Below are positions 1 to 64,000 of a DNA stretch of 64,000 nt, piece after piece; within the stretch, counting starts at the first letter, position 1, and each line of letters starts with the position of its first letter. The stretch lies in NCBI GenBank assembly GCA_016866385.1, contig VGMU01000008.1, forward strand, positions 1 through 64,000, written 5' to 3'. The notes beneath the pieces are model-generated. The model was not told where the DNA came from. It saw nothing but the letters and a program-made list of their open reading frames with translations, and did no database searches. Both the position numbers and the translations under genes were made by a program. The DNA is from Bacteroidota bacterium (GTDB lineage: Bacteria; Bacteroidota; Bacteroidia; Cytophagales; Cyclobacteriaceae).

Positions 1-371
1 GGCTCCGCTTGAGCAGAAGTTTCCAAAAGAATCAAACTTCGAATCAGCTCAGGATGTCTGGCTGCTAGTCGCATCCCTACAAAGCCCCCCATAGAAAGCC
101 CTATAAAATGTACTGGCCCTCCCACCAGTTTTCGAATCAATTCGGCAGCATCCTCAGCCAATGTATCCTGGTCAAAGGGCCCCTTTACTTCACTCCTCGC
201 TTGACCGCGGTGGTCGTACGCCAATACCCGATATTTCTCTGAAAACTTTGTTACCTGTGCTTCAAACATCCGAGCACTCCACAAAAGTCCATGGGAAAAG
301 ACAATGGTCTCGTCCCCTTTTCCATGTTCTTCGTAGTAAAGGGAAACGTCTCTTAGTGTTAAGGTAGGCAT
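1..371 (-). CDS. alpha/beta hydrolase, N-terminal part (cut by window edge)
   Basis: I read an open frame from the ATG at 371 to the window edge, about 123 codons without a stop. It matches the N-terminal half of the alpha/beta hydrolase fold: an oxyanion-hole SHG at residues 26-28, a DHRGQ segment at 53-57 and the nucleophile elbow GLSMGG at 91-96 with Ser93 as presumed nucleophile. The catalytic Asp/Glu and His would lie beyond the edge. No signal peptide is seen, so it is probably cytoplasmic. The substrate cannot be told; haloperoxidase, esterase and 3-oxoadipate enol-lactonase relatives all share these motifs. It lies downstream of the amidohydrolase in the same direction, with a possible weak terminator between them. 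Confidence 0.85.
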   Translation of the reverse strand, partial: MPTLTLRDVSLYYEEHGKGDETIVFSHGLLWSARMFEAQVTKFSEKYRVLAYDHRGQARSEVKGPFDQDTLAEDAAELIRKLVGGPVHFIGLSMGGFVGMRLAARHPELIRSLILLETSAQAE

Positions 372-402
372 AGCAAATTGGGGAATGGGTCTAAATAAAA
401 TG

Positions 403-432
403 AAAAAAGAGGAAGAAAAACAAGCATTCCTC
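403..432 (-). terminator. possible terminator after the amidohydrolase
   Basis: On the minus strand a 6-bp stem GAGGAA/TTCCTC with a 12-nt loop is followed directly by six T. The stem is short, so this is only a possible intrinsic terminator. Confidence 0.35.
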
Positions 433-455
433 CCCTCAATTTAGGATGACTTTTC

Positions 456-2045
456 TTACCAATCCAATCCAGGCTGGGTAATCCTAGCGTTTTCTCGAGC
501 TTTATGCTGATCCACGATGGTTCGTACATCTTGAAGCAACTTTTTGGAATCGTATACAATTCCATCTTTGACCGTATACTTTACCCCACCTACTCGAATG
601 GGCTCGTTATTTTCATTGATTCTAATGGCACCGGTACCATAAAGCACCTTTAGATTTTGAAGAGGGTTCTCCTCTAATATCACAAAATCTGCCAATTTAC
701 CCACCTCCACAGTACCCAATTCCTTATCCATGCCCAAGGCTTCTGCCCCATACATGGTGGCCGAACGCATTACTTCTAAGGGATGAAAACCTGCTTCTCT
801 CAACATTTCCAGTTCACGGATGTAAGCAAAACCATACAGCTGATAGATAAATCCAGAATCTGAGCCAGCGGTCACCCTCCCTCCTCGATTTTTATATTCA
901 TTCACAAAAGTCATCCACAGGCGGTAATTGTCTTTCCAAAGTACTTCTTCCTCTGTGGTCCAATCAAACCAATACGAACCATGCGATTGCCTATTGGGAG
1001 CATAAAACCTCCACAGGGAGGGAAGGGTGTATACCTCGTGCCATTCTTGGGTGCGTGCCCGCATCAAATCTCTATTGGCTTCATATATATTGAGGGTGGG
1101 ATCAAGGGTAAAATCAAGCTCTATTAACTCATTCATAACCTTATTCCAATGCTCCGAATAAGGTGGAGCTGCCTGCTGCCAAAGTTTCCCTGCCTCTGCA
1201 AAGCGATGCTGTTCGTTTTGGTAATTGTAATCCAGCCTAAAATTTTGAATTGTCCTATCGGTAAATAGAGCTTCTGGTAATCCATACCAATGTTCCATAG
1301 AGGTAAGACCTGCACGCGCAGAGTGAAGCACATTCCATCTTGCTACATCCAATTGCTGGTGGTGCATGGCAGATCGAAGTCCTATACGTTTATTTTCAGA
1401 AATAGCAGCCTCCATCACCTCTGGCTTTGCACCAAAAAATTTGATTCCATCTGCCCCTTTGGCCTTATTTTCATTTACCCATGTTTTGGCTTGTTCTGCA
1501 TTCGTTATCGGTGCTTTAGCCCCCATTCCAAAGGCGGTATACGCCAAAATTCGAGGAGCAGTGATCTCATTCGCGGCTGACTTACGCTTGTGCTCAAGCA
1601 CCCAAGGAAGCCCATTGCCCGCGGATGGATCTCTGACCGTAGTAATGCCATGTGCCATCCATAACTTAAATACATATTCAGCAGGGGTACCCTGCCCATT
1701 GCCTCCAATATGCCCGTGCATGTCAATCAAGCCTGGCAACAAATAATGACCCGTTAGATCCATGACCTTGGTTTTGTCATCGGCCTTGGGACGACGATTT
1801 TCGTTGATGGGAACCCCTGGATACCCTACGGCTTGAATCTGTGCGATCCGATTTTTTTCTACCACAATGTCTACAGGGCCCACTGGAGGTGCTCCCGTAC
1901 CATCGATAAGGGTGACGCCTCTAAGAATTAGGCGATTGTAAGGACCATCTCCTTCAGCCCTATTGGGAGAAGGCATGATTTGAGCAAATGACCAGCTAAC
2001 ACAGAAAAATGTTGCCAGGCCAAGCAAAGAGATTTTTTTCAACAT
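456..2045 (-). CDS. exported amidohydrolase family protein
   Basis: This 529-residue protein is a metal-dependent amidohydrolase with a TIM-barrel fold. An N-terminal signal peptide (residues 1-22, ending in FAQ) indicates export, probably to the periplasm. The metal site is readable: HGH at 110-112, a candidate carbamylated Lys202 in GIKFF, His229, His252 and Asp396 in AGSDSG. The C-terminal LGTVEVGKLADFVIL segment is the typical beta-sandwich return strand of imidazolonepropionase-like and dipeptidase-like members. The substrate cannot be deduced. It is separated from fabI by a good terminator and so forms its own unit; I found no convincing promoter. Confidence 0.88.
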   Translation of the reverse strand: MLKKISLLGLATFFCVSWSFAQIMPSPNRAEGDGPYNRLILRGVTLIDGTGAPPVGPVDIVVEKNRIAQIQAVGYPGVPINENRRPKADDKTKVMDLTGHYLLPGLIDMHGHIGGNGQGTPAEYVFKLWMAHGITTVRDPSAGNGLPWVLEHKRKSAANEITAPRILAYTAFGMGAKAPITNAEQAKTWVNENKAKGADGIKFFGAKPEVMEAAISENKRIGLRSAMHHQQLDVARWNVLHSARAGLTSMEHWYGLPEALFTDRTIQNFRLDYNYQNEQHRFAEAGKLWQQAAPPYSEHWNKVMNELIELDFTLDPTLNIYEANRDLMRARTQEWHEVYTLPSLWRFYAPNRQSHGSYWFDWTTEEEVLWKDNYRLWMTFVNEYKNRGGRVTAGSDSGFIYQLYGFAYIRELEMLREAGFHPLEVMRSATMYGAEALGMDKELGTVEVGKLADFVILEENPLQNLKVLYGTGAIRINENNEPIRVGGVKYTVKDGIVYDSKKLLQDVRTIVDQHKARENARITQPGLDW

Positions 2046-2121
2046 AAGGAAAGGGGTTCAAATTGACTTTAATATAGGGTTATTCTATAAATCTAAAAAC
2101 CTTTTTTGAATGAATGGACAC

Positions 2122-2149
2122 AAAAAAGCCCCAAGCTAACTCAGGGCTT
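2122..2149 (-). terminator. intrinsic terminator after fabI
   Basis: On the minus strand a stem AAGCCC/GGGCTT, extended by partial inner pairing, is followed by TTTTTTG. It lies just after the fabI stop codon. Confidence 0.75.
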
Positions 2150-2166
2150 CACATGGCTAGTGGACC

Positions 2167-2982
2167 TTAGAGGTCTTTAAATTTTTCCATGATTTCCTCC
2201 GAAATTCCTGTAAAGGAATATCCCCCATCGTGGAAGAGGTTTTGCATGGTAACCATTCTAGTCATATCTGAAAACAAAGTGACTATATAATCTGCACAGG
2301 CATCTGCGGAGGCATTTCCCAAGGGGGATAGTGCATCTGCAAAATTGAAAAAGGAGTCAAATCCTCCAATTCCTGTTCCCGCGGTGGTTTTGGTCGGAGA
2401 CTGAGAAATGGTATTTACTCTTACTTTTTTCAATTTTCCGAAACGGTATCCATAGCCTCTGGCGATGCTCTCTAGGAGTGCCTTGGCGTCTGCCATATCT
2501 GTGTAGAAAGGAAATACCCGCTGAGCAGCAATGTAGGAAAGGCCAACGATGGAGCCCCATTCTTTCATGACATCCATTTTTTCAGCCACTTGCATCATTT
2601 TGTGAAAAGATATGGCAGAGACATCGTAAGACTTCATGGCCCAATCGTAATTGAGGTCGCCATAGGCTTTCCCTTTACGAATATTGGGTGACATACCGAT
2701 AGAATGCAATAAAAAATCAAAATCAGAGCCCAAAAATTCCTTTGCTTCAGCATAGAGCTTTTCTAGGTCTTCTACGAGGGTTGCATCAGCAGGAACCACA
2801 ATGGTATTGCATTCCTGTGCAAGTTCTTTAATGGCCCCCATTCTCATGGCAATAGGAGCATTGGTAAGTACAAATCTCCCCCCCTGTTCTTTCACCTTCA
2901 AGGCAGTCTTCCAGGCAATGGAGTTCTCGTCAAGTGCTCCAGTAATGATTCCTACCTTTCCTTTTAGCAAATTATCTGGCAT
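2167..2982 (-). CDS. fabI: enoyl-[acyl-carrier-protein] reductase (NADH)
   Basis: FabI reduces trans-2-enoyl-ACP in the last step of each fatty-acid elongation cycle. The 271-residue product has the FabI type of short-chain dehydrogenase: an atypical nucleotide-binding GALDENSIAW at 15-24, HSIG at 93-96, and the catalytic pattern Tyr150, Tyr160 and Lys167 (Y-x6-K). I chose the ATG at 2982; the frame opens three codons earlier only with a TTG. It lies 60 bp downstream of recN in the same direction and ends in its own terminator. The leader has only weak resemblance to a Bacteroidota promoter, so it may be read through from recN. Confidence 0.92.
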   Translation of the reverse strand: MPDNLLKGKVGIITGALDENSIAWKTALKVKEQGGRFVLTNAPIAMRMGAIKELAQECNTIVVPADATLVEDLEKLYAEAKEFLGSDFDFLLHSIGMSPNIRKGKAYGDLNYDWAMKSYDVSAISFHKMMQVAEKMDVMKEWGSIVGLSYIAAQRVFPFYTDMADAKALLESIARGYGYRFGKLKKVRVNTISQSPTKTTAGTGIGGFDSFFNFADALSPLGNASADACADYIVTLFSDMTRMVTMQNLFHDGGYSFTGISEEIMEKFKDL

Positions 2983-3044
2983 ATCGTACAATAGATTTAT
3001 TTGAAATCAAGGATAAAAGTAAACAAAATTTAGGAGTAATATTT

Positions 3045-4697
3045 TCAATTCCTCAAGAGCTCTTGCGCACTAGTTTGGGCAGCTAGGGAGGGATTGGCAC
3101 CTGCTATCATTTGAGCCAAGGCCTGCACACGCTCCTCTGGGGTAAGCAATTTAATTTTGGAAACGGTTTTCTCTGAGGAATTGTCTTTGTAGACAAAATA
3201 ATGGGTATCCCCCTTGGCTGCAACCTGAGGTAAATGGGTAATACAGATAACCTGATGTCGCTTGGCAATTTCTTGCATCATCCTTACCAGTTGAAGGGCA
3301 ATTTCCCCAGATATTCCCATATCGATTTCATCAAAAATCAAGGATGGAAGAGCCATTTTGTCAGCCATTAAGTACTTGATGGCAAAAAGTAAACGTGAAA
3401 ACTCACCGCCCGAGGCTACCTTTTTCAAGGATTGTGGCCATGCGCCTTTGTTTGCTGAAAACAGCATGTCTATGGCGTCTATTCCCCTTAGGCTTGGAGC
3501 CATCTCTTGTCTTTGCAGCTGAAAGCTGGCATTTTCAATTCCTAGGTCACGGAGCAATCCAATTACCGCATTTTCAAATTCCCTAAAACTTGAGGTACGC
3601 TTTTCGCTCCATTGTCTACCCGTCTCGAGCATAACAGCTTCTGCATCTTGAAATTCCTTTTTGGCCTTGTCCAGGTTCTCATCGGCATGTTGAACTTGAA
3701 ATACCTTATCTGCAAACTGACTTTCGAGTACGAGGAGTTCCTCCACGCTTTGTACCCCATGTTTTTTCTGCAATCGGTAAATGGCACTCAATCGATCCCG
3801 CAGGAGCTGTAACTTTTCTTCGTCCACTTCTACGAGCCGGTCTTCATGTTCCAAACTCTCCACAACATCTTTGAGCTCAAGTCGGATTTCTTGAAATCTC
3901 CTGCTGTATTCTTTGAAGGGATGTGCCAAGCGCTCTAATCCCTGCAAGCTTGCCTGCACCTGTGCTAGTCCTTGAAGAATTCCTTGCTCCTCTTTGTAAT
4001 AGACTTGAAGGATTTCGTTGATTTTTATTTTAATCTCTTCGGCGTTTTCAAGGATTTCTTGAGAGGATTCCATTTCTTCTTTCTCCCCTGCAACTAGGGA
4101 AAGCGAACTCAATTCGTTCAATTGGAATTGCAAAAAATCATACTCTTTCTTGAGGGCTAGAGATTGCTGATGCAGCTCTTCCCAATTTTTTTTTGCCTTT
4201 TTAAAAGCCGTAAAACTCTGCTGATACCTGATTTTTTCAGTTCCTGCCTGAGCAAATGCATCAATAATATCCAGCTGGTATTCCCCTTCGCCTAACAAAA
4301 GGGCATCGTGTTGGGAATGTACGTCCATAAGTCTACTCCCTAAGTTTTTCAAACTTTCTAGCAAAACTGGAGTATCGTTGATGAAGGATCTAGATTTGCC
4401 ATTGGGACTGATCTCTCTTCTAATGATACAGGTAGCTTCATAGTCGAGTTCCAATTCTTCAAAATAAGATTGAAGTCCGTAGGATTGAATGGAAAACGTG
4501 CCTTCCACCACACATTTTTGATCTTTATGGAGGAGAACTTTGGTGTCGGCTCTATTTCCCAATAAAAGTCCAACGGCGCCCAGCATGATGGATTTTCCTG
4601 CCCCTGTTTCACCAGTAATCATACTCAATTGGGAGCTAGGTTTCATTTCTAGCTGATCAATCAAAGCATAATTGGAAATACTTAGGGAGGTAAGCAT
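3045..4697 (-). CDS. recN: DNA repair protein RecN
   Basis: RecN is an SMC-like ATPase that helps join broken DNA ends during recombinational repair. The 550-residue length is normal. The Walker A motif GETGAGKS is at 29-36; the middle is a long charged coiled coil around a non-helical segment; near the C-terminus lie the ABC signature VASGGEFSR and the Walker B LIFDEID. It is the last gene of the bamD-rpoZ-coaBC-porD-recN run, about 40 bp behind porD, a gene order I know from other Bacteroidota. Confidence 0.96.
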   Translation of the reverse strand: MLTSLSISNYALIDQLEMKPSSQLSMITGETGAGKSIMLGAVGLLLGNRADTKVLLHKDQKCVVEGTFSIQSYGLQSYFEELELDYEATCIIRREISPNGKSRSFINDTPVLLESLKNLGSRLMDVHSQHDALLLGEGEYQLDIIDAFAQAGTEKIRYQQSFTAFKKAKKNWEELHQQSLALKKEYDFLQFQLNELSSLSLVAGEKEEMESSQEILENAEEIKIKINEILQVYYKEEQGILQGLAQVQASLQGLERLAHPFKEYSRRFQEIRLELKDVVESLEHEDRLVEVDEEKLQLLRDRLSAIYRLQKKHGVQSVEELLVLESQFADKVFQVQHADENLDKAKKEFQDAEAVMLETGRQWSEKRTSSFREFENAVIGLLRDLGIENASFQLQRQEMAPSLRGIDAIDMLFSANKGAWPQSLKKVASGGEFSRLLFAIKYLMADKMALPSLIFDEIDMGISGEIALQLVRMMQEIAKRHQVICITHLPQVAAKGDTHYFVYKDNSSEKTVSKIKLLTPEERVQALAQMIAGANPSLAAQTSAQELLRN

Positions 4698-4739
4698 AAG
4701 TTGAATTAGGCTATACTACAAAGCTAAAAAAAATAACGC

Positions 4740-5645
4740 TCAGCTTTTGAGCAGTTCGTTGTACTTTCTGGCATTATTTGGATCCAGGCCCAAGAGCATT
4801 TTTACCGCCTTTTCTCGAAGCTCAAAAGGAGCACTTTTAAGTACTTGTGCAATTTCATCGCTTTTGGCATCGATAAAGGTAATGGTATAAATTCCGTTGG
4901 GTTGTAGTGCATTCGCATCAGCCACCCGCTGAATAGCCTCCAACATGTGTGTGTAGGCTTCCTCGGGTGCTACCGCAAGCTGATCCATTCCTTTCCTATG
5001 GTACAAGTAATATGCTTCCCGAATGGAGGAGTATACGGTAGAGACGTAAATATCATTGATCAGCCAATACCTACTTCTTCGATCACTAGGGTTTTGTACC
5101 CATCCTGCACGTCCCGATTGCTGCGCATTATTTACTATATCATTGGCTATTTCAAAGTAGGGATTACCCCCTTGAGCAGAAAAAGTATCGTAATCAATTC
5201 CCAAGGCAATATGGGCGTAAAATGCCAGCATGGAACTGATGTTGTTCAGGAAGGTAAATCTATTGAATTCCAGGGGCTGTGATTCTACATATTCAAAGCT
5301 CCAATTCCTATCGATAAAATTAAAAATCAAGGACTCGTAGTTGGTGCCATAGACTGGCCTAAGGACTTGAACCTGAACCGTCGCATTGTACACCCCCACT
5401 TGAGGAACTTCATTGATGGTAATCAATAGATTTCCTTTGATTCGTTCTTCAGGTCTAAAATCATCTGTAGTCCAAGACCTCCCGTTTAAAAACTGTTCAA
5501 AACTTGTTTTCATCTGATTGAAAACATCCGTATTTTGAAATCTAGACCTATCGCTATTGATGATAACTCTGAAATCAAGCTCTTGGCCAAAGACGAATCC
5601 GTTAAGGGAAAACAGCAGCAGGACCAAAAATATTTTTCTATTCAT
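4740..5645 (-). CDS. porD: type IX secretion-associated protein PorD (DUF4835)
   Basis: The 301-residue protein has a clear signal peptide (residues 1-20, cut after VFG before QELDF) and then a single family domain that I recognise as DUF4835, known as PorD in Porphyromonas, where it is needed for type IX secretion and gliding-type functions. Its biochemical role is not settled. The gene follows coaBC with a 40-bp gap and precedes recN, the usual Bacteroidota order. A second T9SS-linked gene, a sorting-domain cargo, lies upstream in the same run at 8181-8894, which supports a working type IX system in this organism. Confidence 0.85.
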   Translation of the reverse strand: MNRKIFLVLLLFSLNGFVFGQELDFRVIINSDRSRFQNTDVFNQMKTSFEQFLNGRSWTTDDFRPEERIKGNLLITINEVPQVGVYNATVQVQVLRPVYGTNYESLIFNFIDRNWSFEYVESQPLEFNRFTFLNNISSMLAFYAHIALGIDYDTFSAQGGNPYFEIANDIVNNAQQSGRAGWVQNPSDRRSRYWLINDIYVSTVYSSIREAYYLYHRKGMDQLAVAPEEAYTHMLEAIQRVADANALQPNGIYTITFIDAKSDEIAQVLKSAPFELREKAVKMLLGLDPNNARKYNELLKS

Positions 5646-5685
5646 GAAGCTAAACTTACTAAAAAACCTTGGCTAAGCCATTGGC

Positions 5686-6882
5686 TTATGACGGATTGAT
5701 TTCGGAGAGGATAATTTCTGCAACGGTAGTTTTGGGAAGGAGGTCAGTCTGCCTCACCTTACCCTGAGCATGAAAAATTTTCACCCGATTGGTATCGTAC
5801 CTAAATCCCACCCCTTCTTCGTTGGCCAAGTTGAGCACCACTAGATCCAAATTCTTTTTCTGTAATTTTTCCTTGGCATGCTCCTCCCCACGAGTCGTCT
5901 CTAAGGCAAATCCCACGTGAAATTGTCCAGATCGTTTTCTTTTCCCAAGTTCTTGAGCAATGTCTATGTTTTTTGTTAGCTTAAGTAACAAGCTTTCTTC
6001 CTGCTTTTTAATCTTTTCGGAGGATACCGTTAGGGGCACAAAATCTACTACAGCCGCTGCAAAGACTACTATATCCATTTGCCCGTGCAATGCCTGAGCT
6101 TCACGGTACATTTCTGCAGCAGTAGATACGCGGCTAATGTGAAACCCTTTATCTTCTAATTTCAAATCCACCGGACCAGAAACTACAAAGACCTCTGCTC
6201 CCTGATGCTGAAATGCCTGAGCCAAGGCTAGACCCATTTTTCCACTGGAATGGTTACTTAGGAATCGCACCGGGTCTATTGCCTCCTGAGTTGGGCCCAT
6301 GGTAATGAGCACTTTTTTACCTAAAAATTTTCCTTTAGGAGCAAAAAAATCAAAGATATGTTGGATAATGCCTTCCGGCTCCATCATCCTGCCTTGACCC
6401 ACCAATCCACTGGCCAATTCCCCTGTTTCTGGATCGAGCAGGATATTGTTGTATTTTTTTAATGCCTCTAAATTGGATTTTACCGAGGGATGTTGGTACA
6501 TGTCCAAATCCATGGCTGGTGCAAGCATCACACTGCATCGGGCTGATAGGTAGGTAGCAATCAATAAATTATCTGCAATCCCTTGGGCACATTTGGATAA
6601 GGTGCTTGCAGTCAAGGGCGCAATCACAAAGAGGTCAGCCCAAAGTCCTAATTCCACATGATTGTGCCAGCTCCCTGTTTCCTTATCAAAAAATGAAGTC
6701 AAAACTGGCTTTTTAGACAAGGTAGCCAAGGTCAAAGGGGTTATAAAATCAGAAGCAGAGGGTGTCATTATGACTTGCACCTCTGCTCCAGCTTTGCAAA
6801 GCAAGCGAATTAGCGTGGCACTTTTATAAGCAGCTATGCTACCGGTGACCCCAAGTAAAATTCGCTTCCCTTTCAGGTCCAT
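5686..6882 (-). CDS. coaBC: bifunctional phosphopantothenoylcysteine decarboxylase/phosphopantothenate-cysteine ligase
   Basis: CoaBC makes 4'-phosphopantetheine for coenzyme A in two steps: CTP-dependent ligation of cysteine and flavin-dependent decarboxylation. The 398 residues contain the CoaC half (about 1-180, with GSIAAYK and catalytic His75 in NHVELG) and the CoaB half (about 186-398, with SSGKMG at 212-217, AAVVDF at 276-281 and the KIKK segment at 290-293). Oddly, the position of the model Asn125 holds Asp (PAMDLDM) and that of Cys158 holds Ser (LASGL). This may be normal for the lineage. The gene follows rpoZ by 4 bp, so the two are co-transcribed. Confidence 0.95.
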   Translation of the reverse strand: MDLKGKRILLGVTGSIAAYKSATLIRLLCKAGAEVQVIMTPSASDFITPLTLATLSKKPVLTSFFDKETGSWHNHVELGLWADLFVIAPLTASTLSKCAQGIADNLLIATYLSARCSVMLAPAMDLDMYQHPSVKSNLEALKKYNNILLDPETGELASGLVGQGRMMEPEGIIQHIFDFFAPKGKFLGKKVLITMGPTQEAIDPVRFLSNHSSGKMGLALAQAFQHQGAEVFVVSGPVDLKLEDKGFHISRVSTAAEMYREAQALHGQMDIVVFAAAVVDFVPLTVSSEKIKKQEESLLLKLTKNIDIAQELGKRKRSGQFHVGFALETTRGEEHAKEKLQKKNLDLVVLNLANEEGVGFRYDTNRVKIFHAQGKVRQTDLLPKTTVAEIILSEINPS

Positions 6883-6886
6883 GGAA

Positions 6887-7201
6887 TTACTCTTCCCCTT
6901 CCTCTGTAGGATACCTGAAGTGAACTTTACTTTCTAAGAATTCTTCCATAGCCAAAGAGGTTGGCTTTGGCATTCTTTCGTAAAACTTGGAAATTTCGAT
7001 TTGCTCCTTGTTTTCAAAAACTTCCTCTAAGTTGTCTACTGTTGATGCAAATTCTGACAACTTGTTGTTCAACTCTTCTTTCAAGCTAGAAGAGATTTGC
7101 TTGGCACGTTGCCCAACAATGTGAATAGACTCGTAAATATTGCCTGTTGGTTCGGCAACTTTATCTAAGTCTCTGGTGATGATGGATGGATTTACCGCCA
7201 T
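6887..7201 (-). CDS. rpoZ: DNA-directed RNA polymerase subunit omega (Bacteroidota type)
   Basis: This 104-residue protein resembles the omega/Rpb6-like subunit of Bacteroidota, which stabilises the beta' subunit during assembly. The N-terminal half carries the recognisable GNIYESIHIVGQRAKQI helix, with the IVGQRAKQI stretch corresponding to the canonical VxxRARQL of omega. The C-terminal half is acidic and lineage-specific. It sits between bamD (11 bp upstream) and coaBC (4 bp downstream) in the same operon, as in related genomes. Confidence 0.88.
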   Translation of the reverse strand: MAVNPSIITRDLDKVAEPTGNIYESIHIVGQRAKQISSSLKEELNNKLSEFASTVDNLEEVFENKEQIEISKFYERMPKPTSLAMEEFLESKVHFRYPTEEGEE

Positions 7202-7212
7202 AGGAATAAGGA

Positions 7213-8109
7213 TTAATTCTGATTATTTATTTCTTTTTCTCCAGAGGAAACAGCTTCTTCTGCTGCTTTACGCTCTGCCACTTCTTTTTTAACTTTTTCG
7301 TGAGCGATGGCCTCTTCCTTGGTTTGCTCTTCTAGTTTTTTCACCTCTCCCAAGTATCCACTCGCAGGAAACTTGCGGTAAAAATTACTCGCAAACTTAA
7401 GGGCATCGGCTAGGCGCTCCCCTTTTTTATCGTAGGCACTATTTTTTGCATACGCATAAGACACTTCTACCAGTTTGTAAGCCAGCTCTTCGTTGTGCTT
7501 GCTCTCCGGGTAATCTTTAGCAAAATTTTGAAAGTTGATGATGCACGCCCGATAAAAATCTCCTGGAAAGAGACCGTCCTTCAATCGGTAATACATCGTT
7601 GCCTCACTATATGCCTTTTGCTCAAATCTTGATTCCAAATCTTTGAGCATATCCATGGCCCTCTCGTAACTTGCCGAGGCTGGAAATCTAGTAACAAACT
7701 GCTGTATGGCCGTGACTGCCTCCTTGCTGCTTTGCTGATCTAGATTATAATCTGGCGCATCCAAGTACAAGGAATAGGCATGCATAAACAAGGCCTCTTC
7801 TGCCAGTACACTTCTAGAATAGGTTTTATAAAAGGTATTGAAATACCCTCCAGACTCTATGTAGCGCTTGGTTTTGAAATGGCAGTCGGCATAATTGTAT
7901 TCAGCCATCTCAGCTTTTTCAGAACCCTTTATTACAGGTAATACCTTTTCGTACAAAATGATGGCTTTGTTGTATTCCCCTTCTTGGTAATACTTATTGG
8001 CTCCATTGTACAGCTCTTCCCAGTTGGTACTTTTCTCCAACTTGGCAAAAGGGCCACAGGCGCTCAACAAAACCACTCCAAGGATTGAGAGAATTCGACG
8101 CACAAGCAT
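7213..8109 (-). CDS. bamD: outer membrane assembly lipoprotein BamD
   Basis: BamD is the essential lipoprotein partner of BamA in inserting beta-barrel proteins into the outer membrane. The 298-residue protein has a lipoprotein signal with lipobox LSAC (Cys18), followed by tetratricopeptide-like helical repeats across the mature part, starting with the NKYYQEGEYNKAIILYEKVL unit. The C-terminal end is a Lys/Glu-rich tail. It opens the bamD-rpoZ-coaBC-porD-recN run; the T9SS cargo gene lies 71 bp upstream. Confidence 0.92.
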   Translation of the reverse strand: MLVRRILSILGVVLLSACGPFAKLEKSTNWEELYNGANKYYQEGEYNKAIILYEKVLPVIKGSEKAEMAEYNYADCHFKTKRYIESGGYFNTFYKTYSRSVLAEEALFMHAYSLYLDAPDYNLDQQSSKEAVTAIQQFVTRFPASASYERAMDMLKDLESRFEQKAYSEATMYYRLKDGLFPGDFYRACIINFQNFAKDYPESKHNEELAYKLVEVSYAYAKNSAYDKKGERLADALKFASNFYRKFPASGYLGEVKKLEEQTKEEAIAHEKVKKEVAERKAAEEAVSSGEKEINNQN

Positions 8110-8180
8110 TATGAATTAAAGGACCGCAAATATAGGGGGATTTTTGAAGTATTCAAAGGAAAGTCCAGGTAGGCTACAAC

Positions 8181-8894
8181 TCACTTCTTCACTTGAAGCT
8201 TCTTGGTAACTACATTTTTATTGTCAACAACCAAGGTGTAGAAATAGACTCCAGGCTGAAATTCAGAAACGTTGATAACCAAAGAATTTCGGGTAGGGTC
8301 AAGATCGTATTCGGCAATAGGATTTCCTATAAAACTAGTAACTGTAATTTTTGACTTAACCTTTGGGTTGAGAAGGGTGTAATCCAATTGTGCTACCCGG
8401 TTGCTTGGGTTAGGATAAATCTCACTGACTTTGATGTCTTTGTGTAAAAAATCTCCCTTAGCAGTACCGGTGACTTCATAGCGGCCCTCTACCAAAAAAG
8501 ATTCTCGAAATGCATCTGCATTGACAAAAACCAATTCAAAGGTCCCTACCGTCTCGGCAATTCCCAACTCAAATTCAAGATAAAAATCGGTGTAAATTTC
8601 TCCTGGAGCCAATTTAACACTCACTTTTGCCAAATCCTTTTTTGGATCAAAACATTGATCTCCAAAACATAGCCGCATTTTTTGGGAAGACCCAATACCT
8701 CCAATAATATTCTTAAGCAGGTAGGTTTTGGTTTGCGAAGATTCATTGTGGAGCAAAATAGTTTTTCGCTGAGAGGAACCTATTTTTCCAGAAAAATCAA
8801 CTACATCACTCAATACACGTACTTGCTGCGCTCCCGATAGCAAAGGGAGTGACATGAACATGACACAAGCAAGAATACGTAAATTAGTAATCAT
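8181..8894 (-). CDS. T9SS type A sorting domain-containing protein
   Basis: The 237-residue protein starts with a signal peptide (about 1-22, ending SGAQ), has an immunoglobulin-like middle region, and ends in a domain of about 80 residues that matches the type A C-terminal sorting signal: IYPNPS near 160, then ITVTSFIGNPI, a VSEFQPGVYFYTL stretch and a final short lysine-rich KLQVKK. Such domains direct cargo through the type IX secretion system to the surface. The two Cys in LCFGDQCFD may form a disulfide. The function of the cargo part is unknown. It lies between the OstA-like gene and bamD. Confidence 0.85.
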   Translation of the reverse strand: MITNLRILACVMFMSLPLLSGAQQVRVLSDVVDFSGKIGSSQRKTILLHNESSQTKTYLLKNIIGGIGSSQKMRLCFGDQCFDPKKDLAKVSVKLAPGEIYTDFYLEFELGIAETVGTFELVFVNADAFRESFLVEGRYEVTGTAKGDFLHKDIKVSEIYPNPSNRVAQLDYTLLNPKVKSKITVTSFIGNPIAEYDLDPTRNSLVINVSEFQPGVYFYTLVVDNKNVVTKKLQVKK

Positions 8895-8930
8895 GTATAC
8901 TTTTTTTCAATAAGCTTCGTTTTAATCTGC

Positions 8931-8964
8931 TAAAGCTATCTTGTTTACGATAAAATTACCCAAA
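8931..8964 (-). promoter_or_regulatory. possible promoter before the T9SS cargo gene
   Basis: On the minus strand TTTG (8964-8961), a 22-nt spacer and TAGCTTTA (8938-8931) resemble the Bacteroidota promoter. The last base of the -7 element is off consensus and the spacer is one base too long. Confidence 0.35.
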
Positions 8965-9041
8965 AGGTGATACTTTTACTAAAAAAAGAGGGGTTAATTG
9001 TTGTTAAGTTTTAAAAAATTCTCTCTTTTTTCTCAAACTCA

Positions 9042-10670
9042 CTATCCTTTTGGAATTAATTTTCCTTTGAGCGCCCTATCAAGCTCTTTTTGCGAAGGCA
9101 TGTTTAACTCTATTTCGGGCTCATTGAACAAATTTTTTAGCCCAAAATCAATTTCAACAACCTTCCTCCAGGCATCTATCTCCTTTCGGTCAGGCTTTTC
9201 CTCCTCCCTCCATCGAAATCCTTCCAAGCGGCTAATTTTTTCGTCAATATCCTGTACAGGAGTAAATTTACCGTCGGGCTTAATCCCAAAATTTGATTTT
9301 TTGATGTATCCATCTTCAAAGGATAGTGCAATGGTAGCGCTCAAAATTCTATTTATTCCTTGGGTTAGCGTATCCCCTTCTAAAGCATAGTAGAGGGACT
9401 CTCCATTTCCCTCAATGATCAACCTGCTGAGTTGACCCTCTTTAAAATAGCCAGTCATCTTCCTTCCTTTCATCTGATTAAAATTCAAGAGGGTATCAGA
9501 CATGATGGCAAATGACTTATTTTTCATAAAAACGCGATCTAAAGTTTCGTTTTTAATGTAAAAAACCATGCTATCCGCAGAAATTTGACTGCTTCTATTC
9601 CACAAAATGGGATCATTAAAAAGATGGATAGAAGAATCAGAAAAGGTATACAACAGGGAATCTGCCTTTCCAGACAAGTCAGATTTTACCATTTTTACTT
9701 GGTGAAAGGCCAAGAGGTAGTTGGCAGAATCTTGGTCATTGTCAAGAGAAATTAGTGTATCTGCGGTCATCAACAAGGTGTCTTGTTGAAAGTATTTTCT
9801 CACTAAGGCATTGCCATATACTTGGCTATATTTTTTCTTTTCCCAATAGGTACCCACGTCTCCAAATACCTCTAATTTTCTCTCCTTATTAAAAATTCTG
9901 AGGTCTTTTTTCCCTTCGTAATACGCAGCAGGTTCATCGTAAAACAATTCATCTGCTTTTACTCTGCTTTTTTCTGTATCTACTATCCCATCAAAAAATT
10001 TGAATTGTTTCTTTTGGGTATCATAATAAATCCCCTTTTGAGCATCCAACAAATAGCCTTCCTTAGAAACGATGTTGGTCAATCCTGGAGTTTGGGCAGT
10101 TTTGGGAATTGTCAAATAAATTAAATCATCTGTTTTAAGGGTATAATCAGGATTCACTAAAACCACTTGTTGCTGAAAACTAATTTTCTCTACATTGATT
10201 TCATATCTCCCCAATTCACTAGTAAGCACATTGACAGAGTCTACCATTTTACCCCCATTAAAATAGGATGCCACATTGGTCTCCCGATTATAATCCAAGT
10301 GTTCAGTAAATAATTTTATGGATTCGTTGGTGAATACCACCCTATTTCTCAGCTTGGCCACTTTGGTAGTTCCATCGTACTCTGCATACGCACTTGTGGT
10401 GGTAATCGGATCTATTTCGTCCCTTATGGTTACCGTGCCAAAAAGTTGTGCCCGATTTTGTTCTCTAAAAAAATAAGCCGAATCACAGGAAATCAAGGAA
10501 TTTTGGTGCTTCATTTCCACATTTCCTAATAGGCGTTCAAAACCCTTGGCACCCATCAAAAGATCAGCACTTTTGATCTCCAATAAGGAGGATTCCTGGG
10601 AAATTCCTAGTCTACTGAAACCAAATAAGGTTACAAAAAAAATCAGTCTTAGAGGAAAAGATAGTTTCAT
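9042..10670 (-). CDS. OstA-like protein, probable LPS/OM transport component
   Basis: The 542-residue protein has a signal peptide (about 1-24, ending GISQ) and a repeated beta-strand pattern typical of the OstA/LptA-like fold, in which short repeats such as LFGTVTIRDE and VFGDVGTYWE stack into a hydrophobic groove. LptA-like proteins carry lipopolysaccharide across the periplasm. In Bacteroidota this family is annotated as OstA-like and is often next to tilS, as here. The exact transport role is inferred from fold and context. It is read away from tilS from an interlocked divergent promoter. Confidence 0.82.
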   Translation of the reverse strand: MKLSFPLRLIFFVTLFGFSRLGISQESSLLEIKSADLLMGAKGFERLLGNVEMKHQNSLISCDSAYFFREQNRAQLFGTVTIRDEIDPITTTSAYAEYDGTTKVAKLRNRVVFTNESIKLFTEHLDYNRETNVASYFNGGKMVDSVNVLTSELGRYEINVEKISFQQQVVLVNPDYTLKTDDLIYLTIPKTAQTPGLTNIVSKEGYLLDAQKGIYYDTQKKQFKFFDGIVDTEKSRVKADELFYDEPAAYYEGKKDLRIFNKERKLEVFGDVGTYWEKKKYSQVYGNALVRKYFQQDTLLMTADTLISLDNDQDSANYLLAFHQVKMVKSDLSGKADSLLYTFSDSSIHLFNDPILWNRSSQISADSMVFYIKNETLDRVFMKNKSFAIMSDTLLNFNQMKGRKMTGYFKEGQLSRLIIEGNGESLYYALEGDTLTQGINRILSATIALSFEDGYIKKSNFGIKPDGKFTPVQDIDEKISRLEGFRWREEEKPDRKEIDAWRKVVEIDFGLKNLFNEPEIELNMPSQKELDRALKGKLIPKG

Positions 10671-10683
10671 CGTGAAGGAAAGG

Positions 10684-10714
10684 TCTGCAAATTTAGTAGA
10701 AAAAGCTATTTTTG
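10684..10714 (+). promoter_or_regulatory. promoter of tilS
   Basis: TCTG (10684-10687), a 19-nt spacer and TATTTTTG (10707-10714) fit the Bacteroidota consensus with one mismatch in the -33 box. The tilS ATG starts only 5 bases after the -7 box, so the mRNA is probably leaderless. Confidence 0.6.
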
Positions 10715-10720
10715 GACAAT
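10688..10720 (-). promoter_or_regulatory. promoter of the OstA-like gene, interlocked with the tilS promoter
   Basis: On the minus strand ATTG (10720-10717), a 21-nt spacer and TAAATTTG (10695-10688) fit the Bacteroidota consensus; the -7 box is exact. The start site should lie near 10683, giving a leader of only about 12 nt. The downstream bases GCAGACC resemble those after the ribosomal promoters in this window. Confidence 0.6.
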
Positions 10721-12044
10721 GTTCGATGCCTTTATCTCACATATCCAAACCGCACGCTTGCTCACACCGACCCAGCGCTACCTTTTGGCCTGTAGTGGGG
10801 GCTTAGACAGCATGGCTTTGGCACATTTGCTCCTAAAAGCCAAGATTCCCTTCGAATTGGCCCATGTTAATTTTCAACTTAGGGGAGAAGAAAGCCTGGG
10901 AGATGAAGCTTTCTTGAGAAATTGGGGCGTAAAAAACGGGATTGAAGTACATGTTCATTCTTCGGATACCAAAAGCTATGCCAGCGAAAAAGGGATTTCC
11001 ATCCAAATGGCGGCGAGGGAAATTCGCTACCATTTTTTTGAAGAAATTCGTTCTTCAAGAGCCTTGAGCGGAATTGTTTTGGCTCACCATCAAGACGATC
11101 AACTAGAAACTATTTTTCTTCATCTCTTGCGTGGCACAGGCATAGAAGGCATCACCGGTATGAACGATAGAAAAGGATGGCTCATTCGACCCTTGTTGAT
11201 TTTTTCTAGAAAAGAAATAGAGGCGTACATGCAGCAAGAGGGCCATGCTTGGAGAGAGGATAGAAGCAATGCCTCTTCTGATTACAAAAGAAACAAACTT
11301 CGCCACGATGGATTACCAGCCATTTATGCTTTAGAGCAGGATGCTAGAAAAAATTTACTTCATAGCTTTGATCGCCTAAAAGATACAGGAAAAGCTTTTT
11401 TATCTCTTTTTGAATTTTGGAAAATCCAACACGTTGAGGAAGCTGATGATTTTTCCATTCTGCCTTATGAAGCCCTCTTGCAGGTAAATGGAGCGGCCAC
11501 GTTACTCTATTTTTGGCTTCGGCCTTATGGATTTAATTCAGATCAGGCCAGAAGCATCTTCGAAAGTCTGAAAGATCCCAAATCTGGCAGACTATTCCTA
11601 AGTTCGAGCCATCAAGTAGGATTGGACAGAAATGCGCTCTTCCTAAGTGCTATCCCTCCCCATTTTGATCCAATTTCTATTTCTTATGGAATGGAAGTTA
11701 TTTCCATTTTTTCAAAAAAATATAATTTAGGATGGGAAACTCAAGCGGTGGCCTTGGACCCTAATCCCTCCCATGCCCAGCTGGATGCTGATACCTTGGA
11801 GTACCCGCTTGTGGTGAGAAACTGGGAAGAAGGAGATCGCTTCACTCCCTTAGGAATGCAATCTGAAAAAAAGATTTCGGATTTTTTAATTGATCAAAAA
11901 GTACCCCTTCCTCTAAAAAAGGAAGTAAAAGTTGTAGTTTCAGGAAAAAAAATAGCCTGGGTATGGGGGATGAGAATTGCTGACTGGGCTAAAATTACCC
12001 CGAATACCCTAAAAATCTTGTATATCAAAAGCGCTACATCATGA
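10719..12044 (+). CDS. tilS: tRNA(Ile)-lysidine synthase
   Basis: TilS converts cytidine 34 of the CAU-anticodon tRNA-Ile to lysidine, so that it reads AUA. The 441-residue protein has the PP-loop motif SGGLDS at 26-31 in the N-terminal ATP pyrophosphatase domain, the HVNFQLRGEES segment after it, the LAHHQDDQLET motif near 128, and a complete C-terminal domain containing EGDRFTPLGM and KKISDFLIDQKVP. Length and start agree with the family. Its stop overlaps the ATG of the next gene by 4 bases (ATGA), so the two are translationally coupled. Confidence 0.96.
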   Translation: MFDAFISHIQTARLLTPTQRYLLACSGGLDSMALAHLLLKAKIPFELAHVNFQLRGEESLGDEAFLRNWGVKNGIEVHVHSSDTKSYASEKGISIQMAAREIRYHFFEEIRSSRALSGIVLAHHQDDQLETIFLHLLRGTGIEGITGMNDRKGWLIRPLLIFSRKEIEAYMQQEGHAWREDRSNASSDYKRNKLRHDGLPAIYALEQDARKNLLHSFDRLKDTGKAFLSLFEFWKIQHVEEADDFSILPYEALLQVNGAATLLYFWLRPYGFNSDQARSIFESLKDPKSGRLFLSSSHQVGLDRNALFLSAIPPHFDPISISYGMEVISIFSKKYNLGWETQAVALDPNPSHAQLDADTLEYPLVVRNWEEGDRFTPLGMQSEKKISDFLIDQKVPLPLKKEVKVVVSGKKIAWVWGMRIADWAKITPNTLKILYIKSATS

Positions 12045-12556
12045 GAAATCCTTTTTCAAAAAACTATGATCCTCAAGAATTGAGCATGTTTGATTTCATG
12101 CAGGGCATTAAATTTTTTGAGACCCTAAAACAACATGAGTTGGCTCGATTTCTACCTGCCATGCACGAAAGAAAGTATGTACGGGATGAGGTGGTTTTTT
12201 TTAGCAAAGATCCAAGCCAAGCACTCTATTTAATTCGAAAAGGAACGATCGATCTTACCATTGACCTGCGTGACAACTTTGAGACTATCATGCAACTCAA
12301 GCGGGGGGAAGCTTTCGGAGAAAACTCCCTACTTGAAAATACCAAACGTACCTACACTGCCTTGGTAACATCGGACGAAGCAGAATTGCTGGTGATTCCA
12401 CATTTCGCTATCCAAGAAATATTTGATAGCAATCCAAAAATCAAGGCAAAGATGATGGCGGCATTGGCAGAGTATTTCAACACAAACAACCAGCGGCTTT
12501 TTCGGTCCTACAGGGAATCCTTTGGATTTTTCAGTTTAAGGCAAATGTTCGAATAA
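12041..12556 (+). CDS. cyclic nucleotide-binding domain protein
   Basis: The 171 residues form one cyclic-nucleotide-binding (CRP/EF-hand-like beta-roll) domain. The phosphate-binding cassette region reads GEAFGENSLLENTKRTYTAL near residues 89-108, with the Gly-Glu and the Arg expected for ligand contact. No helix-turn-helix follows, and no kinase or channel is fused, so it is a lone sensor domain. There is no signal peptide. It overlaps tilS by 4 bp and must be made with it. Whether it binds cAMP, another nucleotide or nothing cannot be told from sequence. Confidence 0.85.
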   Translation: MRNPFSKNYDPQELSMFDFMQGIKFFETLKQHELARFLPAMHERKYVRDEVVFFSKDPSQALYLIRKGTIDLTIDLRDNFETIMQLKRGEAFGENSLLENTKRTYTALVTSDEAELLVIPHFAIQEIFDSNPKIKAKMMAALAEYFNTNNQRLFRSYRESFGFFSLRQMFE

Positions 12557-12622
12557 TTTTCCCCTACTAAAGTAGAATAGGAGAAAAAATTCAAAAGGAT
12601 CAACAAACTAATCCTTTCAGAG

Positions 12623-12654
12623 TTTCTATTCCTATCAAGAGCTTAGTAACTTAG
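12623..12654 (+). promoter_or_regulatory. probable promoter of mdh
   Basis: TTTC (12623-12626), a 20-nt spacer and TAACTTAG (12647-12654) resemble the Bacteroidota promoter with one mismatch in each box. The leader to the mdh ATG would be about 40 nt. Confidence 0.45.
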
Positions 12655-12696
12655 GGCCAAATTTCAAGGTCTTTCAAACCAAAAAAAATAAATATC

Positions 12697-13632
12697 ATGA
12701 GCAAAGTAACCGTTGTTGGTGCAGGAAATGTAGGCGCAACCTGTGCAGATGTATTGGCGTATCGTGAAGTAGCAGAAGAGATTGTATTGGTAGATATCAA
12801 AGAAGGCATTGCAGAAGGTAAGGCCCTAGATATTTGGCAAAAAGCCCCTATCAATCAATACGATAGCCGTACCTTAGGTAGCACCAACGATTACAGCAAA
12901 ACTGCCAAATCTGAAGTGGTAGTAATCACTTCTGGTCTTCCTAGGAAACCAGGTATGACCCGCGATGATTTGATTGAAACGAATGCAGGAATCGTAAAAT
13001 CCGTCACAGAAAATATCATCAAGTATTCTCCAAATGCCATCATCATAGTGGTATCTAATCCTTTGGATGTCATGACCTATCAAGCTCATTTGACCTCAGG
13101 ATTACCAAGAAATAAAGTAATGGGAATGGCAGGAATTTTGGATACCGCTCGGTACAGAGCATTTTTGGCCGAAGAGTTAAATGTTTCAGGCAAAGAAATC
13201 CAAGCCATCCTCCTAGGGGGCCATGGAGACACCATGGTGCCTTTGCCAAGATACACTACCGTAGCTGGAATTCCAGTAACAGAGCTAGTAGCTAAAGAAA
13301 AATTGGACACAATCATCGAACGTACCAAATTTGGAGGGGGAGAATTGGTAAAGCTCATGGGGACCTCTGCTTGGTATGCTCCTGGAGCTGCTGCCGCTCA
13401 AATGGTAGAAGCCATTTTGAAAAATCAAAGAAGGGTATTTCCTGTATGTATCAAACTGGACGGGGAATACGGAATAAACGATTGCTACCTTGGCGTTCCT
13501 GTGATATTAGGAAAAAATGGTATAGAGCAAGTGATTGAGCTTAACCTGAATGCAGAAGAAATGGCGCTTTTACAAACTTCAAGAGGACATGTAAAAGAAG
13601 TTATGACCGTTTTAGATCAATTGAAAAGTTAA
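12697..13632 (+). CDS. mdh: malate dehydrogenase (NAD-dependent)
   Basis: This enzyme interconverts malate and oxaloacetate in the TCA cycle. The 311-residue protein is of the lactate-dehydrogenase-like malate dehydrogenase group: Rossmann motif GAGNVG at 8-13, Asp33 after the second strand for NAD preference, the substrate loop LPRKPGMTR with Arg83, Arg89 and Arg152 as substrate ligands, and the catalytic His176 in GGHGD. Arg83, where lactate dehydrogenase carries Gln, marks malate specificity. A very strong terminator follows directly. Confidence 0.96.
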   Translation: MSKVTVVGAGNVGATCADVLAYREVAEEIVLVDIKEGIAEGKALDIWQKAPINQYDSRTLGSTNDYSKTAKSEVVVITSGLPRKPGMTRDDLIETNAGIVKSVTENIIKYSPNAIIIVVSNPLDVMTYQAHLTSGLPRNKVMGMAGILDTARYRAFLAEELNVSGKEIQAILLGGHGDTMVPLPRYTTVAGIPVTELVAKEKLDTIIERTKFGGGELVKLMGTSAWYAPGAAAAQMVEAILKNQRRVFPVCIKLDGEYGINDCYLGVPVILGKNGIEQVIELNLNAEEMALLQTSRGHVKEVMTVLDQLKS

Positions 13633-13650
13633 AAATCTCTTTTTCCCAAT

Positions 13651-13693
13651 AAGACCTAAGAAACTTCCTGAAGGAAGCACTTAGGTCTTTTTT
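13651..13693 (+). terminator. intrinsic terminator after mdh
   Basis: A 10-bp perfect stem AAGACCTAAG/CTTAGGTCTT with an additional inner TTCC/GGAA pairing is followed by a run of T. This is one of the clearest terminators in the window. Confidence 0.9.
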
Positions 13694-13723
13694 CTAGGTT
13701 TTACACCTAAGCCTTCCTACTTC

Positions 13724-16420
13724 GTGAAAATTTGGAAAAGTCTTTTGGTTCTTCTTTTTCTAGCTCTCGTGGCGTGGGGAACTTACGAAGCATATCAAAA
13801 GTATGCTTATAACCGAAGTATAAATAGTCTGGAACTTATCTCAAGTGATGCAATTTTTGTTTTTGAGACCAAGCAGGCCGATCAAACATGGAAGGAAGTT
13901 CTAAGTCATCCTCTTTGGCTTAGTTTATCCCAATTTCCAGCATTCCAAACTTTTCAACAGCATTGGATTGCTTTGGACAGTCTATCTGGCGAAGAAGACT
14001 TTGTCTCGAAAACCCTTAGGAATAAACACGTCACCATCTCCTATCATGCCGAGGGAACAGATGATTTCAGCCTACTTTACACCATCAACTTTGGGTCAGC
14101 ATCGCCCTTGGAATTTTTGGAAAGCCTAAAGCCTAAAGTTCCTAAGACCTCTAGACTGCAGTCCCGAACTTACAGTGAACAAGAAATTATCGATGTCATT
14201 GGCCCCAGCAATAGCATTCAATGGAGCATTACCTCGCTAAACAATGTCTTGTTAATTTCTTCCTCCTCTTTTGCCATAGAAGAGGCTATTCGATTTTACC
14301 TAAGCGACAGTCCCAATCGGCTTTCCGAAAAAATAATTGATCCCCTAAGTCAAGATTCTGGATTGGGCCGCTTGATTATTTCCTCCAAGGGCATAGCAAA
14401 ATTACTGAAAGGCGTTAGCCAGTCCCAGGAAACCATGGCTATCCAAGAACTCGAATCCTTTGATCATTACCTTGCACTTACTCTTTATCTGGAAGAAAAT
14501 CAGCTTCTTTTTAAAGGCCCCATGCAGTGGCAAGAAGAAGTTCAATTTTTGCCTTCGGTACAAGCACAGCTTTCGGATTTTGAAAGCCTGATTTCTACGA
14601 GATCCCTGTCCATCACCCAAATCAACCTTAAGGATGGCTACGAGACCCAAAAACTTAAAAATTCGGCCTTCGTTCCTATCTCTACCGTAAGTGGGGAAAT
14701 TCAATCCCGGCTGATAGATAGAGGTTTTTTTGATTATTTATCGGGAGAACAGTATTTATTGAGCTTAGAACCTCTGGAAGGAGGGCAAGAAAATCTTGCC
14801 CTCCTTGTTAAATCAAGCCAGATTGACCAAGCTTGGAATTTCTTACAGGAATACCGAGATACTACCGAATTCAATCCCGTAGAAAGCTACTTAGAAAATG
14901 AAATTCTATTTTTCCCGGAAGAAAACTTTCCTGCGCACCTTTTTAATGGAAAATTTGCCGGATTTCAACAGACTTATATCAGCAGAATTGGAGACATCCT
15001 CCTGATGAGTAATTCTGCAGCTGGGATGAAAGTACTCTTGGATGACCATTTTCAAGGAGAAACTTGGGACAAAAAAGCTCCTGGGCCAGATCAAAAGCTC
15101 CTTTTACCTAGCTCAGGATATAGCAAAATCATTCTTTTAAATAAGTTATGGCCCACTTGGACACAACTTACTAATCCTACTTGGAGTACTTTTTTGCAGA
15201 AATATGCCGCTGCGCTTCAATCCTTCACTACACTTTCTTTTCGAATCAACCAATCTACCCTTGGCCCTGAAGCTTCCCTCAGTTTGAGATACAATGCTCA
15301 ATCACCAGGGGACTCTTTGCAAAAAAAATCTTTCGATCTTATACCTGCCAAAGAAGTGAGTTTTTCCAAACTCCTAGGATATGGCCCCAAGGCTATTATA
15401 AATTTCAATGATGGGAGTGAAGATCTCGTCCTTCAAGATCTTTCCAACACCTTGTACCTAATCAATTCTGCAGGCGAACAAGTTTTTGATCAAGTATTAG
15501 ATGGTCCGATAGTTTCAGAAGCTTTTCAAATTGATTTTTATAAAAATGGCAAACTTCAGCTTTTGGTCGCCACAGCCAATTACCTCTACGGTATCGACAG
15601 ACTAGGCGAATCCCTTCCTGGATTTCCTGTTAAACTTCAAGGAGAAAAAATAACGCACCTGAATCTTTTAGATTACGATCAAAACCGAGAGTATCGTTAC
15701 TTTATTTCTACCGAACAAGGAACCCTTTGGCTTTTGGATAAAGGCGGTAAGCCTTTGGAGGGATGGAATCCCTTGGCATTGGGAGAAACAAGTATTGGAC
15801 CTCCTTTTCATGTGCGAGTTTCTGGTAAAGGGGACTTCATGGTTGCCCTCGGTAGTTCGGGGAAAATTCATTTGTTTAACAGACGGGGGGAAATCCAAGC
15901 AGGATCTCCGGTAGTTCTGAAAGAAAAACTTCGGAGTCCCTTAGTAATCAATAAATCTACTACTCCCCCAACTCTTTATGCCATAAGCGACGGAGGAGAG
16001 GTATCCACCATTACTTTTTCTGGAGAGACACTGAAAACATCTCAATTCTTAAAAACCAATAGAGACGATAGATTTACTTACTTGCCTGATCAAAAAGGAA
16101 CTTCTTTTTTGATTCTTTTGCAGCAATTCAATAAAATCCAATTCCTTTCAGAGCAAGAAAAAAGCCTTTTAACTGTACCCATTTCTGGAGGAAAAGCCAG
16201 GGTGGGGTATTTTAATTTTGGGCCCGATCGCAAGCTCATTGCCGTTACGGATTTGGAAAAAAAGATGGGATATCTCTATGATCTCAGTGGAAACTTGGTG
16301 ATTTCTTCTCCCATGCCAAGCGAAGGTGAAATCCAACTCAGTCATAGAGCTGAATTGAGCCAATATTTTATACGCACTCGGGTAGGTACTACAGTGTATG
16401 AGTTTGTGATTCCTGATTAG
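13724..16420 (+). CDS. membrane-anchored protein with beta-propeller-like C-terminal half, unknown function
   Basis: I do not recognise a named gene. The 898-residue product starts at a GTG; no in-frame ATG near the N-terminus precedes the hydrophobic segment LLVLLFLALVAWG (residues 7-19), which is a signal anchor or uncleaved signal. Residues about 30-540 look like a DUF3352-type region with repeated FVFE and ALTLYLEEN strands. From about 560 on, units such as LYLINSAGEQVF, LYGIDRLGESLPGFP, LWLLDKGGKPLEGW and IHLFNRRGEIQAGSP recur at 40-60 residue spacing, as in PQQ-like or VCBS-like propeller repeats. It lies just behind the mdh terminator with hardly any room for a promoter of its own. Confidence 0.7.
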   Translation: MKIWKSLLVLLFLALVAWGTYEAYQKYAYNRSINSLELISSDAIFVFETKQADQTWKEVLSHPLWLSLSQFPAFQTFQQHWIALDSLSGEEDFVSKTLRNKHVTISYHAEGTDDFSLLYTINFGSASPLEFLESLKPKVPKTSRLQSRTYSEQEIIDVIGPSNSIQWSITSLNNVLLISSSSFAIEEAIRFYLSDSPNRLSEKIIDPLSQDSGLGRLIISSKGIAKLLKGVSQSQETMAIQELESFDHYLALTLYLEENQLLFKGPMQWQEEVQFLPSVQAQLSDFESLISTRSLSITQINLKDGYETQKLKNSAFVPISTVSGEIQSRLIDRGFFDYLSGEQYLLSLEPLEGGQENLALLVKSSQIDQAWNFLQEYRDTTEFNPVESYLENEILFFPEENFPAHLFNGKFAGFQQTYISRIGDILLMSNSAAGMKVLLDDHFQGETWDKKAPGPDQKLLLPSSGYSKIILLNKLWPTWTQLTNPTWSTFLQKYAAALQSFTTLSFRINQSTLGPEASLSLRYNAQSPGDSLQKKSFDLIPAKEVSFSKLLGYGPKAIINFNDGSEDLVLQDLSNTLYLINSAGEQVFDQVLDGPIVSEAFQIDFYKNGKLQLLVATANYLYGIDRLGESLPGFPVKLQGEKITHLNLLDYDQNREYRYFISTEQGTLWLLDKGGKPLEGWNPLALGETSIGPPFHVRVSGKGDFMVALGSSGKIHLFNRRGEIQAGSPVVLKEKLRSPLVINKSTTPPTLYAISDGGEVSTITFSGETLKTSQFLKTNRDDRFTYLPDQKGTSFLILLQQFNKIQFLSEQEKSLLTVPISGGKARVGYFNFGPDRKLIAVTDLEKKMGYLYDLSGNLVISSPMPSEGEIQLSHRAELSQYFIRTRVGTTVYEFVIPD

Positions 16421-16468
16421 GACGCAAAGTGGGGATCCCTATTTCTCATAAAAAATAATCTCTGGGCT

Positions 16469-18076
16469 TTATTTCACCTGGAAATAACTTCGTTGAAGAG
16501 TTGCTTTTTCTCCTTCATCCACCATTTGCCAAAACAAAAATATCCCTTCCAATTGAGAAAGTTGTGTGCTTACCTCAGGTGATTTTTTTTCCCAAGCCAA
16601 GACCGTTCTCCAATCGGGAATCCTATCCTGAGATGAAGGTAAAGTAAACTGCTTGCTAGGGAGATCTATCCAGGGATGAAGTCCCTGATAATCAAAAAAA
16701 CGTGCAGCAGGGGCTAGAGGAAATAAACCAAAATTATTGGAATAACTGCTAAAGCTGATCACTCCTGGATAGGTCCGGTCGTTGAGGTAAAATTCACGAT
16801 TGAGGATCTCCAAGGTATTTAATAATTTGGGATTGAAGGAAGCCAAGAGGTCTGAATCAAAGACAGGCATGGCATCTACCAAAATCAATGGTTTGGCATC
16901 AAATACACTTTTATTTGCTTCATTGAGCAAGCGAAAGGTTTTCTTTTTATCCCGAATACGTACGGAAACACTTGGTACATACTCTTTCAAGATGGTTTCT
17001 ATGTCCTCAAATCGGGTATAGTCATCCAAATCGTAGGTATAGTCAGCCACAAAACCAGTAACCACTTGTAAGGAATCTTTTTGGATTTCTTGTAGGTAAT
17101 ATGTTTGGATGAGAGAAGCCTTTAGCAGAGGTTGGAGCAGGGGTAAATCCTCTTGACTAAGAGCTAATTCTGGAAATGAAAAATCTGACCTAAAGGTTGT
17201 TTGAATGACCGGAGCGAGAACCTCCAAGCCTTGCATTTCCTCACCATTTTCCAATTGAAGAATAATACGATCCCAATGCCGCATCCCTCCTAAGTCAAAT
17301 ACCAGCCTACCTGTAGCATCTGCATGATCTGTAAACAACACACTTTTTTCTCCGTGTACGGAAAGAAAATAAGTCAAGGTGGTGTCCAGACTTGTCACCT
17401 TTGCCTGAATCTGATGTCCAAATAGTTCGGGCAAGAGAGGTTCACTTTTTAAGGATGTATAGAGCTGAGTGGAGGTCCACTGTTTATGTTCCTCATTCAA
17501 AAAAGGGTTGGCGATAGAAATTCCAGATGCTAGTACCTGCTTCCCGGATGATGGATTCAAAGAAAATTGCACTTGGCTTCCTTTGCTGTATACTTTTTCT
17601 GGAATCAAGGGGATACGATCAGCTTGCTGAGCGTATTTGGGAGGTATACGAGGATTGATGATGGTAACCAGCTGTTGGGCCATGCCCAAATCCATATCCA
17701 GGTGAGGACTAATTCGGGTATATACCCGCAAGAGGTAATGGTCAGAAGGGATTTGGTCGGAAAGGGACAGAAAATTCACTGATTTTCCTTCTCGTATGGG
17801 TACTTTAATATGGGCTATAGAATTTGAATTTCTATCTAGCAATTCGGCATAAAGAATTTGAGAAGAGGAAGGGACTGAGCCAAGAGCCACCTCAGCATCA
17901 AACCATAGTTTTTCACCTGTGAAATAGAGGGTTTTTGGTGTATGAAAACTTACCTTTTCCTTTGGCAAATTTTGCCCTTGAGCCAAAGATGAATTTACGA
18001 TACCAAAAAGAAAAGTGAACCCAAAAATCAGGGTAGCCCAGGAGAATTTTTGTTCCAAGATTATTCTTGTTTTCAT
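16469..18076 (-). CDS. exported MG2/plug-like protein, last gene of the TonB/DUF4249 operon
   Basis: The 535-residue protein has a signal peptide (about 1-32). Its N-terminal part (KVSFHTPKTLYFTGEKLWFDAEV) resembles the macroglobulin MG2 domain found in many Bacteroidota exported proteins. The region 345-430, with LILVDAMPVFDSDLLASFNP and LNTLEILNREFYL, resembles a TonB-dependent receptor plug but no barrel follows. Relatives I know are longer. It starts one base after the DUF4249 stop, so it is co-translated with it and probably acts in the same outer-membrane system. Function unknown. Confidence 0.7.
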   Translation of the reverse strand: MKTRIILEQKFSWATLIFGFTFLFGIVNSSLAQGQNLPKEKVSFHTPKTLYFTGEKLWFDAEVALGSVPSSSQILYAELLDRNSNSIAHIKVPIREGKSVNFLSLSDQIPSDHYLLRVYTRISPHLDMDLGMAQQLVTIINPRIPPKYAQQADRIPLIPEKVYSKGSQVQFSLNPSSGKQVLASGISIANPFLNEEHKQWTSTQLYTSLKSEPLLPELFGHQIQAKVTSLDTTLTYFLSVHGEKSVLFTDHADATGRLVFDLGGMRHWDRIILQLENGEEMQGLEVLAPVIQTTFRSDFSFPELALSQEDLPLLQPLLKASLIQTYYLQEIQKDSLQVVTGFVADYTYDLDDYTRFEDIETILKEYVPSVSVRIRDKKKTFRLLNEANKSVFDAKPLILVDAMPVFDSDLLASFNPKLLNTLEILNREFYLNDRTYPGVISFSSYSNNFGLFPLAPAARFFDYQGLHPWIDLPSKQFTLPSSQDRIPDWRTVLAWEKKSPEVSTQLSQLEGIFLFWQMVDEGEKATLQRSYFQVK

Positions 18077-18077
18077 C

Positions 18078-19226
18078 TTATTTGTCTACCCAAAAGGCAG
18101 GTCTAATTTTGGAAGCATACAAGGTGCAGTCGGTACATCTCCGTGCGGAAGGATAGTACCCCACGATGGTTGTTCCTACCATCAGGGGTCTTGCTGGCAA
18201 TACCGCCCCACTCCCAAAAATCGTTTGGTAATCTTTTTTTAATACTGCCTCTTCACCTATGACACAATCGTTGAATTTTGGATCTAGGTAATTCCAAGGA
18301 CTTACCTCTGTAAGGTCAATAAATATTCTTCTCTGGCGAATGATCCCCAAACTTACTTGTCCAATTACAGGATTTTTTCCTTCATCTAAGCTGTAGATAT
18401 TGCCTCCAATCAAAGAAGGAAGTGGACTAAATATGGACCCAATATCCTCGGTATTCTTTTTTAAAACTTCCCAAAAAGGCACATCTTCGGAAGAAAGGCC
18501 TTTTTGGGAAATCAAAATGCTGTAACGTTCCATGATCCGTTCGTCGCCCAAGGGAATCTCTGTTATGGTCTGTTGAAATACCAATTGATCCTGGAAGCGT
18601 GAGCTTGTTTCCAACAAAATATTTGGGCTGGGCTGGGTTTTAAAGCAGAGGGCATTTTGTTCAGCTTCTGTTCTATCTCTGACGTCTTTCAATGCAGGCA
18701 CGTAGATGTAGGGTGACCTGATTCTAGGTCTATAAATCCACGTCTCCTCAAAGGTCCACAAAAAATCATCTGCATTGGGGGTACCCTGAGTAGTCACAAA
18801 AACCTCTACCCCTTCCTGATCCTTTTTAAAACCTGAACTAAGAATTTCAGGGGTAATGATAGGTTTTAAGCTTTTTGAAAGGTAGCGCTCCCCAGATTTA
18901 AGCACAATTTCCAAGGTATAGATTTTACTCTCATCAATGTTGCTTTCAAAAAGATAGACCCCTGCCCCTTTTTCCAGCAAAGAATAGGATTGTCCAGCAG
19001 GTCCTTTTAAGGTAACCTTGGCTCCCAATTCAGGCTGCATGGTCTGTGTAGCAGAAAGGGGTACCATGCGGCTAAGCTTCAATTCACTTTTTAGCCCTTC
19101 GGTATCCAAATACCCCTCTACTACCAGAAGTCGAAGTTCGGTCGAAGGAAGCTCCGGGTCATAGGGTGTTCGACAACCCATCAAGATTCCTAGGAGAGCA
19201 ATCACCAAGAGTGTAGTGTATCTCAT
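18078..19226 (-). CDS. DUF4249 family outer-membrane lipoprotein
   Basis: The 382-residue protein has a lipoprotein signal with lipobox LMGC, and the DUF4249 pattern: an early VVEGYLDTEG segment, Ig-like strands, and a C-terminal CxxC (CTDCTL) followed by RPAFW. DUF4249 proteins typically accompany TonB-dependent receptors as surface partners, in the position SusD has in sugar systems. I chose the ATG at 19226; one codon earlier there is only a TTG. The start overlaps the receptor stop by one base (TGATG), so translation is coupled. Confidence 0.88.
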   Translation of the reverse strand: MRYTTLLVIALLGILMGCRTPYDPELPSTELRLLVVEGYLDTEGLKSELKLSRMVPLSATQTMQPELGAKVTLKGPAGQSYSLLEKGAGVYLFESNIDESKIYTLEIVLKSGERYLSKSLKPIITPEILSSGFKKDQEGVEVFVTTQGTPNADDFLWTFEETWIYRPRIRSPYIYVPALKDVRDRTEAEQNALCFKTQPSPNILLETSSRFQDQLVFQQTITEIPLGDERIMERYSILISQKGLSSEDVPFWEVLKKNTEDIGSIFSPLPSLIGGNIYSLDEGKNPVIGQVSLGIIRQRRIFIDLTEVSPWNYLDPKFNDCVIGEEAVLKKDYQTIFGSGAVLPARPLMVGTTIVGYYPSARRCTDCTLYASKIRPAFWVDK

Positions 19227-21958
19227 CAAAATCTAAAATTATATGTGATAAAGGGAATGGGTTCGGCAAATATTGCCAATTGATACCCTTTCAACTTTCC
19301 TCCTTCAGGGACATAGTACACCGAGTAGGCATTGTCTCTTCCCAAGATATTGTATATCCCAAAAGACCAAGAAGCATGAGCCAATTTGGCAATCTTATGA
19401 TTGCCTTCTAGATTCACCGAAAAATCCAATCTAAAGTAATCTGGCACCCTGAAGGCATTTCGTTCTGAGAAATAAACGCGCTCTGATCCTGCATAGTCAA
19501 ATTTGGCTATAGGTAAGGTCACTGGCCTTCCGGTACTGTATTTGCCAGCTAGAGTCACATTGAGCCTCTTGCTCAGCTCTAGGTTACTGACTAGGTTGGC
19601 ATTATGTGGCTGGTCAAAATTACTGGGGTACCACTTGGAACCATTGATTTGTTCTTTTCTCTCGCTAGGGTCTGTTTGCAACAAGGACCTACTGCAGGTA
19701 TACGCTAAGGAACCGTTGAGTTTTCCTCTGGTTTTTTTCATGTAGAGCTCTAGTCCATAGGCCTTTCCCTGTGTGACCAAGACGTCTTGTTCTATGCGTT
19801 GGTTGAGCACAATACTTGCTCCAGAGCGATAGTCTAGCAAGCGCTCCATAGTCCTGTAGTAGAGTTCAGCCGAAAACTCTAACGCCCCTTGTTGGGAACT
19901 TGTGACATATCCTAGGGCATATTGAATTCCAAGTTGAGGGGCCAAGAAAGAATCGCTCAACTTCCAGGTGTCGGTAGGTGTGACTACAGAGGAATTGCTC
20001 AGCAAATGGATGTTTTGTCTCATGGAATTAATCCCTGCTTTGATGGATGAATTTCTAGAAATCGCATAGCGCCCAGATAGCCGCAACTCGGGCCCGTGGT
20101 AGGTCTGCACATTTTCACCTGCATCGTAATTTTGCTCTCCTGTAATATTTTCACTCAAATAGGGTTCGTCTTTCGCATAAATAGGGAGCACTTGCGGGCC
20201 TAGGAAGGTATAGAGGTTGTATCTCAAACCCGCACTAAGAGACCATTTTTCGTTGATCTCTAGTTCATCTCCCAAGAAAATTGACCAATCCATGGCATGT
20301 TCTTGTGCTAATTCGTCGGGGATTACCCCGCTTGATTCCCCAAAGGGCAGTAGCCTACCTGGATTGAGTTGGTAGCGAATGCCATGTACCCCATAGGTCA
20401 ACAGGTGTTTTTCTCCTTTCTCTTGTCGGAAATTTGCCTTAAGAAATTGCTGCTTGAGATCAAATTGATAGCGGTAAGCATTCAGGGGATTGTCTTCTCC
20501 TTCTACGTTAAAGGCATAGGCATCTTGCCCTACAGAGAAGGTCGCTTCCAAGTCATCCGAAAAATAATGGGTCCAAGAAATCGCTACATTTTTATTGGAA
20601 TAACTGTATACGGTATCTGGATCAAATTGAAACTCATCTTTGCTGTAGTACCCGGATACTCGAAGTGCATCTTTTTCCCCGAGTTGATGGGTGACGGTTC
20701 CATTAAAATCTCCAAAAGATGCCCTACTAGCTCCTAAGTCGATCTTATCTGCTAAAAAGTCAAGTAACCAATCCGAATACGTCAAGCGTGATCCCAGGAC
20801 AAAGGTAGTGTTTTGTCCTATGGGGCCTTCTAAGCTAAAGCGACTCGTCATGGGCCCAATCCCCCCAGATCCTCCGATTTTATCTGTTCTCCCTTTTTTG
20901 GGAGTTACTTGCAAGACGGAAGATAACCTCCCTCCTAAGTTTGAAGGGATACCTGATTTGTACAGTTCCACTCCCTGTACCATATCTGAATTGATGGCTG
21001 AAAAAAATCCAAATAAGTGTGAGGGATTAAACAAGGTATTTTGGTCCAGAAGGATGAGGTTTTGATCGGCGGCACCTCCACGGACATTGAAACCAACAGA
21101 AGCTTCCCCGGCAGTATTTACTCCTGGCATGGTCAGAAGTCCTTTGATGATATCTACTTCCCCCATGACTGCAGGTAATCTTCTCATTTCTTGCACCGAT
21201 AGGGACTGTACCCCCATTTCTGGACGAGAGACATTGGTCAATGCCCCAGAGCGCACCACCACCTCACTAAGAGAAAAAATCCCCTCACCTATATTAAGTT
21301 CTAAAACGGCATCCCCAAGTACATCCAAGAGTCGTTGCTCGGTATATCCCCCTATGTTTTGAATATACAGGGTCGTGTATCCTTTAGGCAAAACCAGATC
21401 AAACTCACCTTCTTTATTGGTGATGGTTTGTCGCATGGACTCCTTTTCGTAGACGATGGCCCCTTCAATGGCTTGATTATTTTCCAAGCTTTTTACTACT
21501 CCAGAAAGTTTAGCTTCGGTACCAAGACCTGGCCTGCCAATCACGTACCGTCTATTTCTTACGAATTCGTCTTGAGGAGATGCGCTATTCAAAGCGGATG
21601 AGGTGCTTGCTTGAAAATAATTAGGCAAGAATTCTACAGGAAATTTTCCGCCTTTAAGAATATACACCTCTTTTTGAGCAGAAATGGAAAAATTCAGATC
21701 CGTTTTTAAGAAAATAATTCCCAAGACATCCTCTAATTTGTCTCCATTCGCTTGAAGATTTACGGTCAATTGTGAAACATCCTCCGAATGGTAAATAAAT
21801 CTATAGGGGGTTTCCTTCTCTATCAATTCGGCAAATCGTTGGAAAGAAATACCTGCGAACAATCCAGTAACTTCTTTATCCTGCTGTCCAAAAGCAGGGA
21901 AGCAGGCCATGAAAGCCAGGAAAAAAGCTAAAAGGATGCGGTGGTATTTAAGGGACAT
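19226..21958 (-). CDS. STN-domain TonB-dependent receptor
   Basis: The 910-residue outer-membrane protein starts with a signal peptide (1-24), then a secretin/TonB N-terminal (STN) domain at about 30-105, a carboxypeptidase-regulatory-like domain at about 150-225, a plug domain (MRRLPAVMGEVDIIK, MPGV, FNVRGGAADQNLILLDQ) at about 255-370, and a beta-barrel ending in aromatic Phe (TYNFRF). It should import or bind an unknown ligand with energy from TonB. STN domains usually signal to a FecR-like anti-sigma factor, but none is in the neighbourhood. It overlaps both operon neighbours by one base. Confidence 0.93.
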   Translation of the reverse strand: MSLKYHRILLAFFLAFMACFPAFGQQDKEVTGLFAGISFQRFAELIEKETPYRFIYHSEDVSQLTVNLQANGDKLEDVLGIIFLKTDLNFSISAQKEVYILKGGKFPVEFLPNYFQASTSSALNSASPQDEFVRNRRYVIGRPGLGTEAKLSGVVKSLENNQAIEGAIVYEKESMRQTITNKEGEFDLVLPKGYTTLYIQNIGGYTEQRLLDVLGDAVLELNIGEGIFSLSEVVVRSGALTNVSRPEMGVQSLSVQEMRRLPAVMGEVDIIKGLLTMPGVNTAGEASVGFNVRGGAADQNLILLDQNTLFNPSHLFGFFSAINSDMVQGVELYKSGIPSNLGGRLSSVLQVTPKKGRTDKIGGSGGIGPMTSRFSLEGPIGQNTTFVLGSRLTYSDWLLDFLADKIDLGASRASFGDFNGTVTHQLGEKDALRVSGYYSKDEFQFDPDTVYSYSNKNVAISWTHYFSDDLEATFSVGQDAYAFNVEGEDNPLNAYRYQFDLKQQFLKANFRQEKGEKHLLTYGVHGIRYQLNPGRLLPFGESSGVIPDELAQEHAMDWSIFLGDELEINEKWSLSAGLRYNLYTFLGPQVLPIYAKDEPYLSENITGEQNYDAGENVQTYHGPELRLSGRYAISRNSSIKAGINSMRQNIHLLSNSSVVTPTDTWKLSDSFLAPQLGIQYALGYVTSSQQGALEFSAELYYRTMERLLDYRSGASIVLNQRIEQDVLVTQGKAYGLELYMKKTRGKLNGSLAYTCSRSLLQTDPSERKEQINGSKWYPSNFDQPHNANLVSNLELSKRLNVTLAGKYSTGRPVTLPIAKFDYAGSERVYFSERNAFRVPDYFRLDFSVNLEGNHKIAKLAHASWSFGIYNILGRDNAYSVYYVPEGGKLKGYQLAIFAEPIPFITYNFRF

Positions 21959-22662
21959 TATTTTGTGCTAGAATAGGATACTATAAATTTCAAAAAGGCA
22001 GGGGGTGATTTCTTGAAAGACAAGCCTTTTGATTTCACTTCTTTCTTCCCTATTTTTTGGTCGAGGCCTAAAACAACATAGGCATCCGAGGCCTTTTTTA
22101 TAGGATGGAAGCCCCCCTCCTGGTAAAGAAAATAATCTACTTTTTCGAGGTATTCTTCTTGAAACCTAGAGATTTCTCGAAGGGCTTTGGTGGTCTTGTA
22201 GGGCTTGGAAAGCGCTATGGTTTTTTTCTCTTCCAGCACCTGATAGATCCCATTTCCATGGTGTGGGTAGCTTTCATTTCCTGAGAAAAAACGAAAGTGG
22301 TCTCCATTTCCAAGAACAAACCCATCTATTTTTTCAGGCTTGATCAAGATCTTCTGGTTGAATATGGGATGAAAAGTAAGTAACTGGTCCTGGTAACTAT
22401 CGTAAAGCAAGGGAACATCGGGATAAGTAATGCCATTGATTCGGAGCGTTCCTCTCTCAAATTGCCTAGAGATATGGTAAGGGTCACCTTTGATGAAAAG
22501 GGAGGGCTCGGCATATTGCCCACCAGTGATGAGTTCCTGAAAATAAGGAATCTCCTCTCTATAGGCACTCAAGTAGGGCAAATCAGCACGAACTACCTGG
22601 GCAAAATCCAAGACAGGTAGAAAAAGGAAGGTGCTAAAGAATAAAAATTGTATTTTTCGCAT
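21958..22662 (-). CDS. exported protein of unknown function, first gene of the TonB/DUF4249 operon
   Basis: The 234-residue protein has a signal peptide (about 1-21, ending DFAQ). The remainder is rich in beta strands and aromatic residues, with LLYDSYQDQLLTFHP and a C-terminal basic stretch GKKEVKSKGLSFKKSPP. I do not recognise the family. Its TAA overlaps the ATG of the TonB receptor (TAATG), so the four genes 22662 to 16469 form one coupled unit. It may be a periplasmic or outer-membrane accessory of the receptor. Confidence 0.75.
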   Translation of the reverse strand: MRKIQFLFFSTFLFLPVLDFAQVVRADLPYLSAYREEIPYFQELITGGQYAEPSLFIKGDPYHISRQFERGTLRINGITYPDVPLLYDSYQDQLLTFHPIFNQKILIKPEKIDGFVLGNGDHFRFFSGNESYPHHGNGIYQVLEEKKTIALSKPYKTTKALREISRFQEEYLEKVDYFLYQEGGFHPIKKASDAYVVLGLDQKIGKKEVKSKGLSFKKSPPAFLKFIVSYSSTK

Positions 22663-22758
22663 ACTGAAAAATACGATTGAAAATTCTTATAATTCTTATT
22701 TATTCAGAATATGTTTAAATGGTCAATGGCTAGGTTAAACGGAATAGAATCTACTACG

Positions 22759-23679
22759 ATGCACTTAAGAAGACAGTTTCTCAAAACCCTTGCTGTAGCT
22801 CCACTGGCAGTTACCTCCATTCCCTTGGCTCAGGCAAATCCTATAAAAAAAAGGGACACGCAATTTAAATTTTCCTTAAACACCAGCACCATCAGGGGCC
22901 AAAAGTTATCCCTGCCTCAGATGATTGACCTTGCGGCAAGAGCCGGATATGACGGCATTGAACCCTGGATGATGGAGATAGAGGCTTATCAAAAGGAGGG
23001 ATATAGCATAGCTTCCCTCAAAAAGCGGATTCGAGATGCGGGGATAGAACTGGTAGATTGCATAGGATTTCCGACTTGGTTGGCACAAGATGAGACGAAG
23101 AGTAAGCAGGGGTTTGAGCAAATGGAAAAAGAAATGGGGCTCTTGGCAGAATTGGGCTGTACCCGAGTCGCTGCACCTGCGATTGGAGCGGAGGCCCCGT
23201 TGGATTTGCTCCAAGCAGGAGAAAAATACAAGCGCTTGTTGACATTAGGCAGGAAAACTGGAGTCATGCCCCAATTGGAATTTTGGGGTGCATTTCCCGC
23301 TTTCTATCATTTGGCGCAAGCCATGGCCGTGGCAGCAGCTGCGGACGATGCAGATGCGAAAATTTTAGCGGACGTTTACCACTTATTTCGCGGGGGTTCG
23401 GGATTTGAAGGATTAGAATTGCTAGATGGGCAAGCCATAGACATATTTCATCTCAATGATTTCCCTAAAGACATTCCTAGAACCAGCCAACAGGACAAGG
23501 ATAGGGTCTTTCCTGGGGATGGGGGTGCACCTATGGAGGAACTTGCAAATCGCTTACGAGACAAGGGAGGGGAAATCATTTTATCCCTAGAACTTTTTAA
23601 TCCAAGCTATTACCAAATGGATGCTGATTATGTAGTAAAAACGGGACTAGAAAAAATGAAGCTTTTCTTTACGTCTTAA
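22759..23679 (+). CDS. sugar phosphate isomerase/epimerase family protein, Tat-type signal
   Basis: The 306-residue protein is a xylose-isomerase-like TIM barrel: GYDGIEPWMMEIEAY, a DCIGFPTWLAQDE segment, QLEFWG, ILADVYHLFRGG, FHLNDFP and LSLELFNPSYY supply the Glu, Asp and His ligands typical of the metal site in this superfamily. I chose the ATG at 22759 because it places RRQFLKTLA directly at the N-terminus, a twin-arginine signal for export of the folded enzyme; an ATG 16 codons earlier would bury it. The substrate is unknown; inosose or keto-sugar isomerases are relatives. It is read divergently from the TonB operon. Confidence 0.83.
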   Translation: MHLRRQFLKTLAVAPLAVTSIPLAQANPIKKRDTQFKFSLNTSTIRGQKLSLPQMIDLAARAGYDGIEPWMMEIEAYQKEGYSIASLKKRIRDAGIELVDCIGFPTWLAQDETKSKQGFEQMEKEMGLLAELGCTRVAAPAIGAEAPLDLLQAGEKYKRLLTLGRKTGVMPQLEFWGAFPAFYHLAQAMAVAAAADDADAKILADVYHLFRGGSGFEGLELLDGQAIDIFHLNDFPKDIPRTSQQDKDRVFPGDGGAPMEELANRLRDKGGEIILSLELFNPSYYQMDADYVVKTGLEKMKLFFTS

Positions 23680-23704
23680 AAAACGAAGAAATTTGAGCAC
23701 TCCC

Positions 23705-24256
23705 TTACATGACAAACCCTACGCGGAAAACATAGGGTTCATTGTAATAGGAATTGAGATTGGAATAATTGAGATTATACAAAAAAGTGAAGTTTGCACC
23801 TCCTCTTGAGCCAAAGGGAGCAAAATATCCAGCTCCAAGAAAAAGAGATTCTGACCATGTTCTTTCAAAGCTATCCTTTGCATATGAATAGGCATTCCAA
23901 TTGATCGATTCTAGTTCGGAATAAGCAAAAATATTGGGCAATATATTGTACCGAGCAAATGCCCTAGCTCCGTAAGAAGATCCAGCAGCACCTTGAAAAC
24001 GGGAATCGTCGTAATATTGGTAAGTCAGCCCTAGCCCAGTCGAAGCTTTCTCATTTACCATGATCCCTGCAAGCGGGGAAATGTCAATGAGGGTAACTGT
24101 CCCAAACTGCAGTCCGAGATTGCCCCCATAGTACATCCTATCTTTTAGCACAAAGGGGACTTCAGGATCAATTTCTCTTTGCGCGAAAGATGACAAGGGA
24201 AGGGCTGTAATGCCTAAAAAAATCAGAAAAAATATTTTATTTTTCCACCACCACAT
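23705..24256 (-). CDS. probable outer-membrane beta-barrel protein, unknown function
   Basis: The 183-residue protein has a signal peptide (about 1-25, ending SSFAQ) and a series of amphipathic strands with Gly and aromatic residues (MYYGGNLGLQFGTV, TGLGLTYQYYDD, SLFLGAGYFAPFG, FTFLYNLNYSNLN), ending in FRVGFVM, all as in small outer-membrane barrels. I do not recognise a named gene. It overlaps the ftsB-like gene by 20 bp, so it is translated from the same message. Confidence 0.78.
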   Translation of the reverse strand: MWWWKNKIFFLIFLGITALPLSSFAQREIDPEVPFVLKDRMYYGGNLGLQFGTVTLIDISPLAGIMVNEKASTGLGLTYQYYDDSRFQGAAGSSYGARAFARYNILPNIFAYSELESINWNAYSYAKDSFERTWSESLFLGAGYFAPFGSRGGANFTFLYNLNYSNLNSYYNEPYVFRVGFVM

Positions 24257-24524
24257 AAAGATCCTCGGTAGGCTTTTTCATCAAGTACTTTTCTCGAGCA
24301 AATTTTTCTAAGAGCTCCGGATTGCCCATCAGTTCTTTTTGTTGCTGAAGTAAGTGTGCCTTTTTCTCCACATAAAAAACTTTCTGATCCTCCAAATCCC
24401 AAAGTTGCTTGGTAAGCTGGTAGTGATTGGTCAGACTATTGGAATCAATAAACAGCATCCAAAACAAAAAAGAAAGGGAGGCCAAGACGTAAAAATTTCT
24501 ACCGTATTTTAAGAACTTCTCCAT
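24237..24524 (-). CDS. septum formation initiator family protein (FtsB/DivIC-like)
   Basis: The 95-residue product starts with a short cytoplasmic tail, one membrane helix (NFYVLASLSFLFWMLFID) and a coiled coil, LTKQLWDLEDQKVFYVEKK region, ending with the typical ALxxFAREKYLMKKPTEDLYVV motif of FtsB/DivIC, which joins FtsL and FtsQ in the divisome. I chose the ATG at 24524; ten codons earlier the frame opens only with TTG. As in other Bacteroidota it lies behind eno; a strong terminator stands between. Confidence 0.9.
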   Translation of the reverse strand: MEKFLKYGRNFYVLASLSFLFWMLFIDSNSLTNHYQLTKQLWDLEDQKVFYVEKKAHLLQQQKELMGNPELLEKFAREKYLMKKPTEDLYVVVEK

Positions 24525-24563
24525 AGAAAGGAAATAATACGAACGAATATACAAATATCATGC

Positions 24564-24595
24564 AAAAAAAGACAGTCCCGGATTTCCGGGACTGT
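24564..24595 (-). terminator. intrinsic terminator after eno
   Basis: On the minus strand an 11-bp stem ACAGTCCCGGA/TCCGGGACTGT with a tiny loop is followed by seven T. Strong terminator. Confidence 0.93.
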
Positions 24596-24617
24596 TGATT
24601 TTATTGAGAACTGTCAA

Positions 24618-25904
<1,287 letters not shown>

Positions 25905-25922
25905 TTAAAAGGTTTGTTAGCA

Positions 25923-27020
25923 TTAATTTTTATTCATCAAAGAAACAAAATCGTCAAACAGGTAGCGAGAATCGTGCGGTCCTGGAGAAGATTCTGGGTG
26001 ATATTGAACAGAGAAAGCAGGTTTATTTTTAAGGCGAATTCCTGCTACCGTATGATCATTCAAATGTACGTGGGTGATTTCCACTTGAGCGCATTGCTCA
26101 GCCGCTTCGCGGACCACATTGAATCCATGATTTTGGGACGTGATTTCGCTTTTTCCTGAGGTTAAATTTTTTATCGGGTGATTGAGCCCGCGATGCCCGT
26201 GGTGCATTTTATAGGTAGGAATTCCTACCGATGCGGCAAGAAGCTGATGGCCCAAGCAAATGCCAAAAACAGGTTTTCCCGTGCTTAAAATCTGAGTAAC
26301 TGTGGATACAGCATAGTCCATAACAGCAGGATCACCAGGTCCATTGGATAGAAAATATCCGTCTGGATTCCATTCTTCCATTTCCTGAAGACTGGTTTTA
26401 GCAGGAAATACCTTACAATATACTCCTCTACTTGCCAGATTTCGAAGAATATTCTTTTTGATCCCAAAATCGAGGCAAGCTACTTTGATGGGTACATTGG
26501 CCTCGCCAAAAAAATAAGGTTCTTGGGTGCAGACTTGAGAAGAAAGCTCTAAGCCATTCATGTCTGGTACTTTGGCCAAGGCCGCAGCAAGTCCTGTTAG
26601 GTCTCCCTCATATTCGGAGCTGATGATGGCATTCATGGCCCCTCTGTCGCGCAGGTGTCGCACCAGCTTTCGGGTATCAATATCGGCGATACCTGTGATG
26701 CCAGCTTGTACCAAATAATCCTGCAGGGAACCCGAAGCATCTATTCTGGAAAATACCTCAGAGAAACTATTGACTACAATTCCAGCAACACAAGGATGAT
26801 TGGATTCTACTTCTTCGGGATGTACACCATAATTTCCAATGTGTGAGGTAGAAGTGACTACGATTTGTCCTGTGTAGGAAGGATCTGTATAAATCTCCTG
26901 GTATCCAGTCATTCCAGTATTGAAGCAGATTTCACCTCCATTGGTGCCTGGAGCACCTATGAGTGATCCATAAAAAACAGTTCCATCAGCGAGAAGGAGA
27001 GTAGCGTTCTTTTTAATCAT
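25923..27020 (-). CDS. carA: carbamoyl-phosphate synthase small (glutaminase) subunit
   Basis: CarA frees ammonia from glutamine for carbamoyl phosphate, the start of pyrimidine and arginine synthesis. The 365-residue protein has the CarA N-terminal domain (about 1-175) and a class-I glutamine amidotransferase domain with the nucleophile Cys in PVFGICLGHQLL and the His/Glu pair in QYHPESSPGP. The partner carB is not in the window. A terminator separates it from rplQ upstream, and it reads into eno. Confidence 0.97.
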   Translation of the reverse strand: MIKKNATLLLADGTVFYGSLIGAPGTNGGEICFNTGMTGYQEIYTDPSYTGQIVVTSTSHIGNYGVHPEEVESNHPCVAGIVVNSFSEVFSRIDASGSLQDYLVQAGITGIADIDTRKLVRHLRDRGAMNAIISSEYEGDLTGLAAALAKVPDMNGLELSSQVCTQEPYFFGEANVPIKVACLDFGIKKNILRNLASRGVYCKVFPAKTSLQEMEEWNPDGYFLSNGPGDPAVMDYAVSTVTQILSTGKPVFGICLGHQLLAASVGIPTYKMHHGHRGLNHPIKNLTSGKSEITSQNHGFNVVREAAEQCAQVEITHVHLNDHTVAGIRLKNKPAFSVQYHPESSPGPHDSRYLFDDFVSLMNKN

Positions 27021-27036
27021 GATTTTGGCGATTGGG

Positions 27037-27044
27037 CAAAGGTA
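27037..27044 (-). promoter_or_regulatory. possible -7 box of a carA promoter
   Basis: On the minus strand TACCTTTG matches the Bacteroidota -7 box exactly, 17 bp before the carA ATG. No good -33 box stands at the right distance, so this is tentative. Confidence 0.4.
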
Positions 27045-27080
27045 ATAAATCTTAGGAAGCCATAAGAGAGACTAAGGCAT

Positions 27081-27112
27081 AAAAAAAGGATTGAACTTGG
27101 TCCAATCCTTTT
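27081..27112 (-). terminator. intrinsic terminator after rplQ
   Basis: On the minus strand a stem AAAGGATTG/CAATCCTTT, loop about 9 nt, is followed by a run of T. It ends the S10-spc-alpha transcription unit. Confidence 0.88.
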
Positions 27113-27132
27113 GATGTGAAATTACTTTCCAC

Positions 27133-27759
27133 TTATTTTTCTTCAGTTTCCCCTTCTGCAGATGCATCAGGTGCTTCTGACTCCTCTGAGGTGGCTTCTG
27201 CCACCGGAGTTTCCGCCTCCTCAACAACTTCAGCTACAGGAATGACCCCCTCTTCTACAGCCTCTTCTGCTACAACTGGAGCCTCTTCCACCGCAGTTGC
27301 TTTGGCAGTTACGGCAGCAGGAGTACTTGGAGTAGTACCTGAAGATCTTCTTGATCTTCTGGTAGTCTTTTTCGCAGGCTTGGCATCCTTCAACATCAGT
27401 TCGTTGAAATCTACTAATTCGATAATACACATTTCTGCATTATCTCCTAGACGAAATCCTGTCTTGATGATTCTGGTGTAACCTCCTGGTCGAGTTCCTA
27501 CCTTTTCCACTACCTCACCGAAAAGCTCCTTGATAGCCTCCTTACTTTTCAGGTAGGAGAAAGCAATTCTTCTATTGTGGGTGGTGTCTTCCTTGGCTCT
27601 AGTCACCAAAGGTTCAACAAACTTTTTCAATTCTTTCGCCTTGGCAAGCGTAGTAGAAATACGCTTATGAAGAATCAGGGAAGATGCCATGTTGGAAAGC
27701 ATAGCTTTTCTATGCGAAGCAGTCCTACCCAGGTGGTTTATTTTCTTACCGTGTCTCAT
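27133..27759 (-). CDS. rplQ: 50S ribosomal protein L17 with long acidic tail
   Basis: L17 binds 23S rRNA at the exit side of the large subunit. The first 120 residues are ordinary L17 ([20 protein letters not shown] start, TRPGGYTRI motif). From about residue 130 a tail of roughly 80 residues follows: first a basic stretch ([11 protein letters not shown]), then an Ala/Val/Glu-rich acidic stretch up to the end. Extended L17 tails occur in Bacteroidota; the role is unknown. It is the last gene of the alpha cluster, 5 bp behind rpoA. Confidence 0.96.
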
Positions 27760-27764
27760 TGTTA

Positions 27765-28754
27765 TTATTCTTCATCAAGTTTGTACTTAGAAATATCCAT
27801 GCCAAAGGTCAAACCCTTTTCTTGGATCAATTGCTCCAATTCAGCCAAAGACTTCTTACCAAAGTTTCTGAATTTCATCATGTCTGAAATTTCAAGCTTT
27901 GCAAGATCTCCTAGGGTTCTTACATCCGCTGCTTTCAAGCAATTGAAGGCACGAACGGAAAGATCTAGGTCTCCCAAAGAAGTTTTGAGCAGCTTACGCA
28001 TGTGAAGGAACTCTTCATCGATTGGCTCTGGCTCAGCAATTCCAGAAGAATCCAAGACCATAGTTTGGTCAGAGAATAGCATGAAGTGCTGAATTAAGAT
28101 TTTAGCAGACTCTTGAAGGGCTTTCTCAGGATGGATAGATCCGTCTGTAGTTACTTCTAGAATAAGCTTTTCGAAGTCAGTCTTTTGTTCTACCCGTGTA
28201 TTTTCAACGCTATACTTAACGTTTTTGATGGGGGTAAAAATGGCGTCTATTGCGATTTGACCAAATACTTGCTCTTTAGGCTTAGATTCCTCTGCAGGAA
28301 GGTATCCTCTTCCTTTTTCGATAATTATCTCTATTTCGAAATTTTTGGTGGAGTCAATATGACAAATTACCAATTCCGGATTTAAGACTTCGAAAGAGGA
28401 GGTAAATTTTGCGATGTCACCTGCAGTAAAAACAGACTGATTTTTAATTTCAACAGAAATTTTCCCATCAAATGCATCGTGAATTTTCTTGAATCGAACT
28501 TGCTTCAGGTTCAAGATAATGTCAGTCACATCTTCGACTACTCTTTCTATGGTGGAAAATTCATGCACCACTCCTGGAACTTTGATGGAAGTGATGGCGT
28601 ATCCCTCCAAGGAAGAAAGCAGAATTCTTCTTAGGGCGTTACCTATAGTAACTCCGTAGCCTTTTTCAAGGGGTTTGAAGGTAAATAAGCCATGAAAATC
28701 ATCGGCTTTTTCCATCACCACCTTTTCGGGCATTTGAAATGCTAATATGGACAT
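27765..28754 (-). CDS. rpoA: DNA-directed RNA polymerase subunit alpha
   Basis: The alpha subunit dimerises to nucleate RNA polymerase assembly and contacts promoter DNA and activators. The 329-residue protein has the N-terminal assembly domain ([20 protein letters not shown] at about 33-52) and a complete C-terminal domain with helix-hairpin-helix ([18 protein letters not shown]). Normal size. It lies between rpsD and rplQ as in the classical alpha operon. Confidence 0.98.
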
Positions 28755-28790
28755 ATCGTTTGTTCTGTTTTAGCTGAAAATAGGGAAATA

Positions 28791-29396
28791 TTACTTAGAA
28801 TAAAGTTCGACAATGAGTTGAACCTTAATATTCTCTGGGATATCGTCTCTTCCCGGTACGGTAACGAACTTACCCGCCATGGAAGCATTGTCCCACTCTA
28901 GCCAGGAATAGCGCTGAGTGCCTCTACCTGCCAAGCTATTGGTAATTGCTTCAAGAGATTTGGAACGTTCCCTTACCGAAACCACGTCTCCGGGCTTCAA
29001 GGTATAAGAAGGAATATTAACCAATTCTCCATTGACCAAAATATGTTTGTGAGATACCAGCTGACGGGCACCACGACGCGTAGGGGAAATCCCCAATCGG
29101 TACACGGTATTGTCTAATCTGGCCTCTAGTAACTGAAGAAGGTTTTCACCCGTGATTCCTGATTTTCTAGAAGCGATGTCAAACATTTTCGCGAATTGTC
29201 TTTCCAACACTCCATAGATGTATTTTGCCTTCTGCTTTTCAGAAAGCTGAATAGCATATTCAGACTGCTTCTTTCTTCTCCCTCTGCCGTGCATGCCTGG
29301 AGGGTAGTTTTTCTTTTGAAGTGCCTTGCTGTGCCCTTCGATTGCTTCTCCAAATCTTCTGGAGATTTTAGCTTTTGGACCTGTATATCTTGCCAT
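28791..29396 (-). CDS. rpsD: 30S ribosomal protein S4
   Basis: S4 nucleates assembly of the 30S body. The 201-residue protein has the N-terminal domain without any cysteine, so it is the zinc-free form, and an S4 RNA-binding domain ([34 protein letters not shown]). S4 represses its own operon in some bacteria; no evidence for that can be read here. It lies between rpsK and rpoA. Confidence 0.97.
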
Positions 29397-29414
29397 ACTA
29401 GTGCTTTTTTACAA

Positions 29415-29813
29415 TTAAACTCTTCTACGCTTAGGTGGACGACATCCGTTGTGAGGCATAGGAGTAACGTCAATGATGGTCGTTATGTCCAAACCTACAT
29501 TTTGCAATGTTCTGATCGCAGACTCTCGACCAGCGCCCGGTCCTTTTACGAAAACTTCGATTTTTCTCAATCCAAGTTCGTAAGCTGCTTGCCCACAATT
29601 TTGTGCGGCCATTTGAGCAGCGTAAGGAGTATTCTTTTTAGATCCACGGAAACCCATCTTACCGGCAGAAGCCCATGAGATGACATGACCTGAAATATTG
29701 GTAATAGAGATGATGATGTTGTTGAAGGAAGCTTTGATGTGAGCTTGGCCCACTGCTTCTACCTTCACTACTCTTTTTTTACCTTTTGCTTTATCGTTTC
29801 TTTTCTGAGCCAT
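29415..29813 (-). CDS. rpsK: 30S ribosomal protein S11
   Basis: The 132-residue protein is a normal S11 of the 30S platform: a Lys-rich N-terminal tail, [35 protein letters not shown] and the conserved C-terminus [15 protein letters not shown]. It lies 15 bp behind rpsM in the alpha cluster. Confidence 0.98.
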
Positions 29814-29828
29814 AATCTAAATCAGGTT

Positions 29829-30206
29829 TTATTTAGTTGCCTTCTTTTTGTTGGCAACGGTCTTACGCTTGCCCTTTCTTGTTCTGGCATTGTTTTTCGT
29901 GCTCTGACCACGAACAGGAAGTCCTTTTCTGTGTCGTAATCCTCTATAGCATCCGATATCCATCAGACGCTTGATGTTGAGTTGAATCTCCGATTTCAAC
30001 GCACCCTCTGTTCTGAACTCTTCAGAGATGATTGTTCTGATCGCGGTTGATTCTTCATCGTTCCACTCTCCGGCTTTTTTGTCGAAGGAGATTCCTGCTT
30101 TGCTCAGGATAGCTCTGGCTGAACTTCTACCAATACCGAAAATGTAGGTAAGTCCGATTTCGCCACGCTTATTGTCTGGTATGTCTACACCTGCAATTCT
30201 AGCCAT
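29829..30206 (-). CDS. rpsM: 30S ribosomal protein S13
   Basis: The 125-residue protein is S13 of the 30S head, which contacts the P-site tRNA and the 50S subunit. It starts [19 protein letters not shown], has the helix-two-turn-helix region with [23 protein letters not shown] and the basic tail [15 protein letters not shown]. It starts 3 bp after rpmJ ends. Confidence 0.98.
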
Positions 30207-30208
30207 GA

Positions 30209-30325
30209 TTAACCTTGTCTTTGTTTATACTTAGGATTTTTTTTGTTGATGACGTAAAGCTTTCCTTTTCTTCGGATCACCTTACATTCAGCACTTCTTT
30301 TTTTGATAGATGCCTTAACTTTCAT
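30209..30325 (-). CDS. rpmJ: 50S ribosomal protein L36
   Basis: I read this 38-codon gene directly from the sequence: ATG at 30325, TAA at 30211-30209. The product [20 protein letters not shown] continues with [18 protein letters not shown], a full L36. Only one cysteine remains of the usual zinc-binding set (three Cys and one His), so it is the zinc-free form. It lies between infA and rpsM. Confidence 0.97.
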
Positions 30326-30417
30326 TTGCTTATTATTTTAAATTTCGGCCAAATGCAATCCCGCAGAAGAAGAAAGAATCCATAGGGATCACTCCTCTTG
30401 CTCGATTACATTTCAGT

Positions 30418-30636
30418 TTATTTATATCGATACACAATTCTACCTTTTGTTAAATCATAGGGAGACAACTCTAGTTTTACTTTATCTCCTGGAAGGATTT
30501 TGATATAATTCATCCTCATTTTTCCAGAAATATGGGCAATCAATTGATGTCCATTTTCAAGTTCCACCTTAAACATCGCATTGGATAATGCTTCTGTAAT
30601 GGTGCCATCTTGCTCTATTGACGTCTGTTTGGCCAT
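30418..30636 (-). CDS. infA: translation initiation factor IF-1
   Basis: IF-1 binds the ribosomal A site during initiation. The 72-residue protein is a single S1-like OB fold of standard length: a start [17 protein letters not shown], then [20 protein letters not shown] and RIVYRYK at the end. Its ATG is one base downstream of the map stop codon. A 92-bp gap follows before rpmJ; it contains no convincing promoter or terminator. Confidence 0.98.
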
Positions 30637-30637
30637 G

Positions 30638-31411
30638 TTAGAATCTATGTATCTCTTCTATGTATTTATGTGTAGTTAAAACTTCTGTTCTGTCTTCAAA
30701 AATTGCTACCGTATGCTCATAATGGGCGGAAGGCTTTCGATCTGCTGTTCGAATGGTCCATCCGTCTTTTTCTTGGACAATATTACGTGTACCAAGATTG
30801 ATCATGGGCTCAATGGCAATCACCATACCTTGCTTCAGCAAGGGGCCACTGCCCTTCTTGCCGTAATTAGGAACTTCAGGAGATTCGTGAAGTTTTCGAC
30901 CCAAGCCATGACCGACCAATTCTCGGACAACGGTATAGCCTTTGGCTTCTACAAATTTCTGAATCGCATAGCCTATGTCGCCTATACGATTGCCAAATGT
31001 GGCTGCTTCAATTCCTAAGTAGAGTGAATCTCTAGTGGCTTTTAATAAGGCTAAGACAGAAGGGGATACTTCACCTATGGGGTATGTATAAGCGGAATCG
31101 CTATGAAAACCTTGGTGAAAGACTCCACAATCTACTGAGATTATATCGCCATCTTTCAATTCGTACTCGCTCGGAAATCCATGAACTACTACTTCGTTTA
31201 CAGAAATACAGAGGGAGCTAGGAAACCCGTTGTAGCCCTTAAAGGAAGGTACTGCTCCGTGGTCCCTAATATACTCTTCAGCAATTTTATCTAAGAAGGA
31301 GGTCTTTACCCCTTTCTTGACATACTTGGCGATTTCTCCGTGAGCTCTTCCAAGAATGTCGGCACTTTGTTTTATTTTCTCAACTTCTTCCGAAGTCTTG
31401 TATTGAATCAT
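30638..31411 (-). CDS. map: methionine aminopeptidase, type I
   Basis: The enzyme removes the initiator methionine from new proteins. The 257-residue protein shows the dinuclear metal site: Asp in SVDCGV and in FHSDSAYT, His in [10 protein letters not shown], Glu in AIEPM and Glu in YEHTVAIF region. It lies 2 bp behind secY and before infA. In many bacteria adk stands between secY and map; it is absent here. Confidence 0.97.
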
Positions 31412-31413
31412 AT

Positions 31414-32733
31414 TTACGCTACTTGGTAATTGGAAGAATTATTCTTCACGTTACCACTTTTCATCATGCCTTCGTAATGCCTCATCAACAAATAACTTTC
31501 AATCTGTCGCAAGGTGTCCATGATGACCCCCACCATGATGAGCAAAGAAGTACCTCCAAAGAACTGTGCAAACTCCCCACCCACTCCAGCAACTATAGCA
31601 AGTGCAGGAAGAATGGCCACTGCTGACAAAAGAATTGAACCTGGAAGAGTGATCTTGGATATGATGCCATCGATGAATTCTCCTGTAGGCGCTCCAGGCT
31701 TGATACCTGGTACAAAGCCCCCATTTCGTTTCATGTCTTCCGCAATTTGCTCTGGATTGACTGTAATGGCCGTGTAGAAAAAGGTAAAGACAATGATGAG
31801 GGTAGCAAATAATACGTTGTATTGCCAAGAAGTAAAGTCAGAGAATGTCGTGCCAATGTAGTTGGCAATATCACTTTCTCCGGCCCAAATTTGAGCAATT
31901 AAGGCCGGAACAAACATCAAGGATTGTGCGAAAATGATGGGCATAACTCCAGAGGCATTGACCTTGATAGGAATGTACTGACGCTGTCCACCATATACTT
32001 TTCCACCTACTACTTGCTTGGCGTATTGTACAGGAATACGACGTGTAGCCTCAGTTAAAGCTATAACTCCCACGACCACGAAGAATAAAACAAGCGCTTC
32101 AATGATCAATAAAAGCATGCCCGAAGAACCCTTTTCCAAGCCTTCTGCAATCAAGGCTCCAGGGAAGCGGGAAATGATTCCTATCATAATCAGCATGGAA
32201 ATACCATTTCCTATGCCTTTTTCAGTGATTTTCTCTCCCAACCACATGCAAAACATAGTGCCTGCTGCGAGCAAAACCAGAGAGCTAAACATGAAAAGAG
32301 AAGTATCAATCATCACCGCACCGGTAGGTAGAATCGTCGCAGTGACGTATCCAATTCCTTGGGCAATGGTAATCGCAATAGTAAGTACACGGGTAATTTG
32401 GTTGATTCTTTTTCTACCAGATTCCCCTTCTTTTTGCATTTTTTGAAAATAAGGAACTCCGACAGTAAGCAACTGCAGCACGATGGATGCAGAGATATAA
32501 GGCATAATTCCCAAGCCGAAGATAGAGGCATTGCTAAAAGCGCCTCCTAGGAAAGTGTCAATTAATCCAAAAATCCCTTCGGGAGCGTTTCCAAGTTTGG
32601 AAGGATCTACTCCAGGAAGAACAATGAAAGACCCCAACCTAAAGATGATCAGGAATCCTACGGTATTAAGGATCCTGACCCTTAGGTCTTCGATGGAGAA
32701 AATATTCTTAACTGTCGAAATAAACTTTTTCAT
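31414..32733 (-). CDS. secY: preprotein translocase subunit SecY
   Basis: SecY is the protein-conducting channel of the inner membrane. The 439-residue product has about ten hydrophobic segments, the conserved plug region near residues 60-75, and the cytoplasmic loops with RRIPVQYAKQVVGGKVYGGQ and MKRNGGFVPGIKPG. SecE, its partner, is also in the window. It lies in the usual place after rplO. Confidence 0.98.
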   Translation of the reverse strand: MKKFISTVKNIFSIEDLRVRILNTVGFLIIFRLGSFIVLPGVDPSKLGNAPEGIFGLIDTFLGGAFSNASIFGLGIMPYISASIVLQLLTVGVPYFQKMQKEGESGRKRINQITRVLTIAITIAQGIGYVTATILPTGAVMIDTSLFMFSSLVLLAAGTMFCMWLGEKITEKGIGNGISMLIMIGIISRFPGALIAEGLEKGSSGMLLLIIEALVLFFVVVGVIALTEATRRIPVQYAKQVVGGKVYGGQRQYIPIKVNASGVMPIIFAQSLMFVPALIAQIWAGESDIANYIGTTFSDFTSWQYNVLFATLIIVFTFFYTAITVNPEQIAEDMKRNGGFVPGIKPGAPTGEFIDGIISKITLPGSILLSAVAILPALAIVAGVGGEFAQFFGGTSLLIMVGVIMDTLRQIESYLLMRHYEGMMKSGNVKNNSSNYQVA

Positions 32734-32741
32734 CTACTTAA

Positions 32742-33188
32742 TCAAAGCTTGGTTACAGTTCCTCCCAAGTTCTCTATAGCTGCGGTAGCAGTAGCAGAAA
32801 ATTGGTGAGCACTTACGTCTAGTTTGGAAGTCAACGTTCCCCCACCCAAAACCTTAATTTTATCATTTTTGGAGGCAAAACCATGAGAAACCAAGGTTTC
32901 TAGCGTAATAGAAGTGAGTTTGTATTCCGTAGCAAGGTTTTGCAAGGTATTTAAATTGATAGGCTTGTATTCTACCTTATTCAAGGACTTGAAACCAAAC
33001 TTAGGTACACGACGCTGAAGTGGCATCTGACCCCCTTCAAATCCAATTTTTGATTTGTACCCAGATCTTGATTTTGCTCCTTTATGACCTCTTGTGGAGG
33101 TTCCGCCTCTACCCGAACCGGTACCGCGACCGATTCTTTTGCGGTTTTTGGTAGATCCTTCTGCGGGAGTTAATGTATTTAGTTTCAT
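32742..33188 (-). CDS. rplO: 50S ribosomal protein L15
   Basis: The 148-residue protein is L15, a 23S rRNA-binding protein of late 50S assembly. It has the Gly/Arg-rich N-terminus (GRGTGSGRGGTSTRGHKGAK) and the C-terminal L15 fold. It lies between rpmD (2 bp) and secY (8 bp). Confidence 0.97.
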   Translation of the reverse strand: MKLNTLTPAEGSTKNRKRIGRGTGSGRGGTSTRGHKGAKSRSGYKSKIGFEGGQMPLQRRVPKFGFKSLNKVEYKPINLNTLQNLATEYKLTSITLETLVSHGFASKNDKIKVLGGGTLTSKLDVSAHQFSATATAAIENLGGTVTKL

Positions 33189-33190
33189 GA

Positions 33191-33370
33191 TTATACTTCC
33201 TCCACTTTTACAAGGTGATTCACTTTATTTACCATTCCAGCGATTTGCGGGGTATTTTCAACCTCCACGCTTTTGCTGATACGACCTAAACCAAGCGCAA
33301 TAATGGTGGCCTTCTGATTCTTAGGCCTATCGATCGTACTTTTTATTTGAGTAATTCTAATCTTAGACAT
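33191..33370 (-). CDS. rpmD: 50S ribosomal protein L30
   Basis: I read this 59-codon gene directly: ATG at 33370, TAA at 33193-33191. The product begins MSKIRITQIKSTIDRPKNQK and has the L30 signature ATIIALGLGRI and the end MVNKVNHLVKVEEV. Normal length for L30. It lies between rpsE (5 bp) and rplO (2 bp), the standard order. Confidence 0.97.
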   Translation of the reverse strand: MSKIRITQIKSTIDRPKNQKATIIALGLGRISKSVEVENTPQIAGMVNKVNHLVKVEEV

Positions 33371-33375
33371 AATGC

Positions 33376-33894
33376 TTAGCCGTTAAAAACTTTAGCCATT
33401 TTTACTCCTCTCTGCTGAGACACGGAAATAGCATCTCTGAGTTGCACAAGGGCGTCGATAGTTGCTTTAACCACATTGTGAGGGTTGGAAGAGCCCTTGG
33501 ATTTGGCCAATACGTCGGTAACTCCAGCAGACTCAAGCACTGCGCGCATCGCACCACCGGCAATTACACCCGTACCTGCAGCTGCGGGCTTGATCAACAC
33601 CAGACCTCCTCCGAATTTTCCAATTTGCTCATGAGGGATAGTTCCTTTTAATACGGGAACTTTCACCAAATTCTTTTTAGCATCTTCGATGCCTTTGGTA
33701 ATGGCATCGGTAACTTCGTTGGCTTTACCCAACCCGTAACCAACAACACCTTGGCCGTCACCTACTACCACAATTGCCGAGAAAGAGAATCTTCTACCTC
33801 CTTTTACCACTTTGGCTACTCGGTTGATAGCAACTACTTTTTCTTTCAATTCTGTATCTGTAGCCCTGATAGGCTTTCTTCTTACTTGAGACAT
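33376..33894 (-). CDS. rpsE: 30S ribosomal protein S5
   Basis: S5 of 172 residues stabilises the decoding region and mRNA entry. The N-terminal double-stranded-RNA-like domain reads [20 protein letters not shown], the C-terminal domain has [20 protein letters not shown]. Standard length, in the spc cluster order rplR-rpsE-rpmD. Confidence 0.98.
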
Positions 33895-33899
33895 AACGA

Positions 33900-34250
33900 T
33901 TAGAATTTAAGGCCTCCCTCTCGAGCTCCTTCTGCCAAAGCTCTTACATTACCATGATACAAGTAGCCGTTACGATCGAAGACTACTTCAGAAAGCCCAC
34001 TAGCCACTGCTCTTTCAGCAAGTTTTTTACCTACTTCTTTAGAAACAGCTACCGTGGTATTTGCCTTTGCTCCTAGTTCTTTGGAAGAAGCTTGAGCGAG
34101 TGTTTGTCCCTTAAGGTCATCCACCAATTGAGCATAAATGCCAGTATTGCTTTTGTATACTGACAGACGAGGTCTGGAATCGGTACCGAAAATTTTTCTG
34201 CGGATACCCTGCTTGATTCTAAGTCTTCTGGAACTTTTATTAAATGCCAT
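33900..34250 (-). CDS. rplR: 50S ribosomal protein L18
   Basis: L18 of 116 residues binds 5S rRNA with L5 and L25. It has the basic start [20 protein letters not shown], then [20 protein letters not shown], and ends [15 protein letters not shown] as expected. It follows rplF by 6 bp. Confidence 0.97.
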
Positions 34251-34256
34251 ATCCTT

Positions 34257-34814
34257 TTATTTTTTACTGGCAGTTTTACCAGCCTTACGTCTAACAATTT
34301 CATCAATAAAACGCACCCCTTTTCCTTTGTAAGGCTCAACCTTACGTAGGGATTTGATCTTAGCTGCTACTTGGCCAATCAATTCCTTGTCAATTCCTTC
34401 TAGAGTGATCATGGGATTTTTTCCCTTGGGAGTATCTGTTTTTAAGGAAATCTCACTTGGAAGGGCCATGAAAATATTGTGAGAGTAGCCTAAGCTAAGC
34501 TCTAGCACTTGGCCTTGATTAGAAGCCTTGTATCCCACACCTACCAACTCCAAATCTTTCTTGTACCCTTGAGAGACACCAACAACCATATTGTTGATCA
34601 AGGCTCTGTAAAGGCCGTGCATAGATTTATGTCTTTTGGACTCCGTGGGCCTAGTGAGAACAATCTCGCCGCCCTCCACTTTTACCTGAATATCTGGATT
34701 CACATCCTGAGCCAGGGTACCCTTAGGACCTTTAACAGTGACAGTTCCGTGAGCTGTCACGTCTACAGTAACACCGCTGGGTACATGTATTGGTTTTTTA
34801 CCTATTCTAGACAT
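34257..34814 (-). CDS. rplF: 50S ribosomal protein L6
   Basis: L6 of 185 residues lies near the factor-binding site of the 50S subunit. Two repeats of the L6 fold are present; the start is MSRIGKKPIHVPSGVTVDV, and the family signature PYKGKGVRFIDEIVRRKAGK is near the end. Normal length, between rpsH and rplR. Confidence 0.98.
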   Translation of the reverse strand: MSRIGKKPIHVPSGVTVDVTAHGTVTVKGPKGTLAQDVNPDIQVKVEGGEIVLTRPTESKRHKSMHGLYRALINNMVVGVSQGYKKDLELVGVGYKASNQGQVLELSLGYSHNIFMALPSEISLKTDTPKGKNPMITLEGIDKELIGQVAAKIKSLRKVEPYKGKGVRFIDEIVRRKAGKTASKK

Positions 34815-34823
34815 GATAGTATA

Positions 34824-35219
34824 TTAATAAACGTAGCAAAGTACTTCGCCTCCGATTCCTTCGGTTCGGGCTTCTTTGTCTGTCATCACTCCCTTAGAAG
34901 TAGAAACGATAGCTATCCCAAGACCATTGATTACTCGGGGAAGCTCGTCGTGCTTGACATATTTTCTTAAACCTGGAGTACTAACTCTTTCCAGGCTCAC
35001 GATAGCATTTTGCTTGGTAGTAGGATTGAACTTTAAGGCTATTTTGATGGTACCTTGAGGCCCATTTTCTTCAAACTTATAGTTTTGAATGTAACCCTTG
35101 TCATGCAATACTTTGGTGATCTCCTTCTTGATGTTAGAAGCAGGTATCTCAACGATTCTATGGGATGCCTTGATGGCATTCCTTAGTCGGGTTAGATAAT
35201 CGGCTATTGGATCAGTCAT
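34824..35219 (-). CDS. rpsH: 30S ribosomal protein S8
   Basis: S8 of 131 residues binds central-domain 16S rRNA; in E. coli it represses the spc operon at the rplE region. The product starts MTDPIADYLTRLRNAIKA and ends with the GIGGEVLCYVY signature. An 81-bp gap with a possible promoter precedes it, unusual for this tightly packed cluster. Confidence 0.98.
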   Translation of the reverse strand: MTDPIADYLTRLRNAIKASHRIVEIPASNIKKEITKVLHDKGYIQNYKFEENGPQGTIKIALKFNPTTKQNAIVSLERVSTPGLRKYVKHDELPRVINGLGIAIVSTSKGVMTDKEARTEGIGGEVLCYVY

Positions 35220-35255
35220 ATTTAATAAAGTCTAGCACAGCCCAAATTGGGCGTG

Positions 35256-35286
35256 CAAAGTTACGAATTGATTTTTAGAATAAAAA
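35256..35286 (-). promoter_or_regulatory. possible internal promoter before rpsH
   Basis: On the minus strand TTTT (35286-35283), a 19-nt spacer and an exact TAACTTTG (35263-35256) fit the Bacteroidota promoter. An inverted repeat GCCCAAATTGGGC (35240-35252) sits where the transcript would begin. Confidence 0.5.
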
Positions 35287-35300
35287 CTACTGTCGTTGTT

Positions 35301-35570
35301 TTACCAGCTAGACTTTGTCAATCCTGGGATCTTACCTGCAGAAGCCATTTCTCTGAAGGTTACCCTATTGATACCGAACTTTCTCATGTATCCTTTAGGA
35401 CGACCGGTGAGCTTGCAACGGTTGTGAAGTCTTACCGGAGAGGCATTTTTCGGTAATTTGTCAAGTGCCTCATAATCTCCTGCAGCTTTCAGCTCGGCTC
35501 TTTTTTTGGCATACTTAACTACCAGCCTTTGTTTTTTTCTCTCGCGAGCTTTGATGGACTCTTTTGCCAT
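35301..35570 (-). CDS. rpsN: 30S ribosomal protein S14 (zinc-free form)
   Basis: S14 of 89 residues, the long zinc-independent type: it lacks the CxxC-x12-CxxC set and keeps the single Cys in [20 protein letters not shown]. It ends [11 protein letters not shown] as expected. It follows rplE by 7 bp. Confidence 0.98.
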
Positions 35571-35577
35571 AATGGTA

Positions 35578-36132
35578 TTAATTATTTTTTGTAGCGAATG
35601 GCATTCCGAAGGCTTTTAGCAAAGCTAAAGCTTCTTCATCTGTGTGGGCAGTGGTCACGAAGGTGATATCCATGCCAGAGATTTTATTTACTTTCTCAAT
35701 AGAAATTTCTGGGAAAATAATTTGCTCTGTCACACCCAAGGTATAGTTACCTCTGCCATCAAAACCTTTGTCGGAAATTCCCTTGAAATCACGAACCCGT
35801 GGAAGGGCTACGGTCATCAATCTATCTAGGAATTCATACATACGCTCCCCTCTAAGGGTAACTTTTGCACCGATAGGCATATTTTCTCTCAACTTAAAGT
35901 TGGAGACCGCAATTTTAGATTTGGTAGCCACTGCACGTTGTCCAGTGATCAAGGACAATTCCTCGACGCCTTGGTCTACCAATTTCTTATCTGCCACAGC
36001 AGCACCAATTCCCTTATTCAGAACAATCTTCGTAAGTTTTGGCACTTGCATGATGGAAGAATATTGAAACTTCTCCATCAAAGCAGGAACGATTTCGTTC
36101 AAGTAGGTTTCTTTTTTTCTTGGATTAGCCAT
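35578..36132 (-). CDS. rplE: 50S ribosomal protein L5
   Basis: L5 of 184 residues binds 5S rRNA in the central protuberance. It has [15 protein letters not shown], the [20 protein letters not shown] segment and ends with [19 protein letters not shown]. Its start overlaps the end of rplX by 8 bp, so the two are co-translated. Confidence 0.98.
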
Positions 36133-36469
36133 TGATCACCTCCCCAGTTTTCTTTGAATACCTTACCAATTTTCCTTTAGCATCGATTTTTCTACCTGTA
36201 CGGGTAGGATTTCCTGTTTTAGGATCTACCAACATCAGGTTGCTCAAATGTATAGATGCTTCTTTTTTTTCAATGCCTCCTTGAGGCTTAGCTGCAGTGG
36301 GCTTCACGTGTTTGGTGATCATGTTGAGACCTTCCACGATGGCTCTTCTGTTTTGCGTATCAATGGATTGAACCTTGCCGGTTTTTCCTTTGTCATCTCC
36401 GGAGATTACTTGTACCGTATCTCCGGTTTTGATGTGCAGCTTAGGCTGCTTGTTGAATTTTCTTTCCAT
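36125..36469 (-). CDS. rplX: 50S ribosomal protein L24
   Basis: L24 of 114 residues is an assembly initiator of the 50S subunit. It contains the KOW motif [21 protein letters not shown] and [20 protein letters not shown]. It overlaps rplE by 8 bp, and follows rplN by 3 bp. Confidence 0.97.
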
Positions 36470-36472
36470 GAT

Positions 36473-36841
36473 TTAAAGTACTTCAGGGGCCAAGGAAATG
36501 ATTTTCATAAATTGTCGCTCTCTGAGTTCCCTAGCAACTGGCCCAAAAATACGGGTCCCTCTAGGCTCATCGTTGTTGTTTAACAACACGGCGGCATTGT
36601 CTTCAAATCGAATATAGGAACCGTCTTTACGACGAATTTCTTTTTTTGTTCTTACGATAACCGCTTTAGACACGGTACCTTTTTTCATATTGCTGGAAGA
36701 TAGGGCAGACTTAACAGTCACGACTACTTTATCACCGATAGAAGCATAACGCTTCTTTGTTCCTCCCAACACGCGGATCACCAATACCTCTTTGGCACCG
36801 GAATTATCCGCAACGCTTAGTCTGGATTCTTGTTGTATCAT
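36473..36841 (-). CDS. rplN: 50S ribosomal protein L14
   Basis: L14 of 122 residues forms an inter-subunit bridge. It starts [20 protein letters not shown] and carries the conserved [15 protein letters not shown] near the end. In E. coli it opens the spc operon; here it follows rpsQ by 2 bp with no promoter visible, so S10 and spc genes are continuous. Confidence 0.98.
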
Positions 36842-36843
36842 GA

Positions 36844-37107
36844 TTACTTAGCCTTTTCTATAATTTCAACCAATCTCCATCGCTTATTTTTGCTCAGCGG
36901 ACGAGTTTCACTGATTTTCACCACATCACCTGGGTGACATTCATTTTTCTCGTCATGAACCATGAATTTGGTAGTTTTCGCAACAAACTTGCCGTAGATG
37001 GGGTGCTTTACCTTACGTTCTACAGCCACAGTGATGGACTTATCCATTTTGTTGCTCACGACTTTACCAACTCTCTCTTTACGAAGATTTCTCTCAATCG
37101 TAGCCAT
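36844..37107 (-). CDS. rpsQ: 30S ribosomal protein S17
   Basis: S17 of 87 residues is an OB-fold 16S rRNA-binding protein. It shows [39 protein letters not shown] and [20 protein letters not shown]. It follows rpmC by 19 bp. Confidence 0.98.
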
Positions 37108-37126
37108 TTTCTTTTCTGTTAGCTAG

Positions 37127-37309
37127 TTATTTGGTAGTCAAGGCCGTCTTCAATCTTGCGATCAAACGCTTTGACTCCTTAATTCTATTAGGATTCTCAA
37201 TTGGGGAAATCGAATGGGCAAACTTAAGTTTGCTTAGATTCCCCTGCTCAGCGGTAATTCGCTCGGCGATTTCACTTGCTGAAAGTGATCTGATTTCAGT
37301 GTTTTTCAT
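37127..37309 (-). CDS. rpmC: 50S ribosomal protein L29
   Basis: L29 of 60 residues is a two-helix protein at the exit tunnel, near the trigger factor site. It has LRFAHSISPIENPNRI-like text (LKFAHSISPIENPNRIK) and a final helix RLIARLKTALTTK. It lies 9 bp behind rplP. Confidence 0.96.
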   Translation of the reverse strand: MKNTEIRSLSASEIAERITAEQGNLSKLKFAHSISPIENPNRIKESKRLIARLKTALTTK

Positions 37310-37318
37310 AGTTCCTGA

Positions 37319-37738
37319 TTATTCAGCGTAGTCTCTTCTTACAACAAATCGTGTACTTACGGGTAGCTTCTGCTGCGCAAGTCTCAATGCCTCATGAGCA
37401 GTCTCCAGGCTCACGCCTGTAGCTTCGAAAAGGATAGTACCCGGTTTGATAACGGCCACCCAATACTCTGGTGCACCTTTACCTTTACCCATACGTACCT
37501 CTGCGGGCTTTTTAGTGATCGGCTTGTCAGGGAAAATCCTGATCCAAACCTGACCTTCTCTCTTCATCGCTCTTGTCATGGCAATACGAGCTGCCTCGAT
37601 CTGGCGAGAAGTAATCCATCCTGGCTCAAGGGATTTAATGCCAAAGTTGCCAAAAGAAAGCTCGTGCCCTCTTTGTGCAATGCCTTTGACACGGCCCTTG
37701 TGCATTTTCCTAAATTTTGTTCTTTTCGGCTGTAACAT
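37319..37738 (-). CDS. rplP: 50S ribosomal protein L16
   Basis: L16 of 139 residues lies near the A-site tRNA elbow and the peptidyl transferase centre. It starts [19 protein letters not shown], has [20 protein letters not shown] and [14 protein letters not shown]. Normal length; it follows rpsC by 23 bp. Confidence 0.98.
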
Positions 37739-37761
37739 GATTTCTCTCTTGAAAGGGAAAA

Positions 37762-38499
37762 TTAGCTATTTCTTTTTCTGCGTTTAGGACCGTCTTTTTC
37801 TCTTCCTTTAGGCGCAGGCGTTCGCTGTCCTTTCGGCTCATTGCTCGCCCCTTGATTAGGAGAAAGATCTCTTACCCCATACACTTCTCCTTTGAAGATC
37901 CACACCTTGATTCCAATGATTCCATACACGGTAAGCGCTTCGGAAATAGCGTAATCAATGTCTGCTCTAAGGGTGTGCAATGGAATTCTTCCCTCCTTAT
38001 ACATTTCAGAACGCGCCATTTCGGCACCTCCCAAACGTCCAGAAAGCTTTACTTTAATCCCTTCAGCTCCCACTCTCATGGTCGCTGCAATCGCCTGCTT
38101 CATGGCACGGCGAAAGGATATTCTTGCTTGAAGTTGCTGAGCGATAGATTCTCCCACCAACTTGGCATCCAATTCAGGACGCTTGATTTCAAAAATATTG
38201 ATCTGAATATCCTTATTAGTGATCTTTTTAAGCTCTTCCTTAAGCTTTTCTACTTCGGCTCCTCCTTTACCAATCACTACCCCAGGTCTAGCGGTATGGA
38301 TAGTCAAGGTAATTCTCTTGAGCGTGCGCTCAATGATTACTTTGGCAATACCTCCCTTGGGTATTCTGGCAAGGACGTACTTACGGATTTGTTGATCTTC
38401 GTGTAATTTTTCAGCAAAGTCTTTTCCTCCATACCAGTTGGAGTCCCAGCCCTTGATTACACCAAGTCTAAAACCTATTGGGTTAATTTTTTGTCCCAT
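37762..38499 (-). CDS. rpsC: 30S ribosomal protein S3
   Basis: S3 of 245 residues lines the mRNA entry channel. It has a KH domain ([21 protein letters not shown]), the C-terminal domain with [13 protein letters not shown] and a basic tail ([20 protein letters not shown]). It follows rplV by 8 bp. Confidence 0.98.
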
Positions 38500-38507
38500 A
38501 GTCTTTC

Positions 38508-38900
38508 TTAATTTGCCTTTTCGTTAGTAACTGCTACATCAGCGGTAACCTCTTCTGTGCTGATGGAATCAATCACCAGGGTTACATGATTGGATCTTTT
38601 TCTAATCCTGTGTCCGCGACCTTGAGGCGCAGTGCGAAGTCTTTTCAAGGATCGTCCCTCGTCAACCATAATGGTCTTTACGTAGAGATCAGCATCCTCC
38701 AACTTCACATCAGGATTCTTAGCTTGCCAATTGGCTACGGCAGAAAGGAGAAGCTTCTCCAATCGTATCGCTCCATGGTTGGGCGTAAATTTCAATACGC
38801 TAAGGGCTAGGCCCACACGCTTTCCTCTAACCAAGTCTGCGACAAGGCGCATTTTACGAGGAGAGGTAGGAACATTCTTTAATCTTGCTAGTGCTTCCAT
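38508..38900 (-). CDS. rplV: 50S ribosomal protein L22
   Basis: L22 of 130 residues lines the exit tunnel with its beta-hairpin. It shows [17 protein letters not shown] and [20 protein letters not shown]. The C-terminus is a slightly longer acidic end than in E. coli. It follows rpsS by 2 bp. Confidence 0.97.
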
Positions 38901-38902
38901 GA

Positions 38903-39181
38903 TTATTTCTTTCCTTTATCTTTTTTAGCAACGTGACCACGGAAGTTTCGGGTAGGAGCAAATTCACCCAATTTGTGACCCACCATGTTGTCGGTAACAA
39001 ATACAGGGATAAACTTATTTCCATTATGCACAGCGAAGGTATGTCCCACGAATTCCGGAGAAATCATAGACCGTCTTGACCAGGTCTTGATCACAGATTT
39101 CTTGCCCGATTCGTTCATGACATCTACTTTCTTCACCAAATGGTGCTCGATATAAGGACCTTTTTTTAATGAACGTGCCAT
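38903..39181 (-). CDS. rpsS: 30S ribosomal protein S19
   Basis: S19 of 92 residues lies in the 30S head near the decoding site. It starts [19 protein letters not shown], has [21 protein letters not shown] and [16 protein letters not shown]. It follows rplB by 2 bp. Confidence 0.98.
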
Positions 39182-39183
39182 AC

Positions 39184-40008
39184 TTACTTAGATCTTTTGC
39201 TAATAATGAACTTGTTTGAATACTTCTTGGGAGATCGGGTCTTCTTACCTTTGGCAAGAAGTCCTTTGCGTGATCTAGGGTGACCCCCTGAAGAGCGTCC
39301 TTCCCCACCACCCATAGGGTGATCTACTGGGTTCATCGCAACGCCTCGGGTACGAGGTCTAACCCCCAACCAACGCTTACGACCGGCCTTACCCAAAACC
39401 ACGTTCATGTGGTCAGCATTGGATACAGTACCTACAGTAGCCATACAAACACCAAGAATAAGTCTCATTTCACCAGAAGGGAGTTTGACGGTCACATAAC
39501 GCTCGTCTCGAGCGACAATCTGTGCATATCCTCCGGCACTTCTGGCCAATGCTCCACCTTTACCTGGCTTCAATTCCACGTTGTGTACGATGGTACCCAT
39601 TGGAATATTAGCCATAGGCATGGCGTTGCCCACTTCGGGAGCAACCTGCTCACCGGAAATCACTGTTTGTCCCACTTGCAAACCTTCCGGAGCGATAATG
39701 TAGGCCTTAGCACCGTCTGCATAATACAGTAGGGCAATACGGGCTGTACGGTTTGGATCGTATTCTATACCTTTTACAGTAGCAGGTACCCCAAACTTGT
39801 TTCTCTTAAAGTCTACCAAACGTAGTCTTTTCTTATGACCGCCACCAATGTAGCGCGCAGTCATTTTGCCTTCATTATTTCTACCACCTGATTTTTTCAC
39901 AGGAGCGAGCAAAGATTTCTCTGGGCTTGACTTGGTAATCTCGTCAAACGCAGGAGCTACTCTGAATCGGGTTCCTGGAGTTACAGGTTTTAATTTTTTA
40001 ATTGCCAT
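39184..40008 (-). CDS. rplB: 50S ribosomal protein L2
   Basis: L2 of 274 residues is needed for subunit joining and peptidyl transfer. It has the RNA-binding domain with [15 protein letters not shown] and the C-terminal [20 protein letters not shown] containing the functionally important His. Standard length; 13 bp behind rplW. Confidence 0.98.
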
Positions 40009-40021
40009 GGTATTGATTCAA

Positions 40022-40309
40022 TTAAAGTTCTCCGTAAAAATCAATTACTTCCCCATCAGCTACTTGTACAATTGCCTTTTTAAAGGAATTGGTAAAGCCT
40101 GATACGACTCTGTTGCTGGTATACCTGGTCTTGTGCTTGGCAGCATAACGCATGGTGCGCACAGATACCACGTGAACCCCATATTTCGCTTCTACAGAAG
40201 ATTTGATTTGGAGTTTATCGGCAGTTTTTTCAACGATAAATCCATATACTCCCTTTTCGTTACCTGCAGAAACTTTTTCTGTGATCAAAGGCTGTTTCAG
40301 AATTTCCAT
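40022..40309 (-). CDS. rplW: 50S ribosomal protein L23
   Basis: L23 of 95 residues is the docking site for trigger factor and SRP at the tunnel exit. It starts MEILKQPLITEKVSAGNE and shows VEAKYGVHVVSVRTM. It follows rplD by 4 bp. Confidence 0.97.
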   Translation of the reverse strand: MEILKQPLITEKVSAGNEKGVYGFIVEKTADKLQIKSSVEAKYGVHVVSVRTMRYAAKHKTRYTSNRVVSGFTNSFKKAIVQVADGEVIDFYGEL

Positions 40310-40313
40310 TGTC

Positions 40314-40943
40314 TTATTTAGATAAAATGGTTTCTAACTTACTTACAGATCCTTCGCACAGTACCAAGCGGTCCGCATGGAGAAGTTGGTAAGTATTTAC
40401 ATCATCTACGGTCACCACCTTTGCCTTGGGTAGATTTCGGCTAGACAAAAACACGTTTTTGTTGTCTTCAGAAAGAACCAACAAGGTTTTTTTGTCCGTC
40501 AAAGAAAGTCCATGGAGCAAGGCAATGTAGTTTTTGGTTTTAGGCGCATCAAAAGTGACGTCCTCCATAACCAACAAACTATTTTCTTGTACCTTATAAG
40601 CAAGCGCAGATTTACGCGCCAATTGCTTCACCTTTTTATTCAGTTTGAAGGAGTAATCTCTTGGCCTTGGACCAAAAACTCTACCTCCTCCACGGAAGTT
40701 GGGAGCCTTCAAAGATCCCGCACGAGCACCACCGGTACCTTTTTGCTTCTTGATCTTCTTAGTAGAACCCGCTACTTCGTTTCGCTCTTTTGATTTGTGA
40801 GTACCCTGTCTTTGATTGGCAAGGTATTGCTTCACATCCAGGTAAATTGCGTTATCGTTAGGTTCGATCGCAAAAATTTCGTCAGAAAGAGTCACCTTTC
40901 TACCTGTATCTTGTCCTTTATGATTGATTACTGCTATTTCCAT
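40314..40943 (-). CDS. rplD: 50S ribosomal protein L4
   Basis: L4 of 209 residues has a globular 23S rRNA-binding domain and the tunnel loop with [20 protein letters not shown] and [17 protein letters not shown]. In E. coli L4 represses the S10 operon; whether it does so here is not visible. It follows rplC by 3 bp. Confidence 0.98.
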
Positions 40944-40946
40944 GGC

Positions 40947-41579
40947 TTACTTCTCTAGAATAACGAATGAATTTTTTGGACCAGGTACCGAACCAGACAC
41001 CAAAATCAGGTTCTGCTCTGCATATACCTTTAATACCCGTAGGTTGGCAACTTTTACACGATCTCCACCCGTTCTACCGGCCATTCTCATGCCTTTAAAT
41101 ACGCGTGAAGGCCAAGAACAGGCACCGATTGAACCTGGGTGTCTTTGTCTGTTGTGCTGACCGTGAGTTTGTCCACCCACACCCCCAAATCCATGGCGCT
41201 TTACCACTCCTTGGAATCCTTTACCTTTAGAAGTGCCTATAGCATCGACGAAGTCACCTTCCCCGAACACATCTGATGCACTTACACTTTTTCCAAGCTC
41301 CAACTGAGCGGCTAACTCAGCATCGAAGTCTCGGAATTCAACAACCTTCTGCTTTGGCGTCGTACCAGCCTTTTTGAAATGGCCAATAAGCGGCTTGGGC
41401 GTAGTTTTTTCCTTACGCTCACCGAATGCCAACTGCACTGCGTTGTACCCGTCTGTTTCAACGTTTTTTACTTGCGTCACTACGCAAGGACCAGCTTCAA
41501 TTAGCGTGCATGCGACATTACGTCCATCGGCACTGAAGATGCTAGTCATACCTACTTTTTTTCCAATTATACCAGACAT
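40947..41579 (-). CDS. rplC: 50S ribosomal protein L3
   Basis: L3 of 210 residues initiates 50S assembly. I chose the ATG at 41579, giving [20 protein letters not shown], the usual start. The frame stays open further upstream for 78 codons, but that part covers a promoter and a terminator and does not look like protein. It contains [20 protein letters not shown] and [21 protein letters not shown]-type text of the family. It opens the transcription unit that runs to rplQ. Confidence 0.97.
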
Positions 41580-41641
41580 CTTAATCAAGATATTTTGATA
41601 CTTACCTCGTGTATGCACACTCGGCTCCTTTTTAAGGACTG

Positions 41642-41672
41642 CAAAGTTACTGAAATTATGTTTGGCAGCAAA
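41642..41672 (-). promoter_or_regulatory. promoter of the rplC-rplQ unit
   Basis: On the minus strand TTTG (41672-41669), exactly 19 nt and TAACTTTG (41649-41642) match the Bacteroidota consensus without mismatch. The start site should be near 41638, where an inverted repeat TCCTT/AAGGA (41626-41638) would form a hairpin at the very 5' end. Leader about 58 nt. Confidence 0.85.
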
Positions 41673-41752
41673 TCCCAATCCTACTATTTTCAAACAAATC
41701 CAAAAAAAATGCTGGGACCATGAGATACTAAGCCTAAAAATGAGTTGAATTT

Positions 41753-41789
41753 CAAAAAAAAAGACCTGTACACATACAGGTCTTTTGAA
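41753..41789 (-). terminator. intrinsic terminator after rpsJ
   Basis: On the minus strand a perfect 12-bp stem AAAAGACCTGTA/TACAGGTCTTTT with a 4-nt loop is followed by a run of T. It closes the str unit before the rplC promoter. Confidence 0.93.
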
Positions 41790-41809
41790 AGTTCCAAGCC
41801 TAAGGCCTG

Positions 41810-42115
41810 TCACACCTTGATTTCTACATCCACCCCACTAGGAAGCTCAATTTTCATTAAAGCGTCCACCGTTTTAGAAGAATTGGAATAGATATCTACC
41901 AATCGCTTGTAGGTACAAAGCTGGTACTGATCTCTAGCCTTTTTATTGACGTGAGGAGATTTCAATACGGTGAATTTTTCCTTCTTGGTAGGCAAGGGAA
42001 TAGGCCCAACGACAACTGCGCCAGTAGCTTTTACTGCCTTCACGATCTTCTCTGATGACTTATCCACCAGGCTGTGATCGTATGATTTCAATTTTATTCT
42101 GATTTTCTGATTCAT
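41810..42115 (-). CDS. rpsJ: 30S ribosomal protein S10
   Basis: S10 of 101 residues belongs to the 30S head and also partners NusB in antitermination. It starts [20 protein letters not shown] and contains [28 protein letters not shown]-type family text. It lies 11 bp behind fusA and is closed by a terminator, so it is separated from the rest of the S10 genes. Confidence 0.98.
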
Positions 42116-42126
42116 GTTCGTTTCAA

Positions 42127-44247
42127 TTAGGCTTTATCCCCTTTTACTTTTGCAATGACTGCTTCGGCAATGTTACTTGGAACAGGCTCGTAATGAGAGA
42201 AGGTCAAGGATGCCGTAGCTCTACCTGAGGTGATGGTTCTCAAATCCGTTACGTAACCAAACAATTCTGACAAAGGAACTGCTGCTTTTACTACGGTAGA
42301 AGTACCCTTGGTATCCATTCCTTTCATCAGGCCTCTTCTTCTGTTTAAGTCACCTGTAATAGGCCCCGTATATTCATCTGGAGTCACCACGTCCACAGAC
42401 ATGATGGGTTCAAGCAATTGTGGTCTACACTTCTTAGCTGCCTCCTTGAAACCAATTCGAGCTGCCAATTCGAAAGAAAGAGCATCCGAATCGACGTCGT
42501 GGTAGGAACCATGGAATAATCTAACTTTCATAGATTCGATCGGATATCCAGCAAGAGGACCATTTTTCATTGCCTCTTGGAATCCTTTCTGAATTGGCGG
42601 AATAAATTCTTTAGGAATCACACCACCCACGATGCCGTTGACAAATTCCAAACCTGCCTTAATTTCATGCGTCTCTGGATCTGGATCCTTAGGACCTAAT
42701 TCAAAAACAATGTCGGCAAATTTACCCTTACCACCAGTCTGCTTCTTGTACACTTCTTTGTGTTCAACCGAACCAAACAAGGCTTCTTTGTACGCCACCT
42801 GAGGAGCACCTTGGTTGATTTCCACCTTAAATTCTCTCTTCAATCGATCGATGATGATTTCAAGGTGAAGTTCTCCCATTCCTCTCAAAATGGTCTGACC
42901 TGTTTCCTGATCCGTATTTACTTGAAGGGTTGGATCTTCTTCCACTAATTTGGCAATGGCCATACCCAACTTGTCTACATCTGCTTGAGTCTTAGGCTCA
43001 ATGGCATAACCAATCACCGGCTCAGGGAATACCATGGACTCCAATACTACCTTGCGCTTTTCGTCGCAAAGAGTATCTCCCGTTTTGATATCCTTAAATC
43101 CTACCACAGCCCCAATATCTCCCGCTACCAAGCGCTCGATTTGGTTCTGCTTGTTGGCATGCATTTGGAATACCCTAGAAATACGCTCCTTGTTGCTAGA
43201 ACGGCTATTGAAAATGTAGGATCCAGATTCCAAAACCCCAGAGTAGGCTCTCACAAAACATAGGCGACCTACAAACGGGTCAGTTGCAATTTTAAACGCC
43301 AATCCAGTGAAGGGCTCGGTCTCCTTAGGAGAGATTCGAACTTCTTCGTCCTCATCGTCCAAGGAATGGCCGATGATGTCGTCCTTATCTAAAGGAGATG
43401 GAAGCAATTCCATCACCAAGTCCAACATGGTTTGAACTCCCTTATTTTTAAAGGAAGAACCGCAAACCATAGGAACAATTTTCATGTCTATGGTAGCTGC
43501 ACGTAAGGCCTTCAAAATTTCAGCCTCAGTGATCGAGTTGGGATCATCAAAAAACTTCTCCATCAAGGACTCGTCGTATTCAGCAACTGCCTCCAAAAGA
43601 TGCTCCCTGTATTGGGCAACTTCCTCTTTCATGTCGTCCGGAATAGGAACCTCCTTAAAGGTCATTCCCATATCGTCTTCGTTCCAGATGATGGCTCGGT
43701 TGTTGATCAAATCAACGACTCCTCTAAATTTTTCTTCTGCGCCGATAGGCAATTGCAAAGGAACTGCGAAAGAACCTAGCATTTCCTTAACCTGCTTACA
43801 TACAGCCAAAAAATCAGCGCCTGCACGATCCATTTTATTCACGAAACCGATACGTGCTACTTTATAATTATCTGCAAGTCTCCAGTTGGTCTCGGACTGA
43901 GGCTCTACCCCGTCAACCGCAGAGAAAAGGAACACAAGACCATCCAAAATTCTCAAGGAACGGTTTACTTCTACCGTAAAGTCTACGTGTCCAGGAGTAT
44001 CGATGATATTGATCTGGTACTGGTTGCTTCTGTAATTCCAAAACACCGTGGTAGCTGCAGAGGTAATCGTAATGCCACGCTCTTGCTCTTGAGCCATCCA
44101 GTCCATGGTAGCTGCACCTTCGTGTACCTCTCCTATTTTGTGGGACTTACCTGAGTAATACAGGATACGCTCGGTGGTGGTAGTCTTGCCCGCATCAATG
44201 TGCGCAGCAATTCCAATATTTCGGGTGAATTTTAAATCTCTAGCCAT
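42127..44247 (-). CDS. fusA: elongation factor G
   Basis: EF-G is the translocation GTPase. The 706-residue product has all five domains: G1 AHIDAGKT at 16-23, the switch region [12 protein letters not shown]3 DTPGHVDF, G4 NKMDR, then domain II, and domain IV with the [16 protein letters not shown] and the C-terminal [14 protein letters not shown]. Normal size. It is preceded by rpsG by 5 bp. Confidence 0.98.
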
Positions 44248-44252
44248 TTAAA

Positions 44253-44720
44253 TTAAAATCTAAAGTGGGAGAATGCTTTATTCGCCTCGGCCATTCTGTG
44301 GGTATCATCCTTTTTCTTCACAGCGGCTCCTTCGCCTTTTGCTGCTGCGATGATCTCACCTGCCAAACGGTCCATCATGGTCTTTTCACCTCGCTTACGG
44401 GAATAGAGTATCATCCATTTGATACCTAAAGCCATTTTTCTCTCTGGTCTGACTTCCATAGGAACCTGGAACGTAGCACCACCAACTCTACGACTCTTCA
44501 CCTCAACGGTTGGAGCAATATTGTTAAGCGCCTTTTTCCAAACTTCAAGACCATTCTCGCCTACTTTAGATTCTACTTTGGCAATTGCATCGTAGAAAAT
44601 GTTGTAAGCAATACTCTTCTTCCCGTCGAACATCAGACAGTTTACAAACTTGGTCACCAAAGTGTCGTTGAACTTTGGATCAGGAAGAATATATCTCTTC
44701 TTTGGTTTCGCTTTTCTCAT
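44253..44720 (-). CDS. rpsG: 30S ribosomal protein S7
   Basis: S7 of 155 residues organises the 30S head and contacts E-site tRNA. It starts [20 protein letters not shown] and has the signature [22 protein letters not shown]. It lies between rpsL (21 bp) and fusA (5 bp). Confidence 0.98.
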
Positions 44721-44741
44721 TTCTTTTTAATGTAGTTTAAA

Positions 44742-45146
44742 TTACTTTTTGCCTGGAGATGCAGCACCTTTGCCCGCCTTTGGCATTTTTGCACCGTACT
44801 TGGAGCGACCTTGCTTACGGTCTTTTACCCCAGCAGTATCCAATGCACCTCGGATGATGTGGTACCTTACCCCTGGAAGATCCTTTACACGACCCCCTCT
44901 GATCAATACGATAGAGTGTTCTTGCAAATTGTGGCCTTCTCCTGGAATGTAGGCATTCACTTCTTTTCCATTCGTCAATCTCACCCTAGCCACCTTTCTC
45001 ATTGCAGAGTTAGGCTTTTTTGGGGTGGTGGTATATACCCTAGTACAAACCCCTCTTCGCTGAGGACAAGCGTCCAAAGCCCTAGATTTTGATTTGAATT
45101 CCAGCGTATTTCTACCTTTTCTTACTAGTTGTTGAATAGTAGGCAT
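44742..45146 (-). CDS. rpsL: 30S ribosomal protein S12
   Basis: S12 of 134 residues is the decoding-centre protein. The loop [19 protein letters not shown] keeps the lysine associated with streptomycin sensitivity, and [20 protein letters not shown] is intact. It is first in the str unit, with a perfect promoter 49 bp upstream. Confidence 0.98.
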
Positions 45147-45194
45147 TCCCTGTTTAAAATTTTATTTGTTTGTAAACTGTTAATTTTTGGACTG

Positions 45195-45225
45195 CAAAGG
45201 TACAAGAAGTAATAAGAGTAACAAA
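45195..45225 (-). promoter_or_regulatory. promoter of the rpsL-rpsG-fusA-rpsJ unit
   Basis: On the minus strand TTTG (45225-45222), 19 nt and TACCTTTG (45202-45195) match the Bacteroidota consensus without mismatch. It is followed by GCAGTCC, as at the rplC and tRNA-Tyr promoters. Leader about 44 nt, A/T-rich. Confidence 0.88.
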
Positions 45226-45245
45226 ATTAAGCACTTATATTTTTA

Positions 45246-45560
45246 TCAAGCTTCGCCTGCTGCTCCGAAGGAAAGAGGAAAGGAAGGAACCCCTCCCCCT
45301 TGATTGATTTTTCCAAAGGAGGCTTCGTATTTCTCTATGTTTTCCTTCAATGCCCCAAGCAATCTCTTGGCATGATCGGGAGTTACGATGATGCGCGATT
45401 TTACTTTGGCCTTGGGCACCCCTGGCATTAAGCGAATAAAATCGATGACAAATTCGGAATTGGAATGTGCAATCATGGCCAAGTTGGAATATACCCCCTC
45501 GGCAATTTCTTCTGACAATTCCACGTTGATTTGCTGGTCTTGTGGCTGATTTTTATCCAT
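45246..45560 (-). CDS. DUF3467 family protein
   Basis: The 104-residue acidic protein belongs to the DUF3467 family as I recognise it: EEIAEGVYSNLAMIAHSNSEFVIDFIRLMPG, then AKVKSRIIVTPDHAKRLL and LKENIEKYEASFGKI. No signal peptide or membrane segment is seen. Function unknown. In Bacteroidota it follows rpoC, as here; the rpoC terminator lies between, so it is made from read-through or an unseen promoter. Confidence 0.88.
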   Translation of the reverse strand: MDKNQPQDQQINVELSEEIAEGVYSNLAMIAHSNSEFVIDFIRLMPGVPKAKVKSRIIVTPDHAKRLLGALKENIEKYEASFGKINQGGGVPSFPLSFGAAGEA

Positions 45561-45574
45561 AGGTTTTTAAAGTA

Positions 45575-45608
45575 AAAAAAGGCCTACGCTTTGCTTGCAG
45601 GCCTTTTT
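45575..45608 (-). terminator. intrinsic terminator after rpoC
   Basis: On the minus strand a stem AAAAAGGCCT/AGGCCTTTTT with a 13-nt loop is followed by T. It lies between rpoC and the DUF3467 gene. Confidence 0.85.
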
Positions 45609-45627
45609 AAGTAGATAATTATGCAAT

Positions 45628-48600
45628 TTAAGCGATCACTTCGCTGCTTGTTTTGGAAGAGGTCTTCTCCATGTTTTCAGAAAGTTTTTCGTATTCGTCC
45701 TTAGACCCTACGATCAATTTCTGGAAGCCACGCTGACCCGTACCGGCAGGAATCAAATGCCCTACAATTACGTTTTCTTTTAGTCCCAAAAGCTCATCTC
45801 GCTTGCCTCGAATGGCAGCCTCAGAGAGCACTTTGGTTGTCTCCTGGAAGGAGGCCGCAGATATAAAGCTTTCTGTACCCAAGGAAGCCGCAGTAATACC
45901 TTGCAAGGTAGGTGCAGATACCGCAGTTTCCGCATCCATCACCTGTACCAACTTGAGGTCTTTTCGCTTTAGGCTTGAATTTTCATCTCTCAATCTTCTA
46001 GCAGAAATGATCATGCCCGGTTTTAAGTTGGAGGAATCGCCTGCATCCAAGACAATTTTCTTGTCCAAGATATTGTCGTTCTCCTCACGGAAAGCCCACT
46101 TGTCTACGATTTGGCCCTGCAAGAAGCTGGTATTTCCTGGATCCAAGATCTCTACCTTTTGCATCATTTGGGATACAATCACTTCGATGTGTTTGTCGTT
46201 GATTTTTACCCCTTGCAAACGGTAAACTTCCTGAATCTCGTTGACTAGATATTCCTGTACCGCAGTAGGTCCTTTGATAGAAAGGATATCACTTGGCGTG
46301 ATCGCTCCATCAGACAAAGGTTCTCCGGCGCGGATAAAGTCATTTTCCTGAACTAGGATGTGCTTGGACAAGGAAACCATGTATTTCTTGACCACTCCAT
46401 CTTTGGATTCGATGATAATCTCACGATTACCACGCTTCACACTTCCGTAGGTCACTACTCCATCGATTTCAGAAACTACGGCAGGGTTGGATGGGTTTCT
46501 AGCCTCAAACAATTCCGTAACGCGTGGCAGACCACCGGTGATATCTCTAGTTTTTCCAACAGATCTAGGGATTTTTACTAGGATCTGACCAGCTTTTACT
46601 TTCTCTCCTGATTCTACCGCCAAATGCGCGCCAACAGGGATATTGTAGGTCTTGGAATCTCCTTTGTAATTGACAATAATGGCTGGGTTTTTGGCCCTAT
46701 CCTTGGTTTCAATAATTACTTTTTCACGGAAACCGGTCTGGTCGTCGGCTACTTCTTTGTAGGTAATGCCTTCTACCACAGATTCAAACTCCACTGTACC
46801 ATCAAACTCGGATAAGATCACGGCATTGTACGGATCCCATGTACAGAGAGATTCTCCTTTGGTGATTTTCTGACCGTTTTTCACGTTCAAAATCGCTCCA
46901 TAAGGCACGTGGTTAGACACCAAGGTCTTTCCTGACTTGGCCTCGTTAATTTTTATTTCTCCAGAGCGTCCCATGACCACGGTGACTGCATCACCTTCTC
47001 TATTGGTGGTGGCAAGGAATCGAAGTTCTTCATCAAATTCCACTACCCCATCAAACTTGGCATTGATGCTGGCATCTACTGCCATGTTGGAAGCTGTACC
47101 TCCTACGTGGAAGGTTCTAAGGGTCAATTGCGTACCTGGCTCGCCAATGGATTGTGCGGCAATAACTCCCACCGACTCTCCTGCTTGCACCATTTTGCCA
47201 GTGGCTAGGTTACGTCCGTAGCACTTAGAGCATACCCCACGCTTGGTTTCACAAGTCAATACCGACCTGATTTCAACTTCTTCAACGGAAGATTCATCCA
47301 CTCGCTTGGCGATTTCGTCGGTAATTTCAATGCCTGCGGGTACGATCAATTCGTCTGTAGCCAAATCGTATACATCGTGCACAGACACTCTGCCTAGAAT
47401 ACGCTCAGATAAAGGTTCTACGATTTCGTCGTTGTCTTTTAGGGCCTGTACCACCAAACCTCTCAAGGTACCGCAATCTTCCTCGGTGATGATCATATCT
47501 TGTGCAACATCCACTAGACGACGGGTCAAATATCCCGCATCGGCAGTTTTCAAGGCGGTATCTGCAAGACCCTTACGGGCACCGTGGGTAGAGATGAAGT
47601 ATTCCAATACGTCTAGTCCTTCTTTGAAGTTAGAGAGAATTGGGTTTTCGATAATTTCTCCAACAGAACCTTGAAGGTTTTTCTGAGGCTTGGCCATCAG
47701 TCCTCTCATACCACCCAATTGACGGATTTGCTCTCGTGAACCACGGGCTCCAGAGTGCATCATCATGTAAATGGCATTGAATCCTTGCTTGTCCTCTTCC
47801 ATCTTCTTCATCAAATTGTTGGTAAGATGAGAGTTGGTTCTCGTCCAAATGTCAATCACTTGGTTGTAACGTTCGTTGTCGGTGATTAGACCCATGAGGT
47901 AGTTGTTCCATACTTGGTCTACTTCCTCCTTGGCCTTGCCAATCATCGGCTCTTTTTCCTCAGGAATGATGACGTCATTCAATCCCATAGACAATCCCCC
48001 TTGGTAAGCCATTTGGAAACCAAGTTGCTTGATATCATCCAAGAATTGAGCGGTACGGGCAATGCCACATACCTTTACGACCTCAGCGATGATTTGCTGA
48101 AGTTTCTTTTTGGTCAATAGTTCATTGACATAGCCTACTTCCTCAGGCACAAACTGGTTGAAGATCAATCGACCAGCCACCGTTTCGATGATTTGCTCTT
48201 TGATCTCGCCTGCAGCAGTGCGCACCTTCACCTTACACTTGATGTTGGCATGCTTGGAAAGCTGCCCTTCATTCATGGCAATGATTACTTCCTCTTGGCT
48301 GTAGAAGGTCATGCCTTCACCCAACACCGGTTCCTGAGGAGTAGATTTTTTTCCTTTGGTAACGTAGTACAGACCCAAAACCATGTCTTGGGAAGGTACA
48401 GTGATAGGAGCTCCGTTAGCCGGATTGAGGATATTGTGCGCAGAAAGCATCAAGGTGGATGCTTCCAAGATCGCCTCATGACCTAGTGGTACGTGTACCG
48501 CCATCTGGTCACCGTCAAAGTCAGCATTAAATGCAGTACACACCAAGGGGTGCAACTGTATCGCTTTTCCTTCGATCAACTTCGGCTGGAACGCCTGGAT

Positions 48601-49941
48601 ACCCAATCGGTGGAGTGTTGGAGCACGGTTGAGGAGCACTGGGTGTCCTTTCAATACGTTTTCCAAAATATCCCAAACCACTGGATCCTTGCGATCCACA
48701 ATTTTCTTGGCAGACTTCACGGTCTTTACAATTCCTCTTTCGATCAACTTTCGGATGATGAACGGTTTGAAAAGCTCGGCCGCCATATTTTTAGGAAGAC
48801 CACACTCGTGAAGCTTCAATTCAGGACCTACCACTATCACGGATCGGCCGGAGTAATCCACACGCTTGCCGAGCAAGTTTTGACGGAATCTACCCTGCTT
48901 ACCTTTCAACATGTCTGAAAGGGATTTCAAGGCACGGTTACCGTCGGATCTTACCGCATTTACTTTTCTAGAATTGTCGAATAGCGAGTCTACCGCTTCC
49001 TGCAGCATTCGCTTTTCGTTTCTCAAAATCACCTCAGGCGCTTTGATATCGATCAATCGCTTCAATCGGTTGTTTCGAATAATTACTCTGCGGTAGAGGT
49101 CATTCAAATCCGATGTTGCAAAGCGACCTCCGTCCAAAGGCACCAAAGGTCTCAATTCTGGCGGGATGACAGGAACCATGCGCACCACCATCCATTCCGG
49201 ACGGTTTTCAATGCGAGTTCTGGCTTCACGGAAGGCTTCTACGACCTTTAGACGCTTCAAGGCTTCTGCTTTACGCTGCTGTGAAGTATCCGTAGCGGCT
49301 TGGTGACGTAGGGAATAGGAAAGTTCGTCCAAGTCCAAACGAGCAAGCAACATTTCAAGTGCCTCAGCACCCATTTTAGCAATAAACTTGTTGGGATCGG
49401 CATCGTCCAAAAGGTGGTTTTCCTTTGGAAGCTTGTCCATGATGTCCAGGTACTCGTCTTCTGTCAAGAAATCCAGGTATTGCACACCTTCTTCCTCTTT
49501 CACCCCTGCTTGCACAACCACATACCGCTCGTAATAAACAATTTGATCTAGCTTTTTAGTAGGTAGTCCAAGAAGGTATCCGATTTTGTTGGGCAAGGAC
49601 TTAAAGTACCAGATATGCGCTACAGGAACCACCAATTCGATGTGTCCCATGCGCTCTCGGCGAACTTTCTTTTCGGTCACTTCTACCCCGCAACGGTCGC
49701 AGATAATTCCTTTATATCTAATGCGCTTGTACTTTCCACAATGACATTCCCAATCTTTAACCGGACCGAAAATTCGCTCGCAAAACAAGCCACCCATTTC
49801 GGGCTTGTACGTTCTGTAATTGATGGTCTCTGGCTGGGTTACCTCCCCGTTGGAGCTGTCCAAAATAGATTCTGGAGAGGCCAAGCTGATGGTAACTCTG
49901 GAGAAATCGTTGTTGAGTTTTTTATTTTTTCTAAACGACAT
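45628..49941 (-). CDS. rpoC: DNA-directed RNA polymerase subunit beta'
   Basis: Beta' carries the catalytic site of RNA polymerase. I chose the ATG at 49941, giving 1437 residues that begin [20 protein letters not shown], the usual Bacteroidota start; an in-frame ATG 13 codons earlier is less likely. Visible are the N-terminal zinc finger ([20 protein letters not shown]), the catalytic NADFDGD with three Asp, the second zinc finger ([13 protein letters not shown]) and the bridge-helix region [20 protein letters not shown]. It is 47 bp behind rpoB. Confidence 0.97.
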
Positions 49942-49988
49942 AGTTTTTTGAGATATGTTAAGGACGGTCGCCCGCCCCATGAGCCAAA

Positions 49989-53864
<3,876 letters not shown>

Positions 53865-53898
53865 GGTAGTATATAGTTTAAAGTGAAATTAATTATTA

Positions 53899-53931
53899 GA
53901 AAGCTACTATTTTCGCTTAAAATAATGCAAT
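53899..53931 (-). promoter_or_regulatory. possible promoter before rpoB
   Basis: On the minus strand ATTG (53931-53928), 21 nt and TAGCTTTC (53906-53899) resemble the Bacteroidota promoter with one mismatch in each box. It lies downstream of the attenuator hairpins, 35 bp before the rpoB ATG. Confidence 0.45.
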
Positions 53932-53952
53932 TTTTAACCTGTGCATAAACAG

Positions 53953-53982
53953 GAAAAGACCTGACTATTTCAGTCAGGTCTT
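53953..53982 (-). terminator. attenuator-type terminator between rplL and rpoB
   Basis: On the minus strand a perfect 11-bp stem AAGACCTGACT/AGTCAGGTCTT with a 4-nt loop is followed by only a short T run. Two further hairpins flank it: 53990-54015 (ATCTCTG/CAGAGAT) and 53938-53953 (CCTGT/ACAGG). Partial termination here would keep rpoBC below rplL levels, as in other bacteria. Confidence 0.8.
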
Positions 53983-54022
53983 CGTGCCGATCTCTGTCCT
54001 AAATAGGCCAGAGATAAGCAAA

Positions 54023-54412
54023 TTACTTGATCTCTACTTCAGCACCTGCCTCTTCAAGAGACTTCTTCAGTGCATCCGCTTGGTCTTTTGCAATACCTTC
54101 TTTGATTGCTTTTGGCGCAGCGTCAACAAGATCTTTAGCTTCTTTCAAGCCAAGACCAGTCAAGTCCTTCACCAATTTCACGACAGCAAGTTTCTGTGGT
54201 CCAGCTGCTTTAAGCACGACGTCAAAAGTAGATTTCTCTTCTGCAGCAGCACCTTCAGAAGCACCAGCGCCAGCACCTGAAGAAGCTACTACTACAGCAC
54301 CAGCTGCAGCAGGCTCAATGCCGTACTGATCCTTAAGGATGTCTGTCAATTCCTTTACTTCTTTTACAGTCAAGTTTACCAACTGTTCTGCAAGTTGTGT
54401 AAGATTTGCCAT
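54023..54412 (-). CDS. rplL: 50S ribosomal protein L7/L12
   Basis: L7/L12 of 129 residues forms the stalk that recruits translation factors. It has the N-terminal dimer helices, an Ala/Gly-rich hinge and the C-terminal domain [20 protein letters not shown] with [16 protein letters not shown]. Normal length. A 42-bp gap separates it from rplJ. Confidence 0.98.
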
Positions 54413-54454
54413 TGTATTAATTAGTTAATTGTTTTTGAATGATTTTTGATAAGA

Positions 54455-54997
54455 TTAGTTTTCGTTTCGATCTCCCAAGGTCTTGAGAACACCAGTAAGG
54501 TTGTTTTGACCTGATTGCAAAGCTGAAACGAGGTTTTTGGCAGGAGACTGTAGCAAACCGATAAGCTCTCCGAGCAATTCTCCCTTGGATTTGAGGCTTG
54601 ACAATACTTTTAGGTTGTCTTCTCCTAAAAATACATCTGAGTCAATCCCTGCACCCTTGAAAAGTGGTCTATTGTCTTTTCCGCCTTGTTTTTTTCTAAA
54701 ATCCAGCAATACTTTTGCTGGTAGGTTACTGGTTTCTTTTGAAAATAAGATACCAGAAAACCCTTTTAAAGCTCCTTCCACAAGTTTGGAGTAATCTGCA
54801 TCCAAATTCTCAAGAGCCTTGGCAATAAGGGTGTTTTTGTACACTTTGTACTCTACCCCTTTTTCAAAACAAGTTCTTCTGAATGCGTTTACTTCTGCCA
54901 CCGTGAAGCCAGATGCGTCTGTGATATAGAAGAAAGGATTTTCTTTCAATTTCTCCGTCAGACTGTCGATAATAACTTTTTTCTCGTCTCTAGTCAT
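54455..54997 (-). CDS. rplJ: 50S ribosomal protein L10
   Basis: L10 of 180 residues anchors L7/L12 to the ribosome. It starts MTRDEKKVIIDSLTEKLKEN, has VYKNTLIAKALE and a C-terminal stalk-binding helix SALQSGQNNLTGVLKTL. It starts only 2 bp after rplA, so the long L10 leader known from E. coli is not present here. Confidence 0.97.
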   Translation of the reverse strand: MTRDEKKVIIDSLTEKLKENPFFYITDASGFTVAEVNAFRRTCFEKGVEYKVYKNTLIAKALENLDADYSKLVEGALKGFSGILFSKETSNLPAKVLLDFRKKQGGKDNRPLFKGAGIDSDVFLGEDNLKVLSSLKSKGELLGELIGLLQSPAKNLVSALQSGQNNLTGVLKTLGDRNEN

Positions 54998-54999
54998 GA

Positions 55000-55698
55000 T
55001 TAAATTCCTTGAATGCTACCCTTGTCTATCGAAATCCCAGGGGACATCGTGCTGGATAAATGGATGCTTTTAAAATATGTACCTTTTGAAGATGAAGGCT
55101 TTAGCTTAGAGATGGTTAGGATAAGCTCTTTTACATTGTCCTCGATTTGCTGAGGGGAAAAAGAAACTTTGCCTACACCTGCATGAATGATACCGAACTT
55201 ATCCACTTTAAAGTCGATCTTTCCAGCCTTCACCTCTTTAACTGCCTTTCCTACTTCTAAGGTCACCGTTCCAGACTTAGGATTGGGCATAAGGCCTCTT
55301 GGACCCAATACTCTACCTAGTCTACCTACTTTTGCCATGACGTTGGGCATGGTGATGATCACATCCACATCCGTCCATCCGCCTTCAATTTTGGCAATAT
55401 AATCGTCCAAACCTACGTAATCTGCACCTGCTTCGGTGGCTTCTGCGTTTTTGTCAGGAGTACATAGCACCAATACTTTGGTGGCTTTGCCTGTACCATG
55501 AGGAAGGGCAACGACCCCTCTTACCATTTGATCTGCCTTACGAGGATCAACGCCCAATCGAACGTCCACATCTACAGAAGCATTAAATTTTGTTGTGGTA
55601 ATTTCCTTGACCAACGAAGAAGCAGCCTCCAGGGAGTACATTTGGCTTGGGTCGTACTTAGAAAGAGCTTCTTTTTGCTTTTTTGTTAACTTAGCCAT
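55000..55698 (-). CDS. rplA: 50S ribosomal protein L1
   Basis: L1 of 232 residues is the mobile stalk protein at the E site. It has the two-domain L1 pattern with [46 protein letters not shown] and MPNPKSGTV. It follows rplK by 10 bp. Confidence 0.98.
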
Positions 55699-55708
55699 TG
55701 TTGTTTAG

Positions 55709-56152
55709 TTATACTTCCCAAGGAGCCTTCCCAGATACTGTGATACCCATGCTACGCGCGGTACCTGCTACCATTTTCATGGCAGATTCTACTTTGAAAG
55801 CATTGAGGTCAGGCATTTTCGTCTCGGCAATCACTCGTACCTGATCCCAGGTAACAGATCCTACCTTTTTTCTGTTGGGTTCCGCAGAACCTCCCTTAAC
55901 TTTTGCAGCTTCCAACAACAGGTTTGCTGCAGGTGGAGTCTTAACTACAAAGTCAAAAGATTTGTCAGAATATACTGTAATCAATACGGGCAATACGGTT
56001 CCCATTTTTTCTTGGGTACGCGCATTAAACTGCTTACAGAACTCCATGATGTTCAGACCCTTGGAACCAAGAGCTGGACCTACTGGAGGTGACGGGTTAG
56101 CCTGGCCACCTTTCACTTGTAGTTTTACATAACCAGTGATTTCCTTAGCCAT
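55709..56152 (-). CDS. rplK: 50S ribosomal protein L11
   Basis: L11 of 147 residues belongs to the GTPase-associated centre. It shows [20 protein letters not shown] and [18 protein letters not shown] and the C-terminal domain ending [13 protein letters not shown]. It follows nusG by 9 bp. Confidence 0.98.
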
Positions 56153-56161
56153 TGCTTAGTC

Positions 56162-56713
56162 TTATTTTTCTACTTGTATAAAATTTAACTCTACAGGAGT
56201 ATTGCGGCCGAAAATCTTAACCATAACGTTAAGCTTCTTCTTTTCCTCAAAAATCTCCTCAATTGTCCCAGTAAACCCACTGAAAGGACCATCCATTACT
56301 TTGACGGCCTCTCCGACTATAAATGGGGTATCCTGCTTCTCGGCAAACTCATCAATTTCCTCCACCTTACCTAAAATACGGTTGACTTCGGATTGACGTA
56401 ATGGTTCAGGGGTTTTGGAAGCTCCCCCCTGGTTTGATCCAAGAAAACCAATTACACCTGGGATACTCGTAATCACGTGATTGGCCTCACCATTTGACAA
56501 ATCCGCATTGACCAAAACGTAACCGGGAAAAAAGTTTCTTTCCCGCACTCGCTTCTTGCCATTGCGCATTTCATATACCTTCTCAGAGGGAATCAACACT
56601 TCAGGAATAAATTCGCTGATCTTCTGCCTGAAAATTTCATTTTCTAGGTAGTTCTTCGCTTTTTTCTCCTGTCCGGCGACAACTCTAAGTACGTACCATT
56701 TATGTTCAGCCAT
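56162..56713 (-). CDS. nusG: transcription termination/antitermination protein NusG
   Basis: NusG binds RNA polymerase to modulate pausing and links transcription to Rho or ribosomes. I chose the ATG at 56713 (183 residues, [20 protein letters not shown]); four codons earlier is only a TTG. The NGN domain ([15 protein letters not shown]) and the KOW domain ([21 protein letters not shown]) are complete. 12 bp behind secE. Confidence 0.97.
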
Positions 56714-56725
56714 CCTGCAATTCAA

Positions 56726-56914
56726 TTAGAATAAATCGTAAAACCATGTCATGATATTCTCAAAGCCCAGATCCACCCCTCCAATAAACAGGGCAAAAAT
56801 CAAGGAAGCTACCAATACCAAAATGGCACTGTTTTGAAGAAATGAATACTTAGGCCAAGTCACCTTGTTTTTCATTTCATCGTATGACTCGAGGACAAAG
56901 TTTTTAAGATTCAT
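56726..56914 (-). CDS. secE: preprotein translocase subunit SecE
   Basis: SecE clamps the SecY channel. The 62-residue short form has an amphipathic helix (LESYDEMKNKVTWPKYSFLQ) and a single membrane helix (SAILVLVASLIFALFIGGVD). It begins 17 bp after tRNA-Trp in the same transcript. Confidence 0.96.
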   Translation of the reverse strand: MNLKNFVLESYDEMKNKVTWPKYSFLQNSAILVLVASLIFALFIGGVDLGFENIMTWFYDLF

Positions 56915-56931
56915 AGTCTGTTTTCTTAGTG

Positions 56932-57002
56932 CACGGGCAGAGAGATTCGAACTCCCATCAACGGTTTTGGAGACCGCTATTCTGCCATTGAACTATGCCC
57001 GT
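56932..57002 (-). tRNA. tRNA-Trp (CCA anticodon)
   Basis: On the minus strand the acceptor stem ACGGGCA/TGCCCGT pairs fully, the anticodon loop reads CTCCAAA with CCA, and the T arm GGGAG-TTCGAAT-CTCTC is complete. 71 nt, CCA not encoded. It is transcribed with secE and nusG. Confidence 0.97.
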
Positions 57003-57029
57003 GTAACACGAACGTTCCAAAACGGAACG

Positions 57030-57060
57030 CAAAATTAGGAATAAAGTCTTTAGAAACAAA
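57030..57060 (-). promoter_or_regulatory. promoter of the tRNA-Trp-secE-nusG-rplKAJL unit
   Basis: On the minus strand TTTG (57060-57057), 19 nt and TAATTTTG (57037-57030) match the consensus without mismatch. The -33 box overlaps the foot of the tuf terminator. An inverted repeat CGTTCC/GGAACG (57013-57029) covers the predicted start site. Confidence 0.85.
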
Positions 57061-57092
57061 TGCGACCCCAAAATAATCTTTGGGATCGCATT
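57057..57092 (-). terminator. intrinsic terminator after tuf
   Basis: On the minus strand a stem AATGCGA-CCCAAA/TTTGGG-TCGCATT with one unpaired or mismatched position is followed by TTGTTT. It closes the tRNA-Gly-tRNA-Thr-tuf unit and abuts the next promoter. Confidence 0.8.
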
Positions 57093-57113
57093 GTATATGC
57101 TAAGTGTGTATGC

Positions 57114-58301
57114 TTAGTCTAGGATTTCGGTCACCTGTCCGGCACCTACAGTACGACCGCCTTCGCGAATCGCAAATCTCAATCCTTTTTCCAAAGCAAC
57201 TGCAGACAATAAATTCACCTCAATGGTTACGTTATCACCTGGCATCACCATTTCTACGTTTGCAGGAAGTTTGATCTCTCCCGTTACGTCAGTAGTTCTC
57301 AAGTAAAACTGCGGTCTGTACTTGTTGAAAAATGGAGTATGACGTCCACCTTCTTCTTTTGAAAGTACGTAAACTTCAGCCTTGAAGTGTGCGTGAGGCT
57401 TCACAGAACCAGGCTTGCAGATAATCATTCCGCGCTTGATTTGTGCTTTTTCAATACCTCTCAACAACAAACCTACGTTGTCCCCCGCTTCACCTCTATC
57501 AAGAATTTTGCGGAACATTTCCACACCAGTTACAGTAGACTTTAAGCCTTCTGCACCCATACCGATGATGTCAACAGGATCACCAGAGTTGATAACTCCT
57601 CTCTCGATACGTCCAGTAGCTACAGTACCACGACCCGTGATCGAGAATACGTCTTCGACAGGCATCAAGAAATCCTTGTCAATCAAACGCTCAGGTAATG
57701 GAATGTAGCTATCTACTGCATCCATCAATTGCATTACGGTTTGTACCCACTTCTCTTCACCGTTCAATGCACCAAGTGCTGAACCAGCGATTACAGGGAT
57801 ATTGTCTCCGTCAAACTCATAGAAAGAAAGAAGTTCTCTAACTTCCATCTCTACAAGCTCCAACAATTCAGGGTCATCCACCATGTCTACTTTGTTCAAG
57901 AAGACAACTAGCTGAGGAACACCCACCTGACGAGCCAATAGGATGTGCTCTCTTGTTTGCGGCATAGGTCCATCAGTAGCAGCTACCACAAGGATAGCTC
58001 CGTCCATCTGGGCTGCACCAGTTACCATGTTTTTCACGTAGTCAGCGTGTCCAGGACAGTCTACGTGAGCGTAGTGTCTCTTTTCAGTTTGATACTCCAC
58101 GTGAGAGGTGTTGATGGTGATACCTCTTTCTTTCTCTTCTGGAGCGTTGTCGATAGAAGAGAAATCTCTCAATTCAGAAAGACCCTTCTTTGCCAATACG
58201 GTAGTGATGGCTGCAGTCAAGGTGGTCTTACCATGGTCTACGTGTCCAATCGTACCGATGTTTACGTGCGGCTTGGAACGGTCGAATGTTTCTTTTGCCA
58301 T
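57114..58301 (-). CDS. tuf: elongation factor Tu
   Basis: EF-Tu delivers aminoacyl-tRNA to the ribosome. The 395-residue protein has G1 GHVDHGKT at 19-26, the switch segment [29 protein letters not shown] and GSALGAL, then the two beta-barrel domains. It follows tRNA-Thr by 62 bp with no promoter of its own that I can see, so it is probably made from the tRNA-Gly transcript. It is the only tuf copy in the window. Confidence 0.98.
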
Positions 58302-58363
58302 GCTTGAAAATCCTCAGTTTTAGTTTTAGATATAGTTTAATTAATAAAATTTTTTCTGTGTTG

Positions 58364-58435
58364 AGCCAACGACGGGAATTGAACCCGTGACCCCTTCCTT
58401 ACCAAGGAAGTACTCTACCCCTGAGCTACGTCGGC
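58364..58435 (-). tRNA. tRNA-Thr (GGT anticodon)
   Basis: On the minus strand the acceptor stem GCCGACG/CGTTGGC pairs with one G-T, the anticodon stem TTCCT/AGGAA encloses TTGGTAA with GGT, and the T arm ACGGG-TTCAATT-CCCGT is complete. 72 nt, discriminator T, CCA not encoded. Confidence 0.96.
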
Positions 58436-58469
58436 TTTCACTACGCAGTGTACTTTAAAAAAAGCACAG

Positions 58470-58542
58470 AGCGGGAGACGAGGCTCGAACCCGCGACCTG
58501 CAGCTTGGAAGGCTGCCGCTCTACCAACTGAGCTACTCCCGC
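58470..58542 (-). tRNA. tRNA-Gly (TCC anticodon)
   Basis: On the minus strand the acceptor stem GCGGGAG/CTCCCGC is perfect, the anticodon stem GCAGC/GCTGC encloses CTTCCAA with TCC, and the T arm GCGGG-TTCGAGC-CTCGT region is complete. 73 nt, CCA not encoded. A short hairpin (CACTGCGTAGTG) separates it from tRNA-Thr. Confidence 0.96.
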
Positions 58543-58578
58543 TTATTACTCCGGAAACCCGGTTAATTTTTTGCCCTG

Positions 58579-58612
58579 CAAAATTAGAAAAAAAAATTTA
58601 CAATCAAGCAAA
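58579..58612 (-). promoter_or_regulatory. probable promoter of the tRNA-Gly-tRNA-Thr-tuf unit
   Basis: On the minus strand TTTG (58612-58609), 22 nt and an exact TAATTTTG (58586-58579) fit the Bacteroidota promoter except that the spacer is one base long. It is followed by GCAGGGC and a small CCGG-GTTT-CCGG hairpin before the tRNA. Confidence 0.6.
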
Positions 58613-58615
58613 AAG

Positions 58616-58698
58616 TGGGGGAAACAGGATTCGAACCTGTGAAGACATACGTCAACGGATTTACAGTCCGTCCCAGTTGGCCGCTTTGGTATTCCCCC
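58616..58698 (-). tRNA. tRNA-Tyr (GTA anticodon)
   Basis: On the minus strand the acceptor stem GGGGGAA/TTTCCCC region pairs over seven bases, the anticodon stem encloses CTGTAAA with GTA, and a long variable arm makes it class II, as expected for tRNA-Tyr. 83 nt, discriminator A, CCA not encoded. Confidence 0.96.
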
Positions 58699-58705
58699 AA
58701 CTGCA

Positions 58706-58740
58706 TTAAACTCACCTAGATAGCACCCAGGTGAGTTTAA
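58706..58740 (-). repeat. 12-bp perfect inverted repeat in the tRNA-Tyr leader
   Basis: TTAAACTCACCT and AGGTGAGTTTAA pair fully around an 11-nt loop. The repeat begins at the predicted start site of the tRNA-Tyr transcript and ends 7 bp before the tRNA. No T run follows on either strand, so it is not a terminator. Confidence 0.85.
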
Positions 58741-58747
58741 CGGACTG

Positions 58748-58778
58748 CAAAACTATAGCCTTTTATTAAAGTATCAAA
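58748..58778 (-). promoter_or_regulatory. promoter of tRNA-Tyr
   Basis: On the minus strand TTTG (58778-58775), 19 nt and TAGTTTTG (58755-58748) match the Bacteroidota consensus without mismatch, followed by GCAGTCC. Confidence 0.88.
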
Positions 58779-58842
58779 GACAGATGTTGATTTTTGAAAA
58801 CTTTTTCGCCAAGACTAGTTCAAACTTTTAAAAATCAAGGAA

Positions 58843-61455
58843 TTAATTTTCTTCATCAAACATTTCTAGGAAATAAGAAAAGTAGTTTTTAAGATCCTCA
58901 GACTTCTCCACCTCAGAAGCCTTTTCCAAACTTTCCAATACTCCAGGCTCTTCGGTAAAAGACAGCAAGCTCTGAAATGCTCCCAATCGAACGTAATCCT
59001 TGGAATGGGATCGGAGCAAACCAAGAAGGAACGTGACCGCTTCTGCTTTGCCTTCCTCAGGAAATTCAGAAAAATAGGAGGTATAATACCCCATAAAATA
59101 ATATAGTCCTACTCCTTCCATGGATTTCAAAGCTGAGTCAAACCAAGCCCCTTTACCTTTTACTTTATTCATGAGGTAGTATTCCGCCAATGGCACTCTC
59201 ATGCGGTAATTGGTTTCCTTTTCAAAAGAGACCATATAGTCTAGGGGCATCGCAGGATCCTTTCCATAGGCCAAGCCCATGAGTGCTGCCCCAGCTACCA
59301 GGTACGAAGGATGCCTTACCCAACGCTGAAAAGCATTCTGGTAAGCATCAGGATTCCATTCGGTCAAAACATCTATGGCGGCGGCCTTTACTTCATTTTT
59401 AGTATCCTGATCCCCTAGGGCAAATACCTGCTCCTCTAATTCGGGAAGGGAATCTTTCCACGAAATATCGGATTGAAGGACTCTCAAGGCACGCTCCCGT
59501 ATGGACCAAAAGGTATCCTTCATCGCCAAAGGCAAAATCTCCTTCAGTTCCTCAGATGCAGATCGAGAAACCAAACTGTCCAAGGCCTCGTACCTTGCAA
59601 TACCTAACTGAGACTCTTTATATTGTCTCAGGTACTGGGCAGAAGTGAAGCTTTGACTTTTTTTAGCCAGGAACTCTTGACCCTCATCGATGTACAATTG
59701 CTCGATGGGTACTTGGTTTTCCAAAGCCAATTGCTGAGTAACCTCGCTCATTAAAAAGGTACGAGTAAATCGCTCTCCCTCCTGGTACCAACTCAAGGGT
59801 ATGGGTAACTGAAATACTGGGCCTTCGTAGGTGTCCTGAACTTGAGTCAGGGTGACTAAAATGTTTTCTGGCTGAGAATAATCCACCTCAATATCTAGCT
59901 CGGGATGCCCTTTGTCAAAAAACCACTGATTGAAAAACCAATTCAAATCCTGGCCGCTTACTTTTTCTAGGGCAAGTCGGAGATCATGCGCCTCTACCGA
60001 ACCAAAAGCATGGGTATTCAAATACAAGGTCAGCCCTTTGAAAAATGCCTCATCCCCTAAATGACGACGTAACATGTGTAAGACCACCCCTCCCTTGTTG
60101 TAGCTATGGGCATCAAACATATCTTCCGCATCTGCATAATTGAATCGAATCAGGTCCACTTGCTTTGACTCAGCTTCAGAAAAATAGCCCTCCATTTCGG
60201 TGATTAATTTCATTGCCGCATCGTCCTGACCTTCTTGATGGGCTGTCCATAGGTACTCGCTATAATTGGCAAAAGCTTCGTTCAAGGTGAGGTTGGACCA
60301 AGATTCTGCTGTAACCAAATCCCCAAACCACTGATGAAAAAGTTCATGAGCAACAATATAATCCCATTCCGAATCCAAAGCCTCTCTTTCGTCCAATAGC
60401 AGCTCCTCCATGAAAATGGAGGCAGTGGTATTTTCCATAGCCCCTGATACGTAATCTCTAACAACAATTTGGTCGTACTTGGGCCAAGGAAATGGAGTTT
60501 TCAAGAGAGATTCAAAGTATGCCATCATCTGGGGAGTACGCTCAAATACCTTTGCAGCTCCAGGCTCGTAGCCTTTCTCCACATAATAAGCCAAGGGTAT
60601 ATTTTTGTACGAGGACTCAACTTTTCCAAAATTCCCAACCGCGATAGCTACCAAATAGGGAGCATGAGGCAAATTCATCTCCCAGTAATCTGTTCTCATT
60701 CCATTTTCCTTGGGCTCTTGCCTGACCAATCTCCCGTTGCTTATGCTGACCATGGTATCTGGGACCGTCAGGCTTATGGAATGAGTAAATCGTTCGTTGG
60801 GTCGATCTAGGGTAGGAAACCATTTGCTGTTGTGTTCGGTCTCCCCCTGAGTCCAAAGCATGGTAGCTTTGGAGGGAAGGGTATCCAAAGGATCTATAAA
60901 GTACAGGCCCTTGGTGTCTGTAATCGCCGCACTCCCCTCTCCTGAATTGCGCTCAGGAAAGGCAGTATAAGAGACTTCTACGGTAAGTGTATCTTTGGGA
61001 TTGACTTCGTTGGGGAAGTATAACGTGAGTTGCTTTTCGTCGTATCGGTAAGAAAGTAATTCTTTCTTTTCCCCTTGAAGTAAATACACGCTTTCAAATT
61101 CAAAATCTTTGGCATCTAATACCACCGTCTTTTGTGGAGAAAAGAAGGGGGTCATCTTCAGTCTTGCTGTCCCTAATACCTGCTGGACTTTCCAATCAAA
61201 CCTTAAGTCTAAATCCATATGGACGATATCCATGGTTCGAGTTGCACTAGGCTGGTAAGGGGGTGTTTCTTCTTCCGCCCAGAAGGTAGTAGGGTCTAAA
61301 AGATCATCAGCTGTACCTTCTGCGGTAATTGCAGTATCCGAAGGCATTGTTGCTGAGGACTTGCAGGCTTGAAAATAGATGGAAGCAAGGCCTAGGAGTA
61401 GGTAAAGAAAAAAGGAACTTCCTTTTTGCTTTGGACAATTGAGTTTTTGATTCAT
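58843..61455 (-). CDS. M1 family metallopeptidase, lipoprotein
   Basis: A zinc aminopeptidase of the M1 (gluzincin) family. I chose the ATG at 61455 (870 residues); 11 codons earlier is only a TTG. A hydrophobic signal (about 12-30) ends in YFQAC, a likely lipobox with Cys31, so the enzyme is probably anchored in a membrane of the envelope. The exopeptidase motif GAMEN is at 338-342 and the zinc site HELFH-x18-E at 370-393. The C-terminal third is helical with HEAT-like repeats. It digests peptides from the N-terminus; substrates are not known. No promoter is obvious in the 63 bp before it. Confidence 0.95.
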   Translation of the reverse strand: MNQKLNCPKQKGSSFFLYLLLGLASIYFQACKSSATMPSDTAITAEGTADDLLDPTTFWAEEETPPYQPSATRTMDIVHMDLDLRFDWKVQQVLGTARLKMTPFFSPQKTVVLDAKDFEFESVYLLQGEKKELLSYRYDEKQLTLYFPNEVNPKDTLTVEVSYTAFPERNSGEGSAAITDTKGLYFIDPLDTLPSKATMLWTQGETEHNSKWFPTLDRPNERFTHSISLTVPDTMVSISNGRLVRQEPKENGMRTDYWEMNLPHAPYLVAIAVGNFGKVESSYKNIPLAYYVEKGYEPGAAKVFERTPQMMAYFESLLKTPFPWPKYDQIVVRDYVSGAMENTTASIFMEELLLDEREALDSEWDYIVAHELFHQWFGDLVTAESWSNLTLNEAFANYSEYLWTAHQEGQDDAAMKLITEMEGYFSEAESKQVDLIRFNYADAEDMFDAHSYNKGGVVLHMLRRHLGDEAFFKGLTLYLNTHAFGSVEAHDLRLALEKVSGQDLNWFFNQWFFDKGHPELDIEVDYSQPENILVTLTQVQDTYEGPVFQLPIPLSWYQEGERFTRTFLMSEVTQQLALENQVPIEQLYIDEGQEFLAKKSQSFTSAQYLRQYKESQLGIARYEALDSLVSRSASEELKEILPLAMKDTFWSIRERALRVLQSDISWKDSLPELEEQVFALGDQDTKNEVKAAAIDVLTEWNPDAYQNAFQRWVRHPSYLVAGAALMGLAYGKDPAMPLDYMVSFEKETNYRMRVPLAEYYLMNKVKGKGAWFDSALKSMEGVGLYYFMGYYTSYFSEFPEEGKAEAVTFLLGLLRSHSKDYVRLGAFQSLLSFTEEPGVLESLEKASEVEKSEDLKNYFSYFLEMFDEEN

Positions 61456-61518
61456 ATTTGGGAAAATTAGATTAGACCTATAGGCCAAGCCATTGATTCT
61501 GTAGCCAAGTTAACAAGA

Positions 61519-62013
61519 ATGTTTTCAGTTATTTTCCAAAATTCTACGTTCAGCATTGAAAAAACCGCCCGAGGACTCTCGATTAACCAAGAGGACTTGA
61601 ATTGGGATTGTCACTGGGTGGGGAATAGAAAGATTCACCTTATCCGAGGCAATCAGTCTTATGAAGCAGAATTGCTGTCTTTAGATCCTGAAACCAAAAC
61701 CTTAGAGATCCGGCTTGGACATAAAAAGGCAAGCCTAAAGGTAAAAGATCGCTTTGACTTGATTTTGGCACAAATGGGCTTCAACAATTCAGGTTTTGGC
61801 CAACTCAAGGAAGTGAAAGCACCCATGCCAGGTTTGATCTTGGACCTGTTGGTGAAGCCAGGAGATAAGGTAAAAAAAGGAGACCTTCTTTTAATATTGG
61901 AAGCCATGAAGATGGAGAATGGAATTAAATCCCCTGGGGACGGGACGGTAAAACAGGTGCTGGTTTCTCTGAAGCAAAGCGTGGAAAAAAACCAGGTGCT
62001 TATCCAATTTTAA
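61519..62013 (+). CDS. biotin/lipoyl attachment domain protein (biotin carboxyl carrier type)
   Basis: The 164-residue protein ends in a biotinyl domain: VKAPMPGLILDLLVKPGDKV, then LLILEAMKMEN with Lys131 as the biotin site. The N-terminal 90 residues are a separate beta-rich region of unknown role. Such proteins serve as carriers for acyl-CoA or pyruvate/oxaloacetate carboxylases, but no carboxylase gene is adjacent. It is read divergently from the M1 peptidase. Confidence 0.9.
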   Translation: MFSVIFQNSTFSIEKTARGLSINQEDLNWDCHWVGNRKIHLIRGNQSYEAELLSLDPETKTLEIRLGHKKASLKVKDRFDLILAQMGFNNSGFGQLKEVKAPMPGLILDLLVKPGDKVKKGDLLLILEAMKMENGIKSPGDGTVKQVLVSLKQSVEKNQVLIQF

Positions 62014-62093
62014 TTTTTTCCATGGTTTAAAAATCTTCGGACTCCTCTCCCTTCAAAGAAAAATAAAATCTAGAGCCCAATTTTTTTTGGCAT

Positions 62094-62126
62094 TTTTACA
62101 ATCTAGAAAGGAAGCAAGTATATTTG
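62094..62126 (+). promoter_or_regulatory. probable promoter of pyrH
   Basis: TTTT (62094-62097), 21 nt and an exact TATATTTG (62119-62126) fit the Bacteroidota promoter with one mismatch in the -33 box. The pyrH leader would be about 100 nt, unusually long here. Confidence 0.55.
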
Positions 62127-62147
62127 GCAGATTGTTTGGCTCCTGCG

Positions 62148-62216
62148 GTGAGTTATACTACCGATTTTACTGCTGCACGCCTTCGGTCCAGAAGAAAAAC
62201 ATCACCAGTATTCTAA
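62148..62216 (+). CDS. possible 22-codon leader ORF upstream of pyrH
   Basis: In the predicted pyrH leader a GTG opens a 22-codon frame that ends with TAA 15 bp before the pyrH ATG, in the same frame. It would encode MSYTTDFTAARLRSRRK and five more residues. The segment YTTDFTAARLR resembles residues 136-147 of PyrH itself ([12 protein letters not shown]). Whether it is translated is unknown; the frame may be accidental. Confidence 0.25.
   Translation: MSYTTDFTAARLRSRRKTSPVF
62156..62178 (+). repeat. 23-nt direct repeat, leader copy of a pyrH segment
   Basis: TACTACCGATTTTACTGCTG plus CAC matches 62642-62664 inside pyrH at 21 of 23 bases; the two differences are C/T. The distance between copies is 486 bp. 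Confidence 0.8.
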
Positions 62217-62231
62217 ACCCGTTCCTATTCC

Positions 62232-62939
62232 ATGAAATACAAACGAATTCTACTCAAACTCAGTGGAGAGTCCCTAATGGGAGAAAAAAAATACGGAATT
62301 GATCCTAACATCCTTCAACAATACGCCGAGGAGATCAAAAAGGTAAAGGATCTAGGAGTAGAAATCGCCATCGTTATTGGAGGAGGTAATATTTTTCGCG
62401 GGGTGCAGGCAGAAAAATCAGGCATAGACCGTGTACAAGGAGATTATATGGGCATGTTGGCTACGCTGATTAATGCCATGGCACTCCAAAGCGCCTTGGA
62501 GCAAATTGGACTTTATACCCGACTCATGTCAGGTATAAAGATTGAAAGTGTGTGCGAACCATTCATCCGAAGAAGAGCCATTCGGCACCTGGAAAAAGGA
62601 AGAATTGTAATTTTTGGAGCGGGCATTGGGAACCCTTATTTTACCACCGATTCTACTGCTGCACTTAGGGCGATTGAGATAGAGTCTGACGTAGTCCTCA
62701 AAGGCACAAGGGTGGACGGGGTGTATACGGCCGATCCCGAAAAAGACGCCAATGCCACCAAATACCAGCACATATCTTTTACCGAAGTGTACGAGAAGAA
62801 TTTAAATGTCATGGATATGACTGCATTCACTTTATGCCAGGAAAACAACCTGCCCATCATTGTATTTGACATGAATGCCGAAGGCAACCTCTCCAGGCTC
62901 GTAAATGGAGAAAAAATTGGCACCTTAATCACCGTTTAA
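62232..62939 (+). CDS. pyrH: UMP kinase
   Basis: UMP kinase makes UDP for RNA and cell-wall precursors. The 235-residue protein belongs to the amino-acid-kinase fold: KLSGESLMG at 9-17, [11 protein letters not shown] at 48-57, and the nucleotide-binding [10 protein letters not shown] at 138-147. Standard length. It is followed by frr 13 bp downstream, the usual pairing. Its own leader carries a near copy of the TTDSTAA-coding DNA. Confidence 0.97.
62642..62664 (+). repeat. 23-nt direct repeat, pyrH coding copy
   Basis: Second copy of the repeat at 62156-62178. Here it encodes part of the conserved TTDSTAA nucleotide-binding loop of PyrH. Confidence 0.8.
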
Positions 62940-62952
62940 TCTCAATACCCTC

Positions 62953-63513
62953 ATGGAAGAAATTGAATTATTTTTAGAAGAAGCAAAAGAACTCATGCAG
63001 AAAGCTGTAGACCATACGGCTTCTGAATTGGTGAAAATTCGTGCAGGTAAAGCCATGCCCAACCTCCTCGACGGAGTCATGGTGATGTACTACGGAACCC
63101 CTACCCCCCTGCAGCAAGTTTCTTCTGTGACTACCCCTGATGCACGGACGCTCACCATCAAGCCTTTTGAACGAAGTCTGATTTCAGATATTGAAAAAGC
63201 CATCATCAACTCTGACCTGGGCCTAGCACCACAGAATAATGGGGAAATCATCATTTTAACTATCCCCGCATTGACCGAGGAGCGCAGGCTACAATTGGTA
63301 AAAAATGCAAAATCGGAATGTGAGACTGGGAAAATATCGATTCGATCCGTCAGAAAAGACACCAACGAATCCATTAGAAAATTACAAAAAGAGGGAGCTT
63401 CTGAGGATGCCATCAAAAAGGCAGAAATACAGGTTCAAAAATTTACAGATAGTTACTCTTTAAAAATTGATGAGCTTTTTGCAAAAAAAGAAGCAGACAT
63501 CATGAAGGTATAA
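62953..63513 (+). CDS. frr: ribosome recycling factor
   Basis: RRF splits post-termination ribosomes together with EF-G. The 186-residue protein has the family pattern: LVKIRAGKAMPNLLDGVMV, VSSVTTPDARTLTIKPFERS, GLAPQNNGEIIILTIPALTE and the C-terminal helix NESIRKLQKEGASEDA. It is co-transcribed with pyrH and followed by a strong terminator. Confidence 0.97.
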   Translation: MEEIELFLEEAKELMQKAVDHTASELVKIRAGKAMPNLLDGVMVMYYGTPTPLQQVSSVTTPDARTLTIKPFERSLISDIEKAIINSDLGLAPQNNGEIIILTIPALTEERRLQLVKNAKSECETGKISIRSVRKDTNESIRKLQKEGASEDAIKKAEIQVQKFTDSYSLKIDELFAKKEADIMKV

Positions 63514-63520
63514 ATCCTCG

Positions 63521-63551
63521 AAAAGCCCCGAAGTGTCGGGGCTTTTTTTTT
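63521..63551 (+). terminator. intrinsic terminator after frr, possibly bidirectional
   Basis: AAAAGCCCCGA/TCGGGGCTTTT with a 4-nt loop is followed by nine T on the plus strand. On the minus strand the stem is followed by TTTTC, so it may also serve the convergent gene at 63554. Confidence 0.93.
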
Positions 63552-63553
63552 GC

Positions 63554-64000
63554 TTACGGCGCCAGCCAAGTCCCTTGCCATGCCGAAGCTTGATCAAATT
63601 GTATACGGAGATGCCCTTGCTTAGTTAATTGTAGTACTTCTATGGTAAGGGGAGAAAAAGCGATCACCGCAAAGAAATTATCTTTTTCATTCCAGGTAGC
63701 CCCCTGTTCCGGGCCCTTTAGTTTAGTTCCAGGAGCAAGTAGAGACGTATATTCCTTTCGATTATGGGCTGCTAGGCTTCTCCAATATCCCTGAGCAAAT
63801 TCATCACCTGCATGCACACTAGCCAGGGCCTTGATTCGCACCTGAACTTTCTTTGTGGGATGATAGAAAAGTAGGCTTGCCCTCGGTTTTTCTACAAGTT
63901 CGCTTACTTTTCCAGACCTGTAGTCAGTAAATACGACCAGCTGCAGACTTGATGTAATTTCTCTAAGGACTACCGTACGGACCTGAGGGAAATGAAGCCC
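63554..64000 (-). CDS. pyridoxamine 5'-phosphate oxidase-like flavoprotein, C-terminal part (cut by window edge)
   Basis: I extended the frame to the window edge: 148 codons without a stop, ending with TAG or TAA-type stop at 63554. It matches the split-barrel flavin-binding family: QVRTVVLREI, VFTDYRSGKVSEL, PRASLLFYHPTKKVQVRIKA and the trailing SAAHN region, as in pyridoxamine-phosphate-oxidase-like proteins. The N-terminus is missing. It may be true PdxH or one of the many related FMN proteins; it lacks the usual PdxH C-terminal RLxP end (it ends WQGTWLAP). It converges on frr. Confidence 0.85.
   Translation of the reverse strand, partial: GLHFPQVRTVVLREITSSLQLVVFTDYRSGKVSELVEKPRASLLFYHPTKKVQVRIKALASVHAGDEFAQGYWRSLAAHNRKEYTSLLAPGTKLKGPEQGATWNEKDNFFAVIAFSPLTIEVLQLTKQGHLRIQFDQASAWQGTWLAP

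Follow-up and report, generated by a model that had tools for sequence, protein, structure and literature searches.

A conserved TonB/DUF4249 operon of Bacteroidota in which a macroglobulin-plug protein may stand in for FecR beside an STN receptor

The window, by which we mean the whole stretch of 64,000 nucleotides that was analysed, derives from a genome of 2.65 Mb in 136 contigs and carries four coupled genes on its minus strand, here called P1, P2, P3 and P4 in the order in which they are read (Table 1). P1 and P2 overlap by one base in a TAATG at 21958. The same holds for P2 and P3 with a TGATG, given that P3 starts at the ATG and not at the TTG that was chosen in the ORF list, and P3 is separated from P4 by a 1-bp gap at 18077. 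The tight coupling that had been read from this DNA in an earlier note is thus confirmed by the open reading frames and recurs across 40 loci of the family, which were picked mostly for the presence of both P1 and P4. Scored from the first start codon, P1 and P2 overlap or lie at most 20 bp apart in 39 of the 40 loci, P2 and P3 likewise in 39, and P3 and P4 in 34. The order P1-P2-P3-P4, with one or two copies of P3, is found in 39 of these loci, the exception being a locus in which P2 is split into two ORFs (L063). In the window, Pfam places a TIM-barrel protein upstream of the operon and matches no family to the downstream neighbour. A sigma or anti-sigma gene was not found in the Pfam scan of the neighbours, in line with the earlier description of an operon that has no such pair, and we judge this absence to be real and informative. 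A scan for promoters and terminators performed no better than on shuffled sequences. The closest named relative of P1 is encoded by an Algoriphagus MAG (86% identity).

Table 1. Position and basis of the genes and domains of the operon in the window
Feature	Position	Strand	Basis
P1, 234-aa exported protein	21958..22662	-	type I signal peptide, Q at cleavage site
P2, 910-aa TonB-dependent receptor (STN, carboxypeptidase-regulatory NTE, plug, barrel)	19226..21958	-	Pfam
STN-like signalling domain of P2, about residues 28-104	21647..21877	-	Pfam STN, E 0.058
CarbopepD_reg_2 (NTE) domain of P2, residues 151-235	21254..21508	-	Pfam
Plug domain of P2	20930..21163	-	Pfam
Beta-barrel match of P2	19346..20734	-	Pfam
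P3, DUF4249 lipoprotein	18078..19226 (ATG start; TTG 19229 also possible)	-	Pfam
C-terminal CxxC of P3 (C364, C367)	18126..18137	-	alignment of 45 relatives
P4, 535-aa exported macroglobulin-plug protein without barrel	16469..18076	-	
MG2-like domain of P4, about residues 39-140	17657..17962	-	family Pfam and fold match
Plug-like domain of P4, about residues 345-445	16742..17044	-	Pfam in 5/41 members and weak profile match
C-terminal MG-like segment of P4, about residues 490-535	16472..16609	-	weak

The receptor P2 has clear carboxypeptidase-regulatory, plug and barrel domains in Pfam. The STN domain that had been assigned to it is weak in the window itself, where the match falls under the Pfam cut-off, but is recovered in 24 of 40 P2 relatives with E-values of 0.1 or lower (5.4e-07 at best). 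At the same threshold FecR_C was matched in 22 of the 40 relatives, and the NTE is present in all of them. Residues 232-235 of P2 (EVVV) look like a TonB box when set against the TonB box given for Bt1763 (PMC7782687). The lipoprotein P3 matches DUF4249 (E 1.3e-29) as its sole Pfam family, and a search of PDB sequences with DUF4249 gave no match. Both its lipobox cysteine and its C-terminal CxxC, the latter already pointed out in the earlier reading, are invariant in the 45 aligned relatives.

P1 had been described as a protein of no recognisable family, and indeed neither Pfam nor NCBIfam contained a match. Among its relatives, Pfam matches were confined to single members, and the search of PDB sequences returned one match at E 0.23. 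An AlphaFold model (pLDDT 91.1) predicts a beta-rich body followed by C-terminal helices. Foldseek found no PDB match for this model at E 0.001 or better and a second structural comparison found no convincing PDB fold (best Z 2.8), which does not imply that the fold is new.

The composition of P4 is apparent mainly at the level of the family. Of 41 members, 17 contain MG2 according to Pfam at E 0.1 or better and 5 contain Plug (best E for Plug 5.7e-4); the window member has no Pfam match. The model of P4 (mean pLDDT 88.8) matches complement C3 with a Foldseek E of 1.3e-8 at a whole-chain TM-score of only 0.18, and the whole-chain scores against the listed A2M and complement chains are low in general (0.15-0.23 on the model). 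The best alignment to such a chain has a Z of 11.7 and an rmsd of 4.1 over 188 residues, and the MG2-like domain aligns to the isolated human MG2 domain (2p9r_B) with a Z of 8.9 and an rmsd of 2.7 over 95 residues. In a profile search the plug-like part is weakly similar to a SusC homolog (E 0.031). No barrel was matched among the families listed, and the secondary structure of the model leaves no room for one. The description of P4 as an MG2/plug-like protein that lacks a barrel is therefore true for the family on the basis of Pfam and fold, the window member itself being blank in Pfam. The lengths of 95 P4 proteins are bimodal (516-625 versus 734-896 aa). A sequence signature pattern for the family was poor (15/95) and was dropped.

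Judged by the alignment ranges only, the plug-like domain of P4 precedes the last MG-like segment, for which no clear PDB match was found. Since the alignments of P4 with A2M extend past the point of the bait region, placed with domain borders that we take to be those of A2M, the plug-like domain may occupy the position of that region. When 28 C-terminal fragments were searched, two matched PF00207 (best E 0.033), which is weak as other matches occur at the same level. The MG2 domain and the complement/A2M fold also raise the idea that P4 traps proteases in the manner of a macroglobulin, or acts as a guard, and would thereby shield the periplasm when the receptor opens. We consider this very improbable, as the thioester motif CxEQ occurs in 1 of the 95 proteins, the P4 of the window contains no cysteine at all, and the plug-like segment lies ahead of the last MG-like part. 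Some A2Ms do not have a thioester motif. The reading of P4 as a thioester A2M is rejected.

The association between the four genes was evaluated in a survey of 118 genomes of the family, with an E threshold of 0.01 for matches to P1 and P4. DUF4249 was found in all 118 genomes, P1 in 60, and P4 in at least 103, a figure to which other MG2 or plug proteins contribute with partial matches. At least 65 of the 76 P1 matches, in at least 53 of the 60 P1-bearing genomes, are followed within 9 kb and on the same strand by a listed P4 match, where all P1 matches were compared with part of the P4 matches. Six of the eleven P1 matches that have no listed P4 lie at contig ends and another belongs to a complete operon (L134). 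The others comprise a locus with only a piece of P2 (L138), a rearranged locus whose only P4-like genes lie upstream (L137), as well as two solitary P1 relatives (L139 and L100). Moreover, in the ORF sets P2 comes next after P1 for 106 of 109 P1 ORFs of at least 80 bits and for none of 24 weaker ones. The three exceptions are L124, at a contig end, L234 and L235.

A stricter test made use of 16 hand-picked, contiguous genomes with 103 DUF4249 loci, the neighbourhood being defined as 8 kb on the same strand. Both P1 and P4 are present at 12 of these loci, P4 only at 10, P1 only at none, and neither at 81; within this set P1 thus occurs in operons only together with P4. All 12 P1 matches of at least 80 bits adjoin DUF4249, versus 0 of 34 weaker P1 relatives. 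For P4 matches of at least 190 bits this holds in 17 of 19 cases, and all 12 P1 loci hold a P4 (count based on 44 P4 matches down to about 66 bits, with an ORF that was matched in two segments entered once). The association extends beyond the family. A sample of 296 genomes of the phylum contains 53 with P1-type matches, and 40 of these loci were read. At all 21 loci with a P1 of at least 97 bits (L214-L233, L252) we found the operon P1-P2(STN)-P3-P4, with one to four copies of P3 and under five other family labels; at the 19 loci with a P1 of at most 86 bits no such operon was found. The gene order is not absolute, as P4 lies ahead of P3 in L126, L130, L143, L144, L147 and L209. The four proteins have correlated distance matrices over 41 operons (0.69-0.83, values that none of 300 permutations reached), which is what shared inheritance would give.

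One could argue that P1 and P4 lie beside the DUF4249/receptor pair by chance, considering that 81 of the 103 DUF4249 loci in the 16 genomes have neither gene nearby. However, the gene set is constant and its flanks differ across many genera and in other families, and P1 ORFs of at least 80 bits that do not adjoin a receptor are rare (3/109, one of them at a contig end). We regard the probability of a chance neighbourhood as negligible and the explanation as rejected by the linkage counts in the family, the 16 genomes and the other families. The earlier note had proposed that the four genes form one system, with P1 and P4 as parts outside the Sus scheme, and had staked this beforehand on the co-occurrence of P1 and P4 with the receptor/DUF4249 pair. 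That co-occurrence recurs across genera and families, mostly in one order, and supports the proposal. The four-gene set is conserved and probably forms an outer-membrane uptake system. We found no account of it in the open-access literature, nor a relevant paper on a combination of MG2, TonB and plug, subscription papers being mostly outside the scope of that search.

By a crude pattern, a signal peptide followed by Q is present in 37 of 40 relatives of P1, 39 of 42 of P2 and 35 of 40 of P4. A Q after the signal peptide corresponds to the Q rule described for Bacteroidota in PMC5837995. As most relatives of P1 and P4 have type I signal peptides with this pattern, both proteins may be periplasmic. 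An alternative location would turn the set into the 'surface machine' that was suggested before: P1 and P4 would cross the outer membrane and form an extracellular capture complex with the DUF4249 lipoprotein. Indeed, the Q pattern is also reported in PMC5837995 for proteins that are sent beyond the periplasm. In addition, a CxxC tail on the DUF4249 protein accompanies P1: it is present in 105 of 106 genes in 83 P1-bearing operons versus 9 of 25 genes in 13 entries scored as lacking P1, where L063, with its split P2, was scored in the latter group despite having P1 and some places are represented twice (L150 is the same as L205; L130 and L254 are probably a further example). Beside short receptors the tail is found in 4 of 39 genes. 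This may reflect a link between P1 and the CxxC tail, although shared ancestry could also explain the pattern. The extracellular complex nevertheless seems improbable to us. Most relatives of P1 and P4 have a type I signal pattern and not a lipoprotein signal, the type IX tail Por_Secre_tail was matched in 1 of 41 P4 members only (E 0.018), and the presence of P4 correlates with that of a P2 domain which is periplasmic in known receptors.

An STN domain is commonly taken as the mark of sigma/anti-sigma signalling, and in the textbook case it contacts the anti-sigma factor FecR. A comparison of receptors with and without P4 revealed a different association. We read 61 loci, namely 50 taken at random from the 81 P4-less loci, the 10 loci with P4 that have no P1, and L153, a second DUF4249 locus in the genome of the window. 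From 51 of them 54 receptors were obtained; the other 10 yielded no receptor that reaches 690 aa, nine of them being solitary DUF4249 loci and the tenth L159, where P4 is absent and the STN-bearing receptor is split. Short receptors (755-824 aa) make up 38 of the 54, and all 38 lack STN, P4 and FecR. The remaining 16 are STN-extended (871-905 aa), L176 and L187 being so classified by length only. Ten of these have P4 and no FecR, five have an ECF sigma factor and FecR upstream and no P4, and one has neither (L169); P4 and FecR occur together in none of the 16. The association of STN with P4 has a Fisher p of 3.3e-7 in what is a case-control table of related and hence non-independent genomes, given that the ten P4 loci were picked for P4 and 50 of the 81 P4-less loci were read.

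FecR and ECF genes were called here with self-built profiles from few sequences. Three of the five sigma/FecR loci (L176, L185 and L187) were scanned with Pfam, and FecR was confirmed in each. The neighbouring gene upstream gave no FecR match in Pfam at six P4 loci (L207-L211, L213) and at L169; at the other four P4 loci the upstream gene is on the opposite strand. The pattern also holds more widely. None of the 72 P4- or P1-linked receptors in the family loci read has FecR upstream; 64 of them were scored as having STN and P4, and 61 of those also have P1. Likewise, the gene maps of the 21 operons outside the family contain no FecR. Downstream, a sigma-FecR pair directly follows P4 in L098 and a sigma gene follows it in L091, ECF and FecR genes lie beyond P4 on the other strand in L217, and an ECF gene is found one gene further downstream in L226 and L230. 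The Pfam scan of the flanks covered 120 of 140 flanking proteins, with 25 of 172 families listed. What is shown here is the linkage and the domain make-up of the four genes and, among the loci read, that P4 and FecR exclude each other.

The genes of the window genome provide an illustration. At L153 an 800-aa receptor, 37% identical to P2 over the shared part, is accompanied by a 353-aa DUF4249 protein and has no STN, P1 or P4. The one FecR match of this genome lies on another contig, inside a sigma-FecR-SusC-SusD cluster. FecR matches occur in 39 of the 42 genomes that bear the operon, and none was found in G308 (100% complete), G021 (99%) and G073 (91%). The operons of these three genomes are complete with P4 (L254, L256, L064), and the STN of their P2 proteins matches a self-built profile with E-values of 1.5e-28, 1.5e-35 and 2.7e-31, the training set of which includes the sequence of G021 and not those of G308 or G073. 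As far as the search sees, the STN of these three genomes therefore serves no FecR.

On the basis of gene association, we propose that P4, usually together with P1, replaces FecR as the periplasmic partner of the STN receptor in a TonB/DUF4249 uptake system, a reading to which we give about as much credit as doubt. P3 and P2 would jointly bind the ligand, TonB would open P2, and the ligand would enter the periplasm. There P4, combining a macroglobulin-type scaffold with a plug-like domain, would partner the N-terminal domains of P2 in the stead of FecR, with P1 as an additional subunit. The coupling could be mechanical or serve the handling of cargo, in that P4 would hold the N-terminal domains of P2 and either receive the cargo or gate the channel; since no sigma factor is encoded alongside, it would be non-transcriptional. 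We infer the physical contact, the periplasmic location and the direction of transport in this scheme. Its most specific form is more tentative, possible though on balance doubtful: P4 would be a new type of STN partner, a soluble complement-like protein with a borrowed receptor plug that takes over from FecR, STN would drive a mechanical or cargo-related step in the periplasm and not gene expression, and P1 would add a second subunit that had gone unnamed before.

It could also be that the four proteins form one uptake system in which STN is incidental, either as a relic or as the partner of a FecR in trans, and that P4 and P1 act elsewhere, for instance as cargo acceptors at the NTE/plug side of P2. 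In a mirror-tree analysis of 82 operons, corrected for the barrel, the residual correlation of P4 is 0.36 with the NTE and 0.02 with STN (a value reached by 49 of 200 permutations), and that of STN is 0.26 with P3 and 0.15 with P1. In addition, STN is less conserved in P2 (0.30) than the NTE (0.43), the barrel (0.52) and the plug (0.63), and the 39 genomes with at least one FecR elsewhere would allow for a partner in trans. On the other hand, an incidental STN does not readily account for its presence in 10 out of 10 P4-linked receptors, for the 38 STN-less receptors that have neither P4 nor FecR, or for the three operon-bearing genomes in which FecR was not matched. We consider an incidental STN rather unlikely. 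The mirror-tree analysis speaks against the simplest form of our proposal, as STN follows P4 no better than expected by chance and a contact of P4 with the NTE is favoured over one with STN. Should P4 dock on the periplasmic side of P2, the NTE would be at least as good a candidate for the site as STN.

Replacement of FecR by P4 would have several implications. STN receptors tied to a macroglobulin-plug protein are widespread and are found in some genomes that have no FecR match, and such FecR-less STN receptors with P4 make a non-transcriptional role of STN directly testable. Moreover, DUF4249, a name under which one open-access paper was found, gains two defined partners, P1 and P4, and P4 suggests that the plug of a receptor can be reused outside a barrel.

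Compared with known systems, the operon combines features of several. With SusCD it shares a TonB-dependent barrel with an NTE and a lipoprotein partner (as described in PMC7782687). However, P2 scores far below the cut-off of the SusC model TIGR04056 (29.7 versus 368.25 bits), P3 is a DUF4249 protein and not SusD, and two exported proteins are added, so that membership of SusCD is rejected. As in FecA/FecR/FecI and PupB/PupR (PMC9249621), an STN-type domain precedes the plug of the receptor. According to PMC7782687, STN domains act in anti-sigma signalling and the SusCs of ECF-controlled loci carry them, whereas the operon in the window contains neither a sigma factor nor FecR and 3 of 42 carrier genomes have no FecR match. 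P4 resembles alpha-2-macroglobulin and complement C3-C5 in its MG2 domain and in its fold over the 188 aligned residues, and differs from alpha-2-macroglobulin in the missing thioester and in the plug-like domain before the C-terminal MG-like segment; unlike a TonB-dependent receptor it has only a plug-like segment and no 22-strand barrel. The nearest parallel for the pair of P2 and P3 is BT2172-BT2173, in which, as reported in PMC11003636, disruption of either the TonB-dependent transporter or the DUF4249 gene has similar consequences. In the window, too, the DUF4249 gene adjoins that of a TonB-dependent receptor, and a plain pair of this kind is found in the same genome at L153; to the pair as PMC11003636 presents it, the system described here adds P1, P4 and STN.

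The sugar-isomerase-like gene beside the operon is divergent from the gene of the exported protein P1, its start lying 48 bp away. The AP_endonuc_2 family was matched by 10 of 120 scanned proteins that flank operon loci, and its recurrence there probably represents synteny. Genes of around 900 aa, comparable to the 898-aa protein on the basis of size alone, adjoin the operon in many close relatives.

Features in and around the operon
Feature	Position	Strand	Family match
898-aa protein	13724-16420	+	none in Pfam or NCBIfam
STN and NTE of receptor P2	21254-21877	-	
TIM-barrel sugar-isomerase-like gene	22711-23679	+	AP_endonuc_2

The gene of the macroglobulin-plug protein P4 precedes that of the DUF4249 lipoprotein P3 in L126, L130, L143, L144, L147 and L209, and thus the order is variable. 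In L143 and L144 six tandem DUF4249 genes accompany a single receptor and P4, and L215 and L209 carry four tandem copies; a single receptor seems to be common to several of the lipoproteins. L081 and L225 each contain a tandem pair of P1-P2-P3-P4 operons, the second of which in L225 is partial, as it runs past the edge of the stretch read.

Since weak relatives of P1 also occur without the receptor operon (L239, L240, L242, L245, L248 and L249), P1 is part of a wider exported family. Near these stand-alone genes lies a gene of around 1,400 aa, often together with one of around 310 aa.

The window genome measures 2.65 Mb (completeness 91.7%) and three others of its genus (G082, G226 and G308) 3.9-4.8 Mb; the former is possibly a reduced genome.

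In P2 the STN domain comes first and is followed by the NTE, an order shared by the SusC of L152. Both are opposite to the SusCs described in PMC7782687, in which the NTE is ahead of the STN.
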